Assembly: GCA_030062745.1 (NCBI GenBank)
Contig: CP099844.1
Location: 7,277,551-7,341,550 of the forward strand
DNA from: Capitulum mitella
Lineage: Eukaryota; Arthropoda; Thecostraca; Pollicipedomorpha; Pollicipedidae
Direction: 5' to 3'
DNA: 64,000 bases
A program made the position numbers and the translations under genes. Positions 1 to 64,000 of this stretch are shown one piece after another. The notes below the pieces were generated by a model. That model did no database searches. It saw nothing but the letters and a program-made list of their open reading frames with translations, and was not told the origin of the DNA. Within the stretch, counting starts at the first letter, position 1. The number at the start of each line of letters is the position of its first letter.

Positions 1-183
1 TTCAACATGGCTTCCTCATTGCTTAAAATAGTCTCTCTCCATATACCTTCATGCAATTTATGAACCAAGGCATGTTTTTCTTTGCACATAGAAATCACCA
101 AATCATGTACTTTAAGGAAAAGAAAGTATTATCGAAATAGATTATGTACCTTACAGGGCATCATGCACTCACCTATATATTTG

Positions 184-383
184 TGAGACTCACGTCTCAT
201 TCTGATTGTGTTGCTGCAGCACAACGTTCAAAGGCTGACCACAATCTGACCTCGCACGCACCTCGCCGCCCGGACCTCACCGCTCGGTCACATGACCGCC
301 GCCGGCTAAGGGTCGACGTCCGCAGACCCCAGGGTCACATGACGGCCAGCCCCACTCGCCAGACGCACGTCCAGCCTAACATC
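184..383 (-). repeat. LTR of the Gypsy-type fossil (3' copy)
   Basis: Direct repeat partner of 5133-5341. The shared core includes the plus-strand strings gacctcaccgctcggtcaca and aagggtcgacgtcc. On the minus strand the repeat starts near the right edge with a TTAGGCTGG/TGAGGCTGG-like end. No clear target duplication was found. Confidence 0.65.
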
Positions 384-845
384 TCTTCCCTCCTGTACGT
401 TGGAGGACGTCGAACGGTAACATCACGCATTCGCGCCACATCTCAACAATGTCGCCTCAACACGCGACGGTGGTCGAGCACTTTCTAGCGCGAAGCTGCG
501 CTGCACCACACCGAAGACCAGATACCGAGCGCCGGTCACTGAGGTCTCCCGCGACACGGCCGGAACCAAGAGTTTCCGGCCCCGCCAATGTAGAGGAACC
601 GCCGCCCAACCACCAGTCCCCAGGAACGCAGAAATTAGCTAAGTGGCGATTCGTTGCGAACGAGGTAACACAAAATAACAGGCGGAATCAGCGAAAGCAA
701 AATGTTTCTGTCAGCCGTCGGACCTTGCTCCAAAACCAGCCTATCAGCACTAATCTGCCCACCAAGCCAGAGGCCAGTGGAATCCGCTGCGTTTCGATCC
801 CCGCGTAACAAGGGTCAATGACACCAGTGGGTTGCCAGCGCTAAC

Positions 846-893
846 GACCCATGCCAATCCCAGCAGACTTCACTGCCGGGATTGGCATGGGTC
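846..893. repeat. strong perfect hairpin
   Basis: A 16-base arm (846-861, GACCCATGCCAATCCC) is exactly complementary to 878-893. After one mismatch the pairing resumes for four more pairs, leaving a 6-base loop. It lies inside the LTR fossil's span but matches no part of that element that I recognise. It could be the remains of a small palindromic insertion or a structured RNA. The two arms carry CCAAT/ATTGG. Confidence 0.7.
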
Positions 894-2637
894 GAACTCC
901 GCGGCGAGCTTTCACAGTCACGGACGGTTAGTCATCCAACGTAGGGTCGCCAGCCAACCAATGCCACTTTTCAATAACGAACACCAGTGCAACCAATGCA
1001 GTTATTATCACTAGTCGCCAATAGCCTTAAACAGATTACCAAAAGCAATATAACCAACTTACTATTGCACACCAACTGATCGGCGCAAACACAGTATTGT
1101 CTAATGACGTTGTTTTCAGAAAAAAAATCAAACCAATTTCCGTCCAAGTTGCGAGGAAGAAACTACGCAAGTGTCCAAGATTGTCTAATATCCAAGTCTC
1201 TCCAACAAAATTCCCATAAAAAATAATGCTTGCTTGCGCTTTGCCAACAGCTAGGTCTATGTCTATTGCTCGTTTTTGTTATAAAGATGACTTACAGTCA
1301 TGGCTGAGAGAACCAGGTGGAATGCAATGAACATGCATTCCAATTTTTTAGGCCTCTAGCGCTGGTCACAAGGCGGAATACATGGGAACTTTCATGATAT
1401 GCCATAAACAAATGTCCCCGCCCCTCTCCCACTCTCTGCGCTCTTTCGTGTCGCACCTACGCTTTTGCTTACGGATGAAATAGCTTACAATTAGACCATT
1501 AGGTGCGGTCACTTCTAAAACCAAAATGGATAATTTTTTTACATGTGTGATGCATCCTGCGTAGTCTTTCTAATATCACATTTGCGTGAAATACTAATCT
1601 TGTCATATGACAACAAATGTGGCGCATCTTCCTGGGCCATCAAGCAAAACAGGACCGACAGCATCAAGAGAGAAGTTTGCGTGGCATACTTTGATAAATA
1701 ACATGCATGGCTGGAAATCCAGTCATTTCATCTAAATAAATAGGGTAGGTGAAATGATGGTAGGGAAGTAGGGTTATAACAATAAGCCGGCAGATCTACT
1801 GAAATGCAGTTATTTTACAAGCCATTGTTATGGGGGAAAGGTGTGCTTGAACCATGTGGCACATCATGAATGCCAGTTCGCAGTTTAGATGTGTTGTGAA
1901 ATAGCTATGGGTTATTTGGAAACTATTAGACTTATTTCTGGTTTGCAAGGCTATGAGATAGTTGTGGGCCTTCCATAAGGGTAATGTTGTACCTTTGCTT
2001 CTGGGGTGCATGGGCAGCCCCAGCAATCTCAAAATTGAGCAATGTGCCTGTGGGGAATGCATGCGAAAATGGACCTAGAAGTTGGTTGAGCGCTCTCAGC
2101 AGTTTCATACAACTCCATTTGTGAGTCATCTGTGATTCATGAAATACTGAAGAACATTTAATCTAATCTGTTTGTTTGTTCTGGCAAATGTTGGCATAAT
2201 ATATTCTGTCCTGCTTGGATATAACCATAGCATTAAAAATAATGTCACATAGCATTGAAACAATGTGACACATTCCGGCTTTTTCTTAGAAATCCATAAT
2301 GATTGGTCTCTGGTGATTGATCAATGATTGGTCTCATAATGATCCATAATGATTGGTGAAACAAGACTGCTGCTAGGCGAGGTGGTATGCCTTCCGCAGA
2401 CCTGCACACAGGCGGCCCACATAGGCTGCTGTGGAGCCAGATTTGAATACATGAGGCGCATCAAGTTCAGCATCAGTCGGCAGACGGGGCTTGCGACCGA
2501 ACATAAGAAAGAAGGGGCTGTAGCCTAACGGTCTGTGCATTTGTCAACGATAATCCATCATCAACAGTGGCAAGCGAACATCCCGTTGGCATGGTTATTG
2601 TCGAGGTATTTCGAGAGGATGTTTAAAATGATTTTCA

Positions 2638-3365
2638 TCATGCGCTGAAATTTCCGTGCCCATGAGGATGACCACTGGAGGTGTTAGTCTTTTTAATACC
2701 TATTGGTCTGCACATCTCAGACATCACCTGGCTGCGGAAGTTGGCGGCACAATCAGAATGCAAGTACTTGGGACAGCCAAAACGGAAAAACAAGCCATCA
2801 CCTAGCGCGGTGGCAACCGCAGCTGCAGATATATCCGGCAGCGCAAACACATCACAATAACGTGCGAAATGGTCAGTACACGCCAACAGATGCTTGTTGC
2901 CACGAGCTGTCGTGGACAAGTTAGTCAGAAAGTCAATGGAAACCATCTCTCACGGCTCGGACGATCGCAACTCCCCTACTGACGCACGCGGCTATGGGAC
3001 TCACAGCGCTGGTAACAGTCAGCGTTAGCTGTCACAGTCGGCCACCAAAACTTCAGCTGAGCCAGGGAAAACAGCTAATCCCAGCTGAAGTGGCCTCCGG
3101 TCGAACTGGCGTGGAATGACGTCAGAACACCGGGCACAAGATTGGAAGGCATCACTACCTGCAACCGCTAAGCGTCACATGGGCGCCTTTTGAACACAAG
3201 GAACCAGACACCCTCCACAAGTCGCAGACGTGGCTGCTGCGCACCAATGGACGGGCGCCCTCTGAGACCTGATGACGCAACGGGCGTCGACGTGCTGAGA
3301 CATGGCGAGTAATCTCGGCAATGCTCGCGTCCCTCTCCTGCTCTCTCTGAATGTAGCTCAGGGAC
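2638..3365 (-). pseudogene. integrase remnant of the LTR fossil
   Basis: The minus strand reads MVSIDFLTNLS, then LLACTDHFARY and PKYLHSDCAANF, matching the rve integrase core of Ty3/Gypsy elements. Upstream, YIQREQERDASIAEI and RPLRHQVSEGARPLV resemble the stretch just before the zinc-binding head of such integrases. The piece is old and broken. Confidence 0.7.
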
Positions 3366-3569
3366 CGATTGGTGCTAGTTATCCGGTAACAGCTGACTGC
3401 TGGGATCGCGTTCATCTGACAGCCAGCATCGGCAGTCTCCAGGGGCCTCGTCGTCGCCAGAAATGATAAATCGTTCAGCGCCACGGTTTCAGACGCACGC
3501 TTCGCAGCATCATCCTGAGTCACAGAAAGGTGACCACAAACAGCCGGACTGGAAGCACTTGCAACCCAG

Positions 3570-3690
3570 TCAGGGTGGTGGGTTGCTGCGAGGATCCTGA
3601 AACCCGGGTCCGGTGCCGGGATCCCGTCTGTGGTTTCCCGACTTGTCAGGGCACGTCGGCACCAGATGTCCGACGCGACTGCACGCATAG
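3570..3690 (-). pseudogene. gag zinc-knuckle remnant of the LTR fossil
   Basis: The minus-strand translation contains CYACSRVGHLVPTC, a CX2CX4HX4C nucleic-acid-binding knuckle typical of the nucleocapsid end of gag. It lies between the 5' LTR and the integrase part, which fits the element's order. It is a fossil fragment. Confidence 0.6.
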
Positions 3691-4503
3691 CAGACTGTTT
3701 CTGCTGCGACGGACCGAGGCCAGATGACTGTTAGATCCACAGACATAAGAGGCACGCCGGGTCCGCCCCGCCGCCCCATGCGGCCAGACGCCTCGCCAGC
3801 CAGAGCAGGTCCCGGGTCAGCCGGCAGCCGGCACTCTTGCACCCGTCTGTCGAGATCAGAAATACGGGAGAGAAGCTGGTCCAACACCGACAGTGCCGCA
3901 AGGCTTTTGGCCCTCAGTTTTCCGCATAGTGCAAAACTGGGCCTCTTCGAAATGATGACACATTGCACAAAGGAGAGCAAGCACCTTCAGTTACTACTAA
4001 ACCAGATCGAAAACACGAACGCAGACATGACCAGAGTAACTTGTCGGAGTATGATGCAGGCCATCAGCGCCCGGCAGCATCAGCAAAATCAGGTTCGCCG
4101 AACCAACAGCAAGTAGACCAGGTGCCGCGCCGGGAACGCGATCGCCGCCATCACGCGCCGCCGGTAGACGAGCAGGCGCCCTCGGGAGCAGGCAGGAGGC
4201 GACCGGTCGTCACCCGACTCCGTCATCAGACGAGGCGGCGTCCCCTGACGCCGCGTCGTCTAACGACAGACAATGCAGCGTCGATGACATCCCCTGACGT
4301 CATCACTGGCAAGTGCCCCCAAACGCAGAGGCCAGACGGCACCAGGCGAGGAGCCGTCGTGGTCGTCCGTGCTGGCACGGCCTGCGTCCCCCGAGTCCGG
4401 ACGGCGGAGCTTCCAGCCAGCAGATGCCTGCTCAGCAGACGTCTTCAGCTGTCAGCAGGCCAATACTGAGGCGCGGAGTCCGAGGCCGCTGCCACTACTG
4501 TAA

Positions 4504-5129
4504 GGCTGGCCGTCCACTTGCACTATTCGGCGCTTAACCGAATGGCCGAATGGCGGAAATTACGCACCGAATTCTGGGACGCCGTCCACTGGTGCTTTTG
4601 ACTCGCCGAAAGAATTTCCCATGACTTTCATAATGCAAAACAGCAAAACAAACACTTCTTTTCTTTTAATGGATTAGTAATGCATTAATAACAATCACAA
4701 TGAAAATTAATTTTGCCACATTCATATGCATATCTGGACTGTTCTTATATCACAGTTAAGTAATTCCAACGATCATACCTGCGACAGAAAGTTGTCCAGT
4801 TGACTACAGCATCCTTTAATTTAGCACTGCCACAACAAGTTTTAATATATCCTTCAATATCACGACAATTTGGACGGAAGTACTTACTTCATTGTCCTCT
4901 GTGAGTCGACTTCCATCAAACACGCTTGCGTCTCAACAGCTGTTTGCCGCCGAACGGCCGAAAGTTGAGCTTTTTCTACTTTTCGGTTCGGCGCCGAAAA
5001 GTTGAACGCGCCGACTGGCGTATTCGGGCGTTCGGCGTCAGCTGACGAACATTTCCCCTTGGCCCAGTGTTAAATTTCGCCATTCGGTCATTCGGCTACG
5101 CGCCGAATAGTGCAAGTGGACGGCCAGCT
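4504..5129. mobile_element. MITE with TAA target duplication (PIF/Harbinger-like)
   Basis: Inverted ends of more than 50 bases: the left begins GGCTGGCCGTCCACTTGCAC and the right is its near complement. TAA lies at 4501-4503 and again at 5130-5132. A 3-bp TWA duplication is the PIF/Harbinger habit. There is no coding capacity. Inside, TTCGGCG/CGCCGAA motifs recur in both orientations. It inserted into the LTR fossil and so is younger than it. Confidence 0.75.
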
Positions 5130-5132
5130 TAA

Positions 5133-5341
5133 GACTGGCGTCTCATTCCGCTCGTATTTCTGCGGCACAGCGTTCTGAGCAAAGGTTGATCACTGTCTGA
5201 CCTCGCACGGTCTCACCTCTGACATCGCCGCCCCGACCTCACCGCTCGGTCACATGACCGCCGCCGGCCAAGGGTCGACGTCCTCAGACCCCGGGGCCAC
5301 ATGACGGCCAGCTCCACCCGCCAGACGCGCATCCAGCCTCA
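5133..5341 (-). repeat. LTR of the Gypsy-type fossil (5' copy)
   Basis: Direct repeat partner of 184-383 in the same orientation. On the minus strand its outer end begins TGAGGCTGG. The MITE 4504-5129 abuts its inner side. Confidence 0.65.
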
Positions 5342-5345
5342 CGTA

Positions 5346-6285
5346 TTTATCCCATCGTATTACAAATGCATAGTATATCTTCCCATCTATTACAATGAGC
5401 ATGCGTTATGTTATATATGAAGCGCCCTTTACATCTCGAATAGTTGCTGACACTGAGACTGTCATTTCAGATTTCACATTAGGTATACAAACAAATGGAA
5501 CTGGAAAGTTGCAGAAAAGGCTGGCATAGTCACATGGAAGGACAGGATTTGGCAGTGTTCAAAGCTGGTGTCTCCACCCATGAATGTTAACCAATCGCAG
5601 CTTTTACTGCATTCCATTACAACATCCTAAATTCATCATGTCATCGCCATCTCACCTAGAGTGCTAGATGTAAACCCATGCAACATGACAACAACAAAGT
5701 TTATGCTTCAGCCATAGTCATAGGCATGGCTTCTAAGCTGGTGGGACCAGAGCCATTTTGAAGAGATTTACATTTATACATTTACACAATGTTCAACCCT
5801 TGCGGGTTAGTGTGCAAGCTCTTTTGTTCACGTGAATATTCCAGAGGTGGCGTTTTCGCTTTTTTGCCGTTTTTTTTTGCAAGTTTTCTTGACCCGTTCA
5901 AGAATTACGATGAACTTTATCATGGAAGAGTGTGGCGTTTAAAATTGCAATGCTTTGGTTGCTAAACTTAAATAGACCTACAAATGCCGATCGGCATTGT
6001 AAAATTCATTGAGTGGAAATAGGAAGTAATAAGCGGTATTTTAAAGTCTATGTCTAAAGTAGAAGATAACACAGGGCCTCCCTCATCATGCGCCGTCAAG
6101 GCGTTTCATTGGTTTGCATCCAAGCTTAGGCGGCACATTATGTAAATTGTGCCCCAACCTCTTGATGTGCAGGGTATCCCACTGTTATGTGCGACATTTA
6201 CATCTTTAATGAAGGAACCAGTATTTCATCAATCCCATTTTTTACCTGCAAGTGAAAAATTATTTCTTGCTATTGTGTTTCACAT
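5346..6285. other. gene-free stretch
   Basis: I see no gene here. Around 5740-5775 the segment CTGGTGGGACCAGAGCCATT recurs at 55258, so it is a shared dispersed repeat. Confidence 0.5.
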
Positions 6286-6983
6286 ATGATACGTCGCTCT
6301 GGAATACGGATCGGTAGAGCACGGATGAAAGAATCAAAGGTCGTTCCATTTCATTTGGAAACCAAGTCAGTCACTTTGACAGAGGGCAAATTCAAAACAC
6401 GCATTTCGACCCGGACTGCTCCGACACGAAAGCTAATTTTGAGGACTGTCGAGAAGTTTCATGCCCAGGGAATAGTCCAGAACCAGCACAGACGAGTTTG
6501 CAAGGCGAAAAACACAATTTTCAATATCTCAAATTGTCAAAAACGTGGAGGCCCTAGTCCCACAGACGTTCAAAATTTCGGTGCGGCGTCTAGCTCACCC
6601 CCGTGCTGAGCCGGTTCTGGGCGGCCCTGGGACGGAGGTCTCGCCGACACCATGCACCAGCAGTGGGTGCAACAAAACCCTCACACGGCTCGCAAATCAC
6701 CGCAGTTGCTAGAAGGCCATGTGGACGGCCGCTTCATCTCCAGGAGGAGCGCCATCAGCTGGCCAGCGCACTCCTCGGACCTAACCCCCCTAGATTTCTT
6801 CTTATGGGGGTATCTCAAGGAACTCATCTATAAATCAAGACCGGGGAGTTCAGAGGAGCTTAAGGACAAAATCATGAAGGTCGTTCGCGAGATCAGGGGA
6901 AGATGTGAGTGGTGCGTGAGGCTCTTCACAGAGCCGACGCGTGACTGGTGCAAAAAGGAGGGCATCTTGAGCACGAGCTCTAG
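6286..6983 (+). pseudogene. decayed mariner/Tc1-superfamily transposase
   Basis: Two pieces of a DDE transposase of the arthropod DUF4817/DDE_3 type. The first (about 6340-6500) reads TRTAPTRKLILRTVEKFHAQ, the N-terminal helix-turn-helix region. The second (6652-6983) reads WPAHSSDLTPLDFFLWGYLK, the signature around the third catalytic acidic residue, then RPGSSEELKDKI. A GGHLEHEL end with a TAG stop lies at 6957-6983, one frame over from the main stretch, so there is a frameshift near 6900-6950. The middle of the protein, with the first two catalytic aspartates, is missing. I did not find its inverted terminal repeats. Confidence 0.8.
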
Positions 6984-7049
6984 ATGGCGCGTCATTGGCC
7001 CAGGGTTCTTATTTTCGTTGTCAAACAAAATAGCATGAAACAAACTTTT

Positions 7050-7970
7050 ATTACATGCTAATTGCGTTGTTGTACTTTAAAAAATGTGGAAGTTATTGGC
7101 ATTTAAAATGAGCTACATAATTGTGTGACACGTTGTACTTAGCGTTGGGATTTTTTACTTATTAAAGCTTGCTCTGGCGCCATGACTCAGCTGCCCGAAT
7201 CTTCTCGAACATTTTCGATATCTCAGATTCGAATCTTGCCACGTAGCTGGACCAGATGACATCTATGTCTTTTACAACACCGTCACGTGTTGTTGCTGTC
7301 CCGAAGGTGTAACTTGTTGCCTTTTTGTGCCTTCAAAAATACAAAGGAAGACATCAAAATGGCCGGTGACCGACTGCTCTCGTGGTCTCGGATCTTTATA
7401 CATGGGATTAATATTCTAGCTCCTCATCCAAAGCGGAGTTTTTAATATCAGGCATGTGTTTGAACCTTAATGAAGATTGGACCCCCTTCCCTCCATTAAC
7501 GACCAGACGTCATGTATGAACGTAGTCAGAAGGCAATAAGGTCATCTTCCTCCTTCGCGTTTGCTTAGATTATTTTGACTTTAATTTGGCTGGGAAGTGT
7601 TCGGACTTTCAACAGAGTCCTTCAAGACAGCTTTTGGTTTTCCCAATGAGTTACGAAAATGTTGGCAGCTTTCCAGAAAAACCGTGGCTGACAGCGCTGC
7701 GGGTCCATACTACATCACCATACATGTCAGGATGTTCCGACTTTATCCCAGTTTTTCGTACGTCCATAAAGGCATTGAGAGTAACTACATCTTGACAACT
7801 GCGGCGAGTGACAAGTCTTCGTCAAGACAGAACTCACCGATTGGCTTCGGCGGATCTCGGCATTGCTTCAGCACCACAGTGCAGTGACGCTGGCCCATTG
7901 CGACCCTGATTGCGTCATCCCAACGGGCGACACGACGCCCACGAATCTACGCCTGCTGATCGCTTTCGGT
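7050..7970. other. gene-free stretch
   Basis: No gene or clear repeat structure seen. Short reading frames here look like chance. Confidence 0.4.
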
Positions 7971-8450
7971 TCCAGTAATAAATGAGGCGTCATCGGAAGC
8001 TGAAGAACGCCGAAGCTTCGAGCATTCACCCTAAGCGTTTTCAAGGCGGCGTCGCCAGGTTCGATCGGGCCCCTCACGAGCCGACACAACAAGGTGGCTC
8101 GCCCGGCCACCGATCGGCCTTAAAACCGAGCCCGATAGTCCGCTCTGACATTTCCGGCGGTGGGGGGGGGGGGCAGAAATGTCGCCGCCTGACCTTCCTG
8201 TCGCGGACTGGCACCGAGACGAGACGGCTCTCGACCCCGACCCGGCCGCCGTATCGTCCGGGGACATCGCAGACGACCAATCAGAGAACGGCCCGAGGCC
8301 GGCGTCGCGGCGACGGGACGCAGAAAGCCTCAGCAGAACGACTGGTAACGGCCGCCCAGAGATAAGGACGGGGCAGATAAAACACGTGAGGCGTGACACA
8401 CCGCGTACGTCGCCGCCTTCTTCGCGATGCCATGCTGTCCAGGCTCGTAC
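7971..8450. other. GC-rich segment with a poly-G tract
   Basis: A CpG-rich stretch with overlapping open frames on both strands and a G run near 8160-8174. The frames mirror each other and show no domain, so composition explains them. No function assigned. Confidence 0.35.
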
Positions 8451-8962
8451 AAGCAACTGATGATGAGTGACATTGTCCAAATTACGAACAACGAAAGAAC
8501 GAAACACATTATCCAGGGTCGTTGGGAGCGGGGGACAGGGGGACAGCTGTCCCCCAACTTTGGGTAATATTTGACATAAATGGCGCTGCATGGAAAGAAG
8601 CATGCATGAGGTAAAAATCATGTTTGCCCCTCCCCATCTCCGCGGAGGTTCCACGGCTGCTGACATTTCCACAAACCTTTCGAAACGCCACCCGGGCTCA
8701 TAGGCTAAGGCCAGAGTTGGATAAATAAGCCACTCGGCACAGGTAGTTATTGTACTGTGTTGCATTAGGCGAGATAAATGTTATGATCACGATCTGATGG
8801 TTGAAAAACTGGCACTGAAACCAAATAGTCACTTAAAGGGGATTAAGTGCTGGCGAAAAGGGTGAAACTGACTTAAGGCGTCATTCATAAATTAACTGAA
8901 GGCGCAGCCGCACGGCTTACATTCCTTGAGAGCAGCGTAGTAGGTGCCCATTACGCCTCAAC

Positions 8963-9094
8963 CAGTAGCGGCGGAACGTGTTTTGGCAAGGCGGTGGGCA
9001 CCGGCTCCTTTTCGAACCATTTCTTTCCACTCAGTGTCATATGGCTCATGTTAAATTTCGCCAGTTAAGGGGGGGGGGGCACGGTGCCCCACTG
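8963..9094. mobile_element. short hAT-like MITE, family with GGCGGCGGAACGTG ends
   Basis: The left end CAGTAGCGGCGGAACGTG and the right inverted end CAGTGGGGCACCGTGCC (minus strand) match the ends of the copy at 20050-20214. The core CCATTTCTTTCC and AAATTTCGCCAGTTAA is shared as well. The flanking duplication is ambiguous here. Confidence 0.6.
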
Positions 9095-9940
9095 CCTCCC
9101 CTTTCCATCCTCTCTGACCTCAGCCATAGTGTAAGAGCCGCACTGTAATACCCTTGCTGAATTGCAGGATGAAGCTGTGGAATTATCCTGAACACCGTCT
9201 AGCCCCACTGAGGCCAATCTGACCTTTCGGAGGGTGTCGCAAACGGCGAGGTAAATGGAGCCAGAACGTTGAGTTCCTCGGCAGTTTTGGATGGTTCTTC
9301 CTTCACTCAAAGGCTCTTCCAGACCAGATGCCACACACATCGAAGTTTTCTTAGTTTTGCATCGCGAAAATACAGTTTTATGCATCAGTGACAGTACTGC
9401 CTTAGGTTAAGCACCTGCCGAAGGCGAGTTCTTGAACTGAATTTTTAATGTCACGAACACAAAAGATTTAGTGCGTGGCCGTTTCGCAAGCAAACTATTT
9501 TCGAACTATGTGGAGACAGTCTATTATTTCTTAGAATCTATTCTCAGTGACGAAGAATTGCCCCCAAAGCTGTGTCATGATGAACGCACGAGACTACCTA
9601 CACAAAAAGAAAACTACGAAAGTCCAGCGAAAAACTACATGTGTCATGCAGTCCTCCCAACTCCCATGTATTATATGCACAATGACAGTCATTGAATGTT
9701 CAAGTATCTTAAGTTTCAGATCAATACAAAGAATAAAACTGGCAACTGTGCAAAATGTTCTTGAAATCTGCTGGTCTAATATTCTTCGGAAAATGTATTA
9801 TTGTTCACTGTCAACGACATTTCATGTGTTTTTTTCAAAATAGTTTAATACTAAGTTCTCCGCTTATTTCGTTAAGCAAGACTGGTAAACAATGAATTGT
9901 CCAGTTTCCAGAAGTGAGAGGGAACAGAGGAAAACGGCAG

Positions 9941-10085
9941 CCTTCCCATAACTTTTTGGGTTTTGACGTTGACCCTGTGGTTGTTGACTGGGAGGAAATG
10001 GTTTGAAATACTTCTTTGCCCTCTACCCCTGCCCACTGTAAACAGCCATAGGGAGAAAGCCAAAATCCAAAAAGTTATGGAAAGG
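9941..10085. repeat. inverted repeat, 25-bp arms
   Basis: The arm at 9941-9965 (ccttcccataactttttggg, then ttttg) is nearly complementary to 10061-10085 (caaaatccaaaaagttatgg, then aaagg), with about 95 bases between. No coding. Probably a small fold-back or MITE remnant. Confidence 0.65.
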
Positions 10086-10585
10086 CTACCCTTGCTCAAT
10101 GTAAACATGAACAAGTTCCTATGCCTCTGTTGTGGAAGCAGTGTTTAAAATAAGTAAATTTTACGTGCGCAAATGTATAAAAAAGAACTATCAGTCAGGC
10201 TTTAGCCATCAATGACAGATTATAGTTGTACCAACAACGCTTCTCAACAAGTTTTAAATGATTGAAAGTCCCATTTTGTGGATTCTGTTGCACTGATTTA
10301 TATGAATGCAATGCAATGCAATGTTGCACATATCAATACATGACCAATTAATCACCACCACAGCCAGTTTACTATACGACTTTAGCAAAAGCAAGCCACA
10401 TGCCTGAATGAGGAGCAGAGCTATGATGTCATGGAGCATGAATAAAGAAAACAGGCAGGAACAAATAAAATGCATTTCTTGGAAAATATTTTGTTCCATC
10501 ACAAAACAACAACGTTGCCATTCATGGTCTGAGGTAAAGAAGAGCCGTGTCAATAGAAAAAAAACATCATGATGGTACTCTGCAC

Positions 10586-12553
10586 CACGGGTAGATTCAG
10601 CATTTTGCCAATGGAGGAATGGGCGAATAGTAGTCAGCGTGGGCATTTCCTACCCCCCCCCCCCATTTTTTATTCTTTAGATGTGGGGAAAGCGTGGATC
10701 CGCGGTGGTCCGGAAGAAATATTTGATAAAATTTTGCGTTTTTACCTCATACAGTACCCGAAAAACTCCAGCGTGTCACCTTATTTCAGAAGACGGCTTT
10801 TGTTCCACACAAAGTGGTCGAAGCAGGACAAACTCAGCGGGATTTTTGGCGACTGCGTCTTTCCCTCTATTGAAATCCCGTGTCTGTACCTGACAGTCTT
10901 TTAGCTGCTCGGTCAGGGACGGTCCATGAGCGCTTCTGCACCTCCGGCGTTTCTGGAGACTTTTTTTGCCAGCTTAGATTAGCTTAGGTTAGGTTCCCTC
11001 TGACAGTTACATGGGCACTTTTGGTGTTCTCAGGCTATCTGCCGTGTCAGGGCACTCTAGTGGTTCAATGTCCTTTTGCAGTTTAATGTGTCCCTCGGGA
11101 CGTATCAGGCATTCCTTTTGCAGTTTCAGTGGCACCTCGGATAGTTTCAGGGACTCGTCTGGCAGTTTCAGGGACGCTTTGACCATCTTGGGGCCCCTCC
11201 TGTCACCCCTGGGACATTTTTGCCGTCTAACGAGCTCCTCAGTCAGTAACAAGGACTTTATAAGTCTCTCTTTGCCGTGATAGAAGCGCCTCTGGCACTC
11301 CTCTAAGTCCTTCGGCTGTTCCAAAAACTCTTTGCCTTTTCAGAGTGTTATAGTTTCAGAGACTCTTCTGGTCGTCTCAGGGGTCCGTATTGCTAGAGAC
11401 TGCTAGATAGCAGTCTCAAGGGCCTCTCTTCAACAGTCTCAGTAGACCCCCTGTTGTCTAAGGTGCCCCTTTTGTTGTCTTTGAGGAACATATTTGCCGT
11501 CTCATGGAAGGTGCAAAAGACCTTTTAGCAATGTCATGACCCCTGTGCAGTGTCGTGGGCCCTCTGAAACTCTCCGATGGCCCCCATGGCTGTATCAGGG
11601 GTCTTCCTCTGTTACATTGGGTGATTTGGCAGTTTTCGGGCCCCTCTGGCTGTATCAGGGGCCTTTGTTGGCGCTCCATGGGTCTCACTGGCAGTCTCAG
11701 TGGAACCTTTTCCGTGCCAAGAACTGGCCTTATACACTCGGGGGTGCTATGGCCGTCCAGGGTCTCCATGCGGTCTTAGAGGGCCTCTTATCATTTGCCT
11801 TCGCAAGGGCCCCTCTGACCTTTTTGGCGGCCAGAGGGGCCCCTTGCTCTGAGACCATCTTGCCGTCTCAGGACCCATTTGACCTTCCCGGAGCACCATC
11901 ACTGCATCAAAAACCCCTCAGCTATTCAAAAACACCAGTGTAGCCCATTTGGGGCCCCTTTTGAGATTGAGGAGGTTACCGATGAATCCCTGTTCAGAGA
12001 GCCCCTCTGGCGGGCCAAGTTCCCCTTAGCACCCTCTTAAAAGCTTGCTGTCTCGAGGGTTCCTTTGGCACATTTAGCATTCCCTTGGGCCCTTCGCCGT
12101 GTTGGGACCCCTCTTGCGGGCTCAGGGCCCTTGGAGGGTTTCTGGGCCCCTTCTGTCCATCTTAGGGGCCATCTTACCGTTTCAGGGTCTCCTTATCCCT
12201 TCCGGGAGCTCTCTGGCTGCACCAGAGGTCTTAAGCTTTTCACACAGGCGCGTGAAACCCATTGGGTGCCTCTTCGACATTCCAGGGGACCCTTTGCCGT
12301 CCTAAAGCCTCAGGCATCATCTCTGCCGTCTTAGAAACCCTGCGACCTTTCCGGAGGCCCGGGGCCACTCCGCTGTGTTGGGGCCCTGTTGCGGTCTCGG
12401 GGGCTCTTTGGGAGTTTAAATACCCTTCTGTTTGTCTCAGAGGCCATCTACCTCTCCCTCGGAGGCCTCCCTGATTTCATCAAGAAGCCGTCAGGTTTTC
12501 AGAGACCCCGTCAAGATCAAACGGCACCCCTTTGGGGTCCCTTTTGAATTATC
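10586..12553 (+). mobile_element. minisatellite-bearing non-autonomous element, copy A
   Basis: The left part (10586-10910) matches the left ends of the copies at 27455 and 62516: a GATTCAGCATTTTGCC-type terminus, a C/G-run, then ATTTGATAAAATTTTGCG and CCTCTATTGAAATCCCGTGT. From about 10990 to 12540 the body is a decayed array of 20-22 base units of consensus type TTTCAGGGACYCTCTGGCAG, also TCTCAGGGGCCCCTCTGGCAG. Open frames on both strands are by-products of the array. The order of units is the same as in the other loci, so the array existed before the copies spread. The right end appears truncated near 12553. Confidence 0.7.
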
Positions 12554-12559
12554 GCTGGA

Positions 12560-13700
12560 CACGAAGATCTCTCGCGCCACCGGCGCTCTAAATCGATTCT
12601 TCAGTGACAGAACTTTGGCTGTCCCTCTCGTGCGAAATTCTTTTTAAAACCCTGCTTGAAATTCAGTCGGGGTTTTGGAGCTTGGTTTGAAGTGTATGAG
12701 GCACATAAAGTTGTTCTTCCATCTAGCATTGCGGATCGTTTCTAGGCATTCGTTTGGCGACTGAAAGTTGCGTAATTTTTCTGGACCATCGTTTTGAGCC
12801 AAACGTGGTGTATCAGAAATGAACGTATTTCCTCTGGACGACTAAGTGCGTTTTGTCGATTGTTGCAGTCGAATGGAGCGGCATTATAATTGCATGTGCA
12901 TTGCTAGCGTGAACATGCTGGATCTGGATGCTCCTTTCTCCAAAATGTGACTGACATTTCAGATACGTCGCTAGATATGTTATGCTGAACTGTATTACTT
13001 TGTGACAATATGTGATAACTTTCGGAATCATGCTACAAAATACGCCTAAATCAAAACAACTCGATTTCATTGACTTAATGTAAATAGAAAATGGACCCAG
13101 TGTATACATGTTGATTGCAAATCTAGGAGATTAAAGCACGTCATGCCATTGCCAGCCCAATGAAATCATAGTCGAAGTGGTTTGAGGCATAGTCATCTGT
13201 AAATGGTAAGTAAATTTTATGACGTTGTCGCAAACCTCTCGACTTTTCAACCAATGCCAGACAGTAAGTCAAGAAATTTATACTGGCCTCAGCCTATGCA
13301 AGCCAGCCTTACGGGAGACTCCATGTATCAGAGGGAAGGTCGCCGGTAGTGTGAGTTTTTTCAATAACCAGCGTTGAAAGCGGCAGTCCACGCGCCTGCA
13401 CGCAACACAGTATGCGATGGGTCTAATGTTTGAACCGTGTGGTACACTGCACTTTTCAGTGCTGGTTTACACAGCGCTATGGTGTAAACCTGTAACTGGT
13501 GGAAAAACGGAAATGCTTTTTTAGTCATTTTCATGAACATCTGGAATGACGTGGTTGATATCCGCCTAGAAATTAAAGGGACGGGGGGAGCGAAATCCGA
13601 GTATAATGGACTGACCCGTCGGATCTTTGCCACACCATCTTTAGAAACACTTTTCCAATCAGTCTGCTGGCGAGGGCGAGGTGCGTAAATATTACATGCA
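12560..13700. other. gene-free stretch
   Basis: Ordinary mixed-composition DNA with no gene or repeat that I can support. Confidence 0.4.
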
Positions 13701-13719
13701 TCAGACACGGCCGGCCCTG

Positions 13720-14030
13720 GCGGGGCGTGACCTTGAGCACCCCGCTCAAGGTCGGAGTTGACGTGTGCCGGGCGGCCAGTTTACAGTGCGCCGGGCGCTG
13801 GCGGGAGCCGGCGCTCGTCGCGCCTGCGGGCGGCCGGTCCGAGCTGGCCGTGGTCACCGGCGGCAACAGCTGGCGCGCGACACGTCCAGATGAACGGACG
13901 AGGATTGCTCTCTCCGAGCCCGCCTGGCCTCGGGCAGCCGCCTGGCCGAGGTCGGGCAGGCAAGGAACGGTTTGGCGGATTGGAACGAGAGCTGCTGCTG
14001 ATGCTGTTGTCCGTGAGGTTGGTATAATGT
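13720..14030. other. CpG-rich island-like segment
   Basis: A GC- and CpG-rich block in AT-richer surroundings. Several long frames overlap on both strands, none with a recognisable domain or a convincing splice signal. It could be a promoter CpG island or part of an unrecognised exon. No gene is called. Confidence 0.35.
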
Positions 14031-14119
14031 CGAAACAAAGAACTGTGTTTCGTATTCGGTGTGGAACGGAAAAAAAACACCTCGCAAGTTTACCTGTATG
14101 CACTATACAGTCTCCTTGA

Positions 14120-15104
14120 AAGGTGCGTTGAAGCCGATGATAGCCGGTTCATTTTGCTGTGCTAATAAAAGACTTCACTTTACTAGACTAGTAGACTATC
14201 AGACTAGACTAGTAATAGCAGTGAACTAGCAGAGGAACAAAAGTTGCTGAGGGCGACCAACTCGGCAAGTCATGGTAAAATGTTAATGCAATCATTAGCT
14301 TGGTGTCTTGTATTGAGGTGTAATACAGGCTTAAAGCTCCCCGTGACACGAAAACAACCACATCGGTGCAAATTTTAAAGATGCAGCAGGGTACATCGCT
14401 GTTTCAGGACGTCTCGCAGTCGCAGACTGACGCATTTCCTTCGACCACGTGCGGCGAGTAGAAGTTTGCAGAAGAAATCGACGATCTTTTTTATTGCTGG
14501 TAGAAGGTACAGGGTACTGTTATTGAAATGACCGTGGTGTTAAGTCCAGTTCGTTTTTGTTCTTCTCAGCGGCCAAGTTTCGAGCAAGCAGACGACGCAT
14601 GGTAGATTGGTTCGCCAAACACGTAACACGGATAGTTTTGTTGTTGATGACTGCATCAGAAGCACGAATTGGCCTCTTGCTTTCCAGCGGCGTACTAATT
14701 TCTTCAAACATGTGAAATGAACTCACTGAAATCTGACGACACTAAACAACGCTTCGGCGGTACGTTTCGTTCCGCTGTGTGGACAGAGTAAGAGATACGT
14801 TCCGACAAATGAAAACTAACTGAAGATCTGCCGTATTCCGTTCATAGATTGTCATCTCACGCATATAAGATTCAAGTAACAGGTGGGGGTCATGAGCAAT
14901 GGAAAATCTTCAGGCAATTACGTCCATGCACCGTCATGGTGTCTGTATTAACAAATCAGGGAAATAATGGACCACCAAATACCGGAAATAGTAGCCTTAG
15001 TCACTCCCGTACTTGCGCTTATGCATGCAGCTGATCCTCAGTTCCCTCATCTGAGCCACAGCGCAATGTCCACCCAAGGCCCTATAAAGAGTGTGCACCC
15101 AAAT
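14120..15104. other. gene-free stretch
   Basis: No gene seen. A short CTAGACTAGTAGACTA-type simple repeat lies at about 14180-14215. Confidence 0.4.
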
Positions 15105-15107
15105 TAA

Positions 15108-16336
15108 CCCGGCACCGCCTGGCGTGTTTTTATACCCACGACCGCCTGGGAATGTCAAAAAAGGCATCCCCTGTTATCTCAAGATCTAACCGTCGCGTCC
15201 GAATCAGTCTACAACTAATCGATAGCCCAGGGTTTTGCGACTCAGAAAATACTATGTAAGCCGTGGTCACGTGGCTGATGACGCAACAGGTCACGCTAAA
15301 CGCATAAAAACACCGGATCGGACGTCATATCATCGGCAGTACTGTTGGTTCAGTTGATGTCCAACGAAAGGTCATGATCGTCTGCATCAGAACCATGCCA
15401 AAATGCAAAAAATTCCGGGTCAAGGTTAGCCTAGGTCAGGAGAAATGCTGGTCTTACTTTGCATGCCCAAGGTCGATACTTACTCGCAGCTGTTTTGATA
15501 TACGTGGCAAAAAGGACGGAAGTAAAGCCCTGTGATGATCAATTTGGCATTATTTGCTTTTCACCCAGTCAAGGTCATTCTAGGTCAGGTCAGATAAGTA
15601 CTCTTCCTGACAAACAGCAAAAATTACTCGATGGGATTTTTAACTGCGTCAAGTAAAGAAATGAAATGACATTTCGTGATAATGAAATCTGCTCTGTCTG
15701 CTGCTTATCGGATCAAGGTCAAGTCAGGTCAGGACAGGTAGTCATTTTTCATTTTCTAGCTAGCAACAATAATGGCTTAGCGCTGCTACTGAACAGTCTT
15801 CCACAGACAATGCTGTATTTCATTCCGTTTTGACATCATCCTATGACGTGACCTGACATGATCTCACGTTGCATCTAGTAAACCTCACTAAGAGGCGCAT
15901 GTAAATTTGCTTGTCTGGCTTGAACGATGGGGAAGGTCGGCGGCAACTATTCCTTTCACTCACACTGCCAATCAGCTGAGCTGTCGTCATGCATGTGGCC
16001 TAGCATGACCTCTAATCCTGACGTTTCATGGTTGTATATCCATTTGGGGCCGTGCCTTATGTAAATCCTAATGATCCATACCTTATTTTGGCGAATATCA
16101 TCAAAAAACGAAGTATGTTCGTGCCACCAACGGAAGAGGCAAAAACATGCAAGCAAGACTTATGACGTCATTTCTCCATGACCTGACCTAGTATAGAAAC
16201 AGTTTTGATGCCAACATATGTTAAACCGATTGATGAACAGGTACTGAAAGTTTGGTTGGGCTGGCTCTAACGGTTCAGAAGTGATTCACGAAAAACCGAG
16301 AGGTGTCCTATTTGACACCCTCCAGGCGGTGCCGTG
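15108..16336. mobile_element. fold-back transposable element with TAA duplication and AGGTCA-rich units
   Basis: The ends are inverted: CCCGGCACCGCCTGG at left and CACGGCACCGCCTGG read from the right. TAA lies at 15105-15107 and 16337-16339. The left half holds three related units carrying TCAAGGTTA or TCAAGGTCA followed by AGGTCAGG at about 15419, 15568 and 15713, roughly 147 bases apart. The right half holds the complement (TGACCTGAC, CATGACCT) near 15848, 16007 and 16175. The whole is therefore a large imperfect palindrome with no transposase. A PIF-like origin is inferred from the 3-bp duplication. Confidence 0.7.
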
Positions 16337-16339
16337 TAA

Positions 16340-17090
16340 AACAGCCTTCTTCCCCTTGTGGAGGGCTTCAGTTTGCACAGGAGGTATCGGGTTTTAATAG
16401 GTGGCCCCGCCTCGTAGAAACAAAAAAAGAAGTGTCTCATGACACCATTTTATTCTAGCAATGCATGCCACAGGTGTGGTGCACATTATAAAAAAACTGA
16501 TTCCCCTAACTGAGACGCATCTAATCAATATCTTATTACCGCACAAAACAGAGAACAACGTACGTTTTCACAAAAAAGCAAGCTGAAACCCAGTCATGCT
16601 TTGTTTAAGTGTGAACCGCTGTACGTACGTTCTACCTTGGAACCTCATGTCTGGTCGATCTTGACCGTCAGCATAAAATAAAATTATCTGAGCTGAGCGC
16701 CATCTGTTGAGTGTACTCCATCCACAGCTAGCCACATGCAAGACACGCAGACAAGCTGCCCCCCAGTCACACGCTAAACTCAGTAAACAAAGATCTCTAT
16801 TGTCACGTGCAAGACTTGTGGTTAAATAGCCCCAGAGTCGCATCCTGGACTCGTGGGCACACATGCGTGGTGGGTTTCAATCATTTTCATTTGGGTTTCA
16901 TTTCATTTCATTTCATTCAATTCAATCAAACATCATTTGGGTTAGGTGGCCGACTACTGGAGAAAAAACGTAGCTCTTCGCACGCATGGCTGGCGGTGCC
17001 AAGCAGCCGATTGACAGCACATGTTTGTGCAAGTCGTTTTAATGGTCGTATCGGCATGACTGATAGACTACGAGCTACAGGATCGCATGC
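16340..17090. other. gene-free stretch with a TTTCA microsatellite
   Basis: A (TTTCA)n-like pentamer run lies at about 16885-16920. No gene seen. Confidence 0.45.
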
Positions 17091-17092
17091 AT

Positions 17093-17345
17093 AACTGGTG
17101 GGAAAATCCTTCTTCCGTTCGCGAACGTGAATAGGAAAAAGGCGCTCGTATTAAGTCACATGCACTGCTGTTCCGTAAAAGTGCTTCCAAGCTTGACTCC
17201 GGCGTAGAACCGTCCTACCGGACTTGACTTGTAATGAGCAGTTGCGCCTACCACACGGAAGGTGTGCTTAACGGGTGGGAAAATCCTTCTCCCATTCGCG
17301 AACGCGATTTCTGGAAGTCACTGTCTGCGTCATATGCAACTGATG
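17093..17345 (+). repeat. local tandem duplication of about 178 bp
   Basis: The segment GGTGGGAAAATCCTTCT with NNCGTTCGCGAACG and nearby CATGCACTG/CATATGCAACTG text occurs at about 17098 and again at about 17276. The two copies are diverged. Confidence 0.5.
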
Positions 17346-17834
17346 TACTGTGGGAACTCCGTCACAGTGGACATCACAGCGTGACGTGTGGTGCCACCAA
17401 CCCGAACAACGGAACCACCTACAGCACGACTTAAGGTCACCACATGAGGCCACCACATCACTTAAGGTCACCTCGCCGGATACGCTGACCAACGGCAACG
17501 GCTGACCACACGGTAATCGGTAGTTCCACCGGAAGTACGCTTGTCTCCTCGCCCTGGCCGATTCGAGCCACCCCTATCGATACTTTGCCCCAGGTCAGCT
17601 GACATCTGACTACAGAAAGCAACAATGAACACCCAACGGCCATGTCCCATCTTTTACGGCACGTTTAACATTCCCCTTAAAATCGACCGCCACCATGAAT
17701 TGCATGATCGTGTCTGGGGTTGAACTCCAACCTGTACAACAAGCTGAGCCCAGCGCGGCCCCTGATCCCAAAGAGTTATGGAAAAACGCCGTGACAAAAC
17801 ATCTTGACTGTGGTCGTGTGCCATTGACCGTGTC

Positions 17835-17840
17835 TTTATT
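17835..17840 (-). promoter_or_regulatory. polyadenylation signal of the Kv channel gene
   Basis: AATAAA on the minus strand, 73 bases beyond the channel stop codon. A T/G-rich stretch (agatgttttgtcacgg) follows about 30 bases downstream. The position suits a short 3' UTR. Confidence 0.6.
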
Positions 17841-17912
17841 TCACGCTCCACCCATTTCGTGCTGAGTTGCATCCTTCTGATGTCTGCGAACAGCCGAAAA
17901 CTGCGGCTATCC

Positions 17913-18276
17913 TTAAAACTCCCGTTTTTTAGCCAGGCTGGAGGCCTCGTTGAAGCGAGCGAACTTGCTGACCACGATGGCGATGGGAAGTGCAGCCATT
18001 GTATAGCCGAAGTAGACGCACATGCTGGCAAATGCCTTGCCTGCGATGGTTATCGGGGTTACGTCACCGTAGCCAACCGTCGTCATGGTAACGACTGCCC
18101 ACCAAAGAGCGAGGGGCATTGTCACCCCGCCTTGCGCCCATCTTTCACTCCAGTAGAAGAGGCAAGCGAAGACCAGCACGGCTACCAGCCACAGGATGAA
18201 GCAGACGCCAATCAGGGGAGCCGCCGCCGCTGCCGTGTGCTTCAAGGTCACCCCGGCCGACGTGTTCCGAACAAAT
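17913..18276 (-). CDS. Shaker-type voltage-gated potassium channel, exon 2 (S5, pore, S6)
   Basis: Final coding exon, residues 257-376 of the joined protein. It starts after the acceptor CTGCGCTCCCCAG|A and continues the S4 phase exactly, because exon 1 leaves two bases of an arginine codon and the A completes AGA. It encodes the end of S4 with the linker, S5 (about 276-298), the pore helix WWAVVTMT, the K+ selectivity filter TVGYGD (322-327) and S6 (about 332-357) with the glycine hinge kept (G346). The Shaker PVP bend reads PIA (353-355). The chain stops 19 residues after that bend, so the usual long cytoplasmic tail and PDZ-binding end are absent. TAA stop at 17915-17913. No later splice donor is evident. 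Confidence 0.9.
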
Positions 18277-18508
18277 CTGGGGAGCGCAGAGGCCACAGAG
18301 GTCAGACAGCGGTGTCAGCAGTGGAATGCTTCAGGAAGAATGGTTTGACTGCAGAGAGAGCGACCTCTTGTTTAGACCCTTCCGTTATCTGACGTCCGTT
18401 TCTTGGCTGCAAGCACAATGATCTCCTGACTTTTGTCACTTCGTAAGACTACGCCTGCCACCGGCTCATTAGTAGTTATTAGTTAAATGACCAAACAACA
18501 CATCTCAC

Positions 18509-19275
18509 CTCAAAATCCGGAGAATTCGAGCCAGGCGAGCAACCGCGCCGATCCAAAACACGCTCCGGAGACTGCCGAACAATATGCCCAGAACAACGAA
18601 CACGAAGAACGGCACGGTAGCCAGCAGGTCGAACACGTTCATCGGGTCAAGGAAGAAGCGCACCTTGCTTGGACACACAGCGAAGCGTGTCACCGTCTCC
18701 ACGAACAGCAACGCCACGCACACCACCTCCACGGAGTACGCCGCTATCAGCACCACGGGATCGCCGAATTCGTCCCACCCGTGCGTCCACGTCTGGACCA
18801 TGAACGCCAGCACGGCGACGGCGGTGACCAGGGCCGACGCGACGTCGGCGGCCGGCCTCTCCAGCCAGGCGGCCAGCCGGCCGCGGCAGCCGGCGGCCGC
18901 CGGCGGCGGCGGCGGCGGCGCATCCAGACCCTCCCTACTGCGCGCCAGCTGCTCGGCGGCCGCGCCCAGCCCGTAGAAGCGCACGTCGTCCAGGAAGACG
19001 TGCACCGGCACGCCGCTCGGCCGCTGCACGTCGCCGCCGCTCTGGTAGACGTGCAGCACACCCTCGAAGCTGGAGCTGCTCCTGTCGAAGAACAGCTCGC
19101 CACGCCCGTCAGCGAACGCGGCGCGCCGCTGCTCGTCGCCGAGCAGTGAGTGCGGCAGGCGGCGCAGCGTCGACGCGAGCGTCTCAAACCGCCTGCCGCT
19201 GACGTTGATTGTGATCCGCTCGTCCGAAGCTGGGCTGCTCTCGTCCCTCAGTAGAATGGACTCGTCCTTCTCCAT
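18509..19275 (-). CDS. Shaker-type voltage-gated potassium channel, exon 1 (T1, S1-S4)
   Basis: Encodes residues 1-256 of a plasma-membrane voltage-gated K+ channel subunit, four of which would form a channel. The start is the first ATG of the open stretch, in a strong context (aaaATGG). In order: the T1 tetramerisation domain (about 21-107) with ITINVSGRRFETL, LFFDRSSSSFEGVLHVYQSG and FYGLG; a proline run (120-125); S1 (about 145-161); S2 (174-195) with E183 and E193; S3 (211-232) with MNVFD; S4 from about 236. T1 lacks the zinc motif of Kv2-4, so it is Kv1-like. S4 arginines sit every third residue at 247, 250, 253, 256 and 259, while the outermost gating charge position is alanine (A244). 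The S2 charge-transfer phenylalanine is leucine (L190). The exon ends AG|GTGAGA at 18509; the 232-base intron is 18277-18508. A noncoding upstream exon is possible. Total 376 residues, shorter than typical Kv1. Confidence 0.9.
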
Positions 19276-19419
19276 TTTGAACTCTTCTGCGGATAGTCCG
19301 GAAACGTTCACAATCCTGAAAGAATGGCCTGATGGTTTGCACTTGCAGTCGAAGGTTAGATGAATTCTGTGCAGCAAACGTTGAAGCGCTTGTGAGACGA
19401 CAGCTGGCAATGTTTTCGT

Positions 19420-20045
19420 TGGAGAGAATAAGACGTCGAAAACGTGGGTTCGGAACCAATGTGCTGGAGATCTGGGGTCGCTCCGGGAAAGTGGGACGCC
19501 TGGAGAGGGATACTATCACGATTCACGAGATGCTCACGCAGTGGGCTCTTACCTGGCATGGGCTGCCAGTAGCGCCCAAGGTGTTCTGTATGTTCAGCAC
19601 CAGCCACTGCACTGACCCGCCGTTTGAAATCTTGGCGCTCCGCTTCTAACACAGTCCAGCCTACAGCAGCCACGCCGGGCGGCTGACTGGCTCCCCTTCA
19701 GCGCGAGGCTTCACAGGCACAAAAACGATGCACTCTGCGGTGTTGTTTATAGGCCGGGAGGAATGGCACGTCATTCGAGCCACGCTCGGCTGCTGCAGGT
19801 TTATTTGACTAACGTGGTAACATGGACGAGTTCGAGGTCATGCTCACGAGCGGTCCAAATGGAAGAGCATTGCCAGCCATCAACACGCCCTCACTCAACG
19901 AGTGCGACTGAGTTACCCCTGATGAATGCTGAAATAGAGTACACGTTTACAAAATCTGTGAAGAAAAGGACGAAACGAAAACCATATCTCGAAAGAACCC
20001 CACTTACCCCGCTGAGAGATTTCTAGATGCGCCGCTGGTCATCCG
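19420..20045. other. upstream flank of the channel gene, nothing assigned
   Basis: The promoter or 5' UTR should lie here or farther right. I see no TATA box, initiator or island that I can support. Confidence 0.3.
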
Positions 20046-20049
20046 AGTG

Positions 20050-20214
20050 CAGTGGCGGCGGGAGGGGGCGGCAGGGCAAGGTGCCCCCTCTTTAACTGCC
20101 GAAATTTAATATTAGCCCTATGGCTTTGCGCGGAAAGAAATGGCCCGAAATACAGCCAGCCGACACCCCCCCCCCCCTCCCCTCTTCTTGCCGCAACACG
20201 TTCCGCCTCTTCTG
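20050..20214. mobile_element. short hAT-like MITE, family with GGCGGCGGAACGTG ends
   Basis: 165 bp. The left end CAGTGGCGGCGG matches the right end read backwards (CAGAAGAGGCGGAACGTG). It is flanked by 8-bp duplications TCCGAGTG (20042-20049) and TTCGAGTG (20215-20222), 7 of 8 the same. An 8-bp duplication is the hAT hallmark. It shares its core with 8963-9094 and 54223-54393. Confidence 0.75.
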
Positions 20215-20649
20215 TTCGAGTGTCTGGAGTACTCTGAGGGTTAAAGGTTGTGGTGCGTCTGCTGCCGTCTTGAACAAGCAAACGAAGCCGGAAAAATTGT
20301 GAAGCGGCGTTGGTGTTTTCACATGGAAGGCATCAGAACAACATGAGGTTCCACTGCAGCTGACAAGATTAGAAAGTAGCGCGCCAGTGGGGCAACTTCT
20401 TTCTAGCTCAGGAAGATTTGACATCATCGCAATGGCTCTGTTTGGAAAGAAAGGACTTCTGACTGTCGTTTGCCCCGCGCTGTCCTGAATACGTGGTGTA
20501 ACCTCCACTGGCCACTGAGGTGCGGTGGGCGTTTGGTAATAACGTGAGTCCTGCACAGATAAATTCGAGTTTTAATGAGCTCCCGATCTTTGGCAGCCAT
20601 GGCTGTGCCATTTCGCAGTGTGCCATTGCGTCACATAGCAGCCATATTG

Positions 20650-21565
20650 CGCCACGAAGAGCAAGGGTCTTTTGAAAGTCTCTTTCTGCCGTGATAAAGG
20701 CGCTTCTGGCAGTCCTCTAGGTCCTTCGGCGCTTCAAAAGCTCTTTGAGCTTTTCAGGGTGTAGTAGTTTCAGGGACTTTTCTGGTCGTCTCAGGGGCCC
20801 CTGTTGTTAGAGACTGCTACTTAGCAGTCTCAAAGGCCGCTTTCTGGTGGTATCAGTGAAGCCCCTGTTGTCTTAGGTGTCCCGCTTGTCGTTTCTAGGG
20901 GACATTTTTGCCATCTCAGAAACCCTATGGTAGTAACATAAGACCTTTAAGCAATGTAAGAGCCCCTGTGCAATGTCGTGGGCACTCTGAGCCCTCCGAT
21001 GGTCCCCATAGCTGCATCAGGGGTCTTTCTCCGCTACATGGCGTATATCTGGCAATCTTAGGGCCTCCTAGCCGTATCACGGGCCTTTGTTGGCGCCTCA
21101 TGGACCTCGCTGGCAGTCTCAGGGGGACCTTTTCCGTGCCAGGAGTCCGCCTAACACATTCGAGTGCCCTCTGGCCGTTCATAGCCGCATGCCGTCTTAG
21201 AGGCCCTCTTATCGTCTTTACCCTTGCAGGGGCTCATCTGATCTTGTTGGCGATTTCAGGGGCCCTTTGCAGTGCATGGGCCCGTCTTCCGTCTCAGGAC
21301 CCACCTGGTCTTTCCTGGGTTTCCCCAGAAACCTAGAGGATTTTGGGGCCCTTCTATCCATCTTAGGGGCCATCTTGCCGTCTCAGGGTCTCAGTAGCCC
21401 TACTGGAGGCCCTCTGTCTGCACAAGGAACCTTCAGCTTTTCATATCGGCGCATGAAGCCCATTCTGGGTCCCTGGGGCGTTCCAGGGGCCTATATGCTC
21501 TCCTAGGGACTCAGTCATCACCTTTGCCGTCTCAGTGGCCCTATGACCCTTTTGGCGGTTTTTTT
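20650..21565 (+). mobile_element. minisatellite-bearing element, copy B (body only)
   Basis: Collinear with copy A from about 11255 onward, including GCCGTGATA near the start and the palindrome AGACTGCTACTTAGCAGTCT. The body has 20-22 base units of the TCTCAGGGGCCCCTCTGGCAG type. The distinctive left end is missing. Confidence 0.7.
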
Positions 21566-22094
21566 TTCAATTATGGTCTCTCTTCGGATTTCGGTCACTT
21601 TGTTTTCGGTCCAGACCAGACATGACAAGAAATAAATACGACGAAATTACGGTGATATGATCCAAGAATCATTGCACCTCCTACTGTCCTATGGTAGAAT
21701 ACGTTTAGTTTGTAACGAGATTTTATTAACTTACCATATGCTTTACACATAAAGTAGACGAACACAAAAATACATCGACTCCTTCCATGGAGGTGGTTGG
21801 GTCTGGCGCGCCGAGGGCCCGAAACATGCCGCTTAAACAATAATATAAGCTGCATTTTTTACCCAGCTTCTTGTCATTTGCGCCAGTACTTCATCCGGTT
21901 TACCATATTGGCAAAAGAAACGAGGTTTCAGGAAGGTATCTTGAGCATCGGTCAAGGCGGCCCAAATCAGTGGCGTAGTCCTGATTCTTTTGCTGGGGGC
22001 TCCAGAGAGCGAGGGGCCTGACACTGAGGGTGCCCCTTCAGAACTACGGGTGCCTCCATGGCTAGAACACAAGGGGTACTTGGTACTTTTATTT

Positions 22095-22200
22095 CAGTGT
22101 CATTAAGAATGATTGTGTCCGAAAGCGCTAAAGCATGCGATTCCATGTGTATAACTTCTGGCCCGCCAGGTGCGAGGTTTCGAACCGTCTCTATTTTGTC
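22095..22200 (+). repeat. possible tRNA-derived SINE head
   Basis: GCGCTAAAGCATGCGATTCC followed by GTGCGAGGTTTCGAACCGTC resembles the box A and box B regions of a tRNA-like pol III promoter, with box-B-like GGTTTCGAACC. No clean cloverleaf folds by eye, so it is not called a tRNA gene. No second copy was found in the window. Confidence 0.3.
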
Positions 22201-22319
22201 CATCATCAATCATCATCAGGTGCATCCCGCATATGAAAGACTGAAGATTGCAGAGGTGAATTATATGCTCAGCGCTATTCAAGTTACTTGTATTTTACGG
22301 CGCCAAGACCGAATTTGAT

Positions 22320-22980
22320 TATGCTGTCTAGGGATTTGCCCAGGACCATACACTCTGTCCCTGGGCCTGACCCACAGGTAGGTATGTTTGAATAGTACGA
22401 AACAATTGTCATAGATTGATAAATGTGAATTATTATGTCAATGTTATTGCGCATGAACAACAGCGAGGACCAAATTCTCCTTACGTTTGGTTTGTAACGT
22501 TTCGACAATGTATGGGTTTGATTCGGCTTTCACGGAGTAAAATAAAGACAAGAATATAATGAACATCTTAAAAACAATGCTCTCTTTTTTGTATATTTCC
22601 CAGCCCGGAACGTACCCACACCCAAGCCCGGTCTGTGGTGCGAAACGTCGGCAGAGCTGCTGACTCCCCGCGCAGTGGTGTTAACTAGTAGAATTACAGG
22701 ACACGGTGGCGGTGCAGCGTACCGGCATTGCGGTAACATTCATAGAGTGATTGTGTCGATCCACGGGAAGTAGCTGGGAAGCGCGGCAGGCGTAATGTTA
22801 CCCTGTTCAGATTTCGAGGACTCGTTTGGGTGCGACTCCAGTCATACACAAGTGCCCTCCTCTCCTCGAGAAATTTCCCTTGCGCCTGTCCATAGCTACA
22901 CTTAGCTATAGGTATGTCCAAGATATATTTTTGTTTCATTTTGAGCGTTACTGAGTGATAATTTGGTTGGATGAGAATTG
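22320..22980. other. gene-free stretch
   Basis: Nothing recognisable. A transposon-type end CTTAAGTTACGTCCCTGG follows at about 23023-23040, and a CCAGTAGCGTAGCCAGG-type end (minus strand) at 23358-23375. The interval 23000-23375 is therefore probably mobile-element debris. Confidence 0.4.
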
Positions 22981-23399
22981 AGAATTTCTGAAGCTGGGAT
23001 GATAACACCCCTGGGGCCCTTGGCTTAAGTTACGTCCCTGGGCCTCTTCCCGACACGCCGACACCATCCCATGGCAAGAGTCTTTCCTGACTGGCGGCTC
23101 CTTCGCCGAGAAGCATCCTTTCCGGTCCTGGCATATGCCTTTTGGTAGGTACATACACACCGTGGAGCCCATTTGTCTTTCCCGGTCTGGTGCACCCCGT
23201 TACCTACCAAACGGATCTTTGCCTGGGGACTGGGGGCCCTTTGCTGAGGAGTGGGTTTACCCTTCCCAGTCAGGAGAGCCCCTTTCAGCAAATACCAGAG
23301 GCCCATTTATGTGTCACAAAAATTCAGGGGATCATGGCATCCCTTAAACCCTCCCTGGCTACGCTACTGGTTCAAATACTTGTCCAGAGATAGGCATAC

Positions 23400-24350
23400 A
23401 AATATTCACAGTCACTAAAGAAATCATCTTGTTCTGATTCTGTCGTGGTCTGGAGCCTGACTCTGTCTCTGCCTTACTTAATCTGTGTCTGTCCATCTCT
23501 GTCTGGACGGTTTCTTTATAACGTTTCTTGAAATCCCGAAAACGGAGGGTGCCTCATACTCAGCCCCTTCGAACAATTAATTTTCAGCTGTAAACAAAAT
23601 TAACCGGTTTGGTTCGCGATGGGCAAAAAACGCGGAAATCACGATATATAAACTTTTTATGCACCTTCATTCGAGTCAACCTAAAAAAAAACGCGACCAA
23701 TGATTTTTAAAGACGTGTACAGAATTGATCAAGGAATTAGCGGTGCATCGGAAGGAGCACATTCTCAAACCGCCATATTCTCAAACACCATAACCAGTTC
23801 CTCGGCTACCAGAAAATATGCCAGTGGCATGTGACCTTTTTTACGGAGGCAAAAAGATATGTCTGCCCCCATATCTTTGCATGGCGAGGCACTTTGTCCC
23901 CACTGCGCCGCGCTTCCGCCACCACTCGTGTGATGGCTGATTGGCACATTCCAACTTAAGGTCATGTGACAAGTCTTTGCGAGCATTTCCAGATTAATGG
24001 TGAAATTATTAAGCGCCTGACTATTGCAAAATTACATGCTTTTTTATTTTTAAAGTCGGATTTCGAAATAGCCGTCCGATTTTCTTTAAGGGAACTTTTG
24101 AGTATTTTTTCTTAAAATTTCAAATCTGAGCAAGAAAAAATTTTCAAAGATTTTCGAAAATACAGTCATAGGGTTCTCCGTATGGTTTTTGGCCACATGA
24201 ACCATTTTTTTAGCTTGATCATCTACAATGAAGATTTTTCTCTACATTTCTCGTACGAATTTCAAGACATCCGATCGCAGCACCATCTATTGAGCGGAAG
24301 AACAACCTGTACGCCAAATGCAATTTTCCGGCTAATGAAGCCTGCAGAAG
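23400..24350. other. gene-free stretch
   Basis: No gene or structured repeat seen. Confidence 0.4.
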
Positions 24351-24359
24351 AGCTTCACA

Positions 24360-24734
24360 AAGGGGTGTCGATTTGTATTCCTTTGAGAGAACCCTGGTTT
24401 GCTCAATGTTCGTTTAGGCTCCCCAGTGTTGGTTTGCCCCCCTCCAATATGTTACGCTGGGTTTAAAGGGAAATGAGTAATAATAACGAAAAGAACAGCC
24501 GCAGTAAAGAACAGTTTGGCAGAAAGCAAAAAAATAAAGTCCAATATACATAGGAAGAAATGCAGTCTTTTTATTTCACAAATAGCAGCAAAAAATTTAT
24601 ACATTTCCGTTGGTCAAAATAAAATGGGTTCAAGTCCATTGAGAAATCCATATCTTGGGGAAACTTTACGTTGTTGGGCCTTCAGCATTATTCCTCCCCT
24701 CCCCCCTAATCATTTATAGATTTCAACATCCCTG
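24360..24734 (+). mobile_element. hAT-type MITE, AGGGGTGTCGATTT family, copy 1
   Basis: Starts AGGGGTGTCGATTTGTATTC and ends with a decayed inverted copy (ATTTCAACATCCCTG). The flanks GCTTCACA and GCTCCAAA agree at 6 of 8 bases, an eroded 8-bp duplication. The interior (GTAATAATAACGAAAAGAAC, TTTCCGTTGGTC) matches copies at 33768-37451 and 56751-57206. Confidence 0.75.
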
Positions 24735-25149
24735 GCTCCAAACACGCTGAAATGGGACCCCAGCAGGCAAGGCCTATTTTAAAAGCGATCACTTGGGAGG
24801 GGGAATTTCGGCCAGTCGAATTGTGGGTTCCACAAAACAAAATCTGTGTATTTTGCCAACCTTGTGTTGTATAACCTCTTCGGTTTTGAAGGGCTGGTGT
24901 GGCGAGACTTGTGGTCATACGAGGCTGAAACTTGGCCGTGGCAGGGGTTAGGTGGCACAACGCCTTATGTTAGATTTCCGGGCTTCTGGACGAAAGGGCA
25001 ACGTGCGGCACACGTTCGAGGCCCGCGAAGAGTTTGCGCGCATTTTGGGCGAAACCCGACACATTTTCGGAAAACTTCGATGCACGCCGCTTTTGGGCGC
25101 TTGAACTCGGAAACTGCAGGTCGCACAGACAAAACCGGATGCATTCAAT

Positions 25150-26010
25150 AGCCAATCAATTGGAACATTGCATTGCACGGAAGAGTCGGGACCGGAAGGT
25201 AGCGCGCACTGGCCACGAGAACGCGAAAAATACCGGTTTTGTAAGGGTCCAAAATGGAGTAATGTTGTCGATAAACATTACAGATAAGAGCCCGAGGACA
25301 CAATGACCAACCGCAACAAGGCACCAGCAGGAAATCATTTAGTAAAGTCGACCTGATCCGCCGGACGGGCAGTTGCGGTTCACGCTTAAAACATTTTCTA
25401 CTGGAATGTCGAATGCAAAGGCGTCGATGTCTAACATGAAACTGGTACCAACGAAAAGCCCGTTCGTGTGCCGTTCCGATGGTGCACAACACTAATCAAG
25501 CGTGCCGCGGCCGTTCCGGCCAAGCAACGCCACGTGAACCGTTGCAGGAGGCGATTTCGCCCATTTATCAAAGTGACAAAGTTCGAGACCATTGCCAACC
25601 GCCGATACGGCGTCCTTCCCAGCGCCTCATCTCGCCAACCGTGGGTCGCGCCAAGACGAAACCTGGTCCGTTTAACACAAAATCGATTGGAGGCCAGTGC
25701 CACGTAAAACTCCGCACGCTGGAACCAGCACATGACGCGTGATGGCCACGGGAACACTAAAGAGGCTGTTTTGCGCAAACTTTGCAAAATAAAGGAACGC
25801 TAAATTTAACTTTCATTTTTAACGACTCGGCGGCTATGTAGACCCACGTCGCAAGGTACTTATTGCGTATCATTCCACAAGGTCGACTTCGTCCGCCAGA
25901 CGGAGTAGTCGCGGCACGCGCTCATAAAGGGGGAATTTTCAGTTTTCGGGTCTTTTATGCTTGCACTGGGATTACAATGGCATAGAGGGTAATATTGTCG
26001 GTAAAATGAA
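25150..26010 (+). repeat. diverged tandem duplication, period about 530 bp
   Basis: TGGCCACGAGAACGCG at 25210 parallels TGGCCACGGGAACACT at 25742. GTCGACCTGATCCGCCGGAC at 25348 parallels GTCGACTTCGTCCGCCAGAC at 25882. The order is kept and the spacing is about 530 bases. The open frames in both copies show no domain. Confidence 0.5.
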
Positions 26011-26559
26011 CATGGTGTAACGAACGGACTTCCGTGGTTTTGACGTTACCATAAATCAATAATAATCCACCTAACTTTTATTGCGATGACGCACCAGGTA
26101 AACCGGTAAAAGTCGTGATTTTGCCGAACATCGATATCTTTCGAGATATTTTGTCCCATTGGAGATTGGGGCGAGGTCACTGAGAGTATGCCGTTGAAAA
26201 TACTACCACTATGTTCCTCAATCAATTGTGAACATGTTAGTTTACGCCATCGGGAGTGTCTCGCTGTGGTCGGCTGAAATGAAAGCGTACAAAGGTCTGC
26301 ATGTCGCGTTTTGCGTGTTTTCTTTTTGCCGATCACGATCGAAATCCAGCTTCTCTTGCTCTCAACTAAAAGTTGTAATATTTCATCCTGATGTTTGACC
26401 TTGACGCGATCTCCAATTTCGGGTTTTCAGATACGTTAATGGACTAAAAAATGTCGCTGTTATAGTCATAAAGGTTCGGTCAGATACAGATGCCGATGCA
26501 CAAACGCAAACAGAACGGGAACGAAGGGTTACAAAGAACAGGACAGATGTTGGTAGACA

Positions 26560-27000
26560 GGGACGGATACAGGGAATGAGACGAAGACAGAACAAACAGA
26601 CAGACAGACAGAAATGGGAGTGATTGGGGGAACAAAGAAAGACTGAGTGAATGTGGGGGAGATTGAGGGACACCAAGAGGACCGGTAGAGATTGGGAGAG
26701 ATCGACGGAGATCGGCAGAGACTGGCGGAGAGCAGTGGAGGCCGCAAAGACCAAAGGAAACAAACGGAGCTCGGTTGAGACCGACAGAGATCAATGGGCC
26801 TGAAACGACTTTTAGAGAGACCAAAAGACTGACAGACTGATGGAGACCAGAGGAGACCAACGGAGACCGATGGAGGTCGAGCTAGATCGAAGGAGACTAA
26901 TCGAAACAGATAGAGGTCCAGAAGCACGGAGGAAGACTTGCCGACGCCGACGAGGACAGTTTGAGGGAGACCGATCTTCACGGAGACTGAGGCTGTGGAC
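26560..27000 (+). repeat. degenerate GGAGACCGA-type minisatellite
   Basis: Purine-rich repeats such as GGAGACCAACGGAGACCGAT and GAGATCGACGGAGATCGGCA run for over 400 bases with a period near 10-11, often doubled. The long minus-strand frames here are repeat translations rich in Ser, Leu and Pro, not genes. Confidence 0.65.
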
Positions 27001-27687
27001 TGACGGAGATAAATAAAAAAAACGCAGGTTTTGCGTCCGTCCAGCCTGGGAACCTGGGAAAACCAAAACAAGGACCGGAATGTGACAGTGGGTGCTTCAT
27101 ACACCACGACTTTGCGTGAAGGGAGAGTGGTTAATAATAGATGCGAAAAATATTCCGATTGAAGCGTTTTGCGATAATTTACATGGTGTTTCAAATAGAC
27201 AGAGTGATGCACCGTGATCAAAGCGAACATGCGTCCGAGCGCTATGTGCGAGGACATACGGACAGACCAACCGGCCGAAGGTTGTTTCTTTTCATAGGAG
27301 CTCGCAGAGCGACTATAAAACAGTACTGTGGGCAGCGTGATCAGCCGTTTAACGGGAACCACACCGAAGCGCGCAGCTTAAGTCTGAAACGGTACTAGGA
27401 TGCTGGTGTGAGGGTTTTCCGGAGACCAGGCTGCCGACGTTTGGTTTAACGATCCAGGGACAGATCCAGGATTTCGCCGCGGGGGGTGGGGCAAATGGTC
27501 AGCGCAGGGTCCTGCTCCGGCCGGGGCCCCCATTTTTCTGTCCTTCAGATCTGAGAAATGTGTTAATCTGCGCAGGTCCAGGGAAAATATTTGATGTAAT
27601 TTTGCATTTTTTAGCATACCGGGTAGCCGAAAAAAATAGGAGCGCTACCCTGTTCCAGAGAATTTCGTGTTTTTCCGTCATAAAGTA

Positions 27688-29769
27688 CCGTAATCACCCA
27701 AGTATAATGCTCCCATTTTCGTCCCAAATTTTAACATTAAAAGTTGGGGGAGCATTATACTTGAGTATGTGAGAAATCCCAGTTTGCAAAGTCAAATTCT
27801 GTGTAAGGGGAGGTCAAATTATGTAATAAATTTTATTAGTACGTTTGTGGTATTTTATCAATCAATATAATACAGGAAGGGAAGTTGCAGGAATCGAGAA
27901 ATCTGCTTAATTGAGCATCCAAGCCGGAACGCCCCCATCGCTTAGTTTTTCTCAGCCACCGAATAATGCTTCATCTTATCGAGTGAAAGTTGACAATGAA
28001 CAACTTGTGTAAGCGTCACTCATTTCATTCTTTATGAACAATAGAGGCGATGATCATTCATAGGGACGATCAGAACGCTCATCATTCGTAGAGCGCTGAT
28101 CACAATAGAGACGGAGATCATTCATTGATTGGCCCGTGCAGGTAAAGAAGTTACAGTGAGAATGAACGAATGAACTTCTATGCGTCGAATGTTGTTAATT
28201 TACCGTTGTTAATTTGAACGACAATCATTCTGTATCCCCCAAACAGGCATGACTGACACTCCAGGATTGAAAAGAAAAAGGTCTTCTTATGAGGCTTCTT
28301 TCGAGCTAAAAGTCATCAAATTTGCAGAAGCAAATGACAACTGGGCTGCTTCCAGAGAATTCACAATTCCACAGGCAAATGTCAGGCTGTGGAGAAAACA
28401 GAAAGAACTTCTGGTTGAGCTGCCAAAAACCAAAAGAGCATGCAGGGGCCTTCCAGCCAAGTACCAGGACTTGGAAAAAGAGCTTGTGGAATGGGTGACT
28501 GACCAGAGATGCAGTGGCTACATTGTCACGATGCTTCACATCCAGCTAGAGGCTCTCAGAAGGAAGAGAGATCCAGGTTTCAAGGCTTCTCTGAATTGGG
28601 TCCACAGATTCATGAAGAGAAATGGCCTGAGCCTGAGGCAGAAGACAAAAATCTCCAAAAACTACCTTTAGAACTTGATAACAAAGTAATTTCATTTCAC
28701 TCCTATGTGTTGAATCAAAGAAAACTGCATGACTTTGAACTCTCACAGATTGGGAACATGGACGAAACACCTCTGTGTTTTGACATGCCTGGCAGTAGAA
28801 CAGTTGAGCCCAAGGGAAGCAAAACTGTCCAAATCAGAACAACTGGATATGAAAAGACACACTTCACCACAGTCCTGACCTGCATGGCAGATGGAACTAA
28901 GCTCAAGCCAATGGTGATTTTTAAACGAAAGACAGCTCCAAAAGAGAAATTTCCAGCTGGTGTGGTGATCCATGTGCATCCCAAAGGATGGATGGATGAA
29001 GAAGGAATTGTGCTGTGGCTCAATCGAGTTTGGAATAGCAGGCCTGGAGCTCTGAAAGGCAGGCCTGAAGAAGAAATCCTTTTTAGTGTGGGATCAGTTC
29101 AGAGCACACATGACTGACAAAGTGAAAAGAAAATGTGCTTCTCTCAACACCACCCAAGCAGTGATTCCTGGTGGCTTGACATCTATCCTGCAACCTCCAG
29201 ATGTCGTTCTGAACAAACCGTTCAAGGACAGAATGAGGCAAAAATGGATGGCTTGGATGGCTTCTGGTCAGCAAGAACAGACCAAGAGTGGAAACTTCAA
29301 GAGACATAGCCTGTCTCTAGTCTCTACTTGGGTCAAGGAAGCCTGGGATGACATTCCGTCTCAGATGGTTGTCAAGAGTTTCCTGAAGACTGGAATCTCA
29401 AACGATTTGGATGGCACAGAAGACGATGAACTCTGGAAAGAAGACACAGAAGAAGAAAATGAAGAAGATGAAGACCAACTTGACCCCAACTGGGATACAG
29501 ATGCAAGACTAACTCCGGAAGAGTTTCATGAACTTTTTGATGACAGTGATGATGATGACTTTGATGGATTATGATTGAAATGCAGAAAATGTAATTTTTT
29601 TATCGGAAATAAATTTTTTTCATAAAAAATCTGAAAACTTCTATTTAACAGAAAAATCTGAAAACTTAGGGGGAGCGTTATACTTGGGTACGACAAAAAA
29701 GACCTGTTTTTCGATTCAAAAGTGGGGGAGCATTATACTTGGGTAAGCATTATACTTGGGTGATTACGG
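27688..29769 (+). mobile_element. pogo/Tigger-like DNA transposon, near-complete
   Basis: 2,082 bp bounded by inverted ends CCGTAATCACCCAAGTATAA (24 bases match between ends) and TA duplications at 27686-27687 and 29770-29771. Extra copies of the end motif lie inside: an inverted one at about 27747 and direct ones at about 29669 and 29723, likely transposase-binding repeats. It carries one transposase reading region (28249-29574). It sits inside copy C of the minisatellite-bearing family and looks young. Confidence 0.9.
28249..29574 (+). pseudogene. pogo/Tigger-like transposase with two frameshifts
   Basis: A cut-and-paste transposase of the CENP-B/DDE_1 type. From ATG 28249, KRKRSSYEASFELKVIKFAE begins the first helix-turn-helix; the second, CENP-B-type DNA-binding part spans about residues 75-135 (NWVHRFMKRNGLSLRQKTK). 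The catalytic core follows with NMDETPLCFDMP (first Asp), VWDQFRAHMTD (second Asp) and ILQPPDVVLNKPFKD (third). The tail is strongly acidic, ending FDDSDDDDFDGL with a stop at 29572-29574. The frame changes near 28655 and again near 29075, both at homopolymer runs (AAAAA and TTTTT), so either the copy is freshly inactivated or the assembly has small indel errors. No other break is seen. Confidence 0.9.
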
Positions 29770-30649
29770 TAATCGAAATATGACAACGATGGGATTTTAG
29801 AAGACTGGGTCCCTCCCTCTATTTGAAATGACGTGTCTGTACCTGGTTCAGGAGGACCTCTACCCCCTCATCGTTTCTGGAGACATTTTTTCTAGCTTAG
29901 GTTACGTTCCCTCTTGCATTTACAGGGGCACTTTTGGTGGTCCCGGGCCGTCTGCCGTGTTGGGCCTACTTGTTTTGGGCCAAAACCAGTGATCTCAGGT
30001 TCCTTTAACAGTTTTACGTGTCCGCGTACATCTCAGGTATGTGGGGCCCTTCTCGAGGTTCAGCAAGCCACTGATGAATTCCTGTCCAGGAGGCCCGTCT
30101 GGCTTGCCAATGTCTCCTTCTGCCATGCTAGGCATCCTCTTAAATTCTTGTCTCGGGAACCTCTCTGACACTTTTAGCGGCCAAATGTACCGTATGCCGT
30201 CTTGGGACCCCTCTTGCGATCTCATGGGCCCTTGGAGAGTTTCAGGGGCCCTTGTATCCATCTAAGGGGCCATCTTAAGGTCTAAGGATCTCATTAACCC
30301 TCCCAGAGGCTCTCTGCATCAGGAACCTTCAAATTTTCACACAGGTCCGTGAAACCAGTTCAGGTCCCCTGTGACTCTCCAGCCTGTAACTCTTCTGGCG
30401 GTCTCAGGGGCAATCCACCGTGTTGGGGCTTTGTTGCAGTCTGAGCCTTCGGAAGCTTCAGGGGCCCTTAGATGCGTCTGAGGGATCATCTAACCCTCCC
30501 AGAGGCCCCCCGACTGCATCAAGAACCCGTCACGTGTTCACGAAGACACGATAAAGCTCATACGAGGCTCCTTCGGACCCCGTTTGAGCCTGAGAGGGAC
30601 CCCTTCTCAGGCTTCGGGAGGGGGGGCGATCGCCCCAGCACCCCTGAGC

Positions 30650-31530
30650 ATCGCCTGCAACAAACAAAAGCCGTCTGTTGGCAGTAAAACGCGCAATGCG
30701 ATCCTGGGACGGTTCCCAGGCCGACTCGGACGGTTTTTTGACCGAAACCTGATTCACATGCAAAATTCGTGCGCGCAGAGGGCTTCAGATACGCAACGAG
30801 GCAAGCGACCAAAAAAGCGGCCGATGCGTCCAAGAAACGCATGCGCCATGTGGCGTACATGGGACCTAGGGGGTCGCGTTTTGAGGGTTACATGGGAGAA
30901 AGAAAGCCCGCCATAGGCTATCTATATCTAAGTGCCCGCCAGTCGGATTCACCATATTTTTGCGCAATATGTTAATCTTGTTTGTGATCCCAGCAGTTCA
31001 TGAGACTGGACCAATCAGAACGGAATTCGGCAGAATCGTCACAAGCATGAAAAATGCTTAATGGTGACATCCTTGACCTAATCTTTGCACTCATTTACAC
31101 CAGTCAAATTCTAGCTGAATCTGAATTTTGCGGACTGAAACGCTACGTGGATTTGGAATGTGAAACCTACCTGACATTTAAAAATAACATCTGTGCGCTC
31201 GTTTTCCATTTCTTCTGCTTTTATTTACGAATCGCTGCCTCATCATCGAGATATGCTATTCACAGTCTCTGCCTGAAGCGTTCCAAAGACCTGATCGGGC
31301 GCGCGCTGCTGGCAAAACAACGTTTTCACTGGGGGGGGGGGATTTCGCTGCCTATTGGGGGGGATTTGGCGCTCAATGGTGGGGATTTTCCCCCAGTTAA
31401 CATGTGACAATGGCTCCTGCCAGGAGGTTCACTCCATGGATAAAGGGTTGGAAGTGGGCAGACAGGGCTGCGTGCTCCACAAATCTTGATCCGCCCTTGC
31501 CACTAGTCTTTCAGGATTGAACAATGTCTG
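30650..31530. other. gene-free stretch
   Basis: No gene seen. A G-run lies near 31331 and again in GGGGGGGATTTGG at about 31360, giving glycine-rich artefact frames. Confidence 0.4.
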
Positions 31531-31797
31531 GCGGCCGTTTCAGTCGTCAACAACCACGTCTGTCTGTGGGTAGAGGCGGTGAACACTACCCCCCCCCCTC
31601 TCTCTTGTAACAATGACCGACACCAGACAAATAATCGAGCATGGTGTGTCGGGATTACATTCTGACGGTCGCAAAGGCACATTTTTCTTCAAGGTTAACA
31701 ACCAGCTAGATGAAGCAGGCCCATCCACAGGTAGAAGAACGCAGCGGGAAGAACACTGATATAACAACAGTGAGCCGGGCGGGGAATATTTTACCCA

Positions 31798-31830
31798 GTT
31801 AAGGCCCTCATCAGGACAGGCGCATGCGAT
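31798..31830 (-). other. degenerate hammerhead-like motif
   Basis: The minus strand reads CTGTCCTGATGAGGGCC then TTAACTGGGTAAAATA. CTGATGAG is the first conserved core of hammerhead ribozymes; the expected CGAAA partner reads GTAAAA, so the core is imperfect. Such motifs are known in the terminal repeats of Penelope-like elements. No Penelope reverse transcriptase is present here. Confidence 0.2.
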
Positions 31831-31839
31831 ATTTAAGGA

Positions 31840-33755
31840 GCGCCAGTCTGTCGTAGTCGAGTTTGGAGGAGATAAAGTCGTTTTGAGGACTATGTCTGAA
31901 CTGCAGTTTACACGGGGAAAACGGTGGTATTTGCCGTTCATTTGAACTCTGACGGAAAACCGGTACATTGGTTTATATGCCAACTCCACTCAAACAAGCT
32001 AAATTGACGTAAGCTGTTTACCAAGCTTGATGGTGTCACCACTGGTCCTAAATCATTGGCCCCATCAGTAGAAAGCTAGCGGGGATCTGGAGAAAAAGCC
32101 GGTGGTGACGTTTGGCGTTACGTCTGCTAGTGCACCTGAAACTGACCAGCAAATTGTTGCAGTTCTGTGTACGAACCAACAGATGTCATATCAGCTGGCG
32201 TTGGGGGCAGCAGAACGTCGCATTCCAAGCGATTTGGCAGTAGGAAAGATAGGTCCCCCTGAACATGGCCAGATGGCTGACGCCGACAGTACGGCTTTTA
32301 GGTCTGAATGTGTCAACGACTGCATCAAGCGACACACTTGAGACACTCATCAAATTTATTGCAAACCACTACGTGCATGTCTGATTTATGATTTAGTGTC
32401 ACCCGCAATGTAAGAATGGCTCTAAAAAATTATTCCATAGCGTCCAGCTACTCAGGGGATTTGGCTCCGTCGGTCCAACACATAGGTCGACCAGTTTTCC
32501 AGCGGAATGGCTACTGCGGGTTCACCCTGAAGCCATTCTTCTGGCCATGCTCGCTGATCCTGTCGAGGAGGTCCGTCAAGAAGCCGTGACCAGGATCAGT
32601 CCGGTGCCGGGGTCAGGGATGTGACGAAGATGCGGCCGTACCAGGTGCCTGACATCAACTTTGACGCCATCCACTCCGCAGGTCTCATCGCTTGGTCAAA
32701 AGAGCTGACTATTGGGCCGCCACTCACTGCGTTACTGAGCGTCACGGAGCTGCTGACTGCGAGTGAAACGATACCCTCCTTCCAAGTGCACGCACACAGG
32801 CCATAGAACGAGGAGTGCAGCTCGTCACACAGGCGGCGTCCGCAGTGGTGGGACGGGACGCACGCCTTGGGTACATATGCGCAATAATGCGACATCGACG
32901 GAGCATGCCCATGTTTGAACCAAAGCAGGAGTTTTGTTTCGATTGATATTTGACTCGCGTTAACGTGGATTGTTTCAGTTTCCGATTATGTCGTGCTGGC
33001 ATCGGATCGCTGTCGATTATTACCCATGGGTGAGTAACCCTTTTAGGATCATGACCTTATTCAAATATGTCGACTGCTTCGTTCTTAACAGCATTGTCTT
33101 TAGAAAAGGGTAGGGTGGAGGCGACTTAAGGACACATCATAGCGACACCGGCTAACCGAGACCGCTAATTCTTGAATTACGTCTATGCCAAATTGCTGGC
33201 TATTGTTTTCATGTGCACAAAAACTAGCTCAAATGCTCTTTTTTTGCACGTCCTTTTCATTTATCTAGTCAACCTTTTCAGAGAAGTTGAAACGTCCACC
33301 CCTCTGTACTCGATCTCGAAAGACTAATGGAAGGGGCGGTTCAAGCTGATGCCGTAAGATTTGCGGGCATTTACGCACTCCTCCCCGTCCATTTCCAACC
33401 CGTTGTCCATGAAGTTAACCTGCTGTAGTTCCATTTCAGCGCATGTGGAGCTCCCTGCAGGCTTCAGCAGCCAGAAAACTGCATTTGGTGTTTATAGATT
33501 GCTCTTCTGCTCAATAGATGACGCTGTGAGCAGGCGCCTTGAAATCCTTACGTTACTAACAGCTTGATTAAGCAAGAACAGCTTGATTATACTTGATGAC
33601 ACCGCAAAAATCGCGTCTGTAATCAGACAACATACGGAAAATTTGCGAATAATACTTTTCAAAACATCAAAAATTTTCTTCGTGCTCAAAATTAAGATTT
33701 TGACGAAAAATACCCAAGAGCGCCTTTATAAAAAGGCCGGAGGCCACCTTCAAAG
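31840..33755. other. gene-free stretch
   Basis: Short frames only (for example 32102-32341 plus), with no domain, splice or repeat support. Confidence 0.4.
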
Positions 33756-33984
33756 TTAAATTTAAAACAGGGGTGTCGATTTGTATTCTTTTGAGAGGGC
33801 CCTGGCCCATCCAGTGTTGATTTTGGCCCATCCAATGTGGTTTGGGCCCAGCCGATATTTTCTGCCGGTTGTGAAGGTGAACGGGTAATAACGAAAAGAA
33901 CGGCCGCAATAGATAAGAGATAGGTGGAAAGCAAAAAGTAAAGTCTAAAACGTTGTATCTATCCATATTTCTGTTTTCTGTCCA

Positions 33985-36900
33985 GGGGAAGGCGGAGTAA
34001 AGCGGCCCATAGCGGTAAAGTGGACCACCGGCCCTTCAGCAGCGGCAGATGCTGCTTCCTCCTGCAAAACGGTACAGCTAACATCCGCCATGTTTGCAGC
34101 AGTTGCCCACGAAGTTTGGTAGTGAGGCCGTGCGGCGTTCGTGCGCGACGACAAAATCTCTCCCTTTTTGGCCAGCAGATCCAAGGAAAGACATGTTAAA
34201 ATTCGCCAATTATACTTTGTTAGCATTAGTTACAACAACCTGGTTGTCATTTATTCTTAACTCATTTGAATGTGGGTCTTTGGGTATTATTCAATTATGG
34301 GCTGTGCTAAAAACATTGCGGACAACTCGTCTTTCGAGATGGCAGTCGTTGCAGGGAAAGTGGACCACTTGTGGTCCACTTTACCCCTTTACTGGTCCAT
34401 CTTGTTCCTTTCGTTTGTGCGAAATCACTACCGTATCTTGAGGTGTTTTTAAGAGGAAAGATGGGAACTTCTTTCCTTGAAATCAAAGGGTTGCCAAAAT
34501 TTGTCGCCAGGAAGCTATTAGCTCGCCAGGGTTCTGATTCAGGATCGCTGGAGCCACTTCTAAGGGGTGGGCATTTATGCTTAGTTCCAGTTGCAGTATC
34601 AGTTCCCTTCCGGTCCTGAGCGTTGCCAGGAGTTTGGACAGATCGCCAAGGGAGACTGTAGCTCTTTGCCTTCCGCTGGTGTCGCCCTGTTTCAAATGGT
34701 TTTCTTCCTCTTCAATATTTCTCCTGTGTGTATCGATCACCCCCGTCAACCGATATTCTGCCTTCACTCTGTCGAGTCCACAGCAAGTTTTTCGGCAAAC
34801 AATCCCTGGTTTTAAGAACGCATTGCAAACTTTGGGTTCGCCCATTCATTACGTTTAAATTGTTAGAACGATTGGAAAAATACTACTACTTATACCTCCC
34901 CTTTTACAAGTGTATTTGCCCTTGAACATTATGGATGCATAACGCCAGACCTTTACCAACTTCCTTGCGAACAAAATGGTATGTCCGCCTCTCCATTTTC
35001 CCTGCCATTTAATACTGCTCCTGTCCATATTGCATGGAAATATTTGACGTAAAATCCTTTTTCCCTTCCCTGCTCGCCGGATGCCCAATTTCCATTCCGT
35101 GACGACATCAGTGGGTAATATTTTTTATGTGTTTCTACAAATGCCACGCACTTATGCAAGCCGAAGTCGGAGCATGAGAAGTGGGATCCCGACAAAATGA
35201 AGCCTGTGATCGACGCAGTAATGGAGATAAAGATAAAATATCTAAACGTGTGACAGCGTTTCGGGGTTTCCAACACAATCCTCAAACGAAGAGTCAAAGA
35301 CTAAAATAGAGAAGCGAAAGGGTCCAAGGAAATGTTAGGAAGACGCAGACCCGTATTCAGTGAAGCTCAGGAAAAGGAGCTTGTGGACCACATCCTTCTC
35401 ATGGAAAGGAGACTGTATAAACTTACTGCCAAAGATGTCCGGTTTTTAGCATTGCAGAAAGCACACTGAAATAACATCCCTCACAGCTTCAACAGAGCCA
35501 GCGAACTCGCGGGAAAGGAACGGATGATCGGGTTTCAGAAAAGACATCCAGATGTGGCTCTTCGCTTACCTGAGGTCATGTCAGCCGCACGTGTCTGGGC
35601 ATTTCATCGTGTGAATGTTGACCAATTTCTTGGTCTTTGAAGGAAGTCATGAGCACCCAGCATTTCCCGGCCCACCGAATCATTAACTGTAATGAGACTG
35701 GGGTGTCCACTGTCCAAACAAAGTCATCAAAAGTGTTTACTCTGAAGGGGAGGTAGGTCGAAAGTGGGCAGCCTGACTTCAGTTGAACTTGGAGTGCTGG
35801 CATGTCATCTGCAGCCTGACGTGTCATCACCGCAGCCTCTGTCATCTGCATTGCCGCCGGCGGCATCTTGATGCCTCCGTTCCTAATCTTCCCACGGGTT
35901 CGGACGAAGGCTGAAATTCTGAATGACGTACCTCCCGGAATTGGGAGTGCATGCCATTTTTCAGGCTGGATGCAGCTGAACATCTTCACTAAGTGGTTCA
36001 GACATTTTCTCTACCACGCCTAGCCTACCAGAGACGATTCAGCACTACTGATTCTGGACGGGCACATGTTGCACACGAAAAACCTGGATGTTGTTGACAT
36101 GGCAAAAGAGAACCACGTCACCAATATCGTGCTGCCGCATCACTGCACTCATAAGCTCCTGGATGCCGGGTTCATGTTCCCACTGAACACGTCCTAACAC
36201 ATTCTTGGGTTCACGTTCGTTTTCACGTTCAGGACAGGCAGCTGAAAAGTGGCTCAGAAACAGCCTCGGGCGGGTTGCGACTGCGCATCAAGTGGCCGAA
36301 CTGTTTGGTGAGGCTTGTCTTCGGGCTTCGATTCCAGCATCGGCTGTCAATGGTTTCCGAAGAACTGGCATTTGCCCATGTGATCGCAATACCTTTGGCG
36401 ACGAAGACGGCCGAGATCACCGAGCAGCCAAACAAGAGCGTCCACGGCGAGCTGGAGGAGAGCACCCGAGCAGAACCGGAGGACAGCACTGGACGAGAGC
36501 CGAACGCGAATGCTGGAGTAGAGCGGATGGGGGGGGGGGGGAAGCAGCCCGTGGAGATTCGGAGCCGGCAGCAGCCTTCAGCTCAGCTCCATCACCGCCT
36601 GAGTCTGCTGCCCATAACCAGCCCGGGGGGCAGTGTTCCATAACGACGACATCAGTTCAGTCCGTAAGTGAATCAGACTAGGTTGGCAGAGCCAGGCCCG
36701 GCCCGAGCAGCGAAGTACTTGCAGTCTTACCTTGTGGCATCATTCCGGTGCCACAAGCAGGCCGCCGATGTCAGACGTCACGGGAGGACGGACGTAAAAA
36801 AGGGAAGACGAAAGTGATGACCAGCTTTCCGTGCAAACGTCAGCTGAGAGAGGAAAAGGCGGAAAAGTCCACCGAAAGGAGAGAGAGGAGCAAGAAGTGC

Positions 36901-37280
36901 GCTCGTAAGACACTGCAGGTACAGCTGAGTGACGAGGAAGCCAGTGACGGTGACACACCATGTCTGTATTGCACCGATATCTTTAGTCTCTCTGCAGCTG
37001 GAGAAGGTTAGGTTTGCTGTTGCAGGTGCAAGAAGTGGGCGCACGAGATGTGCTCTGGGGTTGATGAGGACGACGATGACTACGTGCGACACGTGTGTGC
37101 AAGGAGACGCTGTACGCGCCTTATTCAAGTCAGACCAGTGCTTTTGTGGAAAGCACGCGTATACAACGAGAGAGAAATGTTACATGTACGAGACTGCCAC
37201 CGCTGAACTAAGGAAACCGATCAGCTTAAGCTACAATAAGACGTCATTTCTTAATTGGTCCACTTTACCCCACCTTCCCC
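33985..37280 (+). mobile_element. pogo-like DNA transposon, decayed, nested in a MITE
   Basis: 3,296 bp. The left end GGGGAAGGCGGAGTAAAGCG and the right end read inward GGGGAAGGTGGGGTAAAGTG form the inverted repeats. The target was the TA-rich core of the host MITE: the right flank is TATATA, the left reads CA where TA is expected. An inner GTAAAGTGGACCAC / GTGGTCCACTTTACC pair near 34014 and 34372 repeats the end motif. It contains the degenerate transposase 35144-37165. Confidence 0.8.
35144..37165 (+). pseudogene. pogo-family transposase with C-terminal zinc finger, decayed
   Basis: Plus-strand pieces in several frames keep the family order. ATGCCACGCACTTATG starts near 35144. A Psq-type helix-turn-helix follows (FGVSNTILKRRVK, about 35255), then the CENP-B-like domain (FSEAQEKELVDHILLMERRL and LTAKDVRFLALQKAH, from 35350; GFQKRHPDVALRLPE, 35530). 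The DDE core has NCNETGVSTVQTKSSKVF (about 35688; the first catalytic Asp is replaced, NCNET for NVDET), then LLILDGHMLHTKNLDVVDMA (36050) and LPHHCTHKLLDAGFM (36130). AEKWLRNSLGRVATAHQVAE (36240) and NGFRRTGICPCDRNTF follow. A Cys-rich PHD-like finger (TPCLYC at about 36958, then CCRCKKWAHEMCSG) closes it. Several stops and frameshifts make it nonfunctional. Confidence 0.85.
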
Positions 37281-37459
37281 TATATATACCTATATACGTG
37301 GGGATAAATGCAATTCTTTATTTGATAAATAGTAACTGAAAAACTTATAAATTTCCGTTGGCTAAACTTAAGTGGGTTAAATCCGTCGAGAAACCCACAT
37401 GTCGGGCTCTCGGCTCGGCCCCCCAATCATTTACAGCAATCGGTGCCCCTGATTTAAAA

Positions 37460-39515
37460 TTTCGAAATTAATGTAGGTTTTGTAATGATACAGCCATGGT
37501 AATTTTAGCATTAATCTCAAATCTTTGTCTTCACGACACGGCCTAATAACCACTGTTGCAACAGTTTTGGGACCAATATTCTGCAAACTGGATTCTTCGC
37601 CTTAATAACATTGACCTAGAAAAACCATAAATGTTTGCGACAGTTTTGTAATTATGACCACAAATCTGGAACCTGTGCAGACATGCGGAATGGAGCACTG
37701 AACTAATCAATACCATTTGCGGATCCGAAGCTCACCATTTGGTAGAAAACTTAGGAACATTTCTTTCCGCTCTCCGTTTCAGACAGAAACTGCAAACGTT
37801 TTGTTTTTGAAACAAACATTTGTTCATACACTTCATTTTTTAATGGTAAAACAAAGCGACCAAAATCTGAGGAGAAATCAACATTTGGATGTATGTTAGG
37901 CTACAACGAGAGAGATTTAGCCCTTCCTTAGCGCTTGGTCTGGATCTACACGTGAGCAGTTCACTATGCACGACACACCTTGTTAGACCTGGGAAACCCA
38001 GTTCTTCGTATGATGCAGACATATTGTGCGATGTAGTGTCATTCATACGCTGTGCTTAAGAATGATGCATGTAATTGCATGAGGTGACATTCATTCATAA
38101 GACCGGTTGCCATGTTATTACAACCAATTTGGCAGGTGAAAGTGGAGACCTTTTTCAAACCGATTTTTTTTATTTCAGTGAAATATTACACATTATAAGC
38201 CATATGAACATCAAAAGGGGTATGCCTCCACAACGCCATTTTCACCTCGCAATGCTGCTATCAATAAGCCAAAAGTTCAAGGCGACAGTGCCGGTAATGA
38301 TCGTACTTCTTCACTTGCCACCGGCTTTTATTTTCGAACTGGGTCGAATCCAAATGCGTCAAGCAGATTCCTCACAAAAAAAATGTTGAATGAATGTGGT
38401 AACACTCACCTGCGCATTCTCCTTCCAATAGTTACTGAATATCACCTCGCAAAAAAAAACGCATTTTTCCATATGCCGTATCACTGTGGTACAAACCCAC
38501 ATGCCAACCACAAAGATGGCAGCGCTCATACCGCGCCGGCCAATATAAGCCAATGGCAGCAACCGATCTCCCCATCTATATCTGTGATTCAGACGATGTC
38601 AGCTGCCTTCGGCAGAATCTGAGTCCACGTTGCGCCTGAAATGTGTGACGTCACAACAAACGGCTGAATGGATTACCCAGCATGCGGGCTAAATCAGTAG
38701 CCGAATCGGCCGCTGAAAATAACCATGGAAAACCTGGTTTGAACCGGTCTTTAGAATTGACGTTAGTATAATCATCGACGTTGGTGCAAGACGCTAAAAA
38801 TAACTCGCAAATATTCACTGGAAAAGGCGTGTCGATTTTCATTCAAGCTTCAGACAGACTGATGCATCAGATGCAAATTTAGCAATTTCTGGAGTCCTAC
38901 CGTTAGGTCTGATATAAATTTATTCTTACATTCGTTCCGCGGACTCTTTCGGCCTAGTAAATTTTGCAGCTGTATAACTTCGACTTTTTAATGGTCTGAA
39001 ATCAACAGCATATTCCTTTCGCCGTCCCTGAAATATAACTTTAGATTATAAAAAACTACATGTCATGAAATGTGAAAAATATATGCAGTACAGAAATGAC
39101 ACCAAAGTTATATTTTCTCCAAGAGTTTACGCACATCATTAAACTGCAACTCAATCCCACGTATCAGGGTAGGATCATGTGTGATAATTCAGTCTATCTT
39201 GCCCTAGAATAAAACTAAGATAGCGTCCAATAATAATAACAAAAAATACTTTCTACGGTTGGGACATTTTTGAAAACGTGTGCAGTGGCCCTTTGTTATC
39301 ACAATCGGACCTATTTTTTGCACACAATACGAGGCCCATCTTCCGAACAGAATCGTCGCGTGGAGCCAGAGATGAATGGACTGGGCCATCGAACAGTGGC
39401 AGGATAATTCTGTTACAAAGAGCCAGGGACGGGAAAGAGGTGCGATTCATCATGTTAATAGCCGCTTTCATATCAGCATTGGCAGGCTCAGCGCTGTCCC
39501 AATGGCAGCCTCTGA
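37460..39515. other. gene-free stretch
   Basis: AT-rich, with no gene or structured repeat supported. Confidence 0.4.
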
Positions 39516-39521
39516 GCACCA

Positions 39522-39787
39522 CGACCGGCGGACATCAGTACGACCGACAGATCTCGCTCAGTACGACCGACAGACCTCGCTCAGTACGACCGGCAGACCT
39601 CGCTCAATAAGACCGGCAGACCTCAGCACGACCGACAGACCTCGCCCAGTGCGACCGGCAGACCTCGCTCAATACGACCGGCAGACCCCTTCCCGTACGA
39701 CGGTCAGACCCCTTCCCGTATGACGGGCAGACCCTACCCCACACAACCGACAGACATTCCCGTACGACCGTCAGAACCCGTCCCGTG
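39522..39787 (+). repeat. 23-bp tandem repeat array
   Basis: About twelve units near the consensus CGACCGRCAGACCTCGCTCA followed by RTA. Two or three units are shortened, and the last units change to CCCTTCCCGTA. The short plus-strand frames here (TDRPRSVRPADLAQYDRQT-like) are repeat translations. Confidence 0.85.
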
Positions 39788-39799
39788 CAATCGACACGG

Positions 39800-40485
39800 G
39801 ATGGGTTCTTTCATAAACGCACGCGATGAGGGCCCGCGCGTTATCCCGTGCGTTAATGACAATTGATGCTTAGAGCAGGCGACCGAACAACGGACAAACG
39901 TTACCATCGAAGCAGTTGCGAAAACGATGCTACTTCGCTTTCCCACGGGTTTAGTTATGAGTTTTCCGTACCCTTGGGAATGGGCCTGCCATAGGTGTAG
40001 TACGGTTTTTAGTAGACGTAATTACTCATTTTGCCGCATGGGTAGCTGGGTAAAATTTGGCTGCATGGGTAGCTGGGCAAAATTTGGCTAGTCAGCCTAG
40101 GCTAGAAGTGTACACTGATATCGATATACACATGTATATCGGTTCGACTCGAATGAATAAGTACGGGGAACTTCTTCTCGAGACAGCTGATTTGCTCACC
40201 GATTTTACAATTACAGAGACCATAAGAGTCATTGTCGGACAGTTTTAGTTGATGCATGTGTGGCCACATGCGCCTGATCCAGACAAAACCAGATGGTCAT
40301 ATTTAGCAGGTTGGCTAGATTACTCAGTAACTGATAACACTAATGGTTGACCCAGTTAACGGTTAGTTTTCCGAAGTAGTAAGTACGAATGATGAACGAA
40401 TAAAACGCAAATAAGAAAGCAACAGTTAGTAAGTTTTAGCGTTGCCTTAACAAGCTTAGTAGTCAGGAAAATAAATTTCAGTAAA
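39800..40485. other. gene-free stretch
   Basis: Only a small local repeat (GGGTAGCTGGG at about 40038 and 40067). Confidence 0.4.
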
Positions 40486-40489
40486 CCAT

Positions 40490-40730
40490 CCGTCGGGGCA
40501 AATTGCCAACGTCGGCCGCCGTCACGGCGCCACAACACGGTACGGCGGCCCGAGGTCGGTGCCTGATGTCGCTGGGGACGGCCGCCGGGCCGGCACGACA
40601 TGCCGCGGGCCGCCGTCACGTCCCTTCAGCACGGCAGGTGGGCCCGGGCCCCGACCCCGTCCCCGAAGAACAACGTCTCCGACCAACAAAAACAACGGCA
40701 GCTCCACTGTCGAAACACCATGCACTGAGA
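40490..40730. other. CpG-rich segment
   Basis: GC-rich, with mirror frames on both strands. It leads directly into the 88-bp duplication with CCAAT and CRE-like motifs, so a promoter is conceivable. No transcript start is visible. Confidence 0.3.
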
Positions 40731-40892
40731 GGGCCGACCAATGGCCCAGCACTCATCGCCCAATCCGGTGAAGAGCACTGACGTCGACTGACGGCCGTTT
40801 GACGGCCATGCACTGAGAGGGCCGACCAATGGCCCAGCACTCATCGCCCAATCCGATGAAGAGCACTGACGTCGACTGACGGCCGTTTGACG
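40718..40892 (+). repeat. 88-bp tandem duplication with CCAAT and CRE-like motifs
   Basis: Two nearly identical units begin CCATGCACTGAGAGGGCCGA at 40718 and 40806. One difference is seen by eye (ATCCGGTGAAG versus ATCCGATGAAG). Each contains GACCAATGG (CCAAT box) and TGACGTCGACTGACGG (CRE-like). Confidence 0.85.
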
Positions 40893-41124
40893 GCTCTCTC
40901 AAGCCAGCGCCTCACAAACAGCGCACAGAACGCGAGAGCTGTTTGTCAGAACGCTGTGGCCCGTCTGTACCACAGTAGCGGTCACGAGATGACTTGGACG
41001 CTCGGTGCCAAATGCAGATAGGAGTCAGCTGAGTTAATTAAACGTGCATTCATATGATGGTTTATCAACAGGCACCGACTACATGTAGCCTGGCAACAGG
41101 GCAGAGCGCCAGCGGGTTGGAAAT

Positions 41125-41913
41125 TTGGAAAACACGAACAAAGCTCGTTCATTTTCAGAGGAAAATCAGCAGGCATACATCGCATCAGTCAAGCGATCTG
41201 ATGCCTCTCTTTCAGGATGTCAGACTGGAACGAACGGCATGATCAGTATGGGTAAAATACAGGCTTTGCAAGATGTGTTTCATTGCACTTTCTGCGATAT
41301 AAAATGGTATGTTACGGAGCACAATGCCCTTCAGGAAAGCTCACAACCTATTAGCTGTGGGGATTTTATGCTGGGCAATCCTGATTTCTCACGTCTTCCT
41401 GAACAACACCTCCCTCCAAGGCAGCTCTCGTTCGGCATGCGGAAACAGGCGGAACGTTCAAGCGTGCAAGACTGTGACTCCCTCCACTGGACGAGAGCGA
41501 TATTTATTACCGTGCCGTGTCGCGTGCGGGCGCGGAGCTTGTTTTCCCGCAGCCGCGGCGGGCGCTGTCCTGTTCCGAGCCCGTCTGGTCCGCCGTCCCT
41601 CCGCGGGACGATCGGTCGCCGAATGAACAGCAGCCCTGACAGTGTTCGGCACGCCGCGCCGCCGCCGGCCCCGCGCAACACGACCATTCGGCGAGTAACA
41701 GCATCAGTGCCGAAAAACACCGTGGCGCGTGCTGATCAGCGGCGACGAACGAACGGCCGTCTCGGGGGCTCGGCTGCGGAGGTCGCTCCGGCACCGTGGG
41801 GTGACGCGCACCGGTTAACAGCGGAACTGCGGCAAGCTCTGGCGCTGTCTGAAAGGGGCACGGTGAAGGATGCCGAAATTCATCCGGAGATTCCGCGTGT
41901 ACCCCATGTTTAG
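41125..41913 (+). other. 262-codon open frame over a CpG-rich block, unassigned
   Basis: The longest open frame outside transposons and the channel gene. Codons 1-115 lie in ordinary DNA. From about 41480 it runs through CpG-rich sequence, where long mirror frames exist on the other strand too, giving Arg/Pro/Ser-rich text. No domain, signal peptide or membrane span is evident. It may be chance openness due to GC content, or part of an unrecognised exon. Confidence 0.2.
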
Positions 41914-42865
41914 CGAAGGGATTCTGCGGATTCCGTCAAATCCCGTGCAGGTTTCCTACAGAAACTGGCATGCATCGTGCTTGACCTGCGAGCAGTTGCC
42001 GAATCTCCTGCAGGTGCTTTAGCAATCTCCTGCAGTCTCTGACACGAGGTCTGCGGAACATGCCAAATTTCGCATGGGAATTCTGCGGAGTATGTCGAAT
42101 GTCCGGTATGGTTTCTGCAAAGTATTTCAAAAAGTAATGTGCAAGAATTCCGCAAGGCTTCAGGAATTCTGCGAAATACGTTGTATCCGCCACTCTATGG
42201 CTAGCCCGTGCGCGGTTCTGCTCCAGCATAACGCCGTTTGCGCCGGTGGCATTACACACGGTAAGTCGCAGGGAATTAGTACGCAATTTCATGTCGCAAC
42301 GTCCTGGTTACGGAGTTTTTTTTTGCGTTCCGATTACGCCCATCAGGACCATCGCTAACCCTTGAGACTGGTGATTACATCAGAACATCATCTGCAACTA
42401 CGCCTACGACTGCGGAACAATTTGTAGGCGGCCATCCCTAGCCGCGCACAGACTACCGCCCGCGCTCCTCCCTCCCCCCATGCGCCTTAGCGCCTAAGCC
42501 GGCAAATGGCCTCCTTCGTCTTTATAACGGCAGCGGTCATACATTCGATCCGCGAAAAGATCAGGCAGGTCAGGTCAAACTTCGGCCGGCGGTCATTTGC
42601 ATAATGGAAATTTACGCATCAGAGGCCTCAATAACCGCTGTTCTACGGACTATGAGCCGTATAAGCGATACAGGGGATTTGAGGAGTGACAGAGAGTACA
42701 TTTTTATCCATTTGCAATTGATGTGAAGCCCACAAACGCTACGTTATCATGACAAACCACCTGGGCGTATGGCCGCCCGTTGCTGTTCCTGACTAGACGA
42801 ATTCTAATCCAGCGGCTACTTCAGTTTCATTTTTAAATAGGTCTTCGTCATCTCATTATTTTTTT
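41914..42865. other. gene-free stretch with diffuse GAATTCTGCGGA-type repeats
   Basis: Between 41915 and 42190, ATTCTGCGGATTCC, ATCTCCTGCAG and GAATTCTGCGGAG recur irregularly on both strands. No gene. Confidence 0.4.
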
Positions 42866-43500
42866 CCACGATCTTGTCGTTTTTTTCGAGGGCCAAAAAA
42901 AGGCCCCCCAAAAGTTTTGGGGCAGCAAAAACATACTCTTGCCCCTGCCCCCTGTTGGGCCGCCCTGTATCACAAGTTGTCATTAACAGAAAAGAATTGC
43001 GCGGCGCAAATTACATGCAACGCCGGAGCTGTCATTCAAAATCGAAGCAGCTGAAAGCGTGTTTTGCACGCGTTTAGCGAGTGAGCTTTCATATACTGCG
43101 GTCGCACGGAAAAGTTCAGGTCGAGGCGTTTGTCAGTCAGTGTGTCAGTGTGTTCAAGCTTCGGAGCCTTTAGCGTCCGAGCGCGCCAGCCGATCGCTAC
43201 GCAAGTGGCACCATCGGTTGCGCCAACTCGGCGGACAAATTGCGATGCAAGTTTCGAAGCGATTCGCGGCGTGTGGCATATGCCACGTGTCGCGCGCCGG
43301 GCATCTGCAGAGTTCACTAAATTACGGGTGGAGATCAAACGGTGGGTCCCACCTGTGGCTACTCGCTTTTGTCGTCGGCACCAACGTGCGATCCAGGCAC
43401 GTGCTCCGATCTGGACTAAAGAACCTTCGAGTGCCGTCAGAAGTGACCTAGGCGGCTGAAATTTCGTTGGTAGATAGACCAGTACTAGGACCATCCAACG

Positions 43501-43553
43501 ATACCCCACATGACATGTGGGTATCATAACCATATCCCACATGTGGGGTATGG
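43501..43553. repeat. two neighbouring palindromes with CACATGTG cores
   Basis: 43501-43524 folds as CCCACATG-A-CATGTGGG within ATAC...GTAT. 43536-43547 is the perfect palindrome CCCACATGTGGG, also inside AT...GTAT. They look like a duplicated motif; CACATGTG is an E-box class site. Confidence 0.75.
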
Positions 43554-43854
43554 ACATGGTACAACGAGTCACGTGCAGCGCACGTGCGCCTCTTTTACAC
43601 TCCTGCATTTTTATGGGTCCGTAGCTGGGACGCAGACAGCGCAGTTTGGTGCGATGGTGGTGCGATACGATGGCCTGCGAAGGCGGATGAACAGCTGGGA
43701 GATCAATTTCGACGAATTCAGGTCGAAGCGGGAGTGCAGCTTGCATGTGAAGCGCAAGGTGCCGAAGAATAACACCCGTTCTTTAATTGCCACAAAAGTA
43801 CTTCCGCTGGGCTGTTAAAAAGGACGTTTTGCCCTTCAATGGCTTTAGCATGTT

Positions 43855-44820
43855 GTGAACAGGACGCACGTGCTGCGCTGCACTCGTTTGCCATTCAGGC
43901 TTTTTGTTTGGGATTCGTTGATGCTGGAGGCGCTAAATTTTGAGGAGAAATGCAAAACCACTATCGCCATCAAGGGCAAGCAAGATTTAGGGCATCAGTG
44001 GCAAGATGCCATTCATGTGAGAGTGCAACTTGTTGGACTTGGGATTCTCCGTTTGTGGAGAGTTTGTGATACCTACCTTAGTATCTTCACTTAGATAAAG
44101 GTATTAAACGGATGTACAAATCTGCGTGCGGTGCAAAGCCTCGATTCTGACCCCATACCAAACGTGTAACGTGTTGGTTTGCCTCTAGTCCAGAGAAGTG
44201 GGGAAAATAAATCGTATGGTTTTTGCGATGTTCTTGTACTTTCCGTCCTAATAATGCCTTTAAGTCATCATACGCCTGAGCAACTACATCCAAACATTAG
44301 TGCCTAAAGTGACTTGTTATTCTTACTAGCCCAATTAAAAACGGCATGCTCTCACGATCAGAATGGGAGAAAAGGACTAGAATTACGTCTTAATTCAAAT
44401 GACAGGACGCTGCTAGTATGGAATTGATTCTAGAACAGAAGTTTGCAAGACTGCCTAACGCAAGGCGGGTTTTTCTGTCCGTGGGTGCAGGTTTTTATTC
44501 CTTCCTGGGTGTTTCGATAAACCCACGATTAATTTGGCACTGCCAAAGATTTGCACATTCAACATGGAACCGTATGGGGTGGGCACCTACAATGATTTGC
44601 AGTTCCAAGGGCAATGCATGAGAGGTCACCCCATCGATTAGAACAGATTATATTCCTTGTTGTTGTATGCAGATTGGTAAGTTAGTTAATGATGAAGTCA
44701 AAATTAGCATGGTTTGGAAACAGAAATACAGAATTTGGTCGTAATTTGAAGCATAAAAGATCAGGAATCAAGCGAAAATCGTAACAAGCAGCCACCACAT
44801 GGTCATATCGTAACTTTGAC
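43855..44820. other. gene-free stretch
   Basis: No supported gene; small frames only. Confidence 0.4.
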
Positions 44821-44824
44821 TGTG

Positions 44825-44926
44825 GGTTAAACTTCCGCCACAGAATCAGCTATTACCTGAAATTGCACGATTGGGTGTAGGGTCAGAGTCTATGCAACAA
44901 GCTCTCCTTAGCACAGACTCTGACCC
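44825..44926 (+). repeat. dispersed repeat ending in a 12-bp-stem hairpin
   Basis: ACTTCCGCCACAGAATCAGC through GGGTCAGAGTC matches 54546-54640 on the same strand (ACTTCCGCCACAACAATCAG). GGGTCAGAGTCT at 44880-44891 is perfectly complementary to 44915-44926, with further TGC/GCA pairing inside. Confidence 0.6.
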
Positions 44927-44929
44927 CTA

Positions 44930-47490
44930 ACTTATCTTGTCAAACTATTTCACGTTGCCACCATTGTTTAATGTTTTACAATGGGGAGTAGCAAAAAGTT
45001 GACTTTATGAAACAAGCGGAGAAGTGCGATCATCACAGTGTATCGGGACCAAGCTATTTTCATCATGCTTGAATTTACATATTGCTCTTCGTCACTGATG
45101 TTCACGAGGTTATTTGGAATATTTGCAACGTACGGCTTTTAATTCTCTGAGCTGTTCAAGGGTAGCCGTGGTGCAGTTTGATTCGCTTAGTTAAAGACTC
45201 ATTAACCTGAATGGAATCAACCAGCTGCGGGAATTTTTTATACATCTGCCTGCCTGAAAGTGACAAATTCCTTCTCGAATGCAAGTGGAGCGAACACGCT
45301 GTGGTCAGTTAGGACTACAAAAACCTGCAGATGTCCTGTGAGTGGCAGCCCAGGGCAAGAGACCACCGCGGCGGTGTCCGCTGCACCGATCGCCTCAGGC
45401 TGCACCACCTACGTAGGTAGTCCTTACGGATAGAAATGCGACTGCGATCTCTTCAAAAACCTGACATTTTATGGTTTTTGAGCAACAGACTGGTCTGTCG
45501 GATTTTCAGTGAAGCAGGAGCCGATGAGGAGCTGTCGCACTGCTGCTTATATGACAGGTACTATGCTGGGTGGATGTCTCATTACAACAAAACGGGAAGA
45601 CCAAGAAACGAGAAAAGCAACCGAGACAAAACTTTGTCTTAAGATAGTTTTTTGACCCTACGTAATACCAAAGAAAATGTTTTTATTCAGCTATGACGCC
45701 CGCATCTCGTGCGGAAAAGCTTCACTCAGTCAAGCGTACGGTGTAATGTTCGTAATTACGGGCTAAACTTTGTCCCGTAAGAGACCGTGAAGTCGTTACC
45801 ACGCTGAAATGGCGGCTTGCACTGGTTTTGTAAGCTGCTCTCTTTGTCTCCGCGGGGAAGCTGACGAATTTGGATCAGTGGCGGGCTGTCACAGCATTAT
45901 TATGAAGTTGGCCGCTCAGCCCACTTTGCTGACAGTGCTGTCGTAAACGCACTTAGGGTAGCTTACTGAGCTTTCACGAGAGGCGCGAAAGAGAGCATAC
46001 TGAAGCGTTTGATGGAGGCGTGCATAATTTCGTAAAAGGAGACAGTTTTCTGCCCCGGGCAACAAGCGGCATTCGGAGCAAATGAGAAATGTTATCGTGG
46101 ATCATGCTGTTCAAACAGCACGTAACTCCTTTCGTGATGTTTTAGATTGGATGTCTAACTGCATTCCCGCACTCATAAAGTTTCTGCCAGTACCACCTGG
46201 CGATGGCTGGCCGAGAAATTGAGGACTGGCTCGCAACGGTGTGATCAGTCGTCCAGCACAGAGGCCTCCTCGACATTGCCGAGCTCAGGTCATTATGTCA
46301 GTGGAACTGTACTCTACGGCAGGGCGTCGGCAGAGCAGTCCAGGACCTTTTCTAGAACGGTCTGTCACGCGGAATTTAGCTTACGACTTCGCGATTTCAT
46401 GGCATTGGGCAGGTCGACTCAGGATATAAAATCACGGTGCTGACACGACAGCTCCCTCAAGCACAGTCACACTACGGTCTGTGAGGTAGTCGTGGGTCAG
46501 CAGCTGCCTTCTGCGTAGTCTGTGATCAATTCACTGCACCAAGATCAATGGATAAAACTTTTGCATAGTTCATACTGCATGCGTGCGGTGGGAAGAGCAT
46601 ATTGCATCCCTGTCTGGCAAGCTGTGTAACTGGCACCCTGGAGTAACATACAGATATATCGACACAGGGACCTGAATGGATGTCATTTCCCGTCATTTCA
46701 AGAAGATGGCGCTCTGGGTGGCGGTCGATCTTTTCAGTGCGAGTGCCATCTCCTGCGCTGTCGTTCCTCGCGGCAGTATTACCTTCTCGCTGTTGGCGAA
46801 AATCATATGCCCGAGTCAGAGTCAGAGTGTAGTGTTGTGGCGTAAGCCAAAACTCTCAATGCTGTGTCCCCAGTCAAACTGTCAGAACTGTATTTTCAGC
46901 CAGAGCCCTTTGTTCTGCGTCCTCAGCGAGATGCACCGTTTCGCAGTCAGAATTCTCAGCCCTGAACCCCAACAACATCCCTCAGCAGGGATCCTGCTTT
47001 ATGGTTTTTCCTTACCCTTAGAATTTTGAAAGCGCCGAGCCCCTTCCAAAACTATTCGGGTTCTCCCATTATTTTGAGGATTTAGCATCGGGCCTGGGAA
47101 GGAAAGGTGTCATTTTGACGCGCCAGAAGGAAAACCTCCGTCTCGAAATGGAAGACAAAGCTCGAGATCCCCGAGTATCTTTCCAAAAAATACCCCTGCC
47201 CCTACGCGATGTTTTCGGATTAATCGTTCCCGTCGTGTTTCACTGGCTAACGGCGCACGTTTCCATTGCTGAAGGGCACGAAATGCCTAGACTCGTTCTG
47301 CCACAAATTTAGTACGTCAATATTTGTTTGAATATGTATGGTCTTTCAGACTGATGCAGTCCTTACTGGTTAGATTTGTGGCACGAAAATGTTGGAAAGA
47401 CAAGACACTGCAACACAGAAACCGTAACAACAGTTTGGCTGACACATGTGCATCCACGAGGCGAACTGACAACATATAACAAAGTAACGC
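44930..47490. other. gene-free stretch
   Basis: No gene or structured repeat that I can support in about 2.5 kb. Frames at 46219-46443 and 46676-47029 lack any domain. Confidence 0.4.
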
Positions 47491-47491
47491 G

Positions 47492-47492
<1 letters not shown>

Positions 47493-47552
<60 letters not shown>
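47493..47552. repeat. (TA)n microsatellite
   Basis: About 30 TA units. It produces YIYIYI frames on both strands, which are not proteins. Confidence 0.95.
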
Positions 47553-47560
<8 letters not shown>

Positions 47561-47585
47561 AACGTATATTGAACTTTTGCTCAGA

Positions 47586-47641
47586 GTCAAGGCAATCTTA
47601 CATTTCATGTAATATTGTGTTAAATATAAGATTGCCTTGGC
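47586..47641. repeat. hairpin with about 20 paired bases
   Basis: CAAGGCAATCTTA (47588-47600) is exactly complementary to 47627-47639. G-C and G-U pairs extend it outward, and AUUU/AAAU pairs extend it inward after one mismatch. The loop is about 16 bases. Confidence 0.7.
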
Positions 47642-47869
47642 GTTCAATAGAACTTCCTTAAATGAAAATATTCTGGCAAAATATTCGCATATACTTATCT
47701 GTGCATGACATGAATGTATAAAAGTGATATAATATACAGCAAAGTAATGTGTTATAGTCATATAAAGAGGCAATATGTAGCCTTTCCTACTTCGGACTGT
47801 TGCAACAGCGCACTTTGATGCCGGCAAATCAAGATATTCATCACCACTGCGGTCGGTTACCGTGACCTT

Positions 47870-48292
47870 CGGACGAGTTCGAAACTCGTTCTGACGACGG
47901 ACCCCGAGGGAGGATCGCCGTGGAGGACGGCGTGGCCTGGAAGACCCCGCCGCCTTAATATTTACTCGCCTCCCCCCGAGACAGGGACCGGAGAGACCAG
48001 ACAGGCCTCGTGACACCCCGAAACCTTCAAATGGCGGCCGGCGTCGGGAATAATTCTGCGCCCGACGGGCCGCTGCTCTGCGGCTGCTGGGGCCGGCCCG
48101 CTCGGTATGCACGGCCGGCCGGCGCCGCGCGCTCGAGCGCCCGCCCGGGTCAGCCGTGGAACGGTCCGACGGCAAAATGCGGCCGGCTTGTTACTTGGCG
48201 CTCCTCCGTTGCGCTGTCACCGGGCGGGCGCGACTCAGCAGGCCCACGTTCAGGCGTCGCTTTCCGGCGGACGGCGCCGGCCCGCGTCGACA
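47870..48292. promoter_or_regulatory. CpG-island-like segment before a candidate first exon
   Basis: A strongly GC- and CpG-rich block between AT-rich flanks, immediately upstream of an ATG in a strong context at 48293. No TATA box is seen. Mirror frames on both strands are compositional. Confidence 0.4.
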
Positions 48293-48338
48293 ATGGAGTT
48301 CATTTCAGTCGCCGGTTACGGAGGAAATGAACTCGACA
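48293..48338 (+). CDS. candidate first coding exon of an unidentified gene
   Basis: The ATG context is gacaATGG (A at -3, G at +4), followed by 15 codons MEFISVAGYGGNELD and a donor A|GTAAGC at 48339. Codon use looks ordinary. The exon would leave one base of the next codon. No matching downstream exon is identified in the window, so the partner must be beyond recognition, farther right, or absent. Without splicing the frame runs to a stop at about 48478. I do not recognise the peptide. Confidence 0.3.
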
Positions 48339-48589
48339 GTAAGCGTGTGTCGCGCGGTGTTGGGATGAGCAGTCTTGTTCAACAGGTGAAGCGTTTGATG
48401 ATGCTGAAAGCGCGGGCAGCGCCGCCGCTCGAAAGCGTGGACTCCTGCAAATGCAATAGCAAGCCTCCATCAAATTAACTACAACTGCGACGACATCCGC
48501 GAGGACAAAGACAGGCTAAACTGCTCACCGTATGCTTATCAAACACCCTTGGAACAAAAAGCATTGTCAAGAGCTGGACTGGCGCTCGA

Positions 48590-48790
48590 CATCTTTTGCG
48601 CGATCCGGATCAGGATGTGAACGACAGTAATGTCATCCGGATCAGCACTTCAATCACTGCTATTTTTTACAGTCTGTTCCGAATCAAATGTTAAATGTTA
48701 TTCACGCAAACTTTTTCAAGAGTGATCCTAATCAAACGTGGTTCGCACTAATTTTTGAAAGACTGATCCGGATCAAACAGTGGTTCAAAG
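48590..48790 (+). repeat. GATCCGGATCAAA-type spaced repeats
   Basis: Copies of GATCCGGATC or its variants followed by AAA/AGG occur at about 46-base spacing (48679, 48724, 48770), with TGGTTC and TTTTTGAAA between them. The same family occurs at 50600-50790. Confidence 0.55.
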
Positions 48791-48961
48791 TATCAATTAT
48801 ATGCCAGGGCCATCACCTTTGTTATATATATATACATATATACGTGTCATCACTGTCTATTGCTTTATGATATGAAACCTGTGTCTATATAATGGTTTAA
48901 AAATAGCAAAATGTGTGCTACACTACGTCTGCACATGGAAGACGGCTACATGGTTTTAGGG

Positions 48962-49245
48962 CAATAGTTCGTCGGACAAAAGTTCGTCGGAGTAAAGTTC
49001 GTCCGATAAAAGTCCATCGTGCAAAGGTTCGTCGTGAAAAAGTTCGTCTAGGGCAAAAGTTCGTCCAGGGCAAAAGTTCGGCGAGGACAAAAGTTCGTCT
49101 TGCGGAAGTTCGTCTAGGGCAAAGGTTCGTCTGAGACAAAAGTTCTTCTCACAGAAGTTCGTCTAGGATAAATGTCCGTCATGCAGAAGTTTGTCTAAAA
49201 CAAGAGTTTGTCAGGGGCAAAAGTTCGTCTAGGACAAGGTCATCT
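48962..49245 (+). repeat. AGTTCGTC tandem array, left arm of a fold-back
   Basis: About 16 units of 16-19 bases of type AAAAGTTCGTCTAGGGC. The right arm at 49465-49745 is the same array in reverse complement. Frames such as VRRTKVRRSKVR are repeat translations. Confidence 0.85.
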
Positions 49246-49400
49246 CGCTAATGGAAAAGGTTCGTTGTGCCAAAGATTCCTATGGAAAAGGCGTATAGGA
49301 AAAATGCTCGTAAGGGAAAGCGTTCATAGGGGAAAGTTTCGCAGCCATGGGCTCATATACTTTAGGTTCGTATCGGAAGAGGAAGAGACCTAAAACAGTA

Positions 49401-49460
49401 ACCTAACCTAACCTTATCTAACCTAGCCTAACCTAACCTAACCTAACCTAACCTAACCTA
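49401..49460 (-). repeat. interstitial TTAGG telomere-type array
   Basis: Twelve consecutive pentamers, nine of them ACCTA exactly and three with one change (ACCTT, ATCTA, GCCTA). On the minus strand this is (TTAGG)n, the arthropod telomere unit. It lies between the two arms of the AGTTCGTC fold-back. Confidence 0.9.
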
Positions 49461-49464
49461 TGCC

Positions 49465-49745
49465 AACCTTTTATCCTAGACGAACCCTTGTCCCCGGCGA
49501 GCTTTTGTCCTAAACGAATTTCTGCGAGACAAACTGTTGTCCTGGACTAACTCTTGTCCTAGACGAAGTTATGTCCTATACGGACTTTTGTTGGACAAAC
49601 TTTTGTCCTCGACGAACTTTTTCCATACAAACTTTTGCGAGACGAACTTTTGCCCTAGACGAACCTTTGTCCGACGAACTTTTTTCCTTACGAACTATTA
49701 CCCGACGAACTATTGCCCTACGAACTTAAGTCCGACGAACGCCTG
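49465..49745 (-). repeat. AGTTCGTC tandem array, right arm of a fold-back
   Basis: Units such as TCCTAGACGAACTTTTG run in reverse orientation to 48962-49245, with similar length and degeneracy. Confidence 0.85.
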
Positions 49746-49849
49746 CCCGAAAACCGGCTACATGCATATAGTGCACATGTATATAAATGTGCTGCATGAA
49801 ATATTGCATATAATTAGGAAGACTCCACTTGCTACGTGATTCGCTGGGA

Positions 49850-50595
49850 TAAAAGGCAAGAATGTGGCATATTATTACTATGTATCTAAAATTAGAACAT
49901 TGCCAAGGCAGTCATAGTTTCGGGTGCCCGTTCATGGCATCTTTATCTACTGACTTCGGCATTTTAATGCCGATTGCCCTCTGATATTTGTCCTTCACTA
50001 CTTTCCCAATTACGGCGCATTAGTGACAATGATTATCTGTGCTGTGTACTAGCCGCAGACTCGACAGAGGCAGGTGCTTAGGGATTGTTTGGCCAAAAAT
50101 AAATGGAACAATTGGCATGATGACTATTGAATAACACAAAGTAAGTAACGTGATGATTTAACGAATCGCCCCGGCTGCCACGAGGGCAGCTGTCTCTATC
50201 GACTTGCCCAAACAAGGACACTTGCTAGTCGCCTACCAACCTAACCAGAGCATGGTGGTGGGTGTTTGACACCAATAGAAGTACCAACGGGGTTTCATAG
50301 TTCACTACACGAAAAAGGACCGCATTCTTCGTGGAGACCTTTAATCTTACCTTTTCTGGGTGGCGTATGCTTGGTACTTGGTATCCTTCCAGCTAGCTGG
50401 GCTGTGGAAGTCTGAACCTTGTGGTGTTGTGAAAGAGAGTTGGTTGTGTGCCTCACTGGCATCACCTTCAATGTAATTTGGTTTAGTGGATTACTACCTG
50501 GAGGTATTCTTCAAAAGCGTATTGTCGTGCCATTTTATTATCTTGCTTTACATATAGAATTTGATCACATTGAATTAGATTGACGGTGTAGCTGA
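49850..50595. other. gene-free stretch
   Basis: No gene or clear repeat. Confidence 0.4.
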
Positions 50596-50599
50596 GCCA

Positions 50600-50790
50600 T
50601 ATCAAAATCAGGATCACAATGCTTGGATTCGTCTCAGCATTTGAATCACGGCCGTTTTTCAAATTCTGATCCGAATCAAATGTGATTCATGGTTGCATTT
50701 CCAAAACTAATCCGGATCAAATGCGATTTGCCCCAAAAACATGTGATCATTCCGATCAGATCCGGACCAGAATCAAGCACTGGTCTGTCG
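50600..50790 (+). repeat. GATCCGGATCAAA-type spaced repeats, second block
   Basis: TCCGAATCAAATGTGATTCA and TCCGGATCAAATGCGATTTG lie about 42 bases apart, in the same orientation as the block at 48590-48790. Confidence 0.5.
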
Positions 50791-50879
50791 AGAACAAACG
50801 TTGGGTGCGACTGAAATTCTTCTGGTCACCGTTTGACCTTAGCCTGAGGTTGAAATGTCCGTTACCGTTTTAAGCCCTG

Positions 50880-51495
50880 ATCCGGACTTTTGAAAATCAT
50901 TGCAACTCCTTCGTGTCAAGTCAAAGTTTTAAAGGTCCTCTCCGAAAGCTTCTTGATCAGGCAAAGGCCACTGTTTGACCCTGACCTCTGCGAAAAATAT
51001 CCTTTCCTGTACCGTTTTTCGTAGTGATTACAACATTTACGAGCCGTCATGATCCCTTAACCTTCGCCAGACAACGGTGGTTCGTTGCCATGCCCCATGG
51101 GGTTTTTCTGAGACTACCGGTGAACAGCCCACGTCATGCACTTGAAACTTGCTAAAACTAACTTAACGTCTTTTTCGCATATCCCCCCCCCAAAAAAAAA
51201 GCACTGCAATTCATTTCAGGTCGCCGAGTTTGATTTTCAGTAGATCTGAGCTACGTTGTGCCTTCTTTCTCCGGATTGAGAAGATAGCTCAATTTCAATT
51301 CATGGCTGTTTCAGAGCGTCCTTGAAGACATCCCAGGGTTCAAAGGATCAGTGGCGTTTTCTACGGTCAAGTGAAACCTTCGGCATTATTCGACCTCAAA
51401 ATTTATTTGAACCAGTCTTAGGGTGATTTTTTTGCGCTAACTTCAGTAAAGGCAAACATTTTTACTCCACACAATGACTAGAACACTATTCTGTG
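50880..51495. other. gene-free stretch
   Basis: No gene or clear repeat. Confidence 0.4.
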
Positions 51496-51500
51496 GTAGC

Positions 51501-51639
51501 CAAGCACGTAATCAGGATGTTTGCTTTTGCAACATACATATGATCACTATTCCGTTTTCGCGCGAAATCGTTATATATCGAGTGCAGACCGCTTGTTTTA
51601 GGGGGACCATGGCCCCCATGGCCCTTGGCTACGTCCCTG
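51501..51639. mobile_element. hAT-type MITE, ACGTAGCC-end family, short copy
   Basis: 139 bp. It starts CAAGCACGTAATCAGGA and ends TTGGCTACGTCCCTG. The flanks GTGGTAGC (51493-51500) and GTGATAGC (51640-51647) agree at 7 of 8 bases, an 8-bp duplication. The interior (TGTTTGCTTTTGCAACATA) matches 57501-57765 and 58275-58595. Confidence 0.8.
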
Positions 51640-51649
51640 GTGATAGCAT

Positions 51650-54215
51650 ACATTAGTTTTCGACAAAAGCCGTGTTATACAAAATGGGAATTGCATTTGA
51701 TTTTTCGTTGACCTGATGTTGGTCCGGAAACCCACAAATAATCAGTACTTCAAGGTTTGATCCATTTCAGTGCAAAGTCGCCATAAAATCGTGGGTCACA
51801 GACCTTTCCACTATAGCACTACTGAGGTAAGATGATATTCTGACAGCGTAAGAAGATATCTAAGATAAGCGTCATATTCTCATTTGTCGTGACCTAAGAC
51901 ATCATGACGTGGTCCGGAGAGATCAAAATATAGAACATTAGCATAAGAAATAAAGAAACTAGTCGCTAGTTTTCATTTCTATCGTTTTACCTCAATCAGG
52001 AGTCAAATGGCCTGGGGCCAGCCAGCCCCTCGTTGGGCAGATAGGTCAACATCCTTACATCCGAAGAGAAGCTCTTACATCCTAACATGAAAGCTAGGAC
52101 GTCGAAGATCATTTATAGAGGGTCTTGATCCGTTAAAGGTTACCTTTGGACCTTGACCACAGGCCAATATGTCTGACACCAATTTCGCCTTCCTTTCATA
52201 TGAACGGATCACAGTGACACGCCCAGGTCGCGACCTGAGTTTGAAACGAAGCTAAAAATGTTGACCTTAGCCTAAAGTCAAGCTATAAGCATGATTGGAC
52301 TTTGAAACCTCCCGAGGTTTGCTCTTGAAGAAAGCTTCGTTTGAGTAGTGTTCAATGTGTGTCCACTGAGTGGTTTGAATATTTCCTGTCGTCGCGGATA
52401 TCGCCACGGAAAGCGAGCAAATATTCTTCCGGCCTAATGTCAATATGAGATGTCACCTATAACGAAAAACAGCATAGCATAAATGATCTTTGGTATCCTA
52501 GCAAACATATATACGAGTCGACTCGACGACTCACAAATGTCGATAGACGGCTCACAAATGTCGAGGTTAGGGCGAAAAAAGGTACGGGAATTTTTAACGT
52601 AAGGCCAACGCCACGTGGTGACCTCCGCAGGCCAAAAGCGCAACGTAAATGATATTCTGTATCCTGGTACAGAAATTAGTGCGTAAACCATACCAGAAAT
52701 TCTGATCTGTGGTCAAGGTCAGGCCGAGACATGGAACTGAGTGTAACCCCCAGCAACGCTTGGTCTTAAGACGAGCTTCAGTTTGAACTGCGTGTGAAAT
52801 TTGCAGGAACGTTGAGCTGCTTAGGCGTTCCCTCTTGCCGCGAATAACGACATAGACGCCGCAGTTGTGTTCGCTAACCTGACCGAAGTGATATCAATGG
52901 AACAAAGGCTGAGAGGTCCCGAGCTGCTTATTGAGTTTTTGGTGACACTTTAAGTAGAACCAGCCCTGTTTCTCTCCCTCGCTTCTTTAAACATCGTTAT
53001 TATTTTGTTTTACGTGCATCTGTTACATGTTAAGCCCCACCGCAGAGCAAATATGGGACAAATCCGGAGGCGCAAGGATAGGTCGCAGAATGGACTGTTA
53101 GTACCAAAGTCCTGAAAAGTGGCCTATTCTTTTGTGATTCTCTCGGGTTAATTGAAAAATATATGAGATAACAGCAATGTCATGCCTGAAATAACGACAG
53201 AACGGGGTACGTTGTAACCGCTCGTGCCCGTCCGGCTGCCTCCGCGCCGAGGCACGAACCGCGCTCTCTTCGGTAAAACCGGTGCTGCTGCCTTCTTCAC
53301 AGCACCGACGTCGTGATTTCAAGTTGCCCGCTGTTTGCATATTGTGCCAATGCGAGTTCCAAACGCGATCTTCATTTCGGTAAGCTTTCTTTTTTTCAGA
53401 AACCGTTCGATTGCCAGAAGCCACATGACACTGTGTGTGGCTTCCCTTCATAAGTTCATTTGATTGTCGGTTTAAAGGCTAAATGGAAAGTGACGACTGA
53501 ATTCCGGACCAAGATAAAACGTACTCACATTCCCCAAACCAGCACTCTGTTTCTACTACGTTATAAGGTACTCTGTCTATCTGCTCTGAACACAGCCTTG
53601 CGTGCCATCGAGTTTGGAAGACTGGACATCTTTGGACGACTATGCTGCCGGCCGTTCGTCGCACGCTACTTCCGACAACCGCGTGGAGCTGCAGCTATCT
53701 AACCGCACGTCGGGGTCCTTAACCAATGCCGGATGGTCATGGTCATGATGCTGGATGATGATAATGAAATGATAACCATTCGCACCAGGCTGCAAATGGC
53801 GTGGCAGCAGGCTCGACCTTATGGTTTCCTGAGACCGGGGAAGTCTGAATTTCATGATAGGCCATGACAGGTTCAATGAAGCAGTACGTATGGAAACCAG
53901 AGGGTAAGACCGCCTGCAGTGGTCAAAGGTTAATGCGTCCGATTCTCACCAGCTAAATATTTTACTGGCCCAGTCACCGGATGATGACGCAATCGTTCGA
54001 AGACCATAGCAGATGATCGCTCCGCTAAACAATCCAACTGCAGACAGCTGCCGAAGTAATAGCCCGCAGTGGCGAAATAACGTCACGCCATACAAGTCGG
54101 TGAAGAAAGAGGAGTGACGTCATCGGATCAAGGACGCGTCACTTAAGATGACAGAGCGGTTAGCGTCCTGGAATCCATGCACATGAGACTCGCTGTCAGC
54201 CGTGAAGGACAGACC
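51650..54215. other. gene-free stretch
   Basis: About 2.5 kb without a supported gene. GGTCAAGGTCAGG-type text recurs around 52140 and 52690, but no array forms. Confidence 0.4.
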
Positions 54216-54222
54216 CGCCCTG

Positions 54223-54393
54223 CAGGGGCGCTGGGACTCCTGAATTGGGGGGGGGGGCAAGGAAGCATTTCGGGCCATTTCTTTCAAGTCAACGCCCATA
54301 AGGTCAATAATAAATTTCAAAACTGTTCGCGTAGGGGAGGGCAGCCGCCTTAATGCCTGCGGCTGCAGCCCCCCCCCCCACTTCCGCGCCCTG
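54223..54393. mobile_element. short hAT-like MITE related to 20050-20214
   Basis: Starts CAGGGGCGCTGGGACTCC with a G-run and ends with a C-run then CTTCCGCGCCCTG. The core GGGCCATTTCTTTCAAGTC and AATAATAAATTTC is shared with the copies at 8963 and 20050. No matching flanking duplication. Confidence 0.55.
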
Positions 54394-54545
54394 GTAGCTC
54401 TGGGGGTTCAGCACATCTGACCGTCCTGATCTCAGCAGCGTCTGCCGTCTGATCTGAACACAGAGTCGTCGACTGGACGCCGAGACAGTCTCCAGACGGG
54501 AGAGAGGGGAAGCTGGATCCGCTCACGGCCCCTGCGGGATTGTGA

Positions 54546-54640
54546 ACTTCCGCCACAACAATCAGCCGTTACCTGGCGTTTCACGGCCGGGTAGGCGCTT
54601 CCGACTCCATACAGCAATCTCTGCTCAGCGTGATGCGGAT
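54546..54640 (+). repeat. dispersed repeat, second copy of 44825-44926
   Basis: ACTTCCGCCACAACAATCAG, GTTACCTG and the later CAGCAATCTCTGCTCAGC run parallel to the 44.8-kb copy. The hairpin of that copy is not preserved. Confidence 0.5.
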
Positions 54641-55257
54641 CATCACCTGGCAAATTGTCCGCTAAGGAAAAAATAAATAAAAGAAAATCCAAAGCGAGTC
54701 TCCGTTACCACGCTCCGCAGAACTGACGGCAGCAGGTGCACCGATCACGGGAGCGTTCTGCAGTGATGTCAGGCGTAGGAACAGGGGGCCTGGAGGCCAT
54801 GACCCCCGGCCCACTTTTGGGGGAATTTTTTTAGCATTAGCCATATGAGTAAAAGCGTCTTTGCTCCCTCCCACATATAAAGATACACTCATTGGATGCT
54901 CCTACGCTCCTCAATGATGTAACAGCCCCACCACTAGGAGTGGAGGTTCTACGCGGTCTTACTCTCGGACCCTGCCCAACCGAAGACGCCTTCGGGGAGT
55001 CCCGGTACTAGGGCCCATAAGCGTCAGACGATCTCTGTTTGCTTGCTGAAACGAAGCATGTATGTCTTCGTGGAGGGACGGACGAGTTTAAAATGGAATG
55101 CAATAAGCCCCAAGGCGTGTTATCTGAGGATGATGATGTGCATGATAATCTGCGTGATTTCAGCTTCCTCATGCAGTGCATAAGCGCACTCCGCTAGTCA
55201 CTCATTACGAGATAAAGGTCGATCCTGGCCTAGTGTACCAAGATCGGTTCTTCAACC

Positions 55258-55835
55258 TGGTGGGACCAGAGCCATTTTGCAGCCATTTATTTCCACGTAA
55301 CACCATAGGACTTGTGTCAAAATCTGTCAAAACTATTAATTCGCCGCTGTACCTCCTAGACCTCCCAAGCTCCTGACCAGCTCCCTGCGATTTGACGTCA
55401 CGTCGCCGGCTGCAAACCCTAAATCCCTGTCATTGCTGTTCGCGTCGTCCCTGTGCCACTCACCACAGCAGCCAGCCAGCTCCGCTGGCGGCGTCTGCCT
55501 GCCGTTGGAGCTCCTCTCCTACCCCTCCCTCGGCCGTCTCCACCAACAAGGTGATGTCTCCATACCGGTGACAGAACAGGGCGGACGGCCGACACGACGC
55601 GACCTGATCACTCAGGATGCGGCGGGCGCCAGCCAGACGGCGGATGCGCACGGCGCACCGGAGCTAGGTCTGCAGCACAGGCGCAGCCAGAGGGAGGCCG
55701 GAGGGCCCCCTTAGTCACGCATGTTTGCGGAAATCATTGCACATCGTCTTCCCGGCAGGCGATTTTCGTGTAATTCAGTTCACACTGAGCTCTGCCCCTC
55801 CCCTTAAGAAAATCCTGGTTGCGCCCCTGGTCCGT
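55258..55835. other. transposon debris with a GC-rich block
   Basis: CTGGTGGGACCAGAGCCATT at 55258 repeats the 5.7-kb segment. A terminus AATCCTGGTTGCGCCCCTGG closes at about 55830. The GC-rich frame at 55433-55714 has no domain. Confidence 0.35.
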
Positions 55836-55839
55836 AGTG

Positions 55840-56740
55840 CAGTTTACCCCTCCGCCCCAGAATAGCGTGACTGCCCGCGGACGCAGTTCCAGCTACGCGT
55901 ACCGCGACGATTTTCATTTCGCTTCTGCGAGCAAGAGCTGCGAATACCAGGCCGCGGAAACAGACTGTTCGCGGAACAAATGACCTCATGCATTTGAAAA
56001 GAGAGCGAAGATTTGGCAAACGGCCAAAACAATCATTTCGGGTTCTCGGACGGCATTGCACTCCAGTGTCGTCTGCATCGAGCCTCGACCCTGTCCGCAG
56101 ATAGAACTGATTCGATTACGGAGATGGATGCGGGCGAGATGGAGGGACCCTGATGCTACCGCGACCTCAGGCAAGCCATAGACGCATCTGTTGGCGAAAT
56201 CGCGCTACCGCTGTGATTGGCAGCAACCGTCCGACTTGACCATTGCTATCCAACTGCTGGGCACGCATCCTGACTGAGATCAACTTCTGTCGGGCCGTAC
56301 TAAACGCCGAGTTATCAGGGCCGAATAACTTAGCCGTCGACGCGCCCTAGAACAACCACGTAGGCAAAATACAGCGTCACACGCCGCAGCCAACTGCAAC
56401 CGTTGCGCAGGCATAGCGTGCATCCATCATGGTCACGGACCAGTTACGGTCTGCCCCCAGACACGCACGTGAATCGAGAGCTCGCGCGGTGGTGAAAAAT
56501 GGCCTAATTTGGCGTCAGATGCTCGATGCCATCTCATAGGCGAAGGAATGTTTCGAAAAATGGGGGGAGCCAGGGGCCAAATTATTACATCTTATCGGAG
56601 GGAGGAACGGACCGACAAAAAAAATCGTTTGACGCAGTGTTAAGCCAAATAATTCACTCATTCCGTATAAGAAGTAACAGCGTAAAATGTTCCCGCGATG
56701 CAGGCCTGAACTTGTAAGTGGTTTCAAAAGGGCTTCATGT
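55840..56740. other. gene-free stretch
   Basis: No gene or structured repeat supported. Confidence 0.4.
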
Positions 56741-56750
56741 TGGATGTCTC

Positions 56751-56930
56751 TAGGGGTGTCGATTTCTGTAAATGATTGGGGGGCGAGCTGAGGGTCTGAC
56801 AGCCTAACCTCCCCCCAAATGAGGGTTTCTCAACGGTTTTAGCCCACGTTATTTTGACCAAAGGAAATTTTTAAGTTTTTTTGCTATTATTTATCAAATT
56901 GGAAATTGCTTATATCCCATGTATACAGGT

Positions 56931-56998
<68 letters not shown>

Positions 56999-57206
56999 GG
57001 AAGGTGAAAAGATAGATAGATACATCATTTTAGGCTATATTCTTTACTTTCTACCTCTTCCTTGTCTATAGCGGTTATTCTTCACGTTATTAATGTTCAC
57101 TTCCCATTAAAACCGGCAGAAGATATTGCAAGACCAAAGCGATGTTGAGGGTAGAAAATAAACATGGGGCAGTGTCCTCTCAAAAGAATACAAATCGACA
57201 CCCCTG
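56751..57206 (-). mobile_element. hAT-type MITE, AGGGGTGTCGATTT family, copy 3, with internal (AT)n
   Basis: 456 bp, inverted relative to the copies at 24360 and 33768. It starts TAGGGGTGTCGATTTCTG and ends CAAATCGACACCCCTG. The flanks GATGTCTC (56743-56750) and GACGTCTC (57207-57214) agree at 7 of 8 bases. The TA core has expanded to an (AT)n run at 56941-56994. Confidence 0.85.
56941..56994. repeat. (AT)n microsatellite inside the MITE
   Basis: About 27 AT units at the place where the sister copy at 33768 holds its pogo-like insertion. Confidence 0.95.
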
Positions 57207-57214
57207 GACGTCTC

Positions 57215-57480
57215 CGTACACGCCCCATACTCGTACAGTTGGTGAGAGGTGTCTGAGGAAGCCCCAGACACTGGAGATTACGGAGACGTTTAAAAGGGCC
57301 CGGAAGATCGTTGGTAACACGTCCTTGAAGGCACCCGGAGAGGCCTCATATTCAGGGGAACCCGTGGTTAGTTACGGAGGTTCCAGTGTCGGTCAGAGCA
57401 GCCCCCGAGACGTTCCGAAAAGCCCCTTGGCCGGTCAGAGGATGGCACCGAAACCGCTGGAACACTAAACACGATCAGGG
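57215..57480 (+). repeat. degenerate short-unit minisatellite
   Basis: Units of about 20-22 bases such as GGAGACGTTTAAAAGGGCCC and GGAGGTTCCAGTGTCGGTCA. The style resembles the large minisatellite elements but the units differ. Confidence 0.45.
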
Positions 57481-57500
57481 AAACCTCAGGGTACGGTAAG

Positions 57501-57765
57501 CAGGGACGTAGCCAAGGGGAGCCATGGGGGCCAGGCCCCCTGAGCCAAGCAGTCTACACTAGATATGTAGCGATTTCGCACGAATACGAAATAGTGATCA
57601 TATATATGTTGCGAAAACAAACATTATATGTATTCCTGTAGGTTAAAAATGAGGCAAACTACGTAAAATCCCTGCTTTTCCTACAAGCTTCGTCATATGC
57701 CAGTGGTATATGACAAAATTTGACATTTGCTCCCCTCCCCGAGGAAAATTCTGGCTAAGTGCCTG
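57501..57765. mobile_element. hAT-type MITE, ACGTAGCC-end family
   Basis: 265 bp. It starts CAGGGACGTAGCCAAGG and ends TTCTGGCTAAGTGCCTG. The flanks ACGGTAAG and ACGGTTGA share their first five bases. It is inverted relative to 58275-58595. Confidence 0.65.
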
Positions 57766-57779
57766 ACGGTTGAAGACGC

Positions 57780-58070
57780 TCAGTAAGCCGTGACGCTCAG
57801 GAACGCCACAGGGATGGGCAGAGTGGTTCCGGGGGCAATGGAGGGATGGGAGTCCGTCAAAGTGACCCCAGGGACGTTCAGGGAGGGCCAGGAGACGGTA
57901 GGGGGACTCGGAGGCGATCAGGGATCGCCAGGGTGCGGTCAGGTGAGTCCAGAAACGATCAGGGAGGCTCCAGGTGTGTACAGAAGAATCCAAAGACGAT
58001 TAGGAGGGTATGAGGGTCGATCAGAGTGGACCGGGGACGGTCAGGGAGACCCAGGATCGGTCATACAATA
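57780..58070 (+). repeat. GACGGTCAGGGAG-type minisatellite
   Basis: Units of about 20-22 bases such as GGACGTTCAGGGAGGGCCAG and GGACGGTCAGGGAGACCCAG. The array sits between two MITEs of one family in opposite orientation. Confidence 0.6.
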
Positions 58071-58274
58071 GACGCCTCGGGGGACCATAAAAAGATGGCC
58101 GATACCATCCGTCGGGGGAATAACCGAGGCCAAAGAAATATCTGATAAATGTTAATTTGATGTTTACCATTGTTATTTAAATATTAATTGAAGTGTCAAG
58201 CTCTGCTGTTAAATCAGATACGCCTGATGTAAAATGAAAGCACAAAGGCTTTGAGGGTCTGTCAAGTTTGGCGG

Positions 58275-58595
58275 CAGGCACGTAGCCAGGATTTTCCTCA
58301 CGGGGAGGGGGGAAACGTCAAATTTTGTACTATGAAGCAAGCATATGACAACATTTATAGCGAAAAGCCGCAGTTTCGTACTTAACCTCGTACTTAACGC
58401 ACAGGAGAAAAGCAGCAGTTTCGTATTTACTGACCTCGTATTTAACGCACAGGAAGGCATATAATGTTTGCTTTTGTAGCATATATATGATCGCTATTCC
58501 GTATTCCTGCGAAATCGCTAAATATCTAATGTAGACCGCTTGGCACGGGGAGGGGGTATGGCCCCCGTGCCCCCTCCCCCTTGGTTACGTCCCTG
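58275..58595. mobile_element. hAT-type MITE, ACGTAGCC-end family, inverted copy
   Basis: 321 bp. It starts CAGGCACGTAGCCAGGATTT and ends CCTTGGTTACGTCCCTG. The interior TAATGTTTGCTTTTGTAGCA matches the 51.5-kb copy. No clear flanking duplication. Confidence 0.7.
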
Positions 58596-58839
58596 GGGAA
58601 AATCAGCATGGCTGAACCTCCGTCCACACACACACCAAAAGTGGGAGGGGGCCTCCCCCTTTTGCTAGACCTATGATGTCTAACAGAGCTTGGCATCCAG
58701 CGTCACCGTTCCTGCATAACAGTTCGAGGCAGATTCGACAAATAAGTTGAAGTTGGAACAAAACTTTGCTATTGTCACTTGGAAACCCAGCGATGGGAAC
58801 AAAAACGACGAAAATGCCAAGAGACTTCATATCTGGCCA

Positions 58840-59290
58840 ATCAAAAGTGGAACTTGAAAAGGTGCGACTACGCCATCGCATCAACTCAAAGAAGACTGAA
58901 TCTTCAATAGGTGCGATCACGGACTTAAGTCACTTCACTCCCTCCACCCAGACACATTAATGGGATCGGCACAGCCCAGCAGTGTTATTGCGTTGCACCG
59001 GTGATTATAACCCCGGTCACTTCAAAAATCAGCGAATGAAACAAAAAAGACTGAAACCTCGAGAGTCGCAATCACGCCATCAGACCAACTCACCCAGTTC
59101 ATTCAGCCGACCTCCTGGCCTCGGCACACCCCAGCAGTGTCATCGCATTGTACCAACTACACTGCATCGTTAACTATCGCCCTGGTCACCCAAAACATCA
59201 GCGGATGAAACAAAGACAACCGAAACCTGAACAGGTGCGATCGCACCGTCATGCCTCGACTGAAGTCACTCAGCCCACTTAGCCGAACCT
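58840..59290 (+). repeat. three-unit tandem satellite, period about 157-168 bp
   Basis: GACTGAATCTTCAATAGGTG (58893), GACTGAAACCTCGAGAGTCG (59050) and ACCGAAACCTGAACAGGTGC (59219) mark successive units. Each is followed by CCCAGCAGTGTYATYGC-like text. The array ends just before a (TA)n run. Confidence 0.75.
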
Positions 59291-59303
59291 GACCTCGGTA
59301 AAG

Positions 59304-59304
<1 letters not shown>

Positions 59305-59352
<48 letters not shown>
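59305..59352. repeat. (TA)n microsatellite
   Basis: About 24 TA units adjoining the end of the 160-bp satellite. Confidence 0.95.
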
Positions 59353-59354
<2 letters not shown>

Positions 59355-59357
<3 letters not shown>

Positions 59358-60245
59358 GCAAACGCAGTATTACTACTGCCAACTCGGCGTACCTACACGT
59401 CGAAATAACTTCGGTGGCGTGTAACAAAGCTCACGTCATGGTTTTGGAGTCCCCATATCCAAAAGCCTTCAAATTTCAATGTTTTCTAAATTTGTCTAAA
59501 TCTTAGAAATTTCCATTTAAAAGCCTTTGGTTTATGAAGATTATCTAAGGCTACCAGATGCCTTCAACTTTAGTTTCCAAAGTTCGCACCGAAGGGAGTC
59601 AGACAAACACGTCTGAGAGCCCATTAACGCCTCAAATATATCAATCGTGCCGCAGTGCTGCTAAGTGAATCATATACGTAATGTTAAACGATATTTCCTT
59701 TTTCTAGCCTTAAAGTACCTTACTCCCGTGGACACTTCTGAGCTCTTGCAAAGGCCTGGCATCAGCCAGTTCTTTGGAATTTGTGCGTTGCGACACCAGA
59801 ATATTCTCACTGCAAAATGCCTCCTAATTGGTCGTACATGATATCATAATTACACCATCCCTTTTCATCACTTCCGTTCGTAGGTAGTGTATAAACACAG
59901 CCGGTTTTCGCCCATTGTCTATCTTCCAATCTATCGGCTCAACATGCGGTAGACCCCGTTACGCTCATGACGTAGTGAAATGCTAGTGTTGTGAGTGGTC
60001 AGTGTTTGACGTCAAGATTATAGGTGGTGACAGTGGAAGCTCTGTGTGTTTGACGAATGGACGAAGAATTGACGAGGAGAACTTGTGAAAAGAGAAGCAT
60101 TCAACAAAGAGAAATATTGGCACGAAGGAGGTCGCCAATAGCACAACTATCACGCCAAGCAGAAAACTCTGGTTCACAGCGGTCTTCGGCGCGACCGAAC
60201 TCGGTGGCGATGGCTGACGCGTCGATGGTATCCCTGCGGTGCTCG
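59355..60245. other. gene-free stretch
   Basis: No supported gene. A frame at 60057-60296 (MDEELTRRTCEKRS start) overlaps the beginning of the next element and has no domain. Confidence 0.4.
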
Positions 60246-60782
60246 TCAGACGCGAATTCAAAGGGGGCGATGGGGGACGATTCCCCCCAGGCCTGAGAAG
60301 GAGACCACGAGAGGGACCTCGGAGGGGCCCCTCCCGGGGCGGTCCCAAAGGGCCCCTCTAAGACTCAAAAGTGACCCTGAAGGGGCCCCATACGACTTTC
60401 ACTGGGTCTCAGCGAAAATTTGACGGGTTCTTAATGAAGTCGGGGAGCCTCTTGGAGGGTTAGATGTCCCCATAGACTCGTATAAGGGCCCACGAAGCTT
60501 CCAAATGACCCCTGAGATTACAACAGGTCCCCAACACGGCAGATTGTCCCTGAGACCGCCAGAAGGGTCACAGGGCCACTGAGACTACCAAGTTGAGGAC
60601 TGAGTCCCTGGGACGGCATAGAGGCCCCTGGAGTGGGTCTCACAGGGATCCAGTCAGAGAGCCTCCGGTAAAGCTGATGAGACCCTGAGATGGCAAGATG
60701 GCCCATAAGATGGATGGAAGGGCCCCTGAAACTCTCTAAGGGTCCCCGGGACCGCAAGAGGGACCCTAACACGGCAAAACTT

Positions 60783-61215
60783 AAAGAAATCCAAGCCCAT
60801 AGAGGGAACCCTAATGGCCTGTAGGGGGCCCCTGCCGGTATCTAGCGTACCCTGCCAACCTTTGCAGGTCCCCTGCCAGCCTGTAGGGGGCCTCCTGCCG
60901 GCCTTTTAGGCCCCTATCGGTCTGTAGAGATCACCTGCCGGTCTATAGGGCTCCCTGCCGGCCTGCGGGCCCCTCCCAGCCTTCGGGGCCCTTGCTGGCA
61001 TGTGGAGGGGCCCCCTGCCGTTCTATGGGGCCCTGCCGGTCCGCATGGGCCCCTGCCGGTCGGAAAGGGCCTCCTGCTTTCCTGTAGCTGGCCCCCTGTC
61101 GGCATGAAGGGACCCCTTCTGGCATGCATGGGCCCTTGCTGCTGCCTGTAGCGACCCCTGCCGGCCTGTGGAGGGGCTCGCTTACGGCCTGTGGAGAGAC
61201 CCCCTGGTGTATAGA
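60783..61215 (-). repeat. CCTGCCGGCCTGTAGGGG minisatellite
   Basis: About 20 units of 20-22 bases, plus-strand type CCTGCCGGCCTGTAGGGGGC. The unit differs from that of the surrounding element, so this is a separate array. Frames here (GPCGPAGPHRTAGGP-like) are repeat translations. Confidence 0.8.
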
Positions 61216-61379
61216 GTGTAGAGGAGTTCCCTAACGGCCTGCAGAAGGGCTCCTTGATATCTGTGGAGGCCGCCAGTAAAAAAAAAATGTTTTTGGCGCG
61301 ATCATCGGCAGTCAGATAAGAGACGGCTGGTTGCAACTAATAAAGTTTAGCAACAGCAATCGTCCATTGTCGTAAATTC

Positions 61380-61611
61380 CACCGCCTGTTTTTATTCAGG
61401 GGCTCACTCATAGGAAATGGCTCACCATTGGCCACGCACTCCTCGGAATTTTGGCCGGCTATACCCCTTTGCGAACCTCTTGTGAAATGTTAAGTTAGTA
61501 TTTTTGTCTAGGGGGCCCACACGAAGTGAGGAGGCCCACCGCCCGGCGAGAACCCCCTCCCCTCCGAAATTCTTGGCTGGCTGCGCCCCTGCCCCCGAGT
61601 GTGTTAAGCGA
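61380..61611. mobile_element. MITE debris inside copy D/E
   Basis: Two similar termini in the same direction: TCGGAATTTTGGCCGGCTAT at 61443 and CCGAAATTCTTGGCTGGCTG at 61564, the second followed by CGCCCCTG. The boundaries are not certain. Confidence 0.4.
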
Positions 61612-62519
61612 GCTTCTGGCACAGAAGAGGTCTTCCTGAAACTGTTAACGAGGCCCCTGAAGCGCTAACAAAGGCCTATGATATAGCTAGAGGGGCCTTA
61701 AGACTGCCAGATATACCCCATGTAACAGAGGAAGACTCCTGATACCGTCATGGAGACTATCGGAGACGCTCATAGTGCCCACAACACTGTACAGGGGCCC
61801 TGAAATAGCCAAAAGGTCTTTTGTAACTTCCAGAGAGCTCTTGAGACGGCAAAAATGTTCCCCAGAGACGACAACACCACTTGAGACAACAGGGGTTTCA
61901 CTAAGACGACCAGATGGGCCCCGAAACTACTAACCCCTGAGACGCTCAGACAGCTCCTGCAACGGCCAAAGTACCTAGAGCATTGCCAGAGGCGCCTCTG
62001 TCACGGCAGACAGACTTATACGGGTCCATAGCACTGTCCGAGATGTCCCTGAAACTGCCAAAGGAGCGCTTGAGACATTCCGAGGGACACGTGAAACTGT
62101 AAAAGGAACCTGAGATTACTGTACAGCCTTGGCACGGCAGACAGCCCGAGTCCACCAAAAAGGTAGCAAAAGTTTCCAGAAGCTACGAGGGGGCAGAGAG
62201 GCTTTTGGACCAGATACAGACACGACATAGAGGGAGGGAGGCGGCCGCCTAAAATCCCGCCTTTGTTGTCTTTTTTGGCCACTTTTTCGGGGAAGAAAAC
62301 GAACAATTTTTCTTAAATGAGGTGACGCGCTTGAATTTTTTCGGTTACTTTATATGGCAAAAACGTAAAATTTCATCAAATCCTTCAGCCTGGACCCGAG
62401 AAAATCAACATTTTTCATATCCGAAGAGCAAAAAAATGGGGGGCCCCGGCTGGGAGAGGGCCCCGCGCTGACCACTGCCCCCCCCCCCCTTGGCGAAATC
62501 CTGGATCCACCCCTGGTGC

Positions 62520-63145
62520 TTGTGGACAGAGCACAGTATAGCCGCGTTGCGCCTCGGCCGAAACATGGCAGTGCTCAGGCACGTTTTGGTGCGCCTGAGT
62601 ACCAAGAATATTCGCTCTGAACGAACTATTAGACAGTGTGAGAATGACTGCAATCTACCGTCCAAGAGCTGAGACGTAGCTCTGCAAAAATGAGCCGTTT
62701 TACATGCAAACCCTATGGGCTAGTAGATTTAGTACGCCGCAGAGCTCAGTGCTGACAGCTGGCATGAGTGGGGGCCGTTCCTGATTTTCACTAGTTACAT
62801 CTACATCTTAAATGAGGCCAAAAAGTCAAGGAACAGTCCTGTCCAGACTGCAAAATACAGCTGCCCTGCAGATGTGATTTTATTTTCATCCCTAGTACAG
62901 TGGCGTAAGCAAGGGGGGCCAAGGGGGCCATGGCCCCCCTGGAGGCCAGGCGAGGCCCCCTGGCGGCCGAGCGGGCCTTCCTGGGCCGAAGGCCCAGTTC
63001 TTTGGATAGCGTGAGGCACCCGCAGGGCGTCTTACGCTGTCCGAAACAGACAATTTAAGCAAGATAAGAATATTGTACGCATTAAACAAGGCTCGCGAAC
63101 CTACAGAAAACGTACTCCGAATATAAAAGAAGGCTTTGTGTGCTC
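62520..63145. other. gene-free stretch with a MITE-type terminus
   Basis: CAGTGGCGTAAGCAAGGGGG at 62898 is a hAT/MITE-like end, followed by the perfect palindrome GGGGGCCATGGCCCCC. No partner end was found. Confidence 0.4.
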
Positions 63146-63149
63146 CTCA

Positions 63150-63530
63150 GCCCGTGGTCTGAATGAGCGTTTAGGAGCCCCTGCCAGCTTGTAGTGGAGT
63201 TCACTGCTTGCCAGGGGAGGACCCCTGTCAGCCCATAAGGGGCACCTGTCAGCCTCTGAAGGGACCTTCTTTCGGTCTGGAAGAAGGCCTCTGCCCCTGC
63301 CTCCAGAGGTCGACAGGGGCCCTCTTCAGGCGGATAGGGTGCCCTCTACAGACAGGCAATGACCCCCCCCCCCTGGCCAACATGGACCTCTAAACGATCA
63401 TTCAGGGGCCCTTGCTTTCCTGTAAAGATGTTCCTTCCGACCTGTAAGAGGCGCCCGCAGGCCGGCAGGAACATCTTTTTAGACGAGCATGGGCCCCATT
63501 TACACTTCAGCGGGGCCCCTTTACAAATCG
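63150..63530 (+). repeat. degenerate CCTGTCAGCCYRTAAGGGG minisatellite
   Basis: Units of about 20-24 bases such as CCCCTGTCAGCCCATAAGGG. They resemble the 60783-61215 array. Includes a C-run at 63363. Confidence 0.55.
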
Positions 63531-63569
63531 ACAGTAATTTTAACCACATGGGGTGTACTGATTACTAAG

Positions 63570-64000
63570 GGAAGGCGCGGATCCAAAGGGAGAGTAATTA
63601 AGGCGATCGCCCCCTCCCCCCGAGGCCTGAGAAGGGGCCCCTGTCAGACTTAAAAGGAGCCCCATGAGCTCCGCATGAGCTTCCTGGGGTCTCTATAAGA
63701 ACCTGACGGGCTCTTGCAGTCAGGGAGCAGTCAGGGAGGCAGATGCAAATGTAGAGCAACAGATACGGTCAGGGAGGCCTCCTGGGGGGTTAAAGGACAT
63801 CTGAGACGCTTAGAGGGCCCCTGAGGCTCCCAAAGGGCCACTGAGACCACAACGGGGCCCCAATACGGCAGTGTGCCTGAGATCGCCAGATGGCTCATAG
63901 GGCCAAGTTGGGGATTGAGTCCCTAGGGGGTCCCTGTGAGTGAAAAGCTGTAGGTTCTTGATGTAGTCAGAGGGCCTCCAGGAGGATTAGTGGGACTCTG
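63570..64000 (-). mobile_element. minisatellite-bearing element, copy F, runs off the window
   Basis: Starts at the right-end type GGCGATCGCCCCCTCCCCCC then GGCCTGAGAAGGGGCCCC, matching copies C and D read in reverse. The array continues to the window edge. Confidence 0.65.

Follow-up and report, generated by a model that had tools for sequence, protein, structure and literature searches.

Arrays of telomere-type repeats that lie inside chromosomes are often taken as traces of fusions or healed breaks. One such array, a short run of CCTAA-type pentamers between two inverted tandem-repeat arms, occurs in Capitulum mitella within a stretch of 64,000 nucleotides (hereafter the window) on contig C6 of the genome (477 Mb in 16 contigs), and it raises the question of how telomere-like DNA came to stand there. 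We put the probability at roughly three in four that the feature is a non-autonomous fold-back DNA transposon, probably Merlin-like, with an inherited TTAGG core. Most likely the telomere-like DNA arrived with the transposon; a scar left here by a chromosome fusion or a healed break is not supported.

Anatomy of the window element

An earlier note on the window had described two facing tandem-repeat arms around about twelve CCTAA pentamers, and tandem-repeat detection with TRF, a search for inverted pairs, and the folding energy all agree with that description. The unit and its parts are as follows.

48952-49755 (804 bp): whole unit, with GG...CC ends and the 8-bp target-site duplication GGCTACAT outside both ends
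48944..48951 (no strand): left target-site duplication, the 8-mer GGCTACAT outside the left end
48952..49238 (+): left arm, the terminal GGTTTTAGGGCA and then tandem units of the CAAAAGTTCGTC type (TRF; ends compared across 40 copies)
49239..49398 (+): spacer of degenerate GGTTCGTATCGGAAAAGG-type units, with ACCTAAAACAG just before the array (copy consensus)
49399..49460 (+): telomere-type array, (TAACC)12.4, which is TTAGG on the minus strand (TRF)
49461..49467 (+): junction of array and right arm, probably a deletion joint from which a module X and an inner right arm would have been removed
49468..49755 (+): right arm, inverse tandem units of the GACGAACTTTTG type, ending in GCCCGAAAACC (TRF; consensus right end GACGAACTTCTGCCCGAAAACC)
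49756..49763 (no strand): right target-site duplication, the 8-mer GGCTACAT outside the right end

TRF places the (TAACC)12.4 array at 49399-49460 with 89% matches, the left-arm tandem array (CAAAAGTTCGTC type, 17-bp period) at 48957-49237, and the right-arm tandem array, built of the inverse unit, at 49468-49740. Individual left-arm units are 15 to 17 bp long (AAAAGTTCGTC). The inverted-repeat search found 58 inverted pairs in 48000-50800, and the 25 listed join the arms at 71% to 90% complementarity, the longest over 87 nt at 71%. Folded as single-stranded DNA, 48957-49755 reaches -173 kcal/mol, against -94.5 +/- 4.6 kcal/mol for 20 dinucleotide shuffles (z -17). Long inverted repeats made of tandem units are a hallmark of Foldback-type TIR transposons, and the window element has them. 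The array lies between the arms, as the earlier note had it, but off centre, directly against the right arm, with a degenerate, arm-like spacer of about 160 bp between it and the left arm.

A 24-nt motif around GATCCGGATCAAA occurs five times beside the element, with copies on both sides (48665-48777 and 50657-50721). Elsewhere in the window, 28213-29574 holds a broken transposase, with an HTH_Tnp_Tc5 domain and two DDE_1 pieces in different frames, which we take to be pogo/Tigger-like. A frame with BTB_2 and Ion_trans domains at 18508-19512 on the minus strand would suit an exon of a gene for a voltage-gated potassium channel, and 40718-40894 consists of two 88-bp tandem copies that match at 98% and are apparently recent.

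A dispersed family with a telomere-type core

A 901-bp query returned 802 first-look candidates, the best 40 of which were scored and fetched with their flanks. These 40 copies are spread over 15 of the 16 contigs. Among the 39 outside the window, 31 have alignments that start at about query base 52-118 and end at 780-865, with 71% to 78% identity, and eight are partial alignments. Oriented alike, the copies run from left arm to spacer to CCTAA array and then into either the right arm or module X. The same architecture at 40 loci on 15 contigs argues against an assembly artefact.

Both ends could be recognised in 29 of the 40 copies; the other 11, with one end unrecognised, were omitted from the duplication count. 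An exact target duplication of at least 8 bp flanks 10 of these 29 copies, compared with 1 of 812 mispaired ends. When one mismatch is allowed, the count rises to 20 of 29 against 0.6% of mispaired ends, a figure somewhat favoured by the procedure, which picked candidate ends with the duplication as part of the score; the remaining nine copies show no acceptable duplication. The right-end 22-mer GACGAACTTCTGCCCGAAAACC has 328 matches genome-wide (up to two mismatches) and its reversed control none, and many copies begin with GA, not GG, at the left end. The family thus has the dispersed copies with target-site duplications (20 of 29) that belong to the structural class of Foldback-type TIR transposons, and the window feature is an old copy of it, with recognisable ends and target duplications.

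The earlier note had left it to a genome search whether the arms are accompanied by telomere-type repeats at other loci. They are: a CCTAA-type array in the same orientation, counted as a cluster of at least six overlapping pentamer hits in the core region, is present in 39 of 40 copies, a proportion that is biased upward because the copies were those most similar to a query that itself includes the core. At least 10 hits occur in 33 of the 40 copies and at least 12 in 31. The one copy that lacks the array (L041) has lost its right half, and the six weak arrays with fewer than 10 hits are those of L019, L024, L027, L028, L032, and L035. The sole cluster of opposite orientation in a core region, in L047, belongs to a second, inserted element (insertion read by eye).

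A look that does not depend on the core started from the right ends. Of the 328 matches, 100 were listed, and at least 33 of these have one or more core markers (the spacer-array junction, the array-right-arm junction, or X) on the correct strand and at the correct distance. Markers accompany 17 of the 61 exact and 16 of the 39 one-mismatch right ends; all of these are lower bounds because the marker lists are incomplete (100 of 361 matches with a control of 2, 71 of 71, and, for X, 100 of 539). Among the markers listed, none in the wrong orientation accompanies any of the 61 exact right ends tested.

Module X sets apart a longer form of the element. At three of the 38 junctions scored, those of L043, L046, and L047, the array leads into X and not into the right arm, and the other 35, the window copy included, are of the short form. 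X of L047 reads CTCTTTGTTGGACCGAACCAAGTCCGATCGCAC..., and a 20-mer from X has 539 matches in the genome (up to two mismatches; control 0). An inner right arm and then the outer right arm come after X in L046, and the spacer of the window copy (49239..49398) is the inverse of this inner right arm. In L043, about 1.7 kb lie between X and an inner right arm; this locus is not an obvious autonomous copy, because none of its stop-to-stop frames exceeds 130 aa.

Since the longer copies have X after the array, the window copy seems to have arisen by internal deletion of X and the inner right arm, and array plus X looks like the original centre of the element. A deletion within the long form, perhaps through end joining at a short CTTTG-type match, would have left the array against the outer right arm, and the short form would then have been amplified.

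Merlin transposase genes and other telomere-type arrays

We found no transposase between the family's own arms in the copies read. The ends and target duplications suggest cut-and-paste movement by a transposase supplied in trans, which would recognise the ends, each insertion duplicating 8-9 bp of target. Because of the GG...CC ends and the 8-9 bp duplications, we searched the genome for MULE and Merlin transposases. Merlin elements are described, in the part of PMC8101967 available to us, as having terminal 5'-GG-3' and 8-9 bp duplications; the family agrees with both features, which are not specific to Merlin.

A profile search for the Merlin transposase (PF12762, DDE_Tnp_IS1595) gave 36 loci. 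One of them (L104), 1.8 kb from an X match, has the transposase C-terminus followed directly by a TTAGG array and X. A DNA search with this X-array-transposase stretch, in which the best 40 of 1320 candidates were scored, found the array contiguous with the transposase C-terminus at at least 10 of the 36 PF12762 loci: 10 loci, L104 included, cover the array together with 390 bp or more of transposase (the other nine are 80% to 86% identical), and at three more loci the match covers the array and about 140 bp of transposase. Another Merlin locus (L105) has a 306-aa frame with PF12762 (2.5e-21), a stop codon, a CCTAA array of about 510 bp that holds 69 CCTAA, and then X, beyond which it shares about 1 kb more with L104. 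A 34-mer bridging the L105 stop codon and the array has four matches, itself included (up to three mismatches; control 0). X of L105 aligns with seven X copies elsewhere, three of them in the fold-back family, at scores of 42 to 75, and with the transposase-linked X of L104 at 111; the top score from 500 shuffles of each was 26.

The array-plus-X unit is thus common to the longer copies of the fold-back family and to Merlin-type transposase genes, where it stands after the stop codon. The TTAGG array would be inherited cargo that came along with the element, and the core of the family probably derives from a Merlin ancestor and not the reverse. A Merlin transposase may well mobilise the fold-back family. 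On sequence grounds we rate membership of the family in the Merlin superfamily as probable, and not higher, because of the many copies that begin with GA and because the ends and the duplication length also fit Mutator. The arm units of the family are absent from L104 and L105, the two of 36 Merlin loci read, L105 being read short of its left end.

The same mobile family could instead be moved by a Mutator-type (Phantom-like) transposase, with the TTAGG-X core exchanged with Merlin by recombination, which we consider unlikely. Mutator is the usual assignment for fold-back elements whose TIRs contain tandem units and whose duplications measure 8-10 bp (PMC3169594 and PMC4079207, from the portions available), the ends and duplication length of our family fit such elements, its duplications fall within the 8-10 bp given for Mutator/Phantom, and the missing family arms at the two Merlin loci are as this alternative would have it. 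Against it, the MULE profile PF10551 found six loci, the best at 48.6 bits, whereas Merlin loci are commoner (36) and at least 10 of them share the core. Three of the six MULE loci (L081-L083) were read; none has a family end or an inverted repeat of 30 nt or longer, and on these three Mutator was set aside as the less likely transposase source. Five scattered GTTCGTC 7-mers occur in L082.

Telomere-type arrays are abundant in this genome. Exact 30-mers of six CCTAA units have 1916 plus 1826 overlapping matches (control 0), and we sampled the first 20 clusters in order, which all fall on C1 from 2.5 to 10.8 Mb, a small and local sample. Outside the masked array, each of the 20 has sequence in common with at least one other, in the case of L088 just 52 bp. 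Nine belong to a family F2, which has nearly full-length copies of 80% to 92% identity (best 40 of 960 candidates scored), seven to a short palindromic family F3, and two (L085 and L086) to a family F4; L093 and L088 have the array plus X. F3 looks younger than the family of the window element, because its shared stretch is 89% to 99% alike in the sampled copies, and 9-bp duplications were read by eye in L084 and L089. In the F3 copies L084, L087, L089, and L097, a central TTAGG array lies between arms of about 130-150 bp.

Nine of the 20 sampled arrays (six F3, two F4, and L093) lie between inverted arms, compared with six of 120 random window centres, two of which fall in the window's own element; TTAGG arrays in fold-back elements thus recur in families of differing arm sequence. 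X was not seen in the sampled copies of F3 or in L085 and L086, so neither shows a link to the Merlin unit. At L104, a second array-X unit in inverse orientation follows an apparent F2 left half (read by eye). Positions 1-3601 of that locus, with the two inverse units about 1.5 kb apart, look like an element inserted in an element.

Tentatively, and at a little short of even odds, the pattern may be general: in the Merlin lineage, the TTAGG array would be a standard module behind the transposase stop codon, and non-autonomous families that differ in their arms, some of them fold-back and others not, would carry it or have exchanged it. The arrays would serve as exchange joints, and most interstitial arrays in the genome would be transposon cargo and not scars of chromosome breakage or fusion.

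Whether telomere repeats are useful to a transposon, through protein binding, telomerase recruitment, or as a recombination joint, or are passive cargo is a question that these elements raise. We think it improbable that the array is functional in the transposon, either by binding telomere proteins or telomerase or as a recombination joint at which halves of unrelated elements are exchanged. Such a role would suit the finding that differently armed element types carry the array (9 of the 20 C1 arrays between inverted arms) and that a family arm, an F2-like end, or a transposase can form alternative left halves before array-X. By contrast, array and flank decay at about the same rate, so that nothing points to maintenance of the array itself: across 38 copies, median identity to perfect TAACC is 0.856 (0.50-1.00) and that of the spacer to its own consensus 0.874 (0.57-0.93), a crude comparison in which the choice of array segments relied on their pentamers. 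These 38 copies of the family show no homogenisation of the array. In the window element, the array probably has no function of its own.

Chromosomal scars and comparison with known systems

The earlier note had also offered a healed break or an end fusion. A local scar, either a break healed by telomerase or fused chromosome ends, is highly improbable. A 739-aa open frame of the genome does contain a telomerase RNA-binding domain (PF12009), and mammals offer documented cases of telomere repeats inserted at double-strand breaks (PMC7215372, in the part available), but a fusion should leave head-to-head TTAGG/CCTAA arrays at a unique locus and a healed break an insertion into unique ancestral sequence, whereas here the array has a single orientation, is the core part of a repeated element, recurs in that orientation in 39 of 40 dispersed copies, and lies within a unit that the target duplication bounds as a whole. 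Neither of the two proposals is supported: the array belongs to a repeated mobile element and is no one-off chromosomal scar. The third proposal, a mobile fold-back unit that had picked up telomere sequence, stands as regards the mobile unit, given the dispersed copies, the target duplications, and the recurrent core array; in the window copy the telomere sequence is best read as inherited.

An array among the 32 contig ends (400 bp each) was found only at the start of C10 (L067, C10:1-400). It holds 30 CCTAA, is imperfect, and has the orientation expected of a telomere, and the next highest end has two; the first 400 bases of C1 are all N. With one array in 32 ends, the assembly mostly falls short of the telomeres, and TTAGG is only the putative chromosome-end repeat. 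Because the 20 sampled C1 arrays and the window array all lie in repeated elements, reading such arrays as fusions or breaks could mislead karyotype inference in this lineage.

Several known systems resemble the family in part. Mammalian short interstitial telomeric sequences are likewise short and away from chromosome ends; in the part of PMC7215372 available, they are insertions seen against empty orthologous loci, whereas the window array is part of a mobile element. The Cg_HINE Helentrons of oyster are also non-autonomous, spread tandem arrays, and have modular flanks and central repeats, but they belong to the Helentron class and, as the accessible portion of PMC7492417 describes them, their central repeats are satellite-like rather than telomeric.

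Closer in structure are Tm1 of Meloidogyne (PMC3169594) and Tetris of Drosophila virilis (PMC4079207), which, according to the portions of these papers available, share with our family the dispersed inverted repeats made of tandem units, the 8-10 bp target duplications, and copies without a transposase. A telomere-type core does not figure in those same portions. In Tm1, some elements code for a Phantom-like (Mutator) transposase (PMC3169594, available part), whereas none was found inside the family arms read; Tetris was assigned to a Mutator-type transposase by inference of its authors (PMC4079207, available part).

A limited literature search turned up no Merlin or fold-back element described as having a telomere-type core, and the part of PMC7998251 at hand describes none. 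Merlin elements (IS1595/IS1016-like), in the available part of PMC8101967, are described without a TTAGG array, and the family differs from them in having no transposase in the copies read and no arm homology to L104 or L105. The family resembles them in its GG termini and 8-9 bp duplication (PMC8101967, same part), and it has the core unit of CCTAA array and X in common with the Merlin loci of its own genome.
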